From NCBI GenBank assembly GCA_024449915.1, contig JAMZAV010006683.1, positions 1 to 64,000 on the forward strand: a stretch of DNA of 64,000 bases, given 5' to 3'. Below are positions 1-64,000 of the stretch, in pieces. The DNA comes from Sweltsa coloradensis. Lineage: Eukaryota > Arthropoda > Insecta > Plecoptera > Chloroperlidae. Under the pieces are notes generated by a model. That model searched no databases. It saw only the letters and a list, made by a program, of their open reading frames with translations, and had not been told where the DNA came from. Every line of letters starts with the position of its first letter. Position 1 is the first letter of the stretch. A program made the translations under genes and the position numbers.

Positions 1-699
1 ATACCCCCCCATTTTTTATTTAATCCAGAACAATAAAATAAAACTTAAAAAATTTTTCCTTTTTAAAACTTTGCTTAGGTGAACACGTGTTGTGGTTTTT
101 ATTCTTTGGCTAGCGCATTAAAGTAGCCACAAAAATAGTTCCAAGAACATAAACATTAAACTGTTGAATTGATTAAACGGCTTTTATCAATTGTGACGGA
201 ATGCACTTTTTTCGATGCTGTCGCTATCTTTAAAAAAATAAAAATATATACATCTAGATACTAATACCCCCCCGTCCCTCCCCCTCCATTCTATAAATGC
301 CCTGTCTACTAACGGGATGACATTTTTAAAGTGACTTGTTATAGAATTTTCTTAATATTATAGTGAATTTCTTTTGAACTTCGAATTGCTTTAGAGCTAG
401 ATAATTAATTTATTGTAGGTTACCTGTCTCATGACAGGACAAGTCGGCCTGTTTAGGGATATGGAACTTTAGGGCTATATATTATCAAAGGTATAACTGA
501 CATATTTTTACCTCACTCAAAATGTTCAACACAATCATTAAATTAATTATAAACCCCTGTCTCAGAGTGCCGTATTATAACCTCTCATTCATTTCAGTTC
601 AGTACCATACCACATAAATACTTCCATCCATTGATACAATCATATTATGAAACATCCATCGCAAAGTTACTGGAAAAGCGGCAACCCTTCGCCCTCTCC
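1..699. other. Gene-free AT-rich sequence
   Basis: I see no coding exon, RNA gene or repeat edge that I can support here. The stretch is AT-rich with one C-rich patch near 265-290. Confidence 0.5.
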
Positions 700-800
700 T
701 TACTTCCTCGCAAATTGACTTAACTGAACGTCTGACCATCTACAAACAGATTCTCCGACCGGCCATCGCCTATGCAGTGAGGTCCGGTGTGACACTCAGA
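700..800 (+). pseudogene. Fragment of a jockey/CR1-type reverse transcriptase
   Basis: From 711 the plus strand reads about 28 codons without a stop, including TERLTIYKQILRPAIAYAV. This resembles the conserved stretch after the catalytic core of jockey/CR1-type non-LTR reverse transcriptases, where a motif of the form L-x-IYK-x-LIRP-x-x-xYA precedes the thumb. No other part of the element is in frame nearby, so this is a short relic. The match is by motif memory only; a translated search would confirm the clade. Confidence 0.5.
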
Positions 801-867
801 AATCTTGATTCACTACAATAATAAAAAAAAATAAAATAAATAAATTGTATTAGAGTCTACCACTCAG

Positions 868-1275
868 TTATATAACTGATTTTCAGGGGGGGACAGTAAA
901 TCAAAGCGACAAAAGCCAACCCTGTAAGCCCCGACGCAATCGACGAGTGAGCGATAACCAACCAAAGATCGATATTTTTAATAGGAAATATAGCAATCAG
1001 TGGTGTGGACAGTGGCGAACACCCCCCGGATCAACGCCAGAATCAACAAGGCCGATTCAGAACAACTCTGAATTTATTTTTGTGCTTCGTTGCAAAAGGA
1101 CGGCTTCCAAAGTCACCGTTTTACAACTCCTAAGACAAGAACTGATGGACTTAAGTCCAATCAGAAGTTAAAAACTTCTGGCTTTTGGGGGGAATCGAAA
1201 CCCGGGACCTTCTGCATTGGAAGCAGATACGAACCCAAGACCAACGAGCCCCACAAATCGGTTGCAAAATAGAAT
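868..1275 (-). mobile_element. tRNA-derived SINE, family 1, copy 1
   Basis: This segment aligns by eye along its whole length with 25925-26335. On the minus strand the right end (about 1185-1270) looks like a tRNA: an anticodon-arm-like CTGC/GCAG hairpin (CTGCTTCCAATGCAG) and a B-box-like region that is damaged here but better kept in the other copy (GGTTCGATTCC). The body runs leftward and contains the shared blocks near 'GGACTTAAGTCC' and 'GGCCGATTC'. The structure is that of a tRNA-headed SINE of about 410 bp lying on the minus strand. A Deu-type or other SINE core domain could be present but I cannot verify it. Confidence 0.65.
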
Positions 1276-1357
1276 CTTGCGAATGGTGTCCTTGCTCCGT
1301 GAAACTCCCCATATCCACCTTCTCCACGAATACCTATATGACCTATAGGACATGTTA

Positions 1358-1378
1358 CCCCCCCCCCCCCCCCCCCCC
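1358..1378. repeat. Poly-C tract
   Basis: An uninterrupted run of about 21 C. Similar C runs recur at 42209-42224, 44171-44190 and 44767-44785. Confidence 0.95.
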
Positions 1379-1565
1379 TCCCTCAAACTGAACTATTACC
1401 TGGCGACGATCCGCTATCCCCAAATTTAAACCCACCATCCACCCTTCAACCGCGGAGAATCCACGACCCCGCGTTCCCATACTCAGGCCCCCCCCCAGCA
1501 AACATAAAATGTTTTATGCCATTAGGTCGTATTTACAATCATTTCCCCGGACAATGTGTTCCGAT

Positions 1566-1568
<3 letters not shown>

Positions 1569-1599
<31 letters not shown>
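1569..1599. repeat. (GA)n microsatellite
   Basis: Pure GA dinucleotide repeat of about 15 units. Confidence 0.95.
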
Positions 1600-1602
<3 letters not shown>

Positions 1603-1909
1603 TTAATATTATGAAATATTATTTGGATAAAAGATGATACCCTCACCGTATGAAAGAGCAGCACGACATTAAAAAGAGGAAAACTAAAACAAAATGAAAA
1701 AAGTCATGAAACCATGTCGGGTAGATATTAAAATATTTTGAATGGTAATCAAAAAACGTTTTCCTAGGGATGCATGCTTTAGGCCTACATACTTATTGTT
1801 TGGACTTTTGTGATCCTCTTGTTGAGTCAAATAGAGTGTTAGGGTAGAAGTGATGAGAATTTATATGGTTTTTAATAGTAGTCAACCCCTCGCATGGGTA
1901 AACAAATCA

Positions 1910-1978
1910 CTCAGAATCGCTGGTGGCGGGTATCGATCCCGCGACCTCTCGAATCAGAGCATAGCGATACCCAAGTGT
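1910..1978 (-). mobile_element. tRNA-like SINE head or degenerate tRNA
   Basis: On the minus strand the segment contains a T-arm-like hairpin: GCGGG and CCCGC pair over a 7-base loop, ATCGATA (canonical TTCGAAT changed at three positions). It follows an anticodon-arm-like hairpin (CTCT around GATTCGA). The acceptor stem does not close, so this is not a functional tRNA. A tRNA-headed SINE fragment is most likely. Confidence 0.45.
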
Positions 1979-2142
1979 ACGAACTATTTCTGTCGGTAAT
2001 ATTATGCGGTAATATCGGTAATCGGTATATATTATTATTATTATATAATATTATTATAAATAATAATGCAGGTAAGCTTACTGGAACCGAAACTAAAATT
2101 TTACTAATCCGTGAATGATAGGTTCCGGAAAGTGGCCCGTGT

Positions 2143-2912
2143 TATTGGATGAGCGTAGCGAGCGAAGCGAAGATTCCATTTCACTACACTGGAGAAAATA
2201 ATCCGGAATGTTTTTCTTTCTTTCTTTCTTTTTTTTCTGTTTGTATTATTGTGTGTTTGTTAACACGATTCCGGCTAAACCGATACTCCAATTACGATAA
2301 AATTTTATGGAGGCCTTCAAAATCTCTGAACTTAGAACTGCCACCTTTTTGAGCGCAATTGGAAAATTATTTCTCATTAAAATAGCAATTTTAAGATTTT
2401 TTTCGATTTTTACTAAATTTCTTCAGCTTATAACACCTACATGCGTTATCCGATTTAATGATTTTTTTCACAGAACATTAATTTATGAATTTAGGTGTTC
2501 GTGTGAAATTTGAGCGCAATCGAAAAACTATTTCTCATAAAAAAATCGAAATTTTACGTTTTATTTTTATTTTTTAAAACAATTCTTTGCCTTATAACAC
2601 CTACATGCTTTATCCGATTGTAATGATTTTTTCACAGAACCTTAATTTTATGAATCAATATATTCGTGTAAAGTTTGTTTGTTCGCAATCGAATAGTTAT
2701 TTCTTATGAAAATTTCAATATTACGATTTTTTCATTTTTTTAAATTACAACTAGCCTAATTAAAAAATTTAAAATTTAAGTTAATTTTTTATTTTATTTA
2801 ATTTAATTTAAAAAAAATCTTCAACTTAGTAATGATTTTTTCACAGAACAACAGAAATACCGCATAACACATGGCAGCTCAATGCACCAATTACGCTCAT
2901 CCAACAACGCGG
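2143..2912 (-). repeat. TAGGAA-superfamily repeat, class A, reversed copy
   Basis: The left edge reads TATTGGATGAGCGTAGCGAG, the reverse complement of the right end of the class A copies at 34061-35035 and 40359-41161. The right edge reads CTCATCCAACAACGCG, the reverse of their left end. Inside are degenerate copies of a unit of about 165 bp holding 'TTCTGTGAAAAAATCATT' and 'GCATGTAGGTGTTATA'. There is no coding capacity. It abuts a forward copy, making a palindrome. Confidence 0.75.
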
Positions 2913-3376
2913 TTAAATTAAATAAAAAAATAAACTTTAATCTTTAATTTTTTTAATTAATCGTAATTTAAAAAAAGAAAAAAATCGAAAATTTTCGATT
3001 TTCATAAGAAATAATTATTCGATTGTACTCAAATTTCACACAAATATATTAATTCATAAAATTAAGGTTCTGTGAAAAAATCATTACAATCGGATAAAGC
3101 ATGTAGGTGTTATAAGTCAAAGAAATTAAAAAAAAAAAAATCGTAAAATTGCGATTTTTATGAGAAATAATTTTCCGATTGTGCTCAAAAACGTGGCAGT
3201 TCTAAGTTTAGAGATTTCGAAGGCCTCCATAAAATTTCATCACAATCGGAGTATCGGTTTAGCCAGAATCGTGCTAACAAACAGACAAAAATCAAAAAAA
3301 AAAAAAAACATTACGGATTTTTTTCTCCAGTGTAGTGAAATGGAATCTTCGCTTCGCTAGCTACGCTCATCCAATA
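2913..3376 (+). repeat. TAGGAA-superfamily repeat, class A, 5'-shortened forward copy
   Basis: Forward-oriented class A copy ending CTTCGCTAGCTACGCTCATC near 3370. It lacks the TAGGAA start and joins head-to-head with the reversed copy to its left, so 2143-3376 is an imperfect palindrome of about 1.2 kb. Confidence 0.7.
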
Positions 3377-3418
3377 AGCAACCTTTACTTTGCGAATATA
3401 TGTATATATATATATTTT

Positions 3419-4194
3419 TATTGGATGAGCGTAACGAGCGAAGCGAAGATTCCATTTCACTACACTGGAGAAAAAAATCCGAATGTTTTTTTTTCTTTCT
3501 TTCTTTTTTTTTGTATTTTTGTGTTTGTTAACACGATTCCGGCTAAACCAATACTCCAATTGCGATGAAATTTTCTGGAGACCTTCGAAATCTCTGAACT
3601 TAGAACTGCCACGTTTCTGAGCGCAATCGGAAAATTATTTCTCATAAAAATCGCAATTTTACGATTTTTTTCGATTTTTAAAAAATTTCTTCGACTTATA
3701 ACACCTACATGCTTTATCCGATTTTAATGATTTTTTCACAGAACCTTAATTTTATGAATTAAGATATTCGTGTGAAATTTGAGCGTAATCGAAAAATTAT
3801 TTTTTATGAAAATCGAAATTTTACGTTTTTTTTCTTTTTTAAAACAATTCTTTGACTTATCATAGGGCCTACTTGCTTTATCCTATTGTAATGATTTTTT
3901 CACAGAACCTTAATTTTATGAAATTATATATTCGTGTTAAATTTGAGCACAATCGAATAATTATTTCTTATGAAAATCGCAATTTTACGATTTTTTTTCA
4001 ATTTAAAAAAAATCTTTTGATTGTAATGATTTTCTCACAGGACCTTTATTTTATGAATTTATATGTTCGTGTGAAATTTGAGCGTAATCGAAAAATTATT
4101 TCTCATGAAAATCGCAGTTTTATGTTATTTTTTTTTTTTTTAAATTACGTTCATCCAACAACGCGCCTGGAAAAGCGTTTGCGAAGCTTCCTAG
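3419..4194 (-). repeat. TAGGAA-superfamily repeat, class A, complete reversed copy
   Basis: Starts TTGGATGAGCGTAACGAG and ends GCGTTTGCGAAGCTTCCTAG, the reverse complement of the TAGGAAGCTTCGCAAACGC start seen at 34061. It holds three or four degenerate copies of the internal unit of about 165 bp (repeated 'TTTTTTCACAGAACCTTAAT' and 'GAAAAATTATTT'). No coding frame longer than repeat noise. Confidence 0.75.
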
Positions 4195-5124
4195 TTTAAG
4201 GAATTTTAGCAATTTTTAGATTTTGAATTTAAGCTTTATTTTTGGTAGGGCCTAAAGATCTTAGTTATAAGTGCATTCCTAAAACTAGATTTTTTTCTGA
4301 ATTTTTTTTTGTTGCATATTTTGGACTTTGTGTACCTCAAATACCTGCAATACTAGAGATATATCAAATTTCCGGGAAAACCCTTTTTTTCGATGTGTAT
4401 TTTCAATCTTCTATAAAAAAGGTACCGTTTGTACCATTGGCCTGGGGTAAAAATAAAATAAAAAAATTAAACACCCCCCCCCCCCCCAAAAAAAAAAATT
4501 CGGGGTACCGGTAGGCCTATAATAATAAAAAAAAACTATTGTTTACCCGAAATTAAATTACAAAGTTGAATGTACACATATTGAGGCCAGAGGGACTGAA
4601 AGGTTAAAAGGCTATTCCTTCGGAATACACCACCATAGTGAATAACTCAGTATACTTAGTAACTAACGAGTGTATGTTATGCTGGGCTATGCTATAGCTA
4701 ATATATCTCCGTATAAATGTCAGCCAGCCTGGCTGAGGAAGTATTATTGTTACTGTCATGGATGATTCAGGGTAACAGTTCTTGACAATACAGGCTGATT
4801 TATACTCAAACTTCAGATGAATACACAGGCGATGTGGTCACAACCGGCCATCTACTCTGACTTATGGGATATTTTTACGTTACCGGCATTGAATACGTCT
4901 ATACGGTGCAGTCACACACCCAAGTAGTAATTAATTTGAGTGGCATTTGCTTAATGGAATTTTGTCCATGATTATTAGTAGATCAAACCAAATCAGGAAC
5001 GAATTGAGCCGGATATGTGTTAGAAAAATCAAACAATAAACTTTTAAATAAACAATTAAGGAGAGAGACAACGCCTGTTGCTACCGCCCAAGCAAGCGGA
5101 AACCATGAGGGCTATCCAGCTATG
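4195..5124. other. Gene-free stretch
   Basis: No exon or RNA gene recognised. It contains a C run at about 4473-4487 followed by an A run. Confidence 0.45.
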
Positions 5125-5180
5125 CAGCAGTTCTCAACCTGTGGGGCGCGCCCCAAAATGGGGGCGCGAAGCTGCCAAGA
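5125..5180. mobile_element. hAT-type terminal inverted repeat, single end
   Basis: The sequence CAGCAGTTCTCAACCTGTGG followed by a GC-rich inverted block (GGCGCGCCCC, then GGGGGCGCG) has the form of many hAT transposon termini, CAGNGGTTCTCAACCTGTGG. I did not find the matching opposite end, so this is one end of an element or a decayed copy. Confidence 0.5.
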
Positions 5181-5589
5181 TGGTAATTAAATATTCCAAA
5201 AATAATAATTCCAAAATAGAAAATAAAATGTTAAAAATGCAAATTTGGCTTTAAAATAAGACAATCACACATGTCCTAGGTCTACAGGTTCTCATCAATA
5301 CCAAGGGCACTTACTCCCCCCGACAGCCATGGATTTGCAAAATAGTCGGTTTTCAAATTGTTTTTGGTGGTTTTCTAGAGTTTCCACTACACAAAAACAA
5401 TATTATTTCGGGTATTGCATTCAGCCCACTCTTTTCTTATAACGAACCCAACGCATTCTAAATAAAACTAACTTTCCAAATTTTCACCAACGGCGCTATT
5501 GTTACGGGGCTCTGACCCTAAAAACCTGATTTGTTAGTTTCAAGTGCTAAAAGAAGACTTGTCCCACACGGTCTATATCTACCAGAGAG

Positions 5590-6010
5590 ATTTCAATTTA
5601 TGTAAAAGTATTGTATGATCTACGGTGTCAAATGCTTTTGTAAAGTAAGTAGGTATATGACATAAGTTTGAGTTTTATTATTGTAATACAGGGAGATATT
5701 GTGAGGGAAATTTGTTACCACAGACCATTTCGTTACAAACTCATGTTGGGAAGCAGCAAATGGCAATACAATCCGATACATGATGCAGATTGAACTTGTG
5801 AAGGATCGACTCACATACTTTAGCAAGTGTTGACAAGATAATATTTTTATCGGTTAACGTCAATTTTACAATGATTAGCCTATCCTTTTTTAGTACAGGT
5901 ATCAATGTATCATTGCCCCGTAAACAAAGCTGAAAGAGGCCACAATATTAATTCAAAATATTAATAGGAATGCCATCTGGGCCAATAGCTTCACTACATT
6001 AGGTTTACGC
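5590..6010 (-). pseudogene. Decayed non-LTR reverse transcriptase
   Basis: On the minus strand two RT landmarks lie in the expected order. At about 5960-5990 is AIGPDGIP, which matches the (K/N)-x-x-GPDGI(P) motif. At about 5590-5645 is FTKAFDTVDHTILLHKL, the motif A region (FSKAFDTVDH). LIPVLKKDR lies between them. Stops and frame changes interrupt the reading, so the element is dead. The motif set fits the jockey/CR1/I side of non-LTR elements. Confidence 0.7.
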
Positions 6011-6059
6011 AATGCCACCGCCATGTCATTCACAGTTACAGCCAAGACTATCTACACAG

Positions 6060-8221
6060 GGTAAGAATGCTGAACGTTTGTACAAATACACAAATTAGGT
6101 GTCGTACTAGGAAAAAAACTAAAATACATAGCAGCATCCACCCATGCAGCATTTAATTCGACTTCCACTGGCACTTTTTATAATATTTTTTTTTATAACT
6201 GATGAAACGCCAGATGTTTGTTTTATTTATTTTATTTATTATTGGAAGGAGAGGAATGGTGGCAAGAGCGCAAGACAGAAGAAGATGGAGAGGTCTATCT
6301 TCAATGCCGACCCAACGCAGAGTTGGACGCATTCATTGATTAAACGTGTCACGAGGATGGCAGAAAAGAGCAGAGCTCCAAACACACTTGGTGATTGCCA
6401 AACTAGTAACAATAAATAAATATAATAAAAGATAACAAAACAACATTTAATTATTACAATCATTAGCAAACCTATAAAACATGGAAAATAAGGCTAAGAA
6501 ATATACACTTCAATGAATTATTATAAAAATGAATCAGTGAAAAGTTACTGTTGAATTAATTTTGTAATGCACAAACATGTGTGCTTAGGGCAGATTTAAA
6601 AATGTCTAATGAACAAATCTACCTTCACTCAAAAGGAAGAGCATTCCATTCATTACAAGTCCTGTAGTAGAATTACATGGTAAGCTGTTGTTCTTGCAAA
6701 TGGAGGCTTGAGAATTAAGCATCTGCCAAGTTCTGCTGCTGCACGACTACAGACTTGCAATCTTGCGTACGGGTGCAGATCAGTATTACCGTGTAACCAT
6801 GGAGCATTCCCCATAGAAATTGAAGTTCTACTGTCTTTCTGTAACTTTCAAGCAATGGAATGTCTAAAGATGAACGTCTTGCAGTAGCACTCACTTTGAA
6901 ATTTTGTCTTGGCAGCTATAATGCGCGTTGCTCCAATTTTGAATTGTTAATATCTGATGTGGGATCTCATGCTGGACAGGCGTAAAGGCGTGTTAAGGTA
7001 ATGCTTGCAGTTGAGGAAATAGGATACTTTCAATTCAACTAGTATTCCACTTGCTTGTAACATTGCTTATACCTCCGCCATTGATTGTGTGCACGATTTT
7101 TACACATAAGTGCAGCAATAATAATTGAGGTAGGTGAATACCAGGTAGGGTATGTACCCGTTCTTTTAGGAAGTGGCACTAGCATACCATAAAAAAATCA
7201 CACTGAAGATCAGGGTCATCTAAATTAACAAACAGAAACTATTGACATAATTAGCACCTCACAAATTTTAACAGTGTTTGCACTTGGCCAATTTACAAAA
7301 GTTGTAATATTTCTGGGCACACTTTGTGAGATCGAGTTGATTATTGAAAAAGGTAAAAAGATTCAATGAAACATCATATTCTACTGGGGATTCAGTTAGT
7401 GCAGATGCAAAATCACAATTATTGTACTAAAACAATATGCAAATATCTGTTACACTTAGACATAACATGATATGATTTGTCATGGTTTGGATGAGATTGC
7501 ATTCGGCAATCATAGAGATGAATGAAAGTTCAACAGTAGAGGTTGAGGCAGCCAGGTTGATCTTTACCCCATACCAATCATGGCAGATTGAAGTCACGTC
7601 AAACATAATTTATGTATTTAATATTTAAAACACTTTATTAACTTTATTTTCAACTAAGATACAAATCCAGGAGTGTCACTTCAGTTTGGACATTGGGGGA
7701 GGGGGGCACAATCCACCAGTGGCAAATCAAAAAATTCACAAGGGTAGGGGGGCTTTAGTGTCAGTGGCATATCCCGTTCAACCAATTGTGGGGAGAATGG
7801 GGGCTTGGCCCCCGGAAATTTTTTCTGAGGATAACTAGGAAAATATTGGGGGGGGGGGAAGACGCAGATTGTGATTAAGGGGGCGCATGCCTCCCCCAAA
7901 CCAAAGTAACAGAACAGACACATTAGTACAGTATAATAAATGAGGGCAATATGTATGCGACACAACATTTTTTGTTCCCATGTGCCACAACAAGTACCAC
8001 CCTTTGATGTGTTCAACAGCTACATCATTTACAAAAATAGCGTAATTAATAATATTTTGAAATGCATACAAATGTGGAAGATTTTGTTGTCGGCTTTAAT
8101 AAATTGGTTTAGAAACTTTTAGCTCACTTCAATTTCAATGTAAAGTATAAAATCTGGTCATGCCAATGATGTAGAATGTAGATCATGGAGTCGGCAGGCT
8201 TACTCTGTATTCACGAGGATT
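6060..8221. other. Gene-free region downstream of ATXN10
   Basis: No exon recognised. On the minus strand, AATAAA-type poly(A) signals (TTTATT on the plus strand) lie at 7634-7639 and 7643-7648, about 0.6 kb past the ATXN10 stop, and could end its transcript. A G-rich patch (7690-7880) contains the hairpin-like block GGGGGCTTGGCCCCC, which recurs elsewhere in the window. Confidence 0.35.
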
Positions 8222-8410
8222 CTATCTTTCCAGACGAACAATGCCGATCTTACTCTCTCCGTCATCACTAAGTGTGAGTCCCATCTCTTGCAGAGTTGCA
8301 GAGCTGACAGTCCCACAGCGGTTTACAGCTGCAATAACTGCCTGGTTTTCTTCGTTACCCTCGCACAAGTTCCGAACAGCCATTACCACCCACTGAATAA
8401 TCACTGGAGT
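8222..8410 (-). CDS. ATXN10: Ataxin-10, last coding exon
   Basis: The minus strand reads from an AG acceptor at 8411-8412 through 62 codons to a TAG stop at 8222. The peptide begins TPVIIQWVVMAVRNLCEGN and continues ENQAVIAAV, then ends in a less conserved tail. This matches the C-terminal end of animal ataxin-10, where human has NPFLTEWVIYAIRNL followed by N-Q-D-L-I-A. In the family this is the terminal armadillo-like Ataxin-10 domain, a helix carrying the E/Q-W and AIRNL residues. Ataxin-10 is a cytoplasmic protein linked to neuronal survival, O-GlcNAc transferase binding and cytokinesis. The length to the stop is as expected. The exon start at 8410 is inferred from the acceptor and from alignment of the Pro and Trp. 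A repeat terminus (8430-8485) sits just upstream in the intron. Confidence 0.8.
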   Translation of the reverse strand, partial: TPVIIQWVVMAVRNLCEGNEENQAVIAAVNRCGTVSSATLQEMGLTLSDDGESKIGIVRLER

Positions 8411-8427
8411 CTGATGTTAAGGATGGT

Positions 8428-8485
8428 ACTACTAGGAAAACGCCAACGTCGTTGATAAGACGAGCAATCGAGCTATATTTCATGC
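8428..8485 (+). repeat. TAGGAA-superfamily terminus, solo
   Basis: TACTAGGAAAACGCCAACGT followed by CGTTGATAAGACGAGC matches the terminal repeat of the element at 63591-63863. No second terminus is visible nearby. Confidence 0.5.
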
Positions 8486-8826
8486 TGCATTTGACTTGAT
8501 TGATGTTTAAAGTTTAAATGGCAGATAATTTCACATACTCTCAATTAAACAAAGTCTTAAGCCACGTTAACATCTTATTTATTTAACATCTATCATATTC
8601 AGTTATTAAAAATAAAAATCTGATTTATAGGGGATCTCACCAAAGAACGCAGATACTCTCGCCACAAGTAGTAGTGGTGGGGGTAGTATGAATGTGTGGC
8701 AAAAGGAATGTCATATTTGTGTGTGTAAGAGAAATGTGTGTAGCCAACACAAGCAGTTGTTAATTGTAATTGGGATAAAAATATCAAAGCCTATCTTTGA
8801 TTTTTTGGTTGTATGTATGTATTTAC

Positions 8827-9551
8827 TAGGAAACGCTCAGTTGGACGCGTTGATAAGCGAGCACGTGCTATAGCTAGACCCAAATTGCACATTTTTTTAC
8901 ATTTTAAAATTTGCGACGTTCGCTGTCCACAGGGCCATGTTTCAAATATTATTTATTATTGCCAAGGTATTTGGGTAAACCCGTGTGTAAACCTTTACTT
9001 TGTGAATAAAATCCACCGCCATCTAGAGGACCTTGACTCCTTGGGAAAACTATTTAAACTCTTTGTTGACAAATAATAGACTGCTTCCTCGAAAGTATTT
9101 TGATTACTTCTAGGTGGCAGTGCATTAGAAACTACGCGCGTCTTTTCGTTGCCATGGCAACGTTACTTTTGTTATAATGTAATTTCCATCTACACTACTT
9201 ATATCGGATCAAAGTAAAATTAACATATTCGTGACCGGACGGACATTCTAAATGATTTGGCTATCTCAGATTTTGTCCCCGTTAAGTTTTAGAAAAAAAC
9301 TTTAGATTAACTTTAATGTAACTTTCTAACTTTTTGAACGATTTTGCCACAAAACTAATGGCATTCAATCGAGAACGAAGCTTGCGGATGGTCAAAATTT
9401 CAACTCGATCCGAGCCTCCGTTCGAACGTTATGGCGAGACATACAAACAAACAAAAAAAAAACAAAAAAAAAAACAAACAAACAAAAAAAAAAAAACAGT
9501 GACTAATTTTTCCGGCAGAGTCAAATGGAAACGCTCGCTTCGCTCGCTTAA
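8827..9551 (+). repeat. TAGGAA-superfamily repeat, class C, copy 1
   Basis: Begins TAGGAAACGCTCAGTTGGAC and ends with ACGCTCGCTTCGCTCGC. It aligns along its length with 10299-10989 (shared blocks: 'CCGCCATCTAGAGGACCTTG', 'CGTGACCGGACGGACATTCT', 'TTATGGCGAGACATACAAA'). About 725 bp, no coding frame. A non-autonomous DNA element is likely. Confidence 0.75.
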
Positions 9552-9554
9552 TTA

Positions 9555-10298
9555 GCATCCAAACTGATCAATTTTACAATCGATATGGGATATGTCATTA
9601 CAATACAATTCAATAGTTTATAACAAAAACAGTGTTTCATTACTTACAAATATATACTACCAAAGGTACCAATTTGATATAAAAGACAAGACAAGAAAAT
9701 ATATGCAAGAAATATAAACATTAAAATAAATTAAAATACAGGTGATTATGAGTGTAATACAAAAGGCTTATGAATAGTGTAACATGCTGGAATGTAAATT
9801 GTAAGGATGCAAAATAAAATAAATAAAATACAAATGAGAAACCCTCAAGAAATCCAGCAGATGTCCACTCGCATGGTGTAATATTAACTCACAACAAAAT
9901 GGTGCGGGTAAACCGGGGTCTGGGACAGAGCTCCAGCCATCGGAGGATTTTTCGCTGTAGGTGGATAAACATTTGGGGTATGCATTTTTTTTGCATTTTG
10001 TCCCACATTTTTAGCGTGGGGTTGGTAGACGTCCATGGCCTGGGTGATATGCCCAACTAGCGGGTGGAATCGTGTCTAGCTTGATTGGTGTTTCTTCTAC
10101 TTAAATATGCCGGTCTCTGTCATGGTTTGCTCGTCAATGGTGTCCCAGCTGTAGGGTTTGGTTTGGTCTTCTCTAAATTACCACAAATTTGTGTGTGTGC
10201 ATCGAACAGACAACAGACAAACATTGTCACAACGAAGGCCCGATCGACTTGAGTTGTAAGACTACGTTCACTGCACTCACTCGTCTAATTATTATTAC
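9555..10298. other. Gene-free spacer between two class C repeats
   Basis: No exon or RNA gene recognised. The part at 9895-10150 is less AT-rich than its surroundings but has no frame I can name. Confidence 0.4.
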
Positions 10299-10989
10299 TA
10301 GGAAATGCTCAGTTGGACGCGTTGATAGGCGAGCACGTGCTATAGCTAGACCCACATAGCACATTTTTTTTAAATTTTAAAATTTGCGACGTTCGCTGTC
10401 CACGGGGCCATGTTTCCAATATTATTTATTATTGCCAAGGTATTTGGGTAAACCCGTGGGTAAACCTTTACTTTGTGGTTAAAATCCACCGCCATCTAGA
10501 GGACCTTGACATCATTTCCTGGGGAAAACTATTTTAACTCTTTGGTAACAAATAATACACTGCTTCCTCGATAGTATTTTGATTACTTCTAGGTGGCAGT
10601 GCATAGTGGCCAGAAACCTCATGCGACTTTTCGTTGCCATGGTAACGTTAGTTTTGTCAAAATGCAATTTCCATCTACACTACTTATCAGATCAAAATAA
10701 AGTTAACATCTTCGTGACCGGACGGACATTCTAAATGATTTGGCCACCTCAGATTTTGTCGCCGTTTAGTTTGGAAAAAAACTTTTGATTAACATTAATG
10801 TAACTTTGTAACTTTTTGAACAATTTTGCCACAAAACTAATGGCATTCAATCCAGATCGAAGCTTGCGGATGGTCCAGATTTCAACTCGATCCGAGCCTC
10901 CGTTCAAACGTTATGGCGAGACATACAAAAAAACAAAAAAAAAACAGTGACTATTTTTTCCGTCAGAGTCAAATGACAACGCTCGCTTT
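10299..10989 (+). repeat. TAGGAA-superfamily repeat, class C, copy 2
   Basis: Same orientation and layout as 8827-9551, about 1.47 kb downstream. Starts TAGGAAATGCTCAGTTGGAC. Confidence 0.75.
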
Positions 10990-11005
10990 CTTATTATTGT
11001 GAAAA

Positions 11006-11006
<1 letters not shown>

Positions 11007-11064
<58 letters not shown>
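11007..11064. repeat. (ATT)n microsatellite
   Basis: Pure ATT repeat of about 19 units directly after the class C repeat. Confidence 0.95.
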
Positions 11065-11065
<1 letters not shown>

Positions 11066-12231
11066 AGAAGAAATAGGCCACAATGGCAAACATAAGTGAA
11101 GATGTCCGGCCAATAGACAAAAAATACTTATCGAAGCAACTGTAAAATGCGTTTGGAAAATAGTCTAGTATAAAAAAATCCAGTAATTATGAAGAATCTC
11201 TCATCGCCGAACGGACGAGAATTACTTTGAAAGGTACATTAATTGATTGATAGTGTTACTTGCAATTCATAGTGTTTGTGGATGGGGCACCCTACATTTT
11301 CTTAGTATTTGTTAACTTTAGTTACTGTAATTTTAGTTAGAACCTTGTTTGTTTGTGTCAACTATTTTATTTTTATTTGTTCTTACACTTCCCCCACCAC
11401 CACCACCACCACCACCACCACCACCACCACCACCACTACCCGCTCAAAAAAATTAATTCAGCGTGTTTTGTTTCAAGGTGATGTCTCAACTATCTCGGTT
11501 TCACTCTCATTTGCCAACAAAAAACCACAAACAACATACTGAGGCCATACTTGTAACTTCCTTTCTTCATAAAATAGTATAGCGGTGAACCCAAATTTCA
11601 CATCATCACAGAAATTTCACTGTGCCACAACAGGTGCCGTCATTATATTAGATTTTTTTTAAATAATTATTTTGGCAAAGCCTTAAAGGCATATTGTCAC
11701 ATTGCATTGTCCAAAACATATGTTGAAGTTAAACCTTAAATTATTTAGGAATTTAGAAAAACAATCAGAGAAATCGGTCAATATTTGAACAAGTTTCGAG
11801 CAATATTATGGAAAATGTAAAGTGCGTGACGTCACCACTCGTGACGTAGTTGGATGCCTACTGAGTTTGGCTACGGACCGACACAACAATAAATGCAGCC
11901 GCTTCATCGCCCAACAAATCAATACTATAATCAGGCACGGCGATGGGCAGTTGAGTTCTCAACTCTATGCTAACTTTCAATTTTATAAATGGTATTGTAA
12001 TGTTATACATTTGAGTTTTAGGTCTTATATGTTCCACGGGTTTCATTTGATACCTAATCGTGATTTCGTAACCACTTTCAATCAAGTGTTCAGAACATAA
12101 GATAATCGACTATATTTGCTGGTTACAAAGTAGAAGTTCTTATGGTTAATTTTCGATAGCAAGTTTAGGCCTATATATCGCACAGGCAACTTCTCCCTGT
12201 TTGACGACGACGTGAGAAAGATAAGTCGATC
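11065..12231. other. Gene-free stretch
   Basis: Apart from the (ACC)n microsatellite at 11395-11436, I see nothing I can name here. Confidence 0.4.
11395..11436. repeat. (ACC)n microsatellite
   Basis: About 13 units of ACC/CAC. Confidence 0.95.
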
Positions 12232-12239
12232 GGACTGAC

Positions 12240-12693
12240 CAGGGGTCGAAATGAACGCTCGCCCGAGGCTAGTGAAACTTTGCTCGGTCTAGAAAAAATC
12301 TCATTTCACTAGTCCAACAGGCGAGTACTTTTTCCAGAGTTCCCAATTGCCGTTCAAAAAATTATTTCGCAACGATAACCTAACGAGTTTCCAGTAGTAG
12401 TGCGCTACATAGTATGGAAAATCGTTTTAAATATGTAAACAAAATAAAAATCGCTTAATTTAGGCTAATATTAATAATATTATGGTGAAAATTCATTTCC
12501 GGTGACTCCCTAGTCCACCCACACACACACGTCAAACCCAGCAAATATTGTGACTTAAAACATTCACGTATGATCGTTTTACATCAATATAACCTATTTC
12601 ATTGCGGTCTTGTAAAAATGCTCTCGGGCTAGAGGACTATTGTTGCTATTAGCCCGAAGGGCTAGTGGCAAAAAAAGGTTATTTCGAACCCTG
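12240..12693. mobile_element. hAT-type MITE with 8-bp target-site duplication
   Basis: The 454-bp element starts CAGGGGTCGAAATGAAC and ends with the inverse, GTTATTTCGAACCCTG. It is flanked on both sides by the identical octamer GGACTGAC (12232-12239 and 12694-12701). A CAGGG-type terminal inverted repeat plus an 8-bp duplication is diagnostic of hAT transposons. The inside has two inverted GCCCGAGGCTAGTG-like blocks and no transposase frame, so it is non-autonomous. Confidence 0.9.
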
Positions 12694-12995
12694 GGACTGA
12701 CTAATTTGTTGTTCTAATACAAACGTACAACAACTTAAACACCGTCGACAAGAAACCCCGCAAAACATTAATTGTTTATGCAAAAGTTATATTTTGGCAA
12801 TGTTTGACGTCTCTTTGTATGACACGCGTATATGTAATAATTCCCATTAAATAAACTTAAAAGAAGCAAGTCATTATCCACACCTAAAGTAGTAATGTTT
12901 GTAATCTGCAGACACACACACATCCGTGCTCTTCAACTATGCTGACAAACCAAACCTTGCATTGTTGTTAACTAATCACTCACATTAATTTAAAC

Positions 12996-13559
12996 TAGGA
13001 AGTTTCGCAAACGCTTTTTTTAGTTGCGTTGATGGATGAGCTTTTTTGTGTGTTTTTAGTTTGCGTGGGATCTCTTTACTTTTGCAAGAGCTTTTTGAAC
13101 GCATTGCAGGTGATTGTTGTCAAGTTTCTATTGATACTTGTTAATTGTTATTATGTACCTCAGAAAACTCATATTAAAACCTTTATTATATGGATTCTGG
13201 ACAACTTTTCAACTTTTTCTTTCAAAAAGCTATACATAACCATTACCTTAATGTACATGTATAGACTATGAACGTGTAGCTGTCACACCGTTGGTTCAGA
13301 ATCGGCCCAAATGTCCGAAAATATCGCACTAAAAATCGAAAAAAAATCGTAAAATTACGATATTCCTGAGAAATCTTCTTCGATTGTACCCAAAAACGTG
13401 GCGATCCAAGTTCAGAGATTTCGAAGGTCCCCTCCATTTTCATCAAGATCGATATGCCGTTTGCCCGGAGGAGAGCAAAAAAAAAACACAAAAAAAAAAC
13501 CCGAGGTGAATTTTTGGGGGGTCAGTGAATTGAAGTCCTTTGCTTCGCTCATGCCAACA
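12996..13559 (+). repeat. TAGGAA-superfamily repeat, class B, copy 1
   Basis: Starts TAGGAAGTTTCGCAAACGC and ends near TTTGCTTCGCTCATGCCAAC. It shares with 20464-21357 the blocks 'AATCGGCCCAAATGTCC' and 'ATTTCGAAGGTCCCCTC', plus a GGGGGGTC block near the right end. Confidence 0.7.
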
Positions 13560-13670
13560 ATTAATACAGAACACAGTCATTGGGCTGTCACGTGCTATAC
13601 AGTAACAAAATCTGAGAACGCTCCATTTACACAGAAGCCACTTATTACTACAGCGCGTTCACAGAACAAA

Positions 13671-14380
13671 ATGATTAAGACTACCATACAAAAATGCAAA
13701 AACTGCAAAAAAGGGGCCAAGCCAAAAACGAGGAAGATCAAGTGGCTCAACTGCATAAAGTGGTGAAATCTAGAAGTGTGGCCTAAGCCCATTATTTTGT
13801 TTAAAAAATAATAACATTTATTATTATATATAATAATTAATAATATATCAATATCCATATTATTATCTAACTATAATTATGAAATAAATATATTAACAAA
13901 ATCACATCACATAAATAATTTATTAAAATCATTTACATGTGGAAATATTAAAATTAACAGAACACCATTCAAAATTTAAAAGGCTTGGTCGATGGATTTG
14001 GATTGGTTTATGTTTTTGTTAGTCAGTAACGACAACCAGTTAAAAATTCATCGACCAAGCTTTTAATTTGAATGGCGTCCCTGTTATTTATATTTCCGAC
14101 ATGTAAATGTTTTCAATAAATTTATTTTAAATGTTGATGTTATTTTGTGTAATATATTCTTATTTCATAATTATAGTTAGATAATAAATGGATATTGATA
14201 TATTAGTAATTTACTATTTTTTTAATAAATGTTTATTATTTTTAAACAACATAATGGCTGGCACCTTCTAGGATATCACCACTTTATGCAGTTGAGCCAT
14301 AGTATCTTCCTCGTTTTGAGGGGGGGGCTTGGCCCCGTTTTTTGCAAGTTTTTGCATTTTGTATGGTAATTAATAATTTT
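13671..14380. repeat. Palindrome of about 0.7 kb
   Basis: Two arms of about 340 bp face each other around a centre near 14020. Examples are ATGATTAAGACTACCATACA on the left against TGTATGGTAATTAATAAT on the right, CCACTTTATGCAGTTGAGCC on the right against its inverse at about 13745, and AAGGCTTGGTCGATG against CATCGACCAAGCTTTTAA flanking the loop. No gene lies inside. It is a long foldback element. Confidence 0.85.
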
Positions 14381-14525
14381 TTTTAGAACGTACAACGGTA
14401 AATGGATTGCATCCAAGTAGAGAAAATTATTTATTTACAATGAATTCAAAATAAAATCTCACTCATTGATATTTGAAAAGGTTTGAGCAATCGCAGTTAT
14501 AGAAATATTTTTTTTTTTTTTTTGT

Positions 14526-14800
14526 ATTATCTAAGCTTCCTGTCATCTAATCCAACTACCGTTTGTATAGCATATGGCCACTGAGATGACTGACATCGGT
14601 GCAAAATTTGGTTTCTCTAACATTATCCATTGCTAAGCAAAACACGAAATAATTAAAATAATTTGATATTTTTGCATTATCTAAGCTTCCGGTCATGCTA
14701 ATCCAAGTACCGTTTGTCCAAGAACATGGCCATTGAGATGACTGACATCGGTGCAAATTTTGGTTTCTCTAACATTTATCCATTCTCTAGTGAAACGGAC
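14526..14800. repeat. Tandem duplication, period 150 bp
   Basis: ATTATCTAAGCTTCC occurs at 14526 and 14676, followed in both copies by 'ATGACTGACATCGGTGCAAA' and 'TTGGTTTCTCTAACATT'. Two units, the second shorter. Confidence 0.85.
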
Positions 14801-15680
14801 CCACAAACTGATAAATAATTCGTCAGCCAGCCAGCCAAGCCCGCCTAAGAAGAAAGTTCTTTCGAACGATCTTGACGTCTCCAATAACTTCTAGACGCAT
14901 CATTCAGATCGGATGAAACTTGCAATGGGTCATCTCATAGTAAAAGCCCATAGATTGAAGCAAGTTGCAGTTTTTATCTCACATGGTTTAGCGTCGGCGA
15001 CACCGTGTTAAGTGCTAATGTAGGCGTGCGGTAATAGGCGCTAGTGGAAGCAGAGCCGCGCATGGCTTGGCCCGGTGCGCTTCCGCGCACCTTGATGATG
15101 AATAACTAAGACTAACACCTGACTAACGTTTGAACGTCGGCTCCGCCCCCTAACTTAGTCATACTCGCACTCGATTCCAACAAACTCGTTGAAAGAATCT
15201 TCAAAATCATCTATGATGTGTTGTCAAACCTTCCCTAATTTTTGAGACGTCAGAAACCACAGGAAGCAGAACAGAAGCGGAAACGGTCAATTTAAAATTA
15301 AAATACTAGGCAAGTAAATAACAGGCAACATTTGACTTGTGTAGCAATGATTTCATTGGTCGTATCGTTGTGACGTATCGACCGTTGATAGGTTGTTACT
15401 AACAAGTGACTAAGAAGTCCAACGTTAGTTATCTCGCTTTAACACAGCTAAGTCATAGATCTTAATTATTAGACATTAGTCATCTGCGTGAACGCTTCCA
15501 TGTAAATCACATTGTTCAACTTTAAACCATAGTCTTAATCACTTTATGTGAACGAGGCTTAACCCCTTACTTAAGTACAATACAACTCGTGTTCTAACCG
15601 AGCGTCGCCTCACCAGCTGTGGCAGCAGGCATCCACCACCGTCACATTCCCTGAGGGTCGCGTCAAAACAAACCATTGTA
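14801..15680. other. Gene-free stretch
   Basis: No exon recognised. A short GC hairpin, GGTGCGCTTCCGCGCACC, lies at about 15074-15091. Confidence 0.4.
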
Positions 15681-15689
15681 GAGGAATGT

Positions 15690-16112
15690 TACAATTAGGA
15701 AAAGGCCAATCGGCTAGTTTAGTGTGATTGGAGAAGGGTTGACAGGTTGGGAAAGCATTGAGAACATAAAGAACATAAAACCCAGCCTGAAGGGCTGGGG
15801 CGACAAAACTTTTCACCTGCTGATGACAACTGCAGCTGATTTAAAGTTGTTTGTTAACCTAATCCACGACGCATTTTGTCCTTGCTGGGACTCATCATTT
15901 GGAGTGTGGCCACTAAAAATCAGCTAACTACATGCAACAAAACTCACAACACAGAACCAAACCCTGTGGTTTGGGCCACGCAGAAGTAAATTCTGCATGC
16001 ATGTTGTCATCATCAGCAAGGTTACTTCACACACCATTCATACTGGGGGCACACAGTGTCAGGCACAGACAGTAAGGGGGCGTTCCCTCCCAACTCCTGG
16101 TGCTTGAGACAA
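15690..16112 (-). mobile_element. Hammerhead-bearing SINE-like element, copy 1
   Basis: This aligns along its length with the left half of 44589-45457 (shared blocks: 'TGACAGGTTGG', 'CACCTGCTGATGACAACTG', 'TGTTGTCATCATCAGCAAGG', 'TTACTTCACACACCATTCAT'). The 9-bp direct repeat GAGGAATGT flanks it (15681-15689 and 16113-16121), so it is a discrete insertion. On the minus strand it carries a hammerhead ribozyme fold (15861-15907) and, near its 3' end, a CAGCCTGAAGGGCTGG hairpin. It lacks the tRNA-like T arm seen in the other copy and may be 5'-truncated. It has no protein frame. Confidence 0.75.
15861..15907 (-). ncRNA. Degenerate type-I hammerhead ribozyme
   Basis: On the minus strand the order is a stem I strand, the catalytic box, stem II (GTCC and GGAC around CAGCAA), the GAAA box, then GTC followed by GTGGATTA. 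Two core residues are changed: the first C of CTGATGA is A (reads ATGATGA), and the GAAA box reads CAAAA. Both positions are needed for cleavage in known hammerheads, so this copy should be inactive. The scaffold and the GTC cleavage triplet remain. Confidence 0.7.
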
Positions 16113-16121
16113 GAGGAATGT

Positions 16122-18438
16122 AATGCCTCTCCAAGGGTGCCACAAATTTTGGCATTCTTTATTTTTTGCACTTCTCTATGGTACTTGTTTTGTTTTTTAA
16201 TTCATTTCATATGAATAATATGCCCTTTAACGTGGCCTAACATAATTTTTTTGAAGGAATTCAATACTTTTACTTCTTATTTTTTTCACTTTTAAATTCT
16301 TCCTAGTGTTTATTTAAACCACGTGGTTACTCATCTTGGCGCTAAACCACCTACCAAACCTTCGCGCGCCCACACGGAGAACCAACTGTGTTAGGGTATA
16401 GCGGAAAGCAGAGTTGCATGCATGAGCTTGCTGAGTGAGTCTTTAATTTTACAAAAATACCTAGATCAACCTACAACTAATAGTACCGTACCAATGTTCG
16501 AAGGATACAGGGATTTCTTGCATCCATTTGCGCAGTCCAAGCAAGTAGAGGAATGCAGTTCAGTTGATCGAATCTGTAAACGACGAGTGAATGATGTAGA
16601 GAACATGAGATGAATAGTTTACTTATAAGTTATTAGTTATTACTAGTAATTATTAAAGGATTTTGGAAGGTGATTGTGAACTAATTATGACACACTTTTG
16701 TACTTTTCACAAAAAAAAAATTATAAAAAATAAAGTTAGTAAAGTTTAAATGTTGTAGTACTTTGGATCCTTTCAGTACTCTTTTAATGACAACAATTTT
16801 TTTTTAAAACATGAACACTGTCCCCATAACACCAAAAATCGATAGCCATTGGGCGCATTGGCCCATTACAAAAAACTATCACTGTCACATATAGATCTAC
16901 CAACACCACAAAACCCGGGCAAAACGGCAGAGGACAAAAATCAAAAGAAAAAGGCTGGAAAATAAATGTAACAGTTTACAGATATGGTGTCATTTCATAA
17001 TACCATTTGTGCACAATGAACTTGTTGCTCACTCTGGGGAAACACAGAAGACACACAATCATAGTGTTAGATGTATTGCAGTTTGAAACTATTTTGAAGA
17101 TTGAAATAAATATGTGCTGCGTGCAGAATCACAAAAAAAAATTGGTGTTTTTCTAATAGTGCCAGGTTTCCATCTCATTCACTATATTTTTTTACATATA
17201 GTTTGCATATTTTAGACAATGGAAAAACAGGGTGAACAGCCTTTAAAAAACTAGAATACTAAATACCAATGCTATTAGTTGTTCCACCGACCCTCCCTAC
17301 TTAGTTATAAGAATACACTGACATATTAATCCATATAAAACAAATGAAACAAACAATGATCACAAACTTGTTTTGGCATTGAAGTGTTTAAGTTAATGCA
17401 AAGATTAGTAACATATAAATAATATGTATGCCCACCACAGTGATCCAACTAGTGATAATCAGAATTTGACAATGTTTGTTTTGTGGCTCTACCTACAGTA
17501 TCCGGTATAGGTGAAAGTGAAGTTTGAACGTGTATCACAAACACACACTAAGTATCACATAAGAGATAAGATTTACATATAAACAAAACCATTAGTGATC
17601 ATTAAAAAAATGGCGAATTATATGCGGCCTGAATAAGGGCCTACTTAATATTTACTATACAATTTTGGTGCTAAGTGAATTTGTCAAGGGAGTAAAAATG
17701 GATGCATATTAGATATGCCTTTACTTTAGTTTTTTAAACTATGAGGAATATAATTGTTTCCATATAACAAGGAAATTTGTTGTAGATTTGCTGCACAGGT
17801 AGCACTTAATAACTAGTACATTTTATTTTTTTTTATATAAATTATTACAACCACATAATCCTAAAATCTTGCAGATATTTTAACACCAACAGTATTGTTT
17901 AAAAACAGTAGTCCTTGCTCTCAATAGTGCTTTGTAAGGCTGATTATTGTTAGACCAGTCCGGTCGCTGCTTCCGTGATAAAACTATAATGCATTGAGAC
18001 ATGGCAGGTGGGTTGTAAGGGTGACACTATGTTGCTACTGAGAAATAGTTTCCTTGTGCTCATGATCTCATGACTCGAGTATAGCTAGGTGACCAGACTA
18101 CCGGTTTGACCGGTACAGTAACCGTTTTCGAACACTTGTACCGGTGTCCCGAGAGACTTTTTTAAAATGACGTATTTGTACCGTGTTTCAATTTTGGATG
18201 GGCAATGTCCGGTATTTTTCTGTCAACTGTCCGTGTGAAGGATAATGGTTTTAATTAAAAAATACACTGCTCTGATAAATACTAACAGTTAATAACATTG
18301 ATATAGTTCTTCCACTCCCAAAGAAGATAATTGATTTTCTCTGGGGTGTGCTAAGTACTATTCAATGATTTTTGATGGAGGAGCGGGTCGCGCTTGAGTG
18401 TGAAAATGTAGATTATCGTTTATCTATTCTTGGCGTTA
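16122..18438. other. Gene-free, AT-rich region
   Basis: No exon recognised; short open frames here show no family motif. The part at 17080-17250 resembles one arm of the palindrome at 48868-49486 (shared order of GCAGTTTGAAA, 'AGGTTTC', 'ATTCACTATATTTT', 'GCATATTTTAG' and a final GGTGAACAGCCTTT-like block). It is probably a solo arm of that family. Confidence 0.4.
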
Positions 18439-18878
18439 CACGTAGGAACGGAGGGGGGGGCAGGGGGGGCAAAAATTACATGAGTTAACGTATTAATCCA
18501 AGAATTTATGTAGAAAGTATGCACTTACACTATACAATGTTTCGACAATCACCTTGGGTAAACGAATATGTTTGGGTGTATGCTTCGGCATTACATAAGA
18601 AAATTAGGTTGGAAAAAAAAAAATTTACAAATGGGCCACTGTCACGTTCATGTTTTTGAGTTTTTAGAACGCAGATAGTTGCGTAAACATTGTTTACAGA
18701 GTCCGAAAGCAGTTTTTAAAACATGACGAAATAACTGTGGTCGGTAAAATTGTTTCGCCTTTCGGATGAAAGGCCTCTGGCGACTGGGGCATCGCCCAGA
18801 CCCTCAGCTGCCCAGCAGCATAATCTTTCTGATGAATTTCACACCCCCCCCCCTACTGTTTCAAAATGTTCCTACGTG
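18439..18878. mobile_element. TIR element, CACGTAGGAAC ends
   Basis: The ends are CACGTAGGAAC (18439-18449) and GTTCCTACGTG (18868-18878), an 11-bp perfect terminal inverted repeat. The inner part (about 18655-18878) is related to 35200-35395, sharing the 'GCAGATAGTTGCGTAAACAT'-like block and a GC hairpin of the form CTGGGGC-GCCCAGACCC. No transposase frame. The target duplication is not clear. Confidence 0.6.
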
Positions 18879-18879
18879 C

Positions 18880-20463
18880 CTGACAACCCGAATATCCATT
18901 AGACGCAAACCTCCGGTCTTTTGATACACATTTTGTGTTCTTTTTGGGAAGTTCCTGAACTTTTTTTGGCACAATAATACAATTTTCACTATAATGTTTT
19001 GTATCTCAAACATTTCAAGTTATACCACTTTTTACAGAATTATATGGTCATAGTCTACCTAATAACATCATTCATTTAAAATGATCTAGAAGAGGGATAA
19101 CATTTAAATCATTAAGATGTTACTCTTTAATTTTTTATGCAAACTATTAGACATATCAGTAAATAAATTAATATTGAACATAATTGGTAAAAACAAATAT
19201 ATAGTAGGTATGGAAAAAGCGTTTAATTTCGTAAACGTTTAACCCCTTGAACTAATTGCGGGTTAAACGTTCTAGAAACCCTACTTTCTAAAGAAAAAAA
19301 AATTTAATGCTCTGCTTTAAATGACCCCCGGCACTTCCACCATATGTAACAGACAAGATGTCATACTACAGCCTGGTACACGGCACCTCCCCAAAATTGA
19401 GCATTTTTAGAAATTATCGGCCTCATCTGTTAGCCCGGTGTGTTTGTTTAGGCTCCAAAAGTGATAACAAAATAGCATTTCATTAAAAAAAATTAAAATT
19501 TTATTTTTTATTTTTACTAAACGTGTTGTCGAAGTTTAATAACCTTCTAACCGTCACAGAAAGGTTTAAACGTTTTAAACGTCCCATCCATACCCGAAAT
19601 CCTGTCGGAGTCGACATGTCCATTTTCAAGGAGTCGGGGGGATTTTTTTTTTCTTTTTTTTTTTGATGATAAATTTGAATTAATTGCACTTGTTGTCTCG
19701 TTAGTTGTTTTATCTTATCTCAAAACGTAAACATAGACAAATCAGCGAGAGTCTTGCCGGGCCCAAGAGACACGCAACTAGTGATATGTAGCGGGTGGAG
19801 GGTGGTGGGGGGGGGGGGGACGGCCGAACAGCGTTGTGGCACTAGTTAGTGGGGCTAAAAATAACTTTTGGCATAAAAAATTCAAAAAAAAAAAATAAAA
19901 AAGTTATTGCGGATTGATAAGTCGACCCTACCCCCGGTTCCCCAAGGCTTCCCCGGATTCGCCTCCAATATTTACTACCCGATGGTCATCATCACTTTAT
20001 ATATAGTCAAGCGCACAAAATTTAAAAAAGAACGAATTACTTGGACTTGACTCGAATGAAAAAATCATGACTCTTGCACACCCCTAATTGTCTCAGTCTT
20101 AATTTGGCATTGATTTTGGTTATCAATATGAATATCAAAAGATGTAATAATCATGTAATTTGAAGTACGTTTTTGATTGAGGTGGATAGACTCTAAATAA
20201 CAATTGTATTTATTTATTTTAATATTAATACATTTCACTGTGCATTATTTTCTGCCGAGAGCTTGTATTTTATTTTGTACTTCATTTTTAAGCCACTAGA
20301 TAAAGAATTTTATGACTACGAAAATGTACACTTAAAACCATTTTTAATTCATATTTTCAGTCAGAAGCTGTTTCTGGTAATTTGACCAAATATATCTCGA
20401 AAAAATATGCCTCCTGCGGCTGGGGCTCTGCCCCAGACCCCAAATGGTCTATGGAATACAAAC
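18880..20463. other. Gene-free stretch with a small TTTAAACG repeat
   Basis: No exon recognised. Between about 19205 and 19600, inverted AAACGTTTAA-type blocks and a GGTATGG/CCATACC pair suggest a small foldback element related to the GGGATGGGACGTTTAAACG block at about 51293. A G run lies at 19806-19819. The GC hairpin 'GGCTGGGGCTCTGCCCCAG' lies at about 20418. Confidence 0.4.
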
Positions 20464-21357
20464 TAGGGAAGCTTCGCAAACGTCTTTTTTTTTAGTCGCG
20501 TTTGATGGATGACTTTTTTAATTATTAATGTTAACATTAATTTTAAAATAAATAAAAACATATTATAACACGGCACGGCCCATACAAAGCAATCATTAGG
20601 TCTGTTTGGATCTTTGTTGTTTGTACAAGGCTGTGAGTAAGGTATAAAATCTCCTGTGAAGGTTTTCATACAAGGCTGGAGAAAGATCTAAAATCCTATA
20701 TTTTCGTGTGCTATTTGGGCGGATTCTGACAGAACGGGTGGCTACAACGTTTCATATTTTCACATGGACCATTATGGTAATGGTGATGTACATTGACTTT
20801 TTGAAAGAAAAAGTTGAAAAAGTTAGGCCAGAATCTATATAAATAAAGATTTAATATTTAACACCTCAAAACACTCAAATTAAAACTTTCTAGAATCTAG
20901 AAGAAGCAAATCTATATAAATAAAGGTTTTTAATATTTAACCACCTCAAAAAACTCAATTAAAACATTTATTTCTATAGATTCCTGGCTACTTTTTCACA
21001 CTTTTTCTTCACAAAACGTCAATACGTCACCATTAATCTTAATGTGCATGTGAAATATGAACCGTTGTAGCCCCACCCTTTGTCATGAATCGGCCCAAAT
21101 GTCCAACGAAAAAATATCGCACTAAAATCGAAAAAAATCGTAAAAGTACTATAATTCATGAGAAGATATTTCTTCAATGTACCCGCAAAACGTAGCAAAG
21201 TCTAGTTCCAGATTTCAAAGGTCCCCTCAATTTTCATCAAGATCGCATATGCCGTTTGCCCTGGTAGAGATCGAACAGACAGACAACAAAAAAAAACAAC
21301 GAGCTAAATTTTTTGGGGGGTCGGTGAGATTGAGTCATTTGCTTCGTCTCATCCAAA
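20464..21357 (+). repeat. TAGGAA-superfamily repeat, class B, copy 2, with inner palindrome
   Basis: Starts TAGGGAAGCTTCGCAAACG and ends TTTGCTTCGTCTCATCCAAA. Inside, 20715-21105 folds back: GGGCGGATTCTGAC with 'GAAAGAAAAAGTTGAAAAAG' on the left, the inverse 'CTACTTTTTCACACTTTTTC' and 'ATGAATCGGCCCAAATG' on the right. Class B copy 1 lacks most of this hairpin. Confidence 0.75.
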
Positions 21358-21486
21358 TATTCTTACACTTGAGTTGTCACAGTTTGTAACCTCTCACAAT
21401 ATGGTCACCTTAGTTCTAGGCATGTGCCATTCACAACACATGGATTAATTTCTAAGAGGTTTATTAAACAAAGAAATTAGAACTAC

Positions 21487-21682
21487 CTGATCTTGCTTCA
21501 CACGGTGCCTCCCGCAAAGGTTGGCCTAGCAACCGTATCAACTACACTTAAGTTTGAATGCAGGATGGACTGTATCACTTCAGTGTTACCACCAGTTGTG
21601 GTGAGGTCAGCCAACCTTGAATGGAGGTGAAATTAATTGTCCATCAGCACCTTCCCAACAGTGTGCATGGTTTCTAGCAAAT
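21487..21682 (-). CDS. ATXN10: Probable ataxin-10 internal exon
   Basis: On the minus strand the exon opens after the acceptor TTTTTCCAG (AG at 21683-21684) and reads LLETMHTVGKVLMDN before a stop. The first ten residues resemble human ataxin-10 DLLRVIHVAGK, in the middle of the armadillo-like repeats. The donor is uncertain: AAG|GTGCTG directly after the Lys would give a very short exon, while a site at 21485 would need a frame change after VLMDN. The position and strand fit a gene running from 28.2 kb down to 8.2 kb. This could be a chance match. Confidence 0.4.
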
Positions 21683-21689
21683 CTGGAAA

Positions 21690-22159
21690 AAGTACATTAA
21701 AGTTTAAACAGATACAAATTTACTATTTTATTTAGTCATTAGGGCATCCTAATTAGGCAATTCATATCAAATTATTAAGGCATACCATAAAATAATAAAC
21801 TCAGACACGGCAGGACATCTCTTTGGCTATATAATTGACATGTTTCCAGATATTACTTATAGAATCTAATCGAGTTCCACCAGAAATCTTTCTTCAACGG
21901 TACCTACTAAGCAATTAGTGATGACCCGGCACACGATAATCAAAATTAGCTGTCAATTCATAATGGATATAATTTCGATACTACTCGATAACCACACTTC
22001 TTTATCGATTGTCGAAATATCAAATAATTCGTACACATCGTGGCACAAGAGAAACTCTAAAGTACGGAGCCTATCTCCGTTTGTGCAATGCACTGGCTGG
22101 GCTGATGGTTACACTCAGATTTATGTTTTGGAAATAAGCTATTAGTCGAATAATATTCA
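21690..22159. other. Gene-free intronic stretch
   Basis: No exon or repeat edge recognised. Confidence 0.4.
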
Positions 22160-23116
22160 TGATTTTTTTTTTTTTTTTTTTTTTTTTAAACCAATGGCTT
22201 ATATTTAAATGTACAACAAGTAAAAAAATAAATTTTCGCCCAACAAATTTTTGCCTTTACTCGAAATTTAAAGCGTTGGCGCATACGGTATCGACATAGG
22301 ATTACAGAATTTTGTTGTTCATGGAAAGGAAAAGCGCCCACGCTTTTAATTCCCGGAGTAAGGCAAAAATTTGATGGGCGAATTTTTTTTTTTTTTACTT
22401 TTTAGTACAATTTAAATATAAGGCGTTGTTTATAAAAAAATTATTTTTTTCATGTAATATTTATTTTATTAACGTTTTAAGTCTTAACAATACATGTATT
22501 TATTTTTTTATATTTTTTATATTATATTGTATTATTTTTTTTACAATCATTCCCTAACGTGATACATAACAGTGTTGTTGCGCTGGCAACAACTCTCCAT
22601 CCGATCACTGTGAGGTCGAACCAGGCGAGGGGAAAACGCAACTTTACGTACATGGTTAATGACTCACCTCAGGGGATTGTAAAGTGGAGCGGGTGAGCGT
22701 TGTCGTCGCAATAGCAAATAAGAACAAAAAAAAGAAATGCAATAAAAAAAAAGCAAGTAAATAAAAATAATAAGAAGGAGAAACAAAAAAAAAAAATAAA
22801 AAAGGAACAGATAGACAGGACAGACAGACAAACACACACATGACGCTGTTAAGCGTCGTCACGTCTGTGTAAAAATTTCAGCTTTGGATTGGACTTTGGG
22901 AAGTGGGTGAAATATCAATTTCCATATAAAACGTGATTTTAATTACGATGAGTTTAATGATTACCCTAATTAAGTGATCTGTTATTGATTCATCTATTGT
23001 TATCAAGAATATGATGTCTGTGGTGAAAATTTCAGCTTCGATCGGGCATTGGAAGTGGGTGAAATATCGATTTTAAGATTCCGTCAAGACAGACAGACAT
23101 TAGACAGACAGACATT

Positions 23117-23148
<32 letters not shown>

Positions 23149-23209
23149 CAGACGACAGACAGACAGACAGACGACAGACAGACAGACGGACAGACAGACA
23201 GACAGACAG

Positions 23210-23240
<31 letters not shown>

Positions 23241-23385
23241 CAGACAAGCACAATAAGCTAATTGTAAGCATTGTAATGAATATTGATTATAAGATTTTGT
23301 CTAGACAGACAGAAAGTCAGACAGCCAGACAACGACAGACAGACAAACACATGAAGCTAATATAAGCATTGTAAAAAGGAAGCCC
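22160..23385 (+). repeat. Composite repeat: foldback, tandem units, GACA array
   Basis: Three modules in order. First, a poly-T followed by a palindrome (22193-22440; arms carry 'ATTTAAATGTAC', 'GCCCAACAAATTTTTGCC' and 'AAAGCGTTGGCGC' and their inverses). Second, units of about 145 bp each containing 'AAAATTTCAGCTT' and 'AAGTGGGTGAAATATC' (near 22875 and 23020). Third, a (GACA)n array. It ends GAAGCTAATATAAGCATTGT. The same modules occur in reverse at 47577-48306, so this is one mobile unit rather than a chance cluster. Confidence 0.7.
23085..23243. repeat. (GACA)n microsatellite
   Basis: Interrupted GACA repeat of about 160 bp, with a second short patch at 23303-23346. The long open frames across it are repeat artefacts. 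Confidence 0.95.
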
Positions 23386-25924
23386 AACACATGACATCGA
23401 AGACTGAGCCAGGGTAGAAATGGAACGTGATTGTTTTGTTTTGACTTACACTTGCCCACTTGAAGGTTCCACTTGCAACTTATATGTCGGACCAGTTTTA
23501 TTAGTGATAATCGATTCGATAATGACATTACTAGTTTGATAATCAATAATGAAAATAGTAATCGATGTGCATCCCTACTAACAATGTGACAGGATCTATC
23601 GAGAGGAAGATAAAGATTCGGCATTTAATACGTGGCCTAGGCTAGATGATTGTGTTTTCTTCTGGGCAAGATAATGCTCAGGTCCCGGTTTTCTTTATTA
23701 TAGTAACAGAGAAAAAATTTGGCTGTACATTATAGTATTTTCTCTAAGAATTTTTCATTTTTTACTGGTTTTGTTTTGTTATTTTGCCTACTCGTCTAAA
23801 GAAGGATTCTTCATTTTACCCCATTCCTATTTTGCCGCTCTACATTCAAGCGGAATAAGTATTCTTGTTAACCTGTCCACCCTTAAATCCTCTTCGAGCT
23901 CGCCAAAGTATTGCCGATACGGAGGCTCCACTCCTTCAACATAATAGAAAAAGCAATTTTAACGTGTGCGTGTTTGAAGCGAGTTCTTTTTTGGCAACAT
24001 CATGCATGCGTAACGAAGTGGTAGTCGCAACATTTTGACGAAGGTATAATGTACATGAGCCGGCCTCTTTGTAAATTTTAGTTTCTTTGAGGATTGCAGT
24101 GGCTATAAAATGGATCTGAATTTTACAATTGCAGGAAACCACGATTTTGAAATGCACTTTTTCTCTAAAACTTGATCAAGAAAAAGAGTTACATTAATTA
24201 ATCTCACAACAGCAACACAACCGATCTACATTGAATCTGTACCGGAAGCCTACGAGGTGTAGTTGCAGTTTGAAATTTTTTGAGAGGCATTTTTTAAATT
24301 TTTTTTATAATTGTAGGCCTACAAATCCGTAATTGAAATTAAGAGCACTAACTCCATAGAAAGTTAGAAAAGGGTCCCATGAGGCTTCAGTCACAAAAGT
24401 GTATAACTTTTCTACCAAGACAACTTGGTCCAGCGCCGTTACGTGCACGCGCCTCCGGCCAATTCATTCTCTGTTTTAGGTGGAGTTTCCGTAGATACGG
24501 GCGGCGTACGGCTCAGTTTTCTCACCTGCAACCGTAGGAACAAACCTCCCCAATAAGCTTACTGCTACGACAGGAGCGATATGACCCTCGCCGCCCGCAC
24601 CTTAATTTTTCTCACGCCGATCACGCGTAGCGTGTTATGCGCTCATCGCCTGCATTCCAAGACAACTTGGACTCGTCCGTTTTCGCTAGGGCTTTTATGG
24701 TGTTGATAGATCTATATGCCTAAGTATAACCTCTTAAAACCACATTATATAAATACAATAGAAATAAATTACAAATAATATAAAGGAGTTTTTTGTTTGG
24801 CTTGTGCCTGATCAGAAATTTTGAAAATTAATAGTTCTATGGGCCTATTTTACAAAATTTACTATTTTAAGAAAGTAGAAAAATTCGGTGAAACAGGACG
24901 CACAGGACTTTTTGTTGTTATGAGACTACTACGGTATGTATTCTGCACTAGCCCTATACAATATGGGCTACATTGACATGTGAGCACTTATTAATAAGCT
25001 GTAGAAGCAGCCAAACCAACTGGCTAGATTCAGTTTACCAAATAAATAATACATACATATTTAGAGTGTACCCACTCAGCTCCACGGATTAAGGGTAATT
25101 TACGAAAAGTGTTATTTTGCATTAAGTTTTGATTTTTCCTTTTTTAACCAATATTATTATGCATTTATTCTTGCGTTTTGGCCCGCGGAAATTAAGTTTC
25201 TGGACTATTTAATCACTTTTAGTTTGTGTGCTGTGAATCGGTCCCGTTTTTGGTACTAGGCCAGCTATTCAGTTGGTGCGGTTCCAACTTTTCAACACTG
25301 TTTTTATTCAAAGAAAAACAATAAAAAAACAACTTCAAATGAGAATAAAATGAAGAAAACTCCATTTATTCACGATTTATTTTACACTAATCCAGTAATC
25401 ACTCTGAAAAAATACTAATTATCTTATATAATGAAACACAGATAGAACACAAACACTCGCTTATTTCACTGTCATTTGCCCCATGTTTGCTATATTTACG
25501 TTTGATTTACTTACTAGGCTTACAACATTTTTCACTAAAAACTACACATACAAACCTTTAAAAAAACGTCCAGCTATTGTTAAATATAAACGACTTTCAC
25601 CACAAAGGACTTTCATTTAAAATAGCAACATTGGGGTTTTTGAAGGTTTTTTTTACTGTAACAGCAAAACGTGATGATTCTATTTTTGGATTTTTTATTA
25701 TGTTTCTTGTAAGGTTATTTGCAGGAGTACCACATTTCAGCAGGTAGGCCTAGGCCGCCGTCCACTCCTCGCTACTTTTTCTTGTGTTTGTTTTGGAATT
25801 CTCGTAAAAGTGGGTTGTCCGCATGTTTATTTTTATACTAGTGATTTTGCATATTTCAAACAACACAAAAAAATTGGTGCAGAATTGCCATTTCGTCATA
25901 CGACCCTTTGTTTTCCAGTCACAC
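23386..25924. other. Gene-free region with a GC-rich island
   Basis: No exon recognised. A CpG-richer patch (about 24415-24700) is bracketed by two copies of CCAAGACAACTTGG, each itself an inverted repeat, 240 bp apart. It may be regulatory or the remains of an element. Confidence 0.35.
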
Positions 25925-26335
25925 AACTGATTTTCAGTGGGAGACCAGTAAAACCAAAGGCGACTAGCCAAACACTTGTAGTCCCGATGCAATCGACTAG
26001 TGGAGGCGAATAATCAACCAAAGATCGATTTATTTTTTTATTGGAAATTATAGCAATCAGTGGTATGGTATGGGCAGTGCTTAGCACCCGCGTATCAACG
26101 CCAGATCAACAAGGCCGATTCCGAACAACTTTAACATTTATTAATGTGCCTCGTTACTAGGACGACTCCAAAGTCAACCGTTTACAAATGCTAAGACAAG
26201 AACTTGATGGACTTAAGTCCAAATCAGAAGCTACAAATTTTTGACTTGTGTGGGAATCGAACCATGGACCCTTCTGCATTGGAAGCAGGTTGTTAACCAC
26301 AAGACCACGACTGCAGCAACCTCTGGCTGTCCCCC
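25925..26335 (-). mobile_element. tRNA-derived SINE, family 1, copy 2
   Basis: Better-preserved copy of 868-1275. On the minus strand the head (about 26330 down to 26250) shows an A-box-like GTGGTCTTGTGGTTAACAA, an anticodon-like hairpin CTGCTTCCAATGCAG, and a B box GGTTCGATTCC that fits GGTTCGANTCC. The body continues to the left edge, shared with copy 1 (CTGATTTTCAG). The anticodon-arm order fits a Gly- or Trp-like tRNA ancestor. It lies in the proposed ATXN10 introns. Confidence 0.75.
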
Positions 26336-26734
26336 GCCCCTAAACGCATAGTTACATTGGGCAGCAATTTACTTGAACGCTCATACACTTGCTGTCTACA
26401 GGTTTCATAGCCCTATATCCAGCAGGTAATGGAATGGCCCATTGTGTGATTATTATTAATGTCATGTCACATGACACACATTGATTTATTTATATACTGT
26501 ACTGGTTATACGGTATTTAAAAACATTAGGTACTGTGTTTGTCCAAATTAAAAAAACTGGATGATATAAACAAACAATGTTAAAAAGAAAGTGTTTAGGC
26601 CTACCTCATTTTAAATGACATTTTTAATTTTACTACTCAATATTCTCAGATCTTCTAAAGAACCTATACTATACAACAACAATCAATCAGTAGTGACATA
26701 TCACTTTGCATTCTTCAAGATATTGGGCTGCTAC

Positions 26735-27008
26735 CAGAAGCAGATGCAACACCCTCGGGAGCTTAGCAGTTTCCGCTGGTCAAGTTGATCAACATAATGT
26801 CCTACAGTTTTGAGAATACTTGTAGACTGTGCTTTAACTGGCAAGTTAGAACATCACAGATAAAACAGGTAGTATCCTTGCCCCTTTTTGAGACAAGAAT
26901 AACAGATGTGCAGTGTCAAGTAGAAATAGGCGCTGATCTATTTCAACCTTGTTTATAATGTTGAGAATGTAATGGTTCATTTTCAAGTAATAGTTGAACT
27001 GCACTAAC
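26735..27008 (-). CDS. ATXN10: Probable ataxin-10 internal exon
   Basis: The minus strand opens after TTCTTTTTCAG (AG at 27009-27010). One frame reads INKVEIDQRLFLLDTAHLL and so on for about 55 codons; another frame takes over with STSILKTVGHYVDQLDQRK. The block QRLFLLD resembles human ataxin-10 QERVTLLDLM, and TSILKTVGHYVDQ could correspond to the STFVDQCKTVL region. The frame change in the middle means a base error, a decayed exon or wrong borders. A possible donor, CTG|GTAGCA, is at 26733. Confidence 0.4.
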
Positions 27009-27255
27009 CTGAAAAAGAACTCATGTTTAATATATTAGTCCTATAGTGAGTGACACTCCACTATTCATGTGCCAGATTTGGTAGACGGGGGTGGCAATTG
27101 CTCCAATATTGACTTTGTTGAAACAAAACAACGTTAATGTTCATTTGAATTAACCAAGGCTTTGATATTGTACTTGTATTTAAATTGGATATTTATATTA
27201 AAAAGATTCAACTAGCTTGTAGGAACAAAGTGACCTACCCCAGTAGCTTAATTGG

Positions 27256-27372
27256 CTGATCATCACCTCGCTATTGCATTTGAACATGAACAGGCAAAGA
27301 TTTTGAGGATATGTTCTCAACCATTTCACTTTCTGCCAGAGTAAGGTTTTTCAAAGTCCAAATAAGTAGTAC
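27256..27372 (-). CDS. Possible ataxin-10 exon
   Basis: The minus strand after the good acceptor TTTGTTTTGCAG reads VLLIWTLKNLTLAESEMVEN and remains open for about 33 codons to a TAG. The amphipathic Leu-rich pattern suits an armadillo-type helix, and it lies between two other candidate ATXN10 exons on the same strand. I cannot place it convincingly on the protein, and no donor is evident before the stop. Confidence 0.3.
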
Positions 27373-28035
27373 CTGCAAAACAAATTCAAACTCAAATTTG
27401 TGATTAAAACTAAAAACACAAAAAAACAAAAAATCTATGTCGGCTAATTTAAGGCTGATTGTTTGTTATAGCACCTGAAAAAATTGTGGTTAGTTTTGTT
27501 AGCTGTATTTACGTCAATTAGCAATGAATAAAGATCAAACATAAAATGTGTGTTCTAATGTCGCAAATTAATTGTTTTTAATTTCCATTCTGGCACTTTA
27601 CTTCCTTTCTTTCGGATTAGGCCTAGAGGTTTCATATGAGTGTAGCCTTATGTTGTACCAATGAATAGGGTTTGGCCTAAAATAAATTTGAAGTATGCCA
27701 CTTACGCAACATTCAGATCTTCTATGGCAAGATTTATCTTGTTTTGATGCCATTCATGACTCAGATCTAATCCACTCTGGGCATCCAAGAATAATTTGTG
27801 AAGAACCATTGAAGAATAATTGTGCAATTACTATGGACTTGAACCTAGTTCTCTTGAATAAAAGATTCTTCAAATACTTGCGAGTCTTCTCCCAACAAGT
27901 TTTTGGTTTGGTTTATTATTACTATTAAGTTACCAAACAATTGAATTGAAGTTTGACACACATCTACTAAAATTCCGATTCATTTGATGCATTTGTAAGA
28001 ATGAGCTAAGTGCAACAAAACTATTATTAAAATTC

Positions 28036-28231
28036 AGTTTTGGTTGGCAATGAAATGTTGTGTATTCTCCGTATTTCCTTGCACAAGAATTTCTAAGATT
28101 CGGAAACACTCCGGAGCACTGAAGAGCAGGTCGTAGGTCTATAAGGTGATCATCTGAATATCACTTGAGACACAACCTTCTTAAACACAGACTGAGCCAC
28201 AACTTCCAACAAACTATGGGGGATATGGTAT
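28036..28231 (-). CDS. ATXN10: Probable ataxin-10 N-terminal-side exon
   Basis: The minus strand opens after CTTTGTTTCAG (AG at 28232-28233). The upstream half reads IPHSLLEVVAQSVFKKVV; the downstream half, in another frame, reads TYDLLFSAPECFRILEILV followed by QGNTENTQ. The block ECFRIL matches human ataxin-10 TECFRCLRNAC, and the following N-x-x-N-T-Q resembles its VNQNSI. The frame change between halves (about 28150) is unresolved: an assembly indel, or a second acceptor (TTATAG) just before ACCTACGAC. No clear donor is seen at the lower end. Confidence 0.45.
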
Positions 28232-28446
28232 CTGAAACAAAGAGAATACAATAGGAATTTGGTAAACAGTTTTAACTTTTTAAGGCTGTTCTACCTTGTG
28301 TTTCCATTTTCTATACATACAACTATGTAAAAATGTATTGAATTAAATTAAAATCTTGGCACTATTAGAACACCAAAACAATATTGTTTTAATTTTCTGA
28401 TCGGACACCCGGAAATATTGCATCTTCAAACGGTATAATTTCAAAC

Positions 28447-30700
28447 TATAATAATAATAATAATATAATAATATAATAATAATAAATGTTAGTGTCATAG
28501 TATCTACATTTTGCGCGAGCATTTTCAGATGTCCAGACAAATCAGAAAATATAGAGAACAGTAAACTTATAGTTATAAATTATTATACATAAATGACAAG
28601 AAATAATGTTCATGAATACACTTTTCATAATCTTGAGTCTAAAACTTACTTAATTATCTAGATATTCAACTAAATACTTCGTTTATGGAGTAATAAGTCT
28701 TTGAGATAAGGAACTTTTTTACAGAGTATTTAAAACGGTCTAATGCCTGTTTTTTTTAGTTCAGTTGGTAGTTTATTAACAATTTTATGAGTGTGGTAAT
28801 CAGGGTTTGTTTGGGTTGAAGATTTTGAAAATAATTTACATGTATTGTTGTTTTTAGACCTGTGTCGTGGGTGTGGATATTGTTTCTTTGTTGGAAGTGT
28901 TTTTTAATTTTTTTTTTTACTTTTTAAGGATTGCTGTAGACATGAACAAACTATAGTTTTAAAATAGTTAATTTGATGAAGAGAGGTTTTAGCATGTGAT
29001 CTTCGAGACTTGTTTACATTGACCCGGATTACGTTTCTTTGAATTATAAAAACTTTCTTGTACTGGGAGAGCAACCCAGAATTCATTCCATACCTTATGT
29101 GTGCCTCGAAGTTAGAGTAATATACTAGTTTTAGCTGGTTGCAATGTTTGCTACAGACTTTGGATTTGATTTGATTGCAAAGTAGCCAGAGTTAGTTTTT
29201 TAACTAGCACTTTGTATGTGTTTGTGCCACTTGGAGTTTACTGTCTATTATGAGTCCCACAAAATTTTGTTGATGCCCCCTACTTTGATTGAGGTATTAT
29301 TTGTACTATTTGTTACTGTTTTTATTTCTAACCCGTGGTCTTTGTGAAATTCACAATTATAGGATTTGGTTTCATTATAGCAGTTCATTATCGGTTGAAC
29401 ATTCTGTGGCATAGCAATTTTTATTTTTCAGATATTTTTTTTAGAGTTGTATGTCATTGGCTATGGCTATTAGTTTTGCATCAATCAGCAAACATTTCAG
29501 GAGTCTAGTATATTAAAAGGAAAGTCGTTGATAAATATTAGAAAACTAAAGGACCTATTATTGAACCCCTGAGAACTCCAACAGAGATATTCTTATTATC
29601 GGAGAGAAACGTGACTCAGTCCGAATTCATTATTGTGGGTTACCTCGACGTTTTGTTGCCTGTTGCTAAGATAGGATTTACTAATAGCTACGGTGCCTCT
29701 GATGACCTAGTAACTGCATTTGTTCCAGTAGGATGTTATGATTCAGCAGTCGAATGCTTAGTGAGTCCAAAAAATTCCTGCTACAGGAGTCTTTTTTTCA
29801 ATACATAACTAATCGTTTTAAAAGAAAACGCTCGATTGTGTTGGTTGGTAGATCTATTTGGCTCTGATCCATTTCTGGCATTCAGAAATTGAAGTTAGAG
29901 TTATTCTTTTCGCGAAATGCTACAATATATATAATAGTGTTTAAATAGATTCTAAAAAATTTAAAATGCGGGTTAAAATAGATATTGGGTACCTGTAGGT
30001 GCCCAGTTTCTACTGGGATGTGTGTTTTGCCTTTTTGTGGAGTGGAATTACTTTGGCCTCCTTGAGTTTTTCTGGAAAGACACCAGTTTCATTTTGCATT
30101 GTTAACAAATAAACGCGAGTTTGCAATGTTGGGAACATTTTTGTATCAGTATTATTGGTATGCCGTCTGGCCCACAAGAATTTTTGTTCTCTAAATTTTC
30201 AACTACTTCCGATATCTCTTTTTCGGAGGTTTGGTGCTAAGGAACAATGATTTTTCTGCTTCGGTGGCTGTTTGTCCTTTGTCTTTAAATTACTAGTGAG
30301 ATTATGGGCAATTTTACAAAAGTAAACTACTGTAATTGACTTCATTAGCAATTGCCAGAGGGTCAGATATTATTTTATTTGTTGTTGTTGGTCATCTTTC
30401 AAGTTCCATGTTTCCACCTTACTTCCACTCTTTTTTTGTGCTGGTTTGATCACATCCCATAGGTACAATTTTTGATTTGTTATCTGTTACTGATTTGAGA
30501 GCTTCTCCAGTCCTTTTTGCATGTATTATGATATTTTTAAGAGTTTTTTGTATTTATCATACGTGTCCCCTCCAATTGAATTTACATTTTACTAAAGTGT
30601 TGTGAATAGTCTATAGAAGAAAATGTGGTTATTTTTTACTCGATGCGTTTACGCTGCCTCAGCCGACGATTGTGGTTTGTAAGTTTATATTCTTAATAGG
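28447..30700 (-). pseudogene. Decayed CR1/jockey-like LINE with (ATT)n tail
   Basis: Read on the minus strand from 30.7 kb down. SEKEISEVVENL followed by GPDGIP lies at about 30220-30140, and GVFPEKLKEAKVIPLHKK at about 30080-30030. Both are classic early RT-domain motifs. The 3' end matches 60196-60610 closely ('TATCTACATTTTGC', 'AACAGTAAAACTTATGGTTA'-like blocks) and stops at an ATT/AAT microsatellite, the usual tail type. Stops and indels break every frame. It lies upstream of the proposed ATXN10 exons. Confidence 0.75.
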
Positions 30701-31239
30701 TAAAATGATCATTGAAAGCTACATTAAAAATTTTTGTAGAAAAGTGTTCATTTATTTTGTTCATTAGGTGTCTGGGCTTCTATACAGATGTCCAATTCTG
30801 TTGTTTCAAGTGTAAGGTTAAATCTGCTGTCAATGTTTTTTGTCGTTAAATATTCGTTTTGATATTGTTTTCTTACCTAATGGCTTTATTGATCTATTTA
30901 AGGGAACTTTTGCTATCTGAGATGGTGGTCTGATATGCCATGTCTATTACCTCTGTGTCCCATCTAATTATATGTTAGTTATGATGTTGTCTATTAATGA
31001 TGCTGAGTTATGCTACGTGTTCTAACCTAGTGGGGTAATGCGCAACTGGATGTGTGAGGTTGAAATGCGTCCTTAGGTTAATGAGTCAATGCTGGTTTGC
31101 ATTATCCTTTAAGAGATTGATGTTGAGTCACCCGTTAGTATAAGTCTTTTTTTGTTACCCATGAATATAGATGGAGAGGTTTGACAGGTTGGGAAAGCAT
31201 AGAGAACACTTATTCCTTTTATATTATTATTATTATTAT

Positions 31240-31279
<40 letters not shown>

Positions 31280-33270
31280 GTATTATTTTTTATATTATTA
31301 TTATTATTATTGTATTATTATTATTATTATTATTAATTATTATTATTATTATAGGCGACACCTCCAAAATTTCATCAACGAAATGACCATCAATATACTA
31401 CAAGATTTGGTGCTAAAAACTAACTTCATGTTCCAAAATATGTCAATAGCTACGGACGAGAAACTCTTGAGTATTCCTTTCCGCTAATATTTAATCCATT
31501 AACCAGAGGACATGAAAAATTTTCCAATCGTTTTAGTGAGGCCAAAAAGAACTTGAAAACCTTACTTACTTTGTTTCCATGGATACTGATACTTTTAATT
31601 CATTTTATTTAATATATTTTAATTGCATAAACTTTTTTTGTTGTAACAGTTTGCGCTTTCTGTGGTGTTGGAAAATGTTCACGCCCTATTCTGTTAATCA
31701 AAATTTTCAATATTGTAAAGTTAGTATTCTCGTGTTGTTTTATAATTATTTTTTTTAATTTTTAATTCTATGCCTATGAACTTTTTTTTTATAATATAAT
31801 GTATATTCAACTAAAGTCCTGTCTGATCCATGTATACTAATATAACTAATCATAATCCACAGACAAGCCACGTAGGTGGCTTTGGTGGACAACCGATGTC
31901 AAAAGTATTATACATACAAAATTGTCATGTAATATTATTATTTTAATAAAAAAAAATAAAATAAAAAATTATACCATGATGATTTTTTGTTAAGGCAGAT
32001 TCTAAATTTCTTGAAAAATATATCTGTTATTGCCGAGTGGGTGACCTATAAACACCATTACTAATAATGCCAGACTGTTTTATCTTTCTGTCCTTTCCGG
32101 GAAAAACTCAATAGCTGCAAATTCGAAGTGTTTTTCATACTATCAGAGATATCTTGTTCTATCTATTAATGCTATTAATATATTTATCGACCACCAATTA
32201 TTGCCACACCCCCCAATCGCAAATATTTTCCTGTTAATGTCGATACAAATTACATTAGCACATTTCCAAACGTAGACCTATTGTGGTATGTGTGACTTAA
32301 TGTTTAACTGTTTTTCATCAGTTTTTCAAGGCACAGAAAACATCTGACTTTACACTTTGTATGTCCACAATTTTTTACCTACCAGTAATTTTTTTGTCAA
32401 TTTGTTTGTAGGCCCTACCAGGAAAACGGAAAATTCGGCAGGGGACACGGTCCGAAAAATCAAATTTTTTTCTCTTTGTAAACGTGACAACTAGTTTTTA
32501 AACATAATCTCACCTCGCACGAAACACAACCATCAACACAGTTTTGAAAGGATTTTGAAGATGCAATAGGCCATGGTCTAAAGGCCGACTTGAATATTTC
32601 AATTTACTTCTGGTTGAAAATTATGTCATGTGTTAATTCATCAACAAAACATTCATTTCCAAACCCATCTTGTCGGTACTTTTTCAAGTTTGTGCAATCC
32701 AACATTTTAAAAACACTTTTTTCGACCATTAAAAAAACGACAAAAAATCATGAACCACTTCAAAGAACAAATAAATTAGAGAACTTATTATTAACAATTT
32801 ATTAATACTAATCACTCTGAAAATACACGACCTATATAGAATATGAACCAGATTGCAACAACACTCGCTCATTTCACTGCTCTTTGGTTAGGCCATGTTT
32901 GTTTATTTATATGACTTATCTGGAGCACGTTAGGGCGCCGCAAGACCAAGCCGTGGTGCGCTACACCTCAGGCACCTTACACAACAAGCAACACTACAAC
33001 ACACACTACAGCAAGCATAGTTTTGGGGTGATTTCGAGGTCTGTACCCAGCCGTCATGAAACCGTGATTTGAACTTGAAAACTATCAAATCAAGGGGATT
33101 TAGGTACCCTACAACACTGCCAAATTTCTTGGTGTACGAAGCATTCCTTCTTGGTGAAAAAATGTCTTGGAAATTGCTCGAAAATCACTTTAAGGAGTTA
33201 GCTACTGCTGGTCATCTGGTGCTACTGCTACTAGTACGGTCTAAATTCGACAGTGTTCAATCAACCGGCC
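30701..33270. other. Gene-free region with microsatellite and repeat fragments
   Basis: No exon recognised. It contains a short 3' piece of the hammerhead element (31172-31205, GAGGTTTGACAGGTTGGGAA and on) abutting an (ATT)n array (31215-31351). The remainder is AT-rich and unassigned. Confidence 0.4.
31215..31351. repeat. (ATT)n microsatellite
   Basis: Interrupted ATT repeat, about 135 bp. Long Ile/Tyr/Leu-only frames across it are artefacts. Confidence 0.95.
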
Positions 33271-33274
33271 GCAA

Positions 33275-33370
33275 TTCTGACCAAACGGGTGGGGCTACAA
33301 CGTTCATATTTAGCACGGACATAGAAATAGTGTTATAAAGTCCTTTGAAAAGAAAAGTTGAAAAAGTTTG
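33275..33370 (+). repeat. Solo arm of the class B inner hairpin
   Basis: 'ATTCTGACCAAACGGGTGGG' then 'GCTACAACGTTCATATTTAG' and 'AAAAGTTGAAAAAGTTTGGC' match one arm of the hairpins at 20715-21105 and 38484-38800. Confidence 0.6.
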
Positions 33371-33617
33371 GCTGGAAGGCATCCAAAGAAATGTTTAAAT
33401 GTAAATCCCTTTTTGCAAGAATATAGCCTAATCAACAAGTAACTATGTTCTTTACCAATGATCAACCTACATTGTTTACAAAAAACAATTCTTTGGACCA
33501 CTAGATTATTTTTAATTCTATTGCTAATTGGTAATACATAACAATAATATCGACTTTGAAAAAATTATTGTATTTTTAACAATAATTTTGTAATGAACTT
33601 GGAAAAAGTAATGAGAA

Positions 33618-34005
33618 TCCCAACACATAAAACAAAAAACTGTAAAAAAACAGCCAAACTTACTCAATCAAAAGCAGATAAGATCTAAAAGAATGCCAAG
33701 CTTAATGTACCCTCCTACAGTTTTTGCAATCTTAATACCGGTACTAAATTCACTTTGCCCTGTGACTGCATCCTTGCATAAGCTTGGCAAAATATTTTGC
33801 TCAAACTTTTACATTTAAAACAATAGTTGAAAATAAAATTTTGCCACACTTTGTAAGGATCCAGTCATAGCAAAGTGAATTTATGTATTAAGATTGCAAA
33901 CATGTAGGAGGGTACATAAGCTTGGCATTTTTTTTAGATCTCATTGCTTTTGATTGTGTAAGGCTTGGCTGTTTTTTTTACAAGTTTATTGTTATGTGTG
34001 GGTTT
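33618..34005. repeat. Palindrome of about 390 bp
   Basis: Arms of about 180 bp. The left reads 'AAACAGCCAAACTTACTCAA', 'TGCCAAGCTTAATGTACCCT' and 'TTCACTTTGCC'; the right carries their inverses ('GCAAAGTGAATTTATG', 'AGGAGGGTACATAAGCTTGG', 'GTAAGGCTTGGCTGTTTTTT'). No gene inside. Confidence 0.85.
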
Positions 34006-34060
34006 TACTAACTACCAACCTTTTTCACTAAAATACTCCACCTCCACCTATTTTAAATAC

Positions 34061-35035
34061 TAGGAAGCTTCGCAAACGCTTTTTCAGGCGCGTTGTTGTA
34101 TGAGCGTAATTGGTGCATTGAGCCATTATTGAGCTGCCATGTGTTATGTGGATTTTCTGTTGTTCAGTAAAAAAATTATTACCAACTCAATGATTTTTTA
34201 AAATTAAATTAAATAAAATAAAAAATTAACTTAAATTTTTATTTCTTGAATGGATCGCAATTTTAAAAAGAGAAAAAAATCATAAAATTGCGATTTTCAT
34301 AAGAAATAATTATTCGATTGCGCTCAAATTTAACGCGAATATATTAATTCATAAAATTAAGGTTCTGTGAAAAAATCATTACAATAGGATAGGCCTAAAG
34401 CATGTAGGTGTTATTCGTCAAAGAATTGTTTTTAAAAAGAAAAAACCCGTAAAATTTTGATTTTCATGAGAAATAATTATTCGATTGCGCTCAAATTTCA
34501 CACGAATATCTTAATTCTTTAAATTAAGGTTCTGTGGGAAAATCATCAAAATCGGATAAAGCATGTAGGTGTTATAAGCTGAAGAATTGTTTTAAAAAAG
34601 AAAGAAAAGGTAAAATTTCGATTTTTATAAGAAATAGTATTTCGATTGCGCTCAAATTTTACACAAATACCTACCTAGATTCATAAAATTTAAGGTTATG
34701 TGAAAAAAATCATTAAATCCGGAATAAAGCATGTAGGTGTTATAAATAAGCTGAAGACATTTTTTTAAAATTTAAAAAAAAAACGTAAAGTTGCAATTTT
34801 AATAAGAAATAATTTTCCCGATTGCCTCAAACGTGGCAGTTCAAGGTCAGAGATTTCGAAGGCCCTCCATAAAATTTCATTGTAATTGAGTATCGGTTTA
34901 GCGCAGGAAATCGTGTTTAACAAACACACAAAAATACATACAGGAAAAAAAAGAAGAAAAAAGATAAACATTCCGGATTTTTTTCTCCAGTGTAGTGAAA
35001 TGGAATCTTCGCTTCGCTCGCTACGATCATCCAAT
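34061..35035 (+). repeat. TAGGAA-superfamily repeat, class A, complete forward copy
   Basis: Best reference copy of class A. It starts TAGGAAGCTTCGCAAACGC, carries GTATGAGCGTAATTGGTGC, then three tandem units of about 167 bp (each with a form of 'AAGGTTCTGTGAAAAAATCA' near 34359, 34525 and 34694), then a TTCGAAGGCC block, and ends CTTCGCTCGCTACGATCATC. No protein frame. Non-autonomous; its transposase source is unknown. Confidence 0.8.
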
Positions 35036-35039
35036 TATG

Positions 35040-35395
35040 GGGGGAAAAAATTCAATTTCGGCGAAAAGGCCTCCAGCGGCTGGGGCTTTGCCCCAGACCC
35101 CCTCGAAGCTCGCGCTTCGCGCTCGGTGCGGGCGAATGCAAAATATTTTCAGGTGTCCACCTGTCACATTTTCAATAGTTGGCAACCCTAGCCACTTCAC
35201 GTTCATTTTTTTAGTTTTTAGACTGCAGATAGTTGCAGTAAAACATATCGTTTACTGAAGTAGGCCTATGGTGAAAAAATTTTCACCTTCCGTGAAAGGG
35301 CCTTTGGCGGCTGGGGCCTCGCTCCAGACCCCAACTGCTGCCGCCAACAAAATCTTCTAATGGATTTACCCCTCCCCCAACTTTCAAAATGTATC
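35040..35395. repeat. Repeat related to 18439-18878
   Basis: Shares the 'CTGCAGATAGTTGCAGTAAA'-like block, the hairpin CTGGGGC-CGCTCCAGACCCC (35312-35335), a second one, 'GGCTGGGGCTTTGCCCCAG' (35077-35095), and the terminus TTTCAAAATGTATCTACGCG with the TIR element at 18.4-18.9 kb. Confidence 0.6.
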
Positions 35396-36173
35396 TACGC
35401 GCCTGGCTGCGAGAACAAGCTAGAAACCTAAAACCAAATCAATAGAAGGTCCATGCAGTTTGGAGTGATCAAGTACAATAAGGGTTGGTGATAGGGTTGC
35501 CATTCGTCCCGCTTTCGGCGGGACAGTCTCGATATCCAATTTTAAGTCCCACGTCCCGCCAATGCACCAAGTGGGACACGATTGTCCCGCTTGGTAGAAA
35601 AATTGTAAATGTCCAATTTAGCTTACAATATCAGATATCTGCAGTTTCAAAAGCGTGCAAAAGTTATCAACAGCAACCAAGGCCCTATCTGGGGCCACGG
35701 GCGGTTGGCTTGGCTCTCGAAAGTCAGCACTTTGTTAGTGACGAACAGTGACGTAATGTACTAGGCCCTAAGTTACTTATTTTGTATATTTCATTATGTC
35801 TAATTTTACATTAGGTCCCCTACGATTTGATTTTACTTGAGGGGTTAATTATCATTTAACTACTAAAAACTATATCCTATTGTAGCTACTTAGTAAGCCT
35901 AGTTATTGTACCTGATTTATGATTGTGATTAATATATATTTTAAAGTTGTTATGGAACATCTTAACAGGTCACTTCTCACTATAACTAGGGATATAGCCT
36001 ACTCATTTTAACCCGTAGACTTTAGACTTGTGTGCCATTTCATTAGTGTTTCCAAATTTTCAATGCATTTTTTTGTTGGTTTTTCTGTTTTTTGCACCAC
36101 AAAAAACTACAACGGAGATTCGTTATTGCATTCAGTCCGGTATTTTTTATCTATAACGCTCAAAATGCACCAT

Positions 36174-36637
36174 AAAGGCCGATGCACAATTGCCCGGTGG
36201 CGGTAACGATAAACGCTACCTTAACGATAACGGGAAGAAATTTGAATCACACATTAACTTTACACGTCACGTATGCACATAAAGCTTCCCGTTGCAGGTA
36301 GTTCCCGGATCCCCGGCAACGACAACGGGAACATAACCAAGTTTTAACTTTCCGTAACGTTCCGTTCAGTACCTTACCGGAACCAATCAGAATCAAGATG
36401 TGGCACGTCCTGACACTATTTTATCAGCTTGATTGATGGTTTATACGCGAGTAATATGCGAATAATTAGTAAATCCAAATATGCGAATAAACAAAATATA
36501 ATGAACACACTATTTGATATTTTCCCGTCGGCTTGCTTCACGGGCTATTCTTCAGTGAAGCCCTGAACGTTAGCGTCTTCCCGTCCTCGTTCTCGTTCCA
36601 TTCTCGTTAACCAGGGCAATTGTGCATCGGGCCTTTA
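36174..36637. mobile_element. Nested MITE with AAAGGCCGATGCACAATTGC ends
   Basis: Terminal inverted repeats of about 20 bp: TAAAGGCCGATGCACAATTG on the left, CAATTGTGCATCGGGCCTTT on the right. The flanking TAA on both sides suggests a 3-bp duplication of the PIF/Harbinger type (TWA). No transposase frame. Confidence 0.7.
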
Positions 36638-36640
36638 ACC

Positions 36641-36880
36641 CTCTCCCGTGCATATTACAACAGGAGAGGACCACAGCTCCTTTTTGCAACGCTTTTATGA
36701 TGTGATGCCCGGGAGAAGGTTAATACCGGTGTGTGGGAGGTACAGTGAGACCAACACCTCGAGACAATTACACATATTTAGTGAGGTAGGGGACAATAGT
36801 AACCCTCCCCATGCATATTACACAGGTAGAGAACACAGGCGATTTGCAACGCTTTAGGACGCCTAATGCCGGGAAGTTAA
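36641..36880. repeat. Direct duplication, about 80 bp, two units
   Basis: Both 36641-36725 and 36803-36880 contain CCGTGCATATTAC or CCATGCATATTAC, then AGGAGAGGACCACAG or AGGTAGAGAACACAG, then TTTGCAACGCTTT, then a GCCGGGA-like block. Confidence 0.7.
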
Positions 36881-36984
36881 AGCCTAGTTTTTCAAAATTT
36901 CGCCATGCGGTGCCAAACCCCCCGAGCTGTTTTCCCTGGAAGGATTTGTCCCGCCACCTTGAGTTTAAATTATGGCAACCCTAG

Positions 36985-38212
36985 GCCCTAGTTGTGATAT
37001 AGCTACTTGCTGAAGAAAGACATGATTGACAGGTTAATTGGTCTTTAGCAAATAAGGGCCTACTTTCCTTGATTTAAGGCCCTAGGCCTACCTAGCATTG
37101 GTATTAGTGGTTAAGGTTAGGATTGTACCTTGTATAAATCTAAGGATTTAAAACTTGAACTTGAACTTGGAGGCAGTCCATGATAAGATTCGAGTTTAAT
37201 AACGCGTTTCTCCCCAATACTGTGAAGATACTGGAAACTTCTACTCACCTTGATTCGCCCTTTCGTAGACTAGTTTTCTGAGAAAGTTCCACACAACTCT
37301 TCAAACAGTCTTAAAATCACATTCAAGCAAGATTTGACAGAGATGGCCTAGGCATCACGTGTTGCTGGCCCTCTTCGTCCATTCGATAGGCTAGGCCTAG
37401 CCTACCCCGCGCTACCCACTCTGCAACTCTGCAATGTACCTAGGCCTAGGATTTGTGTATGTAAGGGGTTCAATCAATAGTCTAGCCTAGCCCGCAAAGT
37501 TAAACCGTTTAAACCGGACGATTGATGTTTGGATGGAGCCTAGATAGTGGTGGTTTTTGGCGGCAGTGAGGTTATGTTGCCATACCTCCGTGTTAATGTT
37601 TGTTGTTGGTTGTTGTTGTTGTTGTGGTATGTTCATTTTGTATTCTCCTTTCTTGTGGGTTTTATAGTGGTTGTGGTCGACTTAAAAAGGGAATGTGGCG
37701 CGGCAATAACAAAGCCGACACAATTTCATGGGAAAGATCATGAACACCTCGCTTCGCCCAAAATCGGGGGGGGATTTCAAATTAATCCGAATATTCTTGA
37801 GCATATTCACAGTGAGCAAAAAATTGCTAACCCCGGCAATAAACAAAACATCTATTAAAAAGATGTGTGGCTAAATGTTTAAACAAGAATTATTTTTAAC
37901 ACCCTGACATTTCTGTTTTAAAATTTTTCAAAAGGGATTGGGCCAGATTACTTAAATGTAAAAAATTAAGAAACGTAAAAGAGAACTATTATAATACAGA
38001 AATGGGAAAAAACGAATAGTTTCAAGAACAACAACAACAAAATTTGGAAAAAACAATTCCATTTTTTCAAAAGGAATGAAAATTTTTAATTCGTTACCAT
38101 TAAGTTAGAAATGTACATGATATGTATAAATTTAAGAGCCAAGTGCTGTAAGAGGGATGGCGGATGGAATGGAGGTTTACTGGCACCGGATATTTCTGGA
38201 CTCAACCATACT
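36985..38212. other. Gene-free stretch
   Basis: No exon recognised. It contains one of the denser TAGGCCTA patches (about 37070-37500). Confidence 0.4.
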
Positions 38213-38805
38213 AATTTGATGAGCGACAGCGAGACTTCAATTTCACCGACCCCCCAACAATTTAGCTCGTGGTTTTTTTTTGTTATTTTTTTTCTGTCTT
38301 TGTTCGTTCGCTCTCTACCGGGCAACGGCAAATGCCGATCTTGATGAAAATTTGATGGGACCTTTGAAATCTCTGAAATTAGACTTGCTAACGTTTTTGG
38401 CTACAATCCGAAGAAATATTTCTCATGAATATCGTACTTTTACGATTTTTTTCGATTTTTAGTGCGATCATTTTCGTGAATGTTGGGCCGATTCTGTACC
38501 AAACGGGTGGGGGGCAACAGCGTTCATATTTTCACATGCACATTAAGGTAATAGTGGTGTATTAACTTTTGAAAGAAAAAGTTGAAAAGTTAGCCAGAAA
38601 TCTGATAGACATAAATGTTTTAATTTGAGTTTTTGAAGGTGTTAAAATATTAAAACCTTTACTTTCTTAGATTCTACTACTTTTTCAACTTTTTCCTTCA
38701 AAGTCAACACATCACCCTTACCTTAATGTCTCATGTGAAAATATGAACGTTGTAGCCCCACCCGTTTGGTCAGAATCCGCCCAAATAGCACGAAAATATA
38801 GATTT
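38213..38805 (-). repeat. TAGGAA-superfamily repeat, class B, reversed, with inner hairpin
   Basis: Starts near TTTGATGAGCGACAGCGAG (reverse of the class B right end) with TTTCACCGACCCCCCAAC. The part 38484-38800 folds back: 'CCGATTCTGTACCAAACGGG' and 'GAAAGAAAAAGTTGAAAAGT' on the left; 'CTACTTTTTCAACTTTTTCC' and 'ACCCGTTTGGTCAGAATCCG' on the right. Confidence 0.7.
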
Positions 38806-39054
38806 TAGGGCCAGGACCAGTTTACTGAGCACGGTAAATATCTAGCAGGCAGTGCACGCCATCTTGATATTGAGGTTGAGTGACTCGCTTGTTTTGACTT
38901 GCAGTTGTCGATTTCTCATTTCCCGGCGTTTAATAAATTTTCTTGAATACCTATAAATTGAAGGTACGTATAATATTAATTAAAACTTGGCATCCCTATG
39001 CTTCACATAAATTCAAAGTTTCAATAACTACTGGAACCCCCATGTGCAAGGCAA

Positions 39055-39620
39055 TAGGCCTGCCTAGCCTAGGCCTAGGAGGCCTCTAGGCTTAGGTAGG
39101 GCTAGTGGTAACCACCTACTTTTTTAGGTTGGTAGGGGCTATACCCGTTTTTTTTATTGTGTCCTACAAAAACCTTTAAACGTCGCTATTTTTACATCTA
39201 AAGTCCCTAAAAAACCTTTAACGTCGCTATTTTTAAATCTAAGTAGCCCCTGGCCTCCTAATGATGCAAAAACTGGGCCATACTAAACCAAAGATTCCGG
39301 GCTGGTAGGCCCTAGGCCTACCCTAGCCCTAGTAGGCCTAGCCCCTAGCCTAGTAGGCCCTAGCCCCTAGCCTAGCTAGCCTACAATCTCAAAACGCTTC
39401 GTAGACCTAGGCTTAGGCACATTTTAAACCAGCCCAGGCTATCCTTGTGTGTAGCTAAAGCACGCATGAGAACCAATTTTTATCTAATAGCCCTAGGCTA
39501 GGCCTAGGCCTATGCCTGATAGGCCTATGGATTATAGAACGATGTACAGGGCTAGGCCTCTAGCCTAGGCCTAGGCCTTGGCTAGGCCTAGGCCTAGGTA
39601 GCTTACAGCCTTTGTGTCTA
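39055..39620. repeat. Dense AGGCCTAGGC simple-repeat region
   Basis: Runs of CTAGGCCTAGG and CCTAGCCTAGG occur throughout this 0.57 kb, in both phases of the palindromes AGGCCT and CCTAGG. No gene within. Confidence 0.8.
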
Positions 39621-39699
39621 GGGCCTTCCTTAGGCCTAGGTTTAAACATGGCACTTTTAGGCAGTCTTAAGGGCACGTTCCCCAAAAAGGACTTTAAAA

Positions 39700-40150
39700 A
39701 GTTAAGTGTAGGGTCAACTCTGCCTAAAAAATGGGAATGAGACGTTCCTCGTTCCTTTTCAATAAAAAGGAACTGAAACGTTCCTCGTTCCTCTAACTAA
39801 AGGAACTTATAGTTCCTTTCACGTTCCTTATAGCCTACCATCACTCTTATAAACAATAATAAATGTGAAAAGAGTTTATTTAGGGCCTATCATTACTCTT
39901 ACTTAAATTTAAGTGAGTCCCAGGCCATCTGTCGAGGGTGGCGCCATTTTCGAAAAAAACAAGATGGTCACATTGTATTTTCATACTGCAGTTTCAATCT
40001 CAGCTACCTGGAATTTGAAGGTATTACGACGACGAAAGTAACTATAAGGAACTTAAATTCGTTCCGAGTGTCCCACGAATAGTAACTTTGACGTTGCAAG
40101 TTCCTGATCCCCCATCCCCCTCGTCATTTCGCACCCTGACTGAGTATGTG
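39700..40150. other. GTTCC/GGAAC-rich segment, no gene
   Basis: GTTCC or GGAAC occurs about ten times between 39747 and 39830 and again at 40028-40100, with small hairpins such as GTTCCTTTT-CAATAA-AAAGGAAC. The right edge CGAAATGACGAGG (read in reverse from about 40130, after CAGGGTG) looks like a hAT-type terminus, but no matching left end was found. Confidence 0.4.
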
Positions 40151-40358
40151 CATCGTAACATTTAAGCATTGTCAGAATTGTTGTAGGTCTAGGGGAGGGC
40201 CTATGAACTTAGAATAATTTAAAATAAGTCAATGACTAGGCCTAACTGCTTTACTAATTAATACAAGATAGGATTAGGCCTATATACTAGGCCTACTAAT
40301 AATTACATTATTATACATTTAGGCCCTACATCACACATAGGGCCTACATTATATTTAC

Positions 40359-41161
40359 TAGGAAAACTCTTAAGTCCCGCCGCGTTGTTGGATGAGCGTA
40401 ATTGGTGCATTGAGCTGCCATGTGTTTTATGCGGATTTTCTTTTGTTCTGTGAAAAAATCATTACTAAGTTGAGATTTTTTAAAAATTAATTTAATTAAA
40501 TCAAATAAACATTAATTTCATTTTTTTTTAATTAATCGTAGGCCTAATCTAAAAAGGGAAAAAAATCGTGAAAATTGCGATTTTCATAAGAAATAATTAT
40601 TCGATTGCGCTCAATTTCACACGAATATATTAATTCATAAAATTAAGGTTCTGTGAAAAAATTATTAAAATCGGTTTTTGCATGTAGCCTAGGTGTTATA
40701 AGTCAAAGAATTGTTTAAAAAAAGAAAAACCCCGAAAAATTTCGATTTTCATGAATATTTTTACGGGGGGGGATTGCGCTCAAATTTCACACGAAATATC
40801 TTAATAAATTTGTTCTGTGAAAAATTCATTAAAATCGAATAAAAGCATTAGGCCTAGGTCCTATGTGTTATAGCTAAGTCGAAGACATTTTTAAAAAATA
40901 AAAAAAAAACGTAAAATTGCGGGGATTTTGATGAGAAATATTTTTTCGATTGCGCTCAAAAACTGGCAGCTCTAGTTTTAGAGATTTCCGAAGGTCTCCA
41001 GAAAATTCATTAGGCAATTGGAGTATCGGTTTATCCGGAATCGTGCTGACCAACACACAATATACAAAAAGAAAAAAAAAAAAAAAAAAAAAACATTCCG
41101 GATTTTTTTCTCCAGTGTAGTGAAATGTAATCTTCGCTTCGCTCGCTACGCTCATCCAATA
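40359..41161 (+). repeat. TAGGAA-superfamily repeat, class A, forward copy
   Basis: Starts TAGGAAAACTCTTAAGTCCC, continues TTGTTGGATGAGCGTAATTG and ends CTTCGCTCGCTACGCTCATC at 41160. It has two or three internal units of about 165 bp. Confidence 0.75.
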
Positions 41162-41719
41162 AATACATTATATAGGCCTAGGCCTAGACTAGGTGTACTT
41201 AGACATTGTGTCATATTCGGGACTTTGTAATAGATTGCAAACAAGCGTTCAGCAAAAAAATCTCCACGGACTCGCTTACATGCATTCCATAGGCACATGC
41301 GGGTACATCACTCGTTAAGTGGCGAAGCCTATACATACACATAGGCAACTATGTCATGCTTCCTTGGAAATCACTTATGCGGAGGCCTATGTTTACGACA
41401 TTTTCTATAAGGTAGCTCTCAGTTTTCTTTTTAAACTGTCCCTGTTTTATTTCACTTTTATTTCCTCAGGTAGGCCTAACTAACTTAGATATTGAGAGTA
41501 TTTTTTCCTGAGTTGGATTTGTGCTTTGTCACTGATTTTTAATTTAGTTGCTGGTATTGAAGGTTGTTCTTGTTCCGAGTGTTGTACTGGTGGGGTATCA
41601 GAGTTCTTTACCAGGTAGTGAAGTGATGTTCACGCACAAAGCAGTGCGTTCCAAGGGGGTAGGGAGGGGGGGGACAAAACCCCCCCTTTTGAAAAAAAGT
41701 GTATTTAAAAGGACAGAAC
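41162..41719. other. Gene-free stretch
   Basis: No exon recognised. Confidence 0.4.
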
Positions 41720-43412
41720 ACTGGTAACAGACGTACCTTCGGACAACATTTTTGTATTATCAAACCCAATTATATTGTTATCCATTCATTAAAAAGACAT
41801 TGGGGTAAGTATGTGATGATAGGAATAAGATGAGCTTCTCATGGTATAAACATTTTTACTGTAGCGATATCAAGCTTTTCGCGTGCAGGGATCGCAACAT
41901 AGCGGTAACAGACGTACTTTTGAATGGACGCGTGTTTGTTCAGTATGTTAGAAATGATTAAAACTCTGTGATTATTGCATGCAACTAAAAACCTCTCAAC
42001 AAAATAGCTGACAAGATAGACTTGATCAATTCACAAGTCACTTCATGTGTATTTTTTAAGTATGTGTGCCTACTATGCAATAAGTAGCTGGTACCAGACG
42101 TACATTATGGTAACAGACGTACCTTGTCTGATTAAAACTGGTATTTTTATCATGAAATATCATAGATCATGCTTCTTTTTGTGGTTACAGTTAATCAAAA
42201 AAAAAAATCCCCCCCCCCCCCCCCTTTTTTCCCCCAAATATAATTTCTCTGTTCATTATTGGTCAGGTTACATCCAGATATTCTTTTTTGACAACTTGTT
42301 TCGACCTTACCGTAGGGCCTACTTAGGAAATTGGTAATGTATGTATTGCTGCATGAATACAACAGAACAAACTTTCTCATGATACAAAATAGTACAAGAT
42401 AGAGGACTACCTCATACTTACATTCTAATCACTTCATTGTCATATGAATTTTATGAGATTTGTCTAATCTTAAGAAATAGGCGGTAACAGACGTACCTTG
42501 TAGGAATAAAAATTGCATTTTTATACTTTTCCTTGCTACCTGCGTCAAACATACATAAATTTATTCTGCTCCATTACTTTGATCAGTTAACATCCCTATA
42601 TATGAAACATCAAACTTGTTACCATCATTCAGTAAAATTTCATTTCTAAGCAGTACAGCATGACTTCTGTATCCATCACGGGAGGGGGAGAATTTTCTAC
42701 AATGTTGTCAATATCCGTGTATGAAACTGGCTCCTCACACTGTAAATATGTAGGCCTACTATGATTATGGTATATGATTCTCAAGTAAATTGTATTTCAC
42801 CTCACTCTAGCTTCCAAATAAATCTGTAAAATTTTGGGCTACCAACAGTTGTGTAGTACCACCGTACAAGTTTATTTTATGATAATTTGACAGTTACAAA
42901 GGCCCAAATCTAATTTATTGGGGTGCTCACTGATATTTAAATATCTACCAGTTGTTAAGAGTCTTCTAGTGCACATCTTGCCACTTCACTTCATTCCAGT
43001 GGAATAATCTTTGATATTGGGATACCCTTTAATTAGAAAATTTGAATATTAATAATGTACCATACACTGTAGGCTACCTAAAAACATGCTGATGGAAGCA
43101 ATTTTTTACAATAAAGCTTTCGACCTATCAACTCCAGTGGTATTTTTACAAATTTTATGGACAAAGCATTTAAACATAATATCGGATATGAGAAATAACA
43201 GTGGTAACGACGTAACAATGGTAGTCCTGTTACCGTTCAAAGTACGTCTGGTTCCACAATTTATCACTAAATCATAAAGTTAGACAATTTGAAAAAATTA
43301 CTTCAATTCACATCCATAATCTAAACTTATAAAACAAATTTTTGAAGTTATTGAACTGTTGAGTTTCACCTCAGAACAAGACTTTAGGAACTTTTAGTAA
43401 CAGACCGTCCCA
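41720..43412. repeat. Ancient tandem array marked by GGTAACAGACGTACC
   Basis: The motif GGTAACAGACGTACCTT or a near form starts at 41723, 41904, 42090, 42109, 42483, 43203 (GGTAACGACGTAAC) and 43395 (AGTAACAGACCGTCC); a reverse form, AGTACGTCTGGTTCC, is at 43240. Most gaps are near 181-192 bp or multiples of it. Flanks also align in places: GGTCAGGTTACATCC (about 42261) against GATCAGTTAACATCC (about 42581), both followed by a TCAAACTTGTT-like block. No coding frame. Confidence 0.6.
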
Positions 43413-43784
43413 ATCCAATTTTTCCAAAAAAGATACAGACCTGCATATTTTAATAGCATATGATGGGAATAAATATAGTTATGCTGGTAATATTTGGGCA
43501 TATATGTAGAACCAATTAGGAATGCATTTTGCAGCAATCTAATTGTTCTTTAATCACTTTCCTTGGCTGTTCAATTGCTTATTGTAAAATGTAGAAAAAA
43601 AATTAACAGAACATCTTGCCCTTCTTGTGTCATATTATAAAATATATAAATGCCATTCCATGTGAACTTTGGCGATTCTTAAGAATAGCTGTAACTTTAA
43701 TTCTGATGTATGACACATGTATGTAGCTTTAATTTATTTTTGGCTATGAGGTTGATGAAATCATGTTTTTGCCCTAAAGGAGAA

Positions 43785-44105
43785 TAATAGAATAACTACA
43801 ATTACTATCTGACCAAAAAAGGATTTTAGTAGATGCACAGTTGGTATTGTGATGCTTTAAAAGCACAGATTTCACCAAAATGACCTTGAAGAGAAACTTT
43901 TTAGACTAAAACAGGATTTTAGTACTGTAGGCCGACCTGATAAAAGTTTAGTGATGCTTTTAAACACACAGAGTTTCACCAAATTACCTTGAAAATTGAT
44001 AGAAAACTTTTGGTTAAAAACGGGATTTTAGTAGGCTAATAAAAAGTTGGTCATTGTGATTCTTCAAAACTCACAGATTTTCCTAAAATGACCTTGAAGG
44101 AGAAA
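43785..44105. repeat. Three-unit tandem repeat, about 94-115 bp
   Basis: Each unit has a form of AGGATTTTAGTA (about 43821, 43914, 44024), then a GTGATGCTTTAAAA-like block, CACAGATTTCACCAAAATG, and ACCTTGAAGAGAAA. Confidence 0.75.
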
Positions 44106-44337
44106 AATTTCTGGGGGCAAGACCTTGGACCCCCCAATTACTCCTTTGGCACAGCTATGAAAATAATTTGGTTTGAACCCCCCCCCCCCCCCTTTAATTG
44201 AAATTTCTGAACGCACTGGCCACAAGACTACCTATCGTGTAGTGTATGTAATTTTTGGAAGGAACGGTAAGGATCTGTAGCAATTTAAATATGGTTTGTC
44301 ATGTATTGAGTTGGTTTTAGGTTTTCGTATGTTTAAG

Positions 44338-44543
44338 TGGGGAAATAGGAACACTTTTTAGAAACTTTCATCTTTGACTTCCTGTAAAAAGTTCTACAAT
44401 TGATATTTTTTACGATTTTTTTGTTTGACATTATTCTTTTGGCACTGTTTATAGTGTAGGGAATAGCTTGTAGAAAGCAAAGGCAAGGCATGGTAGAAGG
44501 AAAAAAATCAAATGTAAAAAGTGGTATTGTTCCTATTTACCCC
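44338..44543. mobile_element. Small TIR element, GGGGAAATAGGAACA ends
   Basis: Left end GGGGAAATAGGAACAC, right end TTGTTCCTATTTACCCC. A third terminus follows in mirror image (GGGGTAAATGGGAACAGAC at 44552), so the right side is a 15-bp-arm hairpin. No coding capacity. The related block GTAAGTAGGAACAAGCC occurs at about 55050 and 55883. Confidence 0.6.
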
Positions 44544-44757
44544 TTCATTTTGGGGTAAATGGGAACAGACAACACTGTATGGCTATTGTTACAATTAGGA
44601 AAGGGCAATCGGCTAGTTTAGTAATGATTGGAGAGGGTTGACAGGTTGGAAAAGCATAGAAACTACAGAACATAAAACCCAGCCTGAGGGCTGGGGGTGA
44701 CAAAAACTTTTCACCTGCTGATGACAACTGTAGCTAATTTAAAGTTGTTTGTTACTT

Positions 44758-44823
44758 AATCCACGCCCCCCCCCCCCCCCACCCCCCGCGTTTCGATCCT
44801 TCTGGGACTCATCAGGCGGATGG
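44758..44823 (-). ncRNA. Type-I hammerhead ribozyme, core kept, stem III disrupted
   Basis: The minus strand reads ATCCGC, CTGATGAG, TCC-CAGAA-GGA, then TCGAAACGCG, then a G-rich expansion of about 20 bases, then GCGTGGATTAAG. Both catalytic boxes (CTGATGA and GAAA) are intact. Stem I pairs ATCCGC with GTGGAT, including one G-U. One T is added in stem II. The G expansion has replaced the usual GTT/GTC cleavage triplet next to stem III, so activity is doubtful. Confidence 0.75.
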
Positions 44824-45049
44824 TGGCCACTAAAAATCAGCTTAACTAATGCAAACGAAAAGAACTAAACTCACAACACAATACACATAGGCCTAACCAA
44901 ACCTGTGTAGGGCCACGCAAAAGTAATTCTGCATGCTGTTGTCATCATCAGCAAGGTTACTTCACACACCATTCATACTGGGCACACAGTCAGCACAGAC
45001 AGTAGGGGGCTTCCCTCCCACTCTGTGCTTCAGGAGACAAGAAATCATG

Positions 45050-45110
45050 CTTACCCTGGATTCGAACCAGGACCCTAGGCAGCAGAAGAAAGGAAAGCTG
45101 CCCCTCCTGC
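45050..45110 (-). promoter_or_regulatory. tRNA-like T arm / Pol III B box at the 5' side of the element
   Basis: The minus strand contains GGTTCGAATCC, a perfect B box, within CCTGG-TTCGAAT-CCAGG: a 5-bp T stem with a 7-base loop. Upstream sequence has only a weak A-box candidate, and no full cloverleaf closes. This suggests a tRNA-derived Pol III promoter remnant heading the hammerhead element, as in SINEs. Confidence 0.55.
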
Positions 45111-45276
45111 TGTTGCTGGGCAAGGTGCTCTTCATTCAATTCTAAGAAAAAGGTTTGAGATAGGAAGGTGTAAAGTCACACACAGCACACCAGTGAGGGG
45201 CGCCTCCCTCCTAGAACTCTGTTTTTGTTGTGAGTTTTGTTTGACATGTAGATTAGCTGATTTTTACTGGCCAACC

Positions 45277-45319
45277 ATCCGCCTGATAGTTCCCATAAGG
45301 ACGAAACGCGTTGTGGATT
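45277..45319 (+). ncRNA. Type-I hammerhead ribozyme, one box altered
   Basis: Plus strand: stem I strand ATCCGC (45277-45282), box CTGATAGT in place of CTGATGAG, stem II TCC-CATAA-GGA, then CGAAAC, the short stem III segment GC, the cleavage triplet GTT, and the stem I partner GTGGAT (6 bp, one G-U). Only the CTGATGA box is damaged. The stem III segment ACGCGT is self-complementary, as in minimal hammerheads thought to work as dimers. Confidence 0.8.
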
Positions 45320-45539
45320 AAGGTAACAAACAACTTTAAATTAGCTACAGTTGTCATCAGCAGGTGAAAAGTTTTGTCACCCCCAGCCCTTCAGGCTGGG
45401 TTTTATGCTCTTTATGTTCTCTATGCTTTTCCAACCTGTCAACCCTTCTCCAATCATACTGTATAGCTTATTGGTGTGAGGTAAAAAAAAAAATGGGTTA
45501 AATAGGAACAGAACATAATACCAAGCATATGTAGAAATC

Positions 45540-45754
45540 TGCGATGTGCTCCGCACCGAATTCGACGACTTTTAAGCCCTTTTAGCACGCAACGACAGGA
45601 ATAACACGGGTAAAACGAAACGCAAACCGGTCTTCTGGTGCTATCGGGACTCGCGCACTCGGGCTCTGTATAGTTCGCCCGCTAGCCACGCACCCTTGCA
45701 ATCACTTCACTCATCAGTCGTCTGCAGTCTTCAACCCTACAACAGTCGCTGTAG
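45540..45754 (+). promoter_or_regulatory. Possible CpG-rich promoter and untranslated first exon of PSMA5
   Basis: This is the only CpG-rich unique block upstream of the PSMA5 ATG. It ends CAGTCGCTGTAG|GTAATT, a plausible donor at 45755. The start-codon exon is preceded by an AG acceptor (46811-46813) only 6 bases before the ATG, which calls for an upstream non-coding exon. The transcription start and the pairing of these sites are inferred. Confidence 0.35.
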
Positions 45755-45904
45755 GTAATTGTTGTTAAATTTAAATTGATTGCAGTTTAATTGTTATTCA
45801 ATTATTTTTATTTGTGTGGAGGAGGTGGGTATTGTGACAACCTCACACACCCCTCCTTCCCTGTCACACATAACCCATATGCATGATTTACGTTTGCTGT
45901 ATAT

Positions 45905-46340
45905 TAGCACCACCTGTTATAATGTCCACGAGCCGCCACTGCATACAACTCAGTGTAGAGTCATCTGCGAACAGAGTAATATCTCACCCTTTAGTACTCT
46001 TTCTGATATGTCATTTATAAATACTAATGTTAAAGAACAGAGGGCCATTTACGGAACCTTTCGGTACACCATGTTTCATACCTTGTGCCCTTGATCTGTA
46101 TGTTTGCACTTGACCAAGTCTGTTTTCCTGCTTTAATTCTACGTATTGTGTCCGGTTCGTGAGATATGACTGTACCCATTTCAAAGCCACGCCCGTTATG
46201 CTGTAGCATTCTAGTTTTTTCATTAATATTTTTATTTTATGGTTCACACAATCGAAAGCCTTTGAAAGGTCCATAAATACGGCCATGGTTTTATTTTTAC
46301 TGTCAATATTTTCTATTACACTATTTACACTATACACTAT
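45905..46340 (-). pseudogene. CR1/jockey-like reverse transcriptase fragment
   Basis: The minus strand has about 105 codons open from 46337: MAVFMDLSKAFDCVNHK (motif A), YLTNRTQYVEL, then GVPKGSVNGPLFFNI (motif B, normally GVPQGSVLGPLLFNI). In another frame FADDST follows at about 45967 (motif C). Order and spacing fit an RT palm. The K and N in motif B and the frame break mark it as dead. It lies between the putative PSMA5 promoter and the ATG exon. Confidence 0.85.
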
Positions 46341-46394
46341 ATTGTGTAGGCCTACATATATATAAGCCTAGGTATAAGTTATAGGGTTTTGAGT

Positions 46395-46581
46395 TTTAGT
46401 TGGTATAAGGGCGCGTCAACTGTAAGGCCATAATGCGCCACTCTAGCCTATGATATGGCTAGGAGGAAAGACTCATGCTCGATCCAGCCTTAGGTAGATG
46501 GATGAAAGGGAATGTTACTGGAAGTGGGAACTCATCACATGGCTCACTCACTCGTCTAACAACAACTTTGGCGTTTTCCTA
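46395..46581 (-). repeat. Truncated copy of the 63591-63863 MITE
   Basis: Matches 63591-63863 in reverse: GGCGCGTCAACTGTAAGGCC, CATAATGCGCCACTCTAGCC, and the terminus CAACTTTGGCGTTTTCCTAG. The opposite terminus is missing. Confidence 0.7.
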
Positions 46582-46675
46582 GTTAAATGAATATACCTAG
46601 TTAAAAATGGGCATAGCCGAGGGGTACGTCATAGTTTTGACTTGCTTTTGGGGGTAGGGCCTACTTGACTTGACC

Positions 46676-46698
46676 AAAAAAGTTTGAGAACCACTGGC
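46676..46698 (-). mobile_element. hAT-type terminus, single end
   Basis: In reverse this reads CAGTGGTTCTCAAACTTTTT, a well-known hAT end form (CAGNGGTTCTCAA). No partner end identified. Confidence 0.5.
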
Positions 46699-46702
46699 CT
46701 AG

Positions 46703-46930
<228 letters not shown>

Positions 46931-47084
46931 TGATAAAGCAGTCCTGAGACATAGCATGGTTACTTTAATAGCAGCTAACCATTAGCTGTAGCAGTAACAT
47001 GCTAGCTGCGGCAATAAATGCTGCAGTACTTCTTAGTTCTTATAGTATAGACCTAGTGGAGTCAAACTACATGATCTTTGTGTA

Positions 47085-47310
47085 TTTATTTCTCATGTCG
47101 CGACACCAACTCTCCACTTTTTCCTGTCTTCTCACTGTTTCTCTCTATCGCCCCCACCACTGACCAATCTTCTCCTCTCTCCTCCACATCTGCTTGTACC
47201 TGGTCCTGCCATCTATCTCTTGGTCTTCCCACTCATCTTCTCTCATTCACTACCCCTGAAATACTTGTCTTGGGATCCTATTCTTCTGCATTCTTCTCAT
47301 GTTATTAATT
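47085..47310 (-). pseudogene. RTE-like LINE C-terminal remnant
   Basis: On the minus strand, one frame reads MRRMQKNRIPRQVF and another reads VGRPRDRWQDQVQADVEERG. These fit the C-terminal tail of RTE-like LINEs, where a GRPR-x-RW box follows the RT domain; the same box occurs in the LINE at 56.5-60.1 kb. It lies in PSMA5 intron 1. Confidence 0.7.
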
Positions 47311-47576
47311 TAAATATTTAATGGAAATCAAAATAGGCATGTAAAAAATTACCTCCAAAAACTTACAGTCAAATTAGTTTGGCTGCATTATGCCTAATTA
47401 GGCCTACTTCATACTCCTAGGACTAGGACTTATTTATTTATTTATTTTTTATTTATTTTTTTTAAATATCTAGCCTACCTAGCCCTACTGTATTTAAAAG
47501 TAAAATTATGCATAAAAATTGTAGGTCTAGTAGGTAGGCTAGTAGGTCTAGGCCTGAAGTATTGGTTCATAGCCCT

Positions 47577-48306
47577 ACATTTTTACAACGCTTATATTAG
47601 CTTCATGTGTTTGTCTGTCTGGACGGAATCTTATAATCGATATTTCACCCAATTCTCAATGTCCAATCAAGCTGAAATTTTTCATACATACGCATTCTTG
47701 ATGACAATAAATGAATCAATTAAACAGATCACTAATTAATCAATTAATTCATCTTAATTAATAATTAAAGTTTTATATGGGAATCGATATTTCACCCACT
47801 TCCCAATGTCCGATCGAGCTGAAATTTTTCACACAGACGTATATTCTTGATGACAATAGATAAAACAATTAACCGATTCATTAATAATCAATTGATTCAT
47901 CGTAATTAATTATTAACGTTTTATATGGGAATTGATATTTCACCCTCTTCCCGAAGTACAATATAATATAAAAAATATAAAAAATAAATAGATTATCGTT
48001 AAGACTAAAAAGTAAAAAATAATATTAGGCCTACATGAAATTTTTTTTAAAAAAAACAACGCTTAGGGCTACATTTAAATGTACTAAAAAGTAAAAAAAA
48101 AATTTTTGCCCAACAAATTTTGCCTTACTCGGAAATTAAAAGCGTTGGGCGCTTACGGTACGTATTTACATAGATTACAGAATTTTGTTGTTCATGGAAG
48201 GAAAGCGCCCAACGCTTTTAATTTCCGAGTAAGGCAAAATTTGTTGCGCAAAAATTTATTTTTACTTTTTAGTACATTTAAATATAAAGCGTTGTTTTAA
48301 AAAAAA
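47577..48306 (-). repeat. Composite repeat, reversed copy of 22160-23385
   Basis: Order reversed against copy 1: TTACAACGCTTATATTAGCT, a vestigial GTCTGTCTGG in place of the GACA array, then three units of about 150 bp each with 'GATATTTCACCC' (about 47639, 47790, 47936), an AT-rich spacer, and the palindrome (48050-48306) with the inverse arms CCCAACAAATTTTGCCTTAC and GTAAGGCAAAATTTGTTGCG. It lies in PSMA5 intron 1. Confidence 0.7.
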
Positions 48307-48867
48307 AAATTATGTAATATTATTGTTGATCGCTTCAGCCTTGGCCTACATGCATCAAGAAAAATACGTCTATCAACGACAGATGCTGGCATTGAAAACA
48401 TTTTAAGAGACTACCGCTTAATGTTTCCATCCCACCCATCCCTAGTTCTTATGTTTGCAGATTGATCCCTTTGCAAAGGGAGGAATAGTGATTAGACCTA
48501 CTGATTAGGCCTACATTGCTAATTAGTACCAGTAATTATATATCAGGATGACTGGGACTGGGTATAGACACTTTTAGTGTGACGTCATTTGTCATTCCAT
48601 CATCGGCGTCCATGGCAAGGCCAGTTTCAACTCCAAACACAGTTTTGTTCCCATTAGAAACCAAAGGGAGGTATTTTCGACGAAGTCTTTTAACGGAGGT
48701 ATAATTTCACTTTTATCGATGGCGTATTTTTCCCGATAAGTTCGACACTACCATTACAACGAGGGAAAAATATAATCCGTTCTCCATAAATGTCTGCATG
48801 CTTTATTTCCATTAAAATGTAGGCCTAGTTTGGAGGTTATGTTTGCATATTTTAGAATAGGCTATAT

Positions 48868-49139
48868 TATGTTTAGGCCTAAGGCTATTCAACCGCATTT
48901 TTCTATTTTCCCAAGTATGCTACCAAGTCAAAATATAGTGAATGGCTTTAAAAACCCGCTCATTAGAAAATCAAACTATTTCTTTTCAAATTTTTCTGAT
49001 CGGGCACAGGGCTAATATCACCACTTCAAAATAATTTCAAACTTCAATTTGCCCCAAGCACACCAATCAACGTAGGTAGGCATACTTGTGTTTGTGTGAC
49101 ATTAATTTTCAACTGGTTTTCTAGAGGCTGACTGGTGAG

Positions 49140-49170
<31 letters not shown>

Positions 49171-49486
49171 ATTTGCAGGAAAGACAATGTTTAAAAATCT
49201 TTTTTCTCTCAGTCAGCCTACATAGAAAACCAGATGAAAATTAATGTCACAAAAACACAACTAGGCCTACCTACGTTGAATGGTGTGCTTGGTCGAATTG
49301 AAGTTTGAAATTATTTTGAAGAGGCGATGCATTTGCCCTGTGCCTGATCAAGAAAAATTTGAAAAAATAGTTTGATTTTCTAAAAGAGCCAGGTTTCAAA
49401 GCCATTCACTATATTTTGACTTGATAGCATATTTAGGAAAATAGAAAAACGCGGTCGAATAGCCTTAAAGCTACATTTCTTAGTTA
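48868..49486. repeat. Palindrome of about 0.6 kb in PSMA5 intron 1
   Basis: Arms of about 280 bp around a T run (49141-49167). The left has 'AAGTCAAAATATAGTGAATG', 'ATTTTTCTGATCGGGCACAG' and 'CATTAATTTTCAACTGGTTT'; the right has 'AACCAGATGAAAATTAATGT', 'CTGTGCCTGATCAAGAAAAA' and 'CATTCACTATATTTTGACTT'. The fold could form a long hairpin in the pre-mRNA. Confidence 0.9.
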
Positions 49487-49792
49487 TCTTGGAAGACCTA
49501 GTAATTTAATAAGCCAATCATAGGTTACTATTACTGAATTCAATATTATTACATAGGCCTAAATATTTTGTGTTATTATGTTCAAGGTATGAGTCTATGA
49601 ATTATTTCTGTATTTGAATACTGCAGGCACAGATAATAGAATAGAGTACACTGTGCTGCAGACGTCAAAGTTTTTTGGAGCTGATTTCCTTCGTTGCTCA
49701 GGGCAACCAATTGCGTGACGTCACCGCTATTAGTGTCTATTTATGCAATCCTTGGCAATACTGCAATACATGTACAATACTATTATTTATAG

Positions 49793-49946
49793 GTTGAATA
49801 TGCCATTGAAGCTATTAAGTTGGGATCCACCGCGATTGGAATCTGTACTTCGGAAGGTGTAGTGCTGGCTGTTGAAAAGCGTATTACGTCGCCCCTAATG
49901 GAACTTACAAGTGTTGAGAAGATAGTTGAAGTGGATAAACACATCG
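49793..49946 (+). CDS. PSMA5: Proteasome subunit alpha type-5, second coding exon
   Basis: Opens after TTATTTATAG at 49793 and closes at the donor ATCG|GTGAGT (49947), 154 bases. It continues [17 protein letters not shown], then [20 protein letters not shown], then a segment ending [11 protein letters not shown] plus one base of the Gly codon. This is colinear with human PSMA5 ([20 protein letters not shown] and on to KIVEIDAHIG); differences include C for Q after GI, and LTS for PSS. It covers the first strand pair and the RITSPL loop of the alpha-subunit fold. Exon phase (0 in, 1 out) links correctly to the first exon. The next exon, expected to start with the CAMSGL region, was not found before 64000. 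Confidence 0.95.
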
Positions 49947-50443
49947 GTGAGTGAGTAGTTTGCTACGGTAGGACCTACCCTTGATGAGCCCAGTCTAAGC
50001 TTATATTTTAGCTTACCGGTAGGGCCTACCTGCGATGTCAATAAAACATTTAACCATATTAATGCAAATAGACTGAAGGTAAAAGGCCTAGCCTATAAAT
50101 GATGATAATGAAGATTTCTGTTTCTTAGGCTCAAACTCTTTTTGCCACCATTTTCCTATGGCAGCTGAAGCTTGGGCCTAGTCCAATGGTAGAGGAGTTT
50201 TAGTATGCTTAGTAGGCAGTGGTTGTAATTAAAAAAATGTTTATGGGCAGGTACGCTCTTTCCTGGGTTAAAGTATGAGTTTCTACAGGTGGGGGGGCAT
50301 CCATTGTGTGTCTGGGGAGCACGGCCCCGAATTTTAGTGTGATTTGCATAATTTTACGAGTTTTAGGCCTAGGCATGTTTTTCGTACAGCATTAATTTGA
50401 ATAAAGAAAAATGAAAATGTAAGAAAGAAGGATTTAAGAAGGA

Positions 50444-50626
50444 AGAAGAAGACGGGTTAGACCAAGGAAGAGATGGAAGGACATCATAGCAGGAGACTTG
50501 GAGGCAAGAGGAGAAAGCTGGGAAGGTGTGGAAGAGATACGGTTGTGGGGGGATAGAAAGAAGTGGAAAAATTTTGTTGCTAAACCGAAGCTGACCCTGC
50601 CAGAAGCAGGAAACAGAGATGGATAA
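50444..50626 (+). pseudogene. RTE-like LINE C-terminal fragment, plus strand
   Basis: The plus strand reads RRRRVRPRKRWKDIIAGDLE, continues with RGESWEGVEEIRLW and DRKKWKNFV, and stops with TAA at 50624. It is the same C-terminal module as in the LINE at 56.5 kb (VGRPREKWERLIQEDVGKR, then REWSKLV), here in opposite orientation and lacking the RT domain: a 5'-truncated insertion in PSMA5 intron 2. Confidence 0.75.
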
Positions 50627-50655
50627 TGATTAGGGCTAGGATTCTTATGTATTTA

Positions 50656-51495
50656 CAGTGTTCTCCCCAGAAAAAAAATTTCACTGGGTATTTCATAAAC
50701 ATTGCCGGGTACTCGCGGGTAGGGCCAAAAATAGTGGGGGTCCGGGGGCTTGCCCCGGAAAAAATTTGAGATCCTAGATTCGATTTGGTGAGTTTTAGAG
50801 GTTTTCGAAGCTCTTTTAAAGTAGCTTACTTTTGTTGGTTTAGTGGTATGAAGTAGGCCTATAAACATTTCAAATTTGATTGAAATCATAGTCTAAGTCT
50901 ATTTTCCTTTGTAATGTAGGCTATGTGAAAACTGAAGTCCTTGCTAATACAATAGGCCCGTATAAAGGTGATTATGTTATTCTTTCTAAGTGGTTATTAT
51001 CTTAAGATTTGTAGGCTAGGTTTACAATTACTACAACTTGAAACATTGTTATATTTGATGACTTCATTTTATTACTTTAAAATTTGTCCTAGCAATCAAT
51101 AAACTTGGAAAATTGCTAAAATTGTTCACTTGTGTGTGCTCCTTGTGTGCAGTTAATGTTCAAGATCATAGCGATGATTGCCATTTTGCCAACTTATGAG
51201 TTTCGTTCAAATGCATTCCTTGTCGGGTTCTATAGCGATCAGCGAGATTAGCCTCCACGATGTTGTGTACAATCTGTGCTGCAGTTTAGGGATGGGACGT
51301 TTAAACGTTTAGTGGACGGTTAGTTTATTAAATTCGCAAATCGTTTAGCAAAAAATAAAATTCAAAAAAAAAAAAAAAAAATCAAAATTTTTTTTTCAAT
51401 TTTTTTTTTTTTTTTTTTCAAAATTTTTATTGCCGGGCGGCAGGGAATTATTGCCGGGCGGCCCGCCCGGCGGTCCGGGCCTGGGGAGAACACTG
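50656..51495. mobile_element. TIR element, CAGTGTTCTCCCCAG ends
   Basis: Left CAGTGTTCTCCCCAG, right CTGGGGAGAACACTG: a perfect 15-bp terminal inverted repeat of hAT-like form. Both sides carry GCCGGG-rich stretches: GCCGGGTACTCGCGGG on the left, GCCGGGCGGCCCGCCCGGC on the right. Flanks are AT-rich and no exact 8-bp duplication is evident. No transposase frame. A/T runs lie at about 51366-51419. Confidence 0.7.
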
Positions 51496-51499
51496 ATTT

Positions 51500-54400
51500 A
51501 AATATTTTTATAAAGTTCTCTAAACCTATGCCCATGATCAATTCTTCACCAATTGTTCGATTGTGATCTCAAATATATGGTTTTTTAATCAAATACTTTT
51601 GCATATTTGGTTATATTTGGTTAATAAATACATATTTCTCCTATACTTGCTATAATCACATATTTTAAACAAATAAACCAGTATTCTTTACTTTAATAAA
51701 ATCAAGAACTGTAAATTTACTTTCCAAACCATTTTCAAAATTGCATAAACTAAACTCGGTGCTGTCTAAAAATATTGGGTCAAAAAACTTGTACAAATAA
51801 GTGCTATTCTAAAAGGTGATAGACACCTAGCCCCAACGAGGAAGAGTTTTCGTTGTCTGATATTGCAAATTTTAAGTTTGCACCCGTTACATCCTGTGAC
51901 GTAGACTTAGAGCAAAGTTTTTCGCAATACAAAAATGCGCTCACCGAAAACCGACATTCAATTAAATTTGAACATTTGAAAATGTGGATTGTGGTACACT
52001 GCAACGGGGGTATATAAAGACAAAAGTTAGTCCAAGGTGGTATTAAAAAGTGGCATGTTACAAACTGCTACAATATGTTCAGCAACAATAAAATTGTTTT
52101 AGTGCCAAAGTATTTTTTTCTTTCTGGTATTATATTGCACCTGACATGATTTGATTAATTTATGCTCATATTGTGCTGGGAAGACTGATGGTACGTAAAC
52201 AATATTTTGTTAGCACTTTATTTTGTATTTTTAAGCAAATATTTTTGTATTTTTAGGCACATATTTTTATGTTTTTAAGCAAATATAAAATACATATTTT
52301 GACGTTTTTAAGCACATAAAAATCCGAGCCCTAATAATGATGAATGGTGATTAATTTGTTAGTGGTGAATGGTGATTATTGTTATGATTTCAAAATAATG
52401 TTAGGGTACGGTACCATAAGTGGAGTATGGTACCTATGTTGATTAAAATCGATCTTCTGCACATCGTTCAAAGTTCAAGTATTGACTTGAACTAGCCTAC
52501 TTGGTGACATAGTAAGAATGTAACACAACGAACCTACGACCCCTCAGGTAATCGATAAGCTCTCGTGGATACTTCTCTAAATAGTTAACTTCGAAAAATA
52601 ACATTTAATAAACAAAAACATACTCGGCGATGGGTCGCCTAATTAAAGTGAAACACGATTTTCTGATCTCACTTGGAAGTAAAAATAATTAAGAATAAAA
52701 CAACTGATCAAGACTAAAATCACTCAAACTTGAATGATTACTCTACCTAGGCGTGAACCTGGTACTCAAGTCTAAAGTTACCTAACCAGTTCATAAACAC
52801 ACTCCTATAACTCACCAAGACCCACAAAATTGAGAAATCGTACAACAGCGAAGACAAACATCTCTGAAATACAACTTATAATTTATACTAGATCTAGGAT
52901 GACATTACAACAGACAATCAACGGTTCATAAGTTAAACCAGAACGGGCTATATTGCATGACACAAATGAATTTCCTTCATTGACAAGGAATACATTTCAA
53001 ACCCTACCTATCAGTACTGATGTCTAAAAGCGAAATGGATATCCAGTTAAGATATCTCTTGGTCTGATGGACAACAGTAAAGTTTCCCGAAAATTTATGG
53101 AAATATAATTGTTAATAAAACTTAATTTAAATACTCATCACAAATGATCATGACTCCCATCGAAACCTTATGACGTCGAAGAAGTCCGACGTGTAGTTCC
53201 GTAACTTGCTGCGTATTTGTAGACGATCGTAGTCTTGTATTGAAGATCCTGTCTTGAGTTCGTATCCCGGCTGTGGATTACTCTTGAGTTCAACTTTCCT
53301 TGATAATGTTTGAGCGGTGATAAAATACGATATTTTATCGTGCGAATAACTCAACTCCGACCGTACGTTTTAATGTTTCACACTTGCCCGATATCAGCAT
53401 TCCAAGTCCAACAACCAAGTTTTTCCTGTATCTCACACGGTAAACTGTCAGACGTTCAATAATGTAAACACGCCTACTTTTATCGGCTCAGTTCTGTTCT
53501 TACCCGTCTTTATTACCAAAGCACTTCGTTCGACGTTGCTGGCTCAGGCACTCACGAATGTTCCGAGTTCTTATTGTTGATGTTATCTCTAAGCTCTTTG
53601 CAATTAAAATTCGCCATTTTATTCTTCAACTAAATGCATTTACGAATTCCGAAACCAATTTACATAAAAACTAAGCCTCGGCCATGATATCGAATGGTAA
53701 TTAACTGTTCCTTATATGTTCCTATATTTGGATTCATAGACAATATTATCCTCACCGATTTCCTTTTTATAATATTTCAATCTGTATTTCGTTGTAATAC
53801 GACCACCAAACCTTGCTTGCGTTATCGCGTCCTAAACTCCAGGCTACGCGAATATAATCTTTCTCGGTTCCTTTAAAATCCCAACTAACTCTCGGTCCAG
53901 ATATCGAATGGTTCTAACCCTTTCTGGTTATCGATGCTGTCTTTTATCAAGTCCGTAGGTTTATTAATATGCTCCTAAAGCATGCAAAAGTTCGTTTCCT
54001 CACGTATCCCTGGGCTGGGCTAGCCTTATAAAATGTACCTCGGTTGGTTTATCGTTTTCGTTGATTTCTGGTATTTCTTCTTGGCAGATCGCCGTTCACT
54101 TTCGATTATCACTTTCGCAGATTTTTAACACGCGTTTTCTATATCCAAAGTGTTCTTTCCTAGTACACTTTCCCTAAGTTTTACGCAACGTCTCAAATCG
54201 CCCACGCACACGACCGATTTCCAACTTCACGTCTCAAAGCTCTCACGACACACTGCCGACAAACGCCGCTCTCAACAATCCAAATACGATCGTAGCGTTA
54301 TGATAACCAATCAAAGACCAGCACACAGCGTCATTATTCTGAACTAGGTCCAAACAAATGTCCGGGTGACGCATCATGCGAAAATGACGAAATATGACCT

Positions 54401-55022
54401 TGGCATTTTCTAGAATTTAATAAAATAGATTGACATAGATTTTATATTAAAACTGTTATACTTAAGTGAATCACATGATTCTTTTTATGAAATAAAATGA
54501 AATTTTCTCTAGTTTCTGATTTAAATCAAACCCGTTCTGGATTAGTTTGTATTAATTAGTTTTTTACATGGTTTACACATTTAAACCAGTTGCCTCAGTA
54601 GTAGTCTGGAACCAGCTCATGAAAAACACAGCTCTCCTTCCACTGACCAACGACATCGACTTCGAGATACAAATCGATCTTCGAACGACCAATGCCAAAA
54701 GACCTAAGTACACTCAGGGAGAGGCCGTTTTAGTCTCAATAAATCAAATAAAAAATTGTAACAGGCAGGGTAAGTAGGGACGTAGGCCTAGGTATTTTTG
54801 TGTCAATGACACCTCGTAAAAAACCTGTTTGTAAAGTTACAATTTTTCCCTAATTTTATTGTTTTGTAAGTAGCCAATTGTGGAATTTAGTATTTACTGA
54901 GCAAATTTGCATTTTGGCATTTTGTGGGCTTGACCTTTATCTTCCAAGATCAATGTTTGACTAGTACCGGCCCCATATCCGGTCATAATTAGGCCCTACC
55001 ATTTTCATTGGTTGTTCCCATT
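51500..55022. other. Unassigned PSMA5 intron sequence
   Basis: No PSMA5 exon or named repeat found. The 52520-54360 part is unusually free of the TAGGCCTA motif and of the other repeat families, with a different base mix, so it may be one older or foreign insertion such as a long LTR; I could not find its ends. At 52215-52315, TTTTTAAGCAAATATTTTTG-like units repeat three times. An open frame at 54568-54777 ends CAG|GGTAAGT but matches no PSMA5 residue. Confidence 0.35.
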
Positions 55023-56092
55023 TACTCCGGCAAGCACATTTTTGGGGGTAAGTAGGAACAAGCCTTAAAAATACTGGCTAATTTCATGCGGTAATGGATA
55101 CCTAACAAATGAAAAATTTAGGGAAATTTTACTTTACACACTCATTTATGTTGGTGAACCGGCCAAGAAAAGAAGAAGAATGTAATGAAGATTTAGAAAT
55201 TTGATTATCACTACAGTACGTTTACCAAGGGTTTGAGTTTGGTTTAAAGGGTATTTAACCGCTAAATTCAAAAAAATATATTTCATTCAGGCTAACTAGT
55301 AATGAATTTAGCAATTAGCAGAAAAATTATTGGGGCCACCATGACCTCCCAAAAAATTGTCAAACATGACATTTTTCGAGCTATGTCCCATCGGCAAAAA
55401 TCTCCCATAAGAAATAACATGGGGACGATCTTTATGCCCCGTGACCTTGGAGGATTTTGATCCAAAAAAATATTGGCCATTATTGACGTACTCGACAGCC
55501 TTTTCTGTAGTAATTTGGGCAAGTAGTTCAATCAAAGTATGCTGATTACCAAGATGGGGTGTGATTTTGGAATGCATATTTTTGCGTGTTTGAGGGTATA
55601 TTTGGGCACAGTTTCAAGACACGATGTTATAAAGGGGCATTTTAGATTGGTACTATGCTCTAGTATCTATGTGGACCAAAAAAGAAGCAGGTTAAAGCCA
55701 ATTTAGGAAATTTTCCAAAACACCAATTTTTGCCAATTTCTGGATCAAAAAAATTAAAAAAATTCGTGTTAAATCACAGTTACAAGATATAATTTTTTAA
55801 ACGGTCATTTAAGTGTAGTATTGTGCTATAGATCACGTGGTAAAAAATAATTTTTGGGGTTTTTAGCCCCTTTAAAGTAAAAATTGTTGAGGGTAAGTAG
55901 GAACAAGCCTTAAAATACTGGCTAATTTCATGCGGTAATGGATACATAACAAATGAAAAATATAGGAAAATTTTACTTTACACACTCATTTATGTTGGTG
56001 AACCTGCCAAGAAAAGAAGAAGAATGTAATGAAGATTTAGAAATTTAATTATCACTACGGTACGTTTACCAAGGGCTTGAGTTTGGTTTAAA
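55023..56092. repeat. Two direct repeats of about 210-225 bp flanking 0.63 kb
   Basis: 55023-55250 and 55882-56092 are nearly identical ('TAAGTAGGAACAAGCCTTAA', 'TTTCATGCGGTAATGGATAC', 'AAGAAAAGAAGAAGAATGTA', 'TACGTTTACCAAGGG'). The 0.63 kb between them is unrelated. This may be a segmental duplication or terminal direct repeats of a small element; no TG...CA ends were confirmed. Confidence 0.75.
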
Positions 56093-56454
56093 CTGGACCG
56101 GTTTCATCTAGTCCGAGGCGTATATCAACAAAGTTGAGCCCGCCTTCTTAAACCCAATTTTGAGCCGAACTCGCCACAGCTGTTCTGCCACGTCTGTTTT
56201 CAACCACTTAATTTACCAGTACAAAATTATTAAACTGAAGCTATATTATAGTATAGGTAGCCTATGACTTATTTGCATGGAACGCATCTATTCCCGCCCG
56301 ATTTGTTCTAGAGCGGCACCTAGAGTCATAATCCTCCCCATCAAGTTGCAGTGAAGTGTTTATCAGGCTCGCCTAGTTCACTTTGAGCGATCTAGACTCG
56401 TTAGCAAATGACTCTAGATCAATTCTACACTAGGCCGGCTCACAGCGTTTAATA

Positions 56455-59400
56455 TTAACAATAATATTAATAATAATAATCATCATAACTCAGTTCCAAC
56501 TATGTCGGGTTGAGTGGTGGTTTTCCACCACTATCAAGGACACGAAACTGTAGATACTAAGCTTGCCAGACTCAGTGTTTCTTCCACATCATCCAACTCC
56601 TTCTTCTCCACCAATTTACTCCACTCTCTTCTGTCCTCCCACAGCTTTACTCTTGCCACATGCTCCCACACTTCATTCCGTTTTCCAACGTCTTCTTGAA
56701 TTAATCTTTCCCATTTTTCTCTTGGCCTTCCTACTCTTCTTTTCCCCTCCTCTGCCGCTTCAAATTCTCGTCTTGGAATCCTCTCCCTGCCCATCCTTTT
56801 CATATGTCCAAACCATCTTAGACGTTCTCTTCCTAGCTTAAACTTCAATCTCTCCAATCCCAGTTCTTTCCTTATTTCATTACTTCTTATCTTGTCCATC
56901 TTTGTAACTCCCTTGATACTTCTTAAAATCTTCATTTCTGTAGCTTCCAGCTGACTCTCTTCTTTAATATAGGTACAAAATATGCCTTATACAGCAAAAT
57001 TTTACATTTTTGTGGGAACAACTCATTCCATAGTAACTTTCTCACCAATTGATAAAACCCTTCTGCTTTTTGCACTCTAGATGACACTTCCCTACACACT
57101 TTTGCATCTTTTGTCAATATACTTCCCAAATATTTAAATTCTTCTTTTTCTTCTAAGACTTCTCCACGTAGTACAATATTTTCTATGTCTCTAGGCCTGC
57201 CCTTTGTCTTCTTTTGCATACGCAAACATTCACTCTTTTTCTGATTGATTTTTAGACCAAACTCTGTAGTAACTTCGTTCCATCTGTCCACCTTCTTCTG
57301 CACTTCGCTGGCACTCTCACCCCAAATCAACACATTGTCCGCAAACACTAATGTTCTTGTGTCCCTTCCATCTGTATTTGGTTCCACTCTTCTTATAATT
57401 TCATCCATTACAACAGTAAAGAGTGTTGGAGATAACACACTACCTTGTCGCAAGCCCTCATTCACTTGAAACCATTCTGACCTACCCATATCTGTCTGTA
57501 CACAACTTTCACTCCTTTGATACGTACTTTGTATCCTGTCTATTAAACCTCTTCCCACTCCTTTTATCTCTAGACACTCCCATACTTTCTCTCTAGGCAG
57601 GCGATCGTATGCCTTCTCCAGATCCAAAAACACAATGTGCATTTCTTTCCCATTTTGCCATCTCCCCTCCATTGTCTGTCTTATAGCAAATATGGGATCA
57701 ATAGTAGACCGTCCACTTCTGAACCCATATTGTTCTTCTCTTAGATCTGTGTCATATACCTCCTTCAGTCTTAGTTCTATAACTTTCTCATAAATTTTTG
57801 CACACTGACACATTAATGTCACCCCTCTATAATTTTCACATTTCTTACGGTCACCTTTCTTAAACAGCGGTACAATTATACCTCTTTTCCAATCTTCCGG
57901 TACCTTCTTTTGTTTCCACGCAGCACTTATTACTCGAAATAACCATCTTCTTCCTTCCGCACCTGATGCTTTGATCATTTCCACAGAAATGTCATCCACT
58001 CCCGGAGCTCTACCATTCTTCATGGCTCCTAACGCCCGAGCCACCTCTTGTTCTGTTACCTCGTCTTCTTCATCTTCTCCACTTGCCTCTTTCTCTTTCT
58101 CTGCATTTAAATTTTCACTAACCTGTACATTTAGCAGATCTTTGAAATATTTCCTCCACATTTCTTGTATTTCCTGTGGGTTGTTTGTAACTTGGCCATT
58201 TTCATTTACCATGAGCTTTTGTTCTTCCCTTTCTTGTCTTTTTGTCTTAACTAGTCCGTACATAATTTTCTTATTTCCCTGGAAGTCATCTTCTAATTTA
58301 CCAGCAAATTCTTCCATTGCTTTGTCTTTCTCCTCCTTCACAATTTGTTTCACATCGGTTTTTCCGCCTACAGTACTCGTACTCATTTTCTGTAGATTTG
58401 CACTTTTCATTCTTTTTCCAAGCTAGTTTCTTCTCCCGAACTGCATCTCGTACCCTCTCGTTCCACCATCGCGTTTCTTTCTCTTTCCTCCTTCCACTGA
58501 CTCTTCCACACAGCTCTTCTGCACTTGACACAAAAACCTTCTTAAAGTTTTGCCATTCTTCTTCTATTTCTCCCACTTCATTTGTAGGTGTTTGGTCACT
58601 AATTCTTGTTAGAAACTCGTCTTGCACTATCGGAGATTGCAGTTTCCACACTTTTAGTCTTTTGTGCCGGTTCTTTATTCTCTTTTGGGTCTGTACCATC
58701 ATTCTAAACTGCCCCAACACCAGCCTGTGGTCTCCATCCAATGATATTGATGGCATTACCCTCACATCCTCAAGATTTCTCATTACTTCTTTTCCTATAC
58801 ATAGATAGTCAATTACTGTCTCTGATCTGTCTTCACCATAGCCATATCTCGTTATTTGTTGGGTTCTACGTTTCTTGAACCAACTATTTCCTATAACTAA
58901 CGAGTTTCTGGCACACATTTCTAACAATTTCTCTCCATCTCTGTTTCTTGCATCTATCCCATGTCTGCCCATAACCTCTTCAAATCCTTTTCTATCTTTT
59001 CCTATTCTTGCATTAAAATCCCCCATTACTACAATAGTATTCGATTGTCATGCTGTCATCGCACAAGATGTACATCTGTATCATTCTATCACTATGGCTT
59101 TTCACATTTACGATACTGTCTTTCCATTCAGGGCTTACCACAAATGCTACCCCATTTCTTCCCTCCACTCCTCCAGACCACCACAGTTTGTATCCTTCTC
59201 TGAGATTCTTGTTTCCACACCCTTTCCACTTTGTCTCACTGAGTCCCATTACACACAGTTTCTGTTCTTTCATGACATCAATGATCTCTTCGATTTTACC
59301 ATTAAGTGACACTATATTTATTGTGCCCACATTTATAACTTTTCCTTCTTTCCTGTGTGATGATGTTCTCCCTATTTTGTTTAGTTTTCTCCTTTGTCCA

Positions 59401-60136
59401 CGGTCTATGCCTAACTTCTTTTTCTCCACACCCACCTTGTGTGAACACATTGTTTCAGATTCTTTTCCTTTTTTTCTTACATTCACATCTAGGCCTAGCC
59501 ATTTTCCCTCGTTGCTCATTACGAAGCGTTTTGCTCTTATTCCCACTTCTCTTGCTCTGTTCCATTTCTCTTCTATTCCTTCCACCCCATTCATGTCTAT
59601 ATATTCTACTTCAATCCTCTTGCATATTTCTTTTATATCATTATTGACACCTAAGCTTAAACCTCTCCAGGTGCTTAGCCCACACATGCCTATCTTGGCA
59701 TTATAAAACTTTCTCTTCACCAATACAAGTAAGCCTTGTAGATTCCCTAGCATGACTGCCTTTTCCTCTCCAGCCCACTTCTCTCTGTTCCCTGCACATA
59801 TAACCGCCACTTCTATATTTCCATCTGATTTGTACTCTTCTACCTTCTTTTTAAGTTCATTTATCCTGATACCTGGGTAAACCCTAGCCCTGTACTCCAC
59901 TCCAACACAAAAATTATTTGCTGTTGTACCCGACACATCTCCAATTAGTATACCTAATGCTTTTTTGTCCTGGTTGAGCTTTCTTGTATCATAGTTGCAT
60001 ACCACTTCAATGTCTGGTAATGATTCACCCACCTGCTGTTTGTGACATGGTGAATTACTTCTGTCTTGTTTATGTTCTACACCCGACTTGTGCCCAACTT
60101 CAATGTCTTGCATTGCATCTTCTAGGTCTGTTGTTA
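56455..60136 (-). pseudogene. RTE-like LINE, nearly full length, inactivated
   Basis: Minus strand, 5' to 3'. First, an N-terminal region from about 60130 (TTDLEDAMQDIEVGHKSG). Second, an AP-endonuclease-like domain (TINIVSLNGK, GLSETKWKG, VVMGDFNARIG, DYLCIG, DGDHRLVLG). Third, RT (APGVDDISVEMIK, YRGVTLMCQCAKIYEKVI, YGFRSGRST, VFLDLEKAYDRLPR, EGLRQGSVLSPTLF, KYLGS). Fourth, a C-terminal RLRWFGHMKRM-VGRPREKW module ending at about 56534, then an ATT-type tail (56455-56481). Breaks: a deletion plus frameshift in the endonuclease near 59040, a one-base indel in an A run near 58362, and a shortened, shifted segment near 56955. The RT active site reads FADN (57334-57345) instead of FADD. RTE-like is my best clade guess. 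Confidence 0.85.
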
Positions 60137-60137
60137 A

Positions 60138-60148
60138 TAATAATAATA

Positions 60149-60195
<47 letters not shown>
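60138..60195. repeat. (AAT)n microsatellite
   Basis: Tail of the element at 60196-60610 and point of contact with the RTE-like LINE, which apparently inserted beside it. Confidence 0.9.
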
Positions 60196-60198
<3 letters not shown>

Positions 60199-60610
60199 GG
60201 TTTATTGTCATAGTATCTACATTTTGCAAGAGTCATGTACAGATGTACAGACAAAATACAGAAAATACATAGAACAGTAAAACTTATGGTTATAAATTAT
60301 TATTTAAATAGACAAGAAAATGGTCATGAATTACAGTTTCATAATCTTGAGTTTAAACTAAACTAAATTATACTAGGTTATCAACTAAATACTCGTTTAT
60401 GGAATAATATGCTTTTGCGATAAGGAACTTTTTTACAGAGAATTTAAAACGGTCTGACGAGCCTATATTTTTTAGTTTAGTCGGTAGTTTATTAAACAAT
60501 TTTATGTGTGTGTAATCAGAGTTTGTTTGAGTTGAAGATTTTGGAAAATAATTCACATGTATGTTGTTTTTTGAGACGTGTGTCGTGGGTGTGGATATTT
60601 TTATTTTTTG
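60196..60610 (-). pseudogene. 3' end of a CR1/jockey-like LINE
   Basis: The minus strand reads SSTQTNSDYTHIKLFNKLP, then TKLKN, then RFKFSVKKFLIAKAYYSINE. This is the usual C-terminal tail of jockey/CR1-type RT proteins (an N-x-LP-x-x-LK box, then F-K-x-x-L-K-x-x-L). It is followed by a short 3'UTR and the (ATT)n tail. The same end lies at 28447-28860, so both are one family, 5'-truncated here. Confidence 0.75.
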
Positions 60611-61009
60611 GAAGTGTGTTATATCACTTATCAGGCAAAGTAGGCCGACCTAAACCGGTCCAGTGTTAACCGGACTAGAGCCTTTGGTAACTGTCGTGTA
60701 TGTTGTCACTAACTCATAACCTCAGCATTTTGTGGTCGAAAAGTATATTATGGCATTGCATCTAAAATAAAAGAGGTAGCCTACATTGGGCAAATTCTGC
60801 GGAGATCAGATCTGAATGAATAGGCCTACCAATTAAAATATTTGGAAAGGATTGGAGATGTGTTCAGGTGGCCAACTCGGGATGATTATGTTATCGTGGG
60901 AGATGATCACATTTTTGTTGGCCCTGTAATAATGACATGATGTAACAAAATATGTGTTGAAACCTTTGCCAGAAGAAATTCAATCAGAATTTCTCAAATA
61001 CAAAATAGT
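60611..61009. other. Spacer, no gene
   Basis: No exon or repeat edge recognised. Confidence 0.4.
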
Positions 61010-62251
61010 GTTTGTGGTTGGGGAAAGGCGAGAGGAGACCAACAGTTACCTTAAAGGATGTAGGTACCGGTAGCTGCTTGAGACGAGGTGCACATATATT
61101 TATTAACAATTAACAATTCACACAAAAATGTTGAACGTTTCGGCCTACGCGGCCTTGGTCACCGACCGTTGAAGAAGAACTAATAACCAAACAAACAAAA
61201 ACTAACATTTAAACATTATTTATTTACAATTATTACAACATTATTACAACAGTAGGTGGCGGTGTGCAGGTGGGATGTCTACCTCAGATTGGGGTTAGGC
61301 TTTTGGCGCGAGCTGGTGATGATTTGGTGCGCCAATTCCCATTGTCTCAGGTGTTCCTCATTGCATGATGGGGACGACTTCACTACCCTTGTGGTGTAAC
61401 AGTTGTCAAAGTCTCTGTTGTGGGTGCCTGCATGTTGGGCCACCGGTTTCAGGTCTAGTTTTTTGACAGTGTCCTGTCTGTGCCCATTCATTCTCGTGCT
61501 CAGAGAGTTAGTGGTGAGGCCTATGTACTCGGCTGGGCATAGCTGGCACTGTAGTTGGTATATCAGGTTGGTAGTGGCACAGCTGTTGTGTTGCCTGATG
61601 GGGTAGGTCTTTCCGGTAGCTCGAGCGGTGAATGTAGTGGTGGAGGGGTGAATGGTGCAAGTTTTGCATCGGGGTCTCATACAGGGGTATGAACCCTGTG
61701 GTTGGGGTGGCTTCTCCATTTTCCTTGCGGGGCTGTGCCTCACAATATAGTCGCTGATGTTGCGAGGACGCCGGAAGTACACGCGAGGTAGGTTTAGAGC
61801 CAAATCATTGGTGAGGGCCGATGATTTCAGGATGTGCGCCCCTCTTTTCATGATCCCGTTAAGTACCTGTAGACCTGGGTGCCACTGTGTGACTAGTGGG
61901 ATGATTTGGTTGCTCGGTGGAGTGCGTGGAACGCTCGGACGGTGGATGCGTTCTAGGACTTTTTCGCGGGGGTACCCCCGAGCCACAAAGGCATTCGCAA
62001 TGCGGTGGCAATACTTCGCCAAGTCCTCTTCATTCGAGCAGATTCGACGTCCTCGAGTGGCCAGTGAGTGAGGTAGGGCTTGTTTGATGTAGTTGGGGTG
62101 GCAGCTGTCGTAATGTAGGTACTGTTGGTTGGCTTAAAGTGGACGCTGGTTTCGAGATGTCCGTCCCGGAGCTGGATGTCGACGTCTAGGAAATTAACGT
62201 AGTGGTCGGAAATTTCCCACGTGAACCGTAGGGAGGTGTGATGCACCCATA
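61010..62251 (-). pseudogene. Penelope-like element, minus copy: RT C-terminal part and GIY-YIG nuclease
   Basis: Read from 62246 down. A first frame has LRFTWEISDHYVNFLDVDIQ and a KPTNSTYITTAATP stretch, typical of the RT-C region of Penelope-like elements (F-x-W/Y-E-I-S, NFLD, KPT). A frameshift near 62065 leads to a 247-codon frame to 61279: AFVARGYPREKV, HILKSSALTNDLALNLPRVY, then a CxxCxxC-type segment (CMRPRCKTC), then the GIY-YIG domain NLIYQLQCQLCPAEYIGLT with RMNGH and a C-terminal E (EEHLRQWE). The 3'UTR continues to 61010. The upstream RT is absent. Such elements insert by a GIY-YIG cut and share an RT ancestor with telomerase. The frameshift and missing RT core make it inactive. 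Confidence 0.9.
61132..61172 (-). ncRNA. Possible decayed hammerhead in the Penelope-like 3'UTR
   Basis: The minus strand has GGTGACCAA, then GGCC-GCGTA-GGCC, then GAAACGTT. This is the hammerhead order (CTGANGA, stem II, GAAA), but the first box is changed at two positions. Hammerhead motifs are known in many Penelope-like elements. The plus copy (about 62953-62980) has lost the stem. Confidence 0.45.
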
Positions 62252-63108
62252 TCTACAGGTACTTAACGGGATCATGAAAAGAGGGGTGCACATCCTGAAA
62301 TCATCGGCCCTCACCAATGATTTGGCTCTAAACCTACCTCGTGTGTACTTCCGGCGTCCTCGCAACATCAGCGACTACATTGTGAGGCACGGCCCCGCAA
62401 GGAAAATGGAGAAGCCACCCCAACCACAGGGTTCACACCCCTGTAAGAGACCCCGTTGCAAAACTTGCACCATTCACCTCTCCACCACTACATTCACCGC
62501 TCGAGCTACCGGAAAGACCTACCCCTTCAGGCAACACAACAGCTGTGTCACTACCAACCTGATATACCAACTACAGTGCCAGCTATGCCCAGCCGAGTAC
62601 ATAGGCCTCACCACTAACTCTCTGAGCACGAGAATGAATGGGCACAGACAGGACACTGTCAAAAAACTAGACCTGAAACCGGTGGCCCAAGCACCCATAA
62701 CAGAGACTTTGACAACTGTTAAACCACAAGGGTAGTGAAGTCGTCCCCATGATTGCAATGAGGAACACCTGAGTCAATGGGAATTGGTGCACCAAATCAT
62801 CACCAGCTCGCCCAAAGCCTAACCTCAATCCGAGGTAGACATCCAACCTGCACACCGACACCTACTCACCCCAACAGCGCCTTGTATTGTAATAATTGTA
62901 AAAAATGTTTAAATGTTAGTTTTTGTTTGTTAGTTTGTTAGTTCTTCTCCAACGGTCGGTGACCAAGGGCGTTCAACGTTCAACATTTTTGTGTGAATTG
63001 TTAATTGTTAATAAATATGTGCACCTCGTCTCAAGCAGCTACCTACATCCTTTCAGTTTAAGGTAACTGTTGGCCTTTCCCCAACCACAACACTAACCTA
63101 GACGATAG
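62252..63108 (+). pseudogene. Penelope-like element, inverted partial plus copy
   Basis: Opposite-strand copy of 61010-61876. The frame 62247-62735 gives QVLNGIMKRGVHILKSSALT through NLIYQLQCQLCPAEYIGLT, RMNGH and LDLKPVAQ, then shifts, losing the HAGTHNRDFDNC segment seen in the minus copy. The 3'UTR continues to a terminus mirrored at 61010 (CTTTCCCCAACCACAA against TTGTGGTTGGGGAAAG). The pair is a head-to-head palindrome with a 375-bp asymmetric centre. Confidence 0.9.
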
Positions 63109-63590
63109 GCTCTATCTAACCATCAAATACAAAATAATGCTTTTAACGTAGGCCAAACAAGAAATGACTTTAAATCTTTATTTTAGGCCTAAGCCTAATC
63201 ATGGTTACCGGTAATTTGCTACAGCAATTGTCAATTGAGCATTACTATTAATTTGTGATACTAATAGTACCATGTTGGTTTCTAATTGCCTGAAACAATT
63301 TCTATTATATTCTGTACTTGAATTAAATTTTGGTTTGTTCTCATTTTGCCAAATTGGAAGAAAAAACAAAGTAAAAGTTGCTTTGAAGAGATTTTCCACA
63401 CAATTAAAAAGGGGTTTCATGTGAATAATCATAGTCATAGGCTATGTAATATTTTTAGTGTTTGAAAGCAGAAAATAAATGTCTAATGTTAAAAGTGAAG
63501 CTAAATGTGCCACAGTTGTTGTAAATTAACATTAATGCTAAAACCTTTATAATTAAATTGTACACAAAACCTGTAAAACATAACAAAAAC
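63109..63590. other. Spacer, no gene
   Basis: No exon or repeat edge recognised. Confidence 0.4.
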
Positions 63591-63863
63591 TAGGGAAACG
63601 CCAAAGTCATTGTTAACCGAGTGAGTGAGCCATGTGATGAGTACCCCGGTAACATTCCCTTTCTTCCCTTTACCTAAGGCCTCCCTAGCCTATCATAGGT
63701 TAGAGTGGCGCATTATGGCCTTACAGTTGACGCGCCCTAATACCAACAAACTTTTAAACCCTATTATTTATACCCATATAATTATCAAACTTAAATGCAA
63801 ATGTTCCCGGGTACTCAACACATGACTCGCTCATCGTCTAACAACGACTTTGGCGTTTCCCTA
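63591..63863. mobile_element. TIR MITE, TAGGGAAACGCCAAAGT ends
   Basis: Left TAGGGAAACGCCAAAGTCAT then TGTTAACCGAGTGAGTGAGCC; the right reads, in reverse, TAGGGAAACGCCAAAGTCGT then TGTTAGACGATGAGCGAGTC. Terminal inverted repeats are about 50 bp. TA lies at both termini, so a TA target (Tc1/mariner-like) is plausible. Copies or ends also occur at 46395-46581 and 8428-8485. No transposase frame. Confidence 0.8.
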
Positions 63864-63936
63864 GTCTAGTTGGCTAAGGCGCCCTTATGGCCGAAATGTG
63901 GGAGACGTGGGTTCAATCCCCTGGTCGGGAAAGATT
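63863..63936 (+). mobile_element. tRNA-like SINE head, cut by window end region
   Basis: Plus strand TAGTTGGCTAAGGCG resembles an A box (TRGYNNARNNGG) and GGTTCAATCCC resembles a B box, about 42 bases apart, as in tRNA genes. The acceptor stem does not close and the anticodon arm is poor, so a SINE head is more likely than a tRNA gene. The following T-rich sequence may be its body. Confidence 0.5.
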
Positions 63937-64000
63937 TTGTAATTTTTTTTGACGATTGTATTTTAAAAATTATTAAACATGTTTTGAAATGCATATAACG

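What the first reader, a model, noticed from the sequence alone, without database searches (positions are those of the whole stretch)
44589..45473. SINE-like element carrying a minimal type-I hammerhead ribozyme and a tRNA-type B box
Three copies in the window (15861-15907, 44758-44823, 45277-45319) share stem I (ATCCGC with GTGGAT), a CTGATGA box, stem II (TCC with GGA), a GAAA box and a self-complementary ACGCGT stem III. Each copy has a different defect, so a majority reading is intact. One copy has a perfect B box with a closing T stem, and two insertions have target-site duplications (GAGGAATGT; ACTGTATGGCTATTG-like). Hammerheads are known in Penelope-like elements, retrozymes and some SINE-like satellites such as schistosome Sm-alpha. 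A dispersed insertion with both a tRNA-like promoter element and a hammerhead, and no protein, may be a new family. Self-cleavage and spread as small or circular RNA is inference.
Basis: partly seen in the sequence, partly recalled or inferred. Interest (0 to 1): 0.75.

Follow-up and report, generated by a model that had tools for sequence, protein, structure and literature searches.

The report
Hammerhead element riding Penelope retrotransposons
A protein-less mobile DNA carrying a self-cutting RNA motif, present in at least two thousand copies in this animal genome, ends and inserts the way Penelope retrotransposons do, which points to Penelope machinery as the engine that moves such ribozyme elements.

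Summary
In detail: three damaged type I hammerheads, a B box, two target-site duplications. The hammerheads at 44759-45318 are the inverted arms of ONE insertion (44589-45457). Elsewhere in the 1.449-Gb genome the intact form is a 962-nt unit with no recognisable gene, single, tandem or head-to-head; its hammerhead passes the Rfam cut-off, and 2223 exact intact cores exist (reversed control 0).

A SINE/Pol III reading is not supported (no tRNA match; T5 run between B boxes and ribozyme). Insertions look Penelope-like (PLE): 44 of 48 free 3' ends fall in two zones about 35 nt apart (optional tail), 5' ends scatter, TSDs are 7-16 bp in 12 of 32 loci, and 19 of 19 inverted pairs within 2 kb are head-to-head. 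The tail hairpin CTAGCC-N4-GGC recurs at PLE 3' ends of this genome. Best reading: a non-autonomous hammerhead element mobilised by PLE proteins. PLE mobilisation of animal retrozymes was proposed in print; this is anatomical evidence.

Side finding: PLEs here carry a hammerhead-like motif with core pair 3-8 swapped (G3-C8); one form occurs 643 times, its canonical counterpart 0 times.

Cleavage, circular RNA and helper protein remain inferred.

The parts
44589..45457 (-). Insertion 2: head-to-head composite, sense strand minus (main body 44589-45221 plus an inverted second arm 45222-45457)
44574..44588 (.). Target-site duplication, one copy (ACTGTATGGCTATTG)
45458..45473 (.). Target-site duplication, other copy (ACTGTATAGCTTATTG, imperfect)
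44589..44623 (-). Optional 3' tail (about 35 nt) absent from the opposite arm; holds the hairpin region shared with PLEs
44759..44821 (-). Hammerhead of the sense arm; both core boxes intact, stem III split by a G-run
45277..45318 (+). Hammerhead of the inverted arm; core damaged (CTGATAG)
44831..44841 (-). T5 run just upstream of the sense-arm hammerhead
45055..45071 (-). B box with perfect T-arm-like stem (one of two per full unit; the other is missing in this copy)
15690..16112 (-). Insertion 1: single 5'-truncated copy (U722 to U176)
15681..15689 (.). Target-site duplication of insertion 1 (GAGGAATGT), one copy
16113..16121 (.). Target-site duplication of insertion 1 (GAGGAATGT), other copy
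15862..15903 (-). Hammerhead of insertion 1, damaged in core and stem I
15689..15726 (-). 3' end of insertion 1 with the tail and the full CTAGCC-N4-GGC hairpin
31172..31208 (+). Small fragment of the same arm
61279..62735 (.). Head-to-head relic of a Penelope-like element (endonuclease-side coding pieces), a family whose 3' end is recognised by the PLE tail profile at 63089-63123

Best explanation
A non-autonomous, hammerhead-bearing satellite of Penelope-like elements (PLEs). The mobile unit is a 962-nt RNA with no recognisable gene. Tandem copies are transcribed (promoter unknown, probably not Pol III). Pairs of minimal hammerheads, whose self-complementary ACGCGU stem III can hardly close within one molecule, cut the transcript into unit lengths, perhaps later circularised. 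A PLE reverse transcriptase/endonuclease acts in trans: it recognises the zone about 140-180 nt downstream of the cut, with the hairpin CTAGCC-N4-GGC, and starts copying at one of two places about 35 nt apart, giving tailed and tail-less ends. Copying often stops early (5' truncation) and often starts from both cut strands of the target, giving head-to-head pairs with both 3' ends outward inside a 7-16-bp duplication. Shown: anatomy, ends, geometry, copy number, shared tail. Inferred: transcription, cleavage, circle, helper protein, two-strand priming.
For: Unit and tandem arrays. No gene: longest open frame in the circular unit 150 aa, antisense; five open frames of the unit (79-150 aa) match no Pfam family at E<=0.1. 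Hammerhead_1 at 41.2 bits twice in L022, cut-off 34; 2223 exact cores, control 0. Of 48 free 3' ends in 36 loci, 22 lie at U136-150, 22 at U160-185, 4 elsewhere; 48 free 5' ends are scattered, 3 of them inside those zones. An exact 7-16-nt repeat at both borders in 12 of 32 distinct loci printed (my reading). Neighbours within 2 kb among 158 of the 2223 places: 21 same-strand (17 at 963-973 bp), 19 head-to-head, 0 tail-to-tail. PLE coding hits of the same genome: 12 head-to-head, 1 tail-to-tail within 5 kb among 138 rows. PLE 3' ends show the same optional hairpin tail; a profile of 15 of them scores 19.8 bits on U133-164 against a best of 11.0 in 1000 shuffles, and its only window hits under E 1 are the window's PLE end, which was not in the profile, and the two element tails. 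Spacing from GAAAC to the tail hairpin is 123-137 nt in 11 PLE loci and 156 nt in U. Precedents: PMC11167929 (two RT start sites explain the tail; both strands cut and extended in vitro); PMC3846280 (31-bp tail, inverted pLTR, 9-bp TSD, head-to-head most frequent, a host gene moved in trans between pLTRs).
Against: No PLE whose terminal repeat matches the whole arm was found: blastn of U against 30 PLE loci gave nothing better than E 0.18, and against 20 more PLE 3' flanks only the tail zone (76% over 43 nt, E 0.004, L069 and L070; L077 E 0.16), besides three nearby U insertions or fragments. The profile was built from flanks chosen because they had a U-like hairpin (15 of 52; a sixteenth, L076, was a U insertion and was removed), so it is not a blind test. 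The hairpin alone is not unusually stable. 20 of 32 loci show no clear duplication: 13 none, 3 in TA repeats, 3 cut off, 1 imperfect. Loci L009-L038 were found with a query that ends at the 3' end, which favours copies having one. Covariation inside the hammerhead is not above shuffles, and the hammerhead is not more conserved than the rest of the unit (0.952 against 0.885-0.989 in 50-nt windows). No RNA or protein data.
Confidence: 0.83

Rival explanations
1. A metazoan retrozyme in the published sense: tandem type I hammerhead repeats living as small circular RNAs and mobilised by some non-LTR element, not specifically a PLE.
For: Protein-less tandem repeats with type I hammerheads and TSDs. 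PMC7229834 reports such repeats in many phyla, crustaceans included, and names PLEs as likely helpers.
Against: Unit is 962 nt instead of about 150-450; PLE-type tail and head-to-head arms are not described for retrozymes in the sections read; no circular RNA shown.
Confidence: 0.25
2. A tRNA-derived SINE transcribed by Pol III that happens to carry a hammerhead.
For: Two B boxes per unit, one with a perfect T-arm.
Against: No tRNA match by Rfam at E<=5 or ARAGORN; no A-box-like site at tRNA spacing; ten runs of four or more T in the unit, with T5 at U912 just before the hammerhead; 3' end shared with PLEs; tandem and inverted forms.
Confidence: 0.05
3. A foldback or miniature inverted-repeat DNA transposon, because the window copy has long inverted arms.
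For: Arms 44624-44880 and 45222-45457 are inverted repeats between imperfect duplications.
Against: Most fetched copies lack a fixed inverted pair; 5' ends scatter, TSD length varies, arrays are tandem.
Confidence: 0.02
4. A decaying pLTR satellite: the unit arose from a PLE terminal repeat and now spreads by DNA duplication only, with dead ribozymes.
For: All three window copies are damaged; the insertion at 44589 and L010 (C15816) share flanks, so at least one copy spread together with its surroundings.
Against: 2223 exact cores; 12 loci with their own, mostly different short duplications; variation in the core concentrates at the tolerant position N7.
Confidence: 0.1

Closest known systems
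Endonuclease-bearing Penelope-like elements (PMC3846280, passages read; PMC11167929, abstract and main text read)
   Same: Optional 30-40-nt 3' tail, short variable TSD, 5' truncation, tandem plus head-to-head inverted copies, hammerhead upstream of the RT start zone; tail hairpin shared with PLEs of this genome
   Different: No RT/endonuclease gene; canonical hammerhead core (C3, G8), whereas the motif found in PLEs here has G3 with C8 or A8
Metazoan non-LTR retrozymes (PMC7229834; abstract, results parts 1-2 of 3 and discussion read)
   Same: Protein-less tandem repeats with type I hammerheads and TSDs; the axolotl type also needs dimers because of a short stem III
   Different: 962-nt unit instead of 150-450; PLE tail and inverted arms; circular RNA not shown here
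Schistosome SM-alpha and W-elements (PMC8490949, passages read)
   Same: SINE-like or satellite-like repeats with minimal hammerheads with extremely short stem III
   Different: The SM-alpha-like W-element is 335 bp; no PLE tail link in the passages read
Short nonautonomous Penelope elements of heliconiine butterflies (PMC6685494, two passages read)
   Same: Short elements assigned to Penelope without being autonomous
   Different: No hammerhead or tail described in the passages read
Host gene copied between Penelope pLTRs in the rotifer Adineta vaga (PMC3846280, passages read)
   Same: Non-PLE sequence mobilised in trans through pLTR signals, with TSD and inverted pLTR
   Different: A single event with a host gene, not a self-amplifying family

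Membership tests
Penelope-like element (autonomous) | ORF with RT and GIY-YIG endonuclease | tested here: not met
   Longest open frame in the circular unit 150 aa, antisense; no Pfam match at E<=0.1 for five frames. Not an autonomous PLE; it behaves like one moved in trans.
Penelope-like element (insertion anatomy) | Two alternative 3' ends 30-40 nt apart (tail) | tested here: met
   22 + 22 of 48 free 3' ends at U136-150 and U160-185
Penelope-like element (insertion anatomy) | Tail related to PLEs of the same genome | tested here: met
   15 of 52 PLE flanks show the hairpin, chosen by motif
Penelope-like element (insertion anatomy) | Tandem copies and head-to-head inverted copies | tested here: met
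   21 same-strand, 19 head-to-head, 0 tail-to-tail within 2 kb, from 158 of 2223 places
Penelope-like element (insertion anatomy) | Short variable TSD | tested here: met
   7-16 bp in 12 of 32 distinct loci; unclear in 20
Metazoan retrozyme | Type I hammerhead in protein-less tandem repeats | tested here: met
Metazoan retrozyme | Repeat of about 150-450 bp | tested here: not met
   Unit 962 nt; 17 of 21 same-strand neighbours at 963-973 bp
Metazoan retrozyme | Linear and circular unit-length RNA in tissues | not testable with these tools
   No RNA data at hand
tRNA-derived SINE | tRNA-related head with A and B boxes | tested here: not met
   B boxes only; no A box at tRNA spacing, no tRNA match
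Hammerhead ribozyme type I | CUGANGA and GAAA boxes, stems I and II, UH before the cut, RF00163 over its cut-off | tested here: met
   41.2 bits in L022, up to 50.1 in the genome
Hammerhead ribozyme type I | Compensatory changes in the stems within the family | tested here: inconclusive
   93.6% of cells paired, but covariation not above shuffles (17 rows: 16 of the 30 variants plus L087)
Hammerhead ribozyme type I | Self-cleavage | not testable with these tools
   Needs transcripts; stem III so short that a dimer is expected (inference)

The most novel reading that the evidence does not exclude
Gene-less animal hammerhead elements are PLE parasites that keep only the helper's 3' recognition zone, and the helper PLEs of this genome carry their own hammerhead class in which the core pair C3-G8 is transposed to G3-C8 (GTGANCA ... 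GAAAC), unseen by Rfam yet structurally conserved across PLE families. Helper and parasite would then use two different versions of the same ribozyme.
Probability: 0.4. Interest if true: 0.8.

Novelty: new variant of a known kind. Interest (0 to 1): 0.62.

Why it matters
What moves protein-less hammerhead elements in animals is an open question: PMC7229834 names PLEs only as strong candidates, from co-occurrence, and PMC11722881 repeats the idea that retrozymes may be reduced PLEs. A large young family whose insertions carry the PLE tail, the PLE tail hairpin and PLE geometry turns that into a direct test: does a PLE protein prime on this RNA at two sites 35 nt apart? The almost exclusive head-to-head orientation in both the satellite and the PLEs is also genomic support for priming from both target strands, seen so far in vitro (PMC11167929). 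If the PLE motif with G3-C8 cleaves, it would be a natural form of a double change known to me only as a laboratory rescue cited in PMC11167929.

Tried and rejected
SINE/Pol III: rejected. MITE/foldback: rejected. Larger protein-coding element: rejected. The window's own PLE family as direct parent: no arm homology. Covariation within the hammerhead as proof: failed, too little variation. Higher conservation of the hammerhead than of the rest: not seen. Stability of the tail hairpin as proof: z from -0.57 to -2.18, not decisive. First tail profile held L076, a U insertion caught by the regular expression; redone without it. Host species: a mitochondrial COX1-like copy was translated and looks arthropod to me by recall only; not searched. 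One search used the wrong strand. and one search counts include overlapping loci.

Literature: searches. A search for six spellings of non-autonomous Penelope found one paper; hammerhead with C3G and G8C found only PMC11167929. Only the CC0/CC BY/CC BY-SA part of PubMed Central was searched, so absence in print is not shown. Lunse 2017, Cervera 2014 and Craig 2021 are not held; what I say of them is through other papers or recall.

Full report
1. The observation. Each window copy is damaged in its own way: insertion 1 (15862-15903) in the core and stem I, the left arm of insertion 2 (44759-44821) by a G-run in stem III, the right arm (45277-45318) by CTGATAG. Rfam therefore reports no hammerhead in the window at its cut-offs and only a weak HH9 match (20.5 bits, cut-off 52) at 45265-45335.

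2. The family in the genome. The window lies in a genome of 1,448,894,888 bases in 16,871 contigs. Rfam Hammerhead_1 gives 70 matches there, 69 over the cut-off (74 of 174,555 candidates scored); the eight that were fetched belong to this family. A search with the window element gives 143 matching pieces (40 of 3,283 candidates scored). The exact pattern CTGANGAGTCC-N3-7-GGACGAAACGCGT occurs 1106 + 1117 = 2223 times, the reversed control 0 times; the form with A at position 7 makes up 775. In L022 two units stand in tandem with Hammerhead_1 at 41.2 bits each. The unit, called U, is 962 nt from cut site to cut site. Its longest open frame is 150 aa, antisense; five open frames match no Pfam family at E<=0.1. 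Across 63-64 mapped copies the core letters keep 95-100% identity to U except position N7 (46%), the one core letter that a hammerhead tolerates (the tolerance is established knowledge). But the hammerhead as a whole is not more conserved than the rest of the unit (0.952 against 0.885-0.989 in 50-nt windows), and pair covariation is not above shuffles, as expected for a young family with little variation.

3. How it inserts. U was mapped on 36 non-redundant loci (four overlapping loci dropped). Of 48 free 3' ends, 22 lie at U136-150 and 22 at U160-185; 4 lie elsewhere. The 48 free 5' ends are scattered along the unit. So the family has a fixed 3' end in two versions about 35 nt apart, and ragged 5' ends. 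In one search, 12 of 32 distinct loci show an exact repeat of 7-16 nt at both borders by my reading; 13 show none, 3 lie in TA repeats, 3 were cut off and the window's own is imperfect. Thirty of the loci were found with a query that ends at the element's 3' end, so copies with a 3' end are favoured.

4. Geometry. From 158 of the 2223 places (100 listed and 58 further ones listed), neighbours within 2 kb are 21 same-strand pairs, 17 of them 963-973 bp apart, and 19 inverted pairs; all 19 are head-to-head and none is tail-to-tail. One tail-to-tail pair appears at 2,685 bp. PLE coding hits of the same genome show 12 head-to-head and 1 tail-to-tail pair within 5 kb among 138 rows. Head-to-head as the most frequent PLE arrangement is in print (PMC3846280, passages read).

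5. The PLE link. The window holds coding pieces of a PLE-like element at 61279-62735, head-to-head; Pfam does not name them, the assignment to PLE endonuclease is mine by recall of the motif. The genome holds many relatives (138 rows, 5519 first-look candidates). Their 3' flanks end either before or after a short tail containing CTAGCC-N3-6-GGC. blastn of U against 20 such flanks, before any selection, picked the tail zone of two of them (L069, L070: 43 nt, 76%, E 0.004), at their 3' termini. A profile of 15 tails, chosen by the hairpin motif from 52 flanks, scores 19.8 bits at U133-164, against 11.0 for the best of 1000 dinucleotide shuffles of U; in the window its only hits below E 1 are the window's own PLE end (63089-63123, not in the profile) and the tails of the two element copies. 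The fixed motif occurs in 7 of 2000 shuffles of U. The hairpin folds alike in five of five tails but is not unusually stable. From GAAAC to the hairpin there are 123-137 nt in 11 PLE loci and 156 nt in U. In PMC11167929 (abstract and main text read) the tail is the stretch between two RT start sites, internal to the RNA, and the protein cuts and extends both target strands. U has the same anatomy without the gene. No PLE whose terminal repeat matches the whole arm was found.

6. Transcription. Two B boxes per unit (U497, U694) do not make a SINE: no tRNA by Rfam or ARAGORN, no A box at tRNA spacing, ten T-runs of four or more, and T5 at U912 between the B boxes and the hammerhead (U927), intact in 48 of 50 copies. 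Pol II from an unknown promoter is the more likely reading (inference).

7. Ribozyme action. Stem III is ACGCGU, a palindrome that would leave at most a 2-nt loop; such hammerheads are known to work as dimers (PMC7229834 for amphibian elements; Lunse 2017 as cited in PMC7761336). Tandem units offer two hammerheads per transcript. Cleavage here is predicted, not shown.

8. Side finding. PLE 3' regions here carry, at the hammerhead position, a covarying motif: outer stem, GTGA-N-C-A-A, stem II, CGAAAC, closing stem. It is present in 33 of 52 flanks examined (22 distinct sequences; position 8 is C in 20, A in 2; position 7 is C 13, A 4, T 3, G 2). For five families the outer-stem arms, placed by hand, pair at 22 of 25 positions against a mean of 11.5 and a maximum of 18 when arms are exchanged between families; one family (L071) has only three pairs. 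Read as a hammerhead it has C3 and G8 exchanged for G3 and C8. Rfam sees no hammerhead there even at E<=10 in six loci. Genome-wide the form with GGCC stem II occurs 643 times, its canonical counterpart CTGANGA in the same frame 0 times (reversed controls 0). Among the 100 listed places I count by eye 11 head-to-head pairs and 1 tail-to-tail pair within 2.5 kb. Whether this motif cuts is unknown; the double change C3G/G8C is cited as partly active in PMC11167929.

9. Verdict. A real, young and abundant family: a non-autonomous hammerhead element that inserts like a PLE and shares its tail signal. It is retrozyme-like but fails the published size range; it is not an autonomous PLE since it has no gene. 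New variant of a known kind.

Noticed in passing
PLE 3' flanks: L040-L042, L044, L045, L047-L051, L054, L055, L060, L062, L068-L077, L079, L081-L086, L088; window 60700-61279 (-): Conserved hammerhead-like motif with core positions 3 and 8 swapped (G3-C8; G3-A8 in the L074-L076 family), covarying outer stem, not seen by Rfam; the GGCC form occurs 643 times genome-wide, the canonical form in the same frame 0 times. L043, L046 and others of the 52 flanks lack it; L080 has a one-letter-longer GAAAA.
   Followed up: partly
window 61279-62735: Head-to-head pair of PLE endonuclease-side coding pieces; no Pfam match.
   Followed up: partly
window 44589-45457, L010 and L030: All three composites join U~540 to inverted U879: either a mobile composite subfamily or a template-switch hotspot.
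   Followed up: no
window 44528-44551 and 45487-45510; L010, L013: Insertion 2 shares flanking sequence with L010 on both sides and with L013 on one, with inverted TGTTCCTATTTACCCC-like repeats outside it: it sits in another repeat and has been copied along with it.
   Followed up: no
genome-wide, hammerhead position N7: Subfamilies differ at N7 (T, A or C), the tolerant core position; 775 of the 2223 exact cores have A.
   Followed up: partly
L076 (C51), L001, L021, L031: Several insertions lie in TA microsatellites; in C51 a U array sits in the TA run directly behind a PLE end.
   Followed up: no
window 56932-58422 (-) and 46011-46367 (-): Reverse-transcriptase ORFs (Pfam RVT_1) of other retroelements.
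   Followed up: no
L089 1501-2592 (-), C3557: Mitochondrial COX1-like copy in a nuclear-size contig, open under the invertebrate mitochondrial code; looks arthropod by recall.
   Followed up: no
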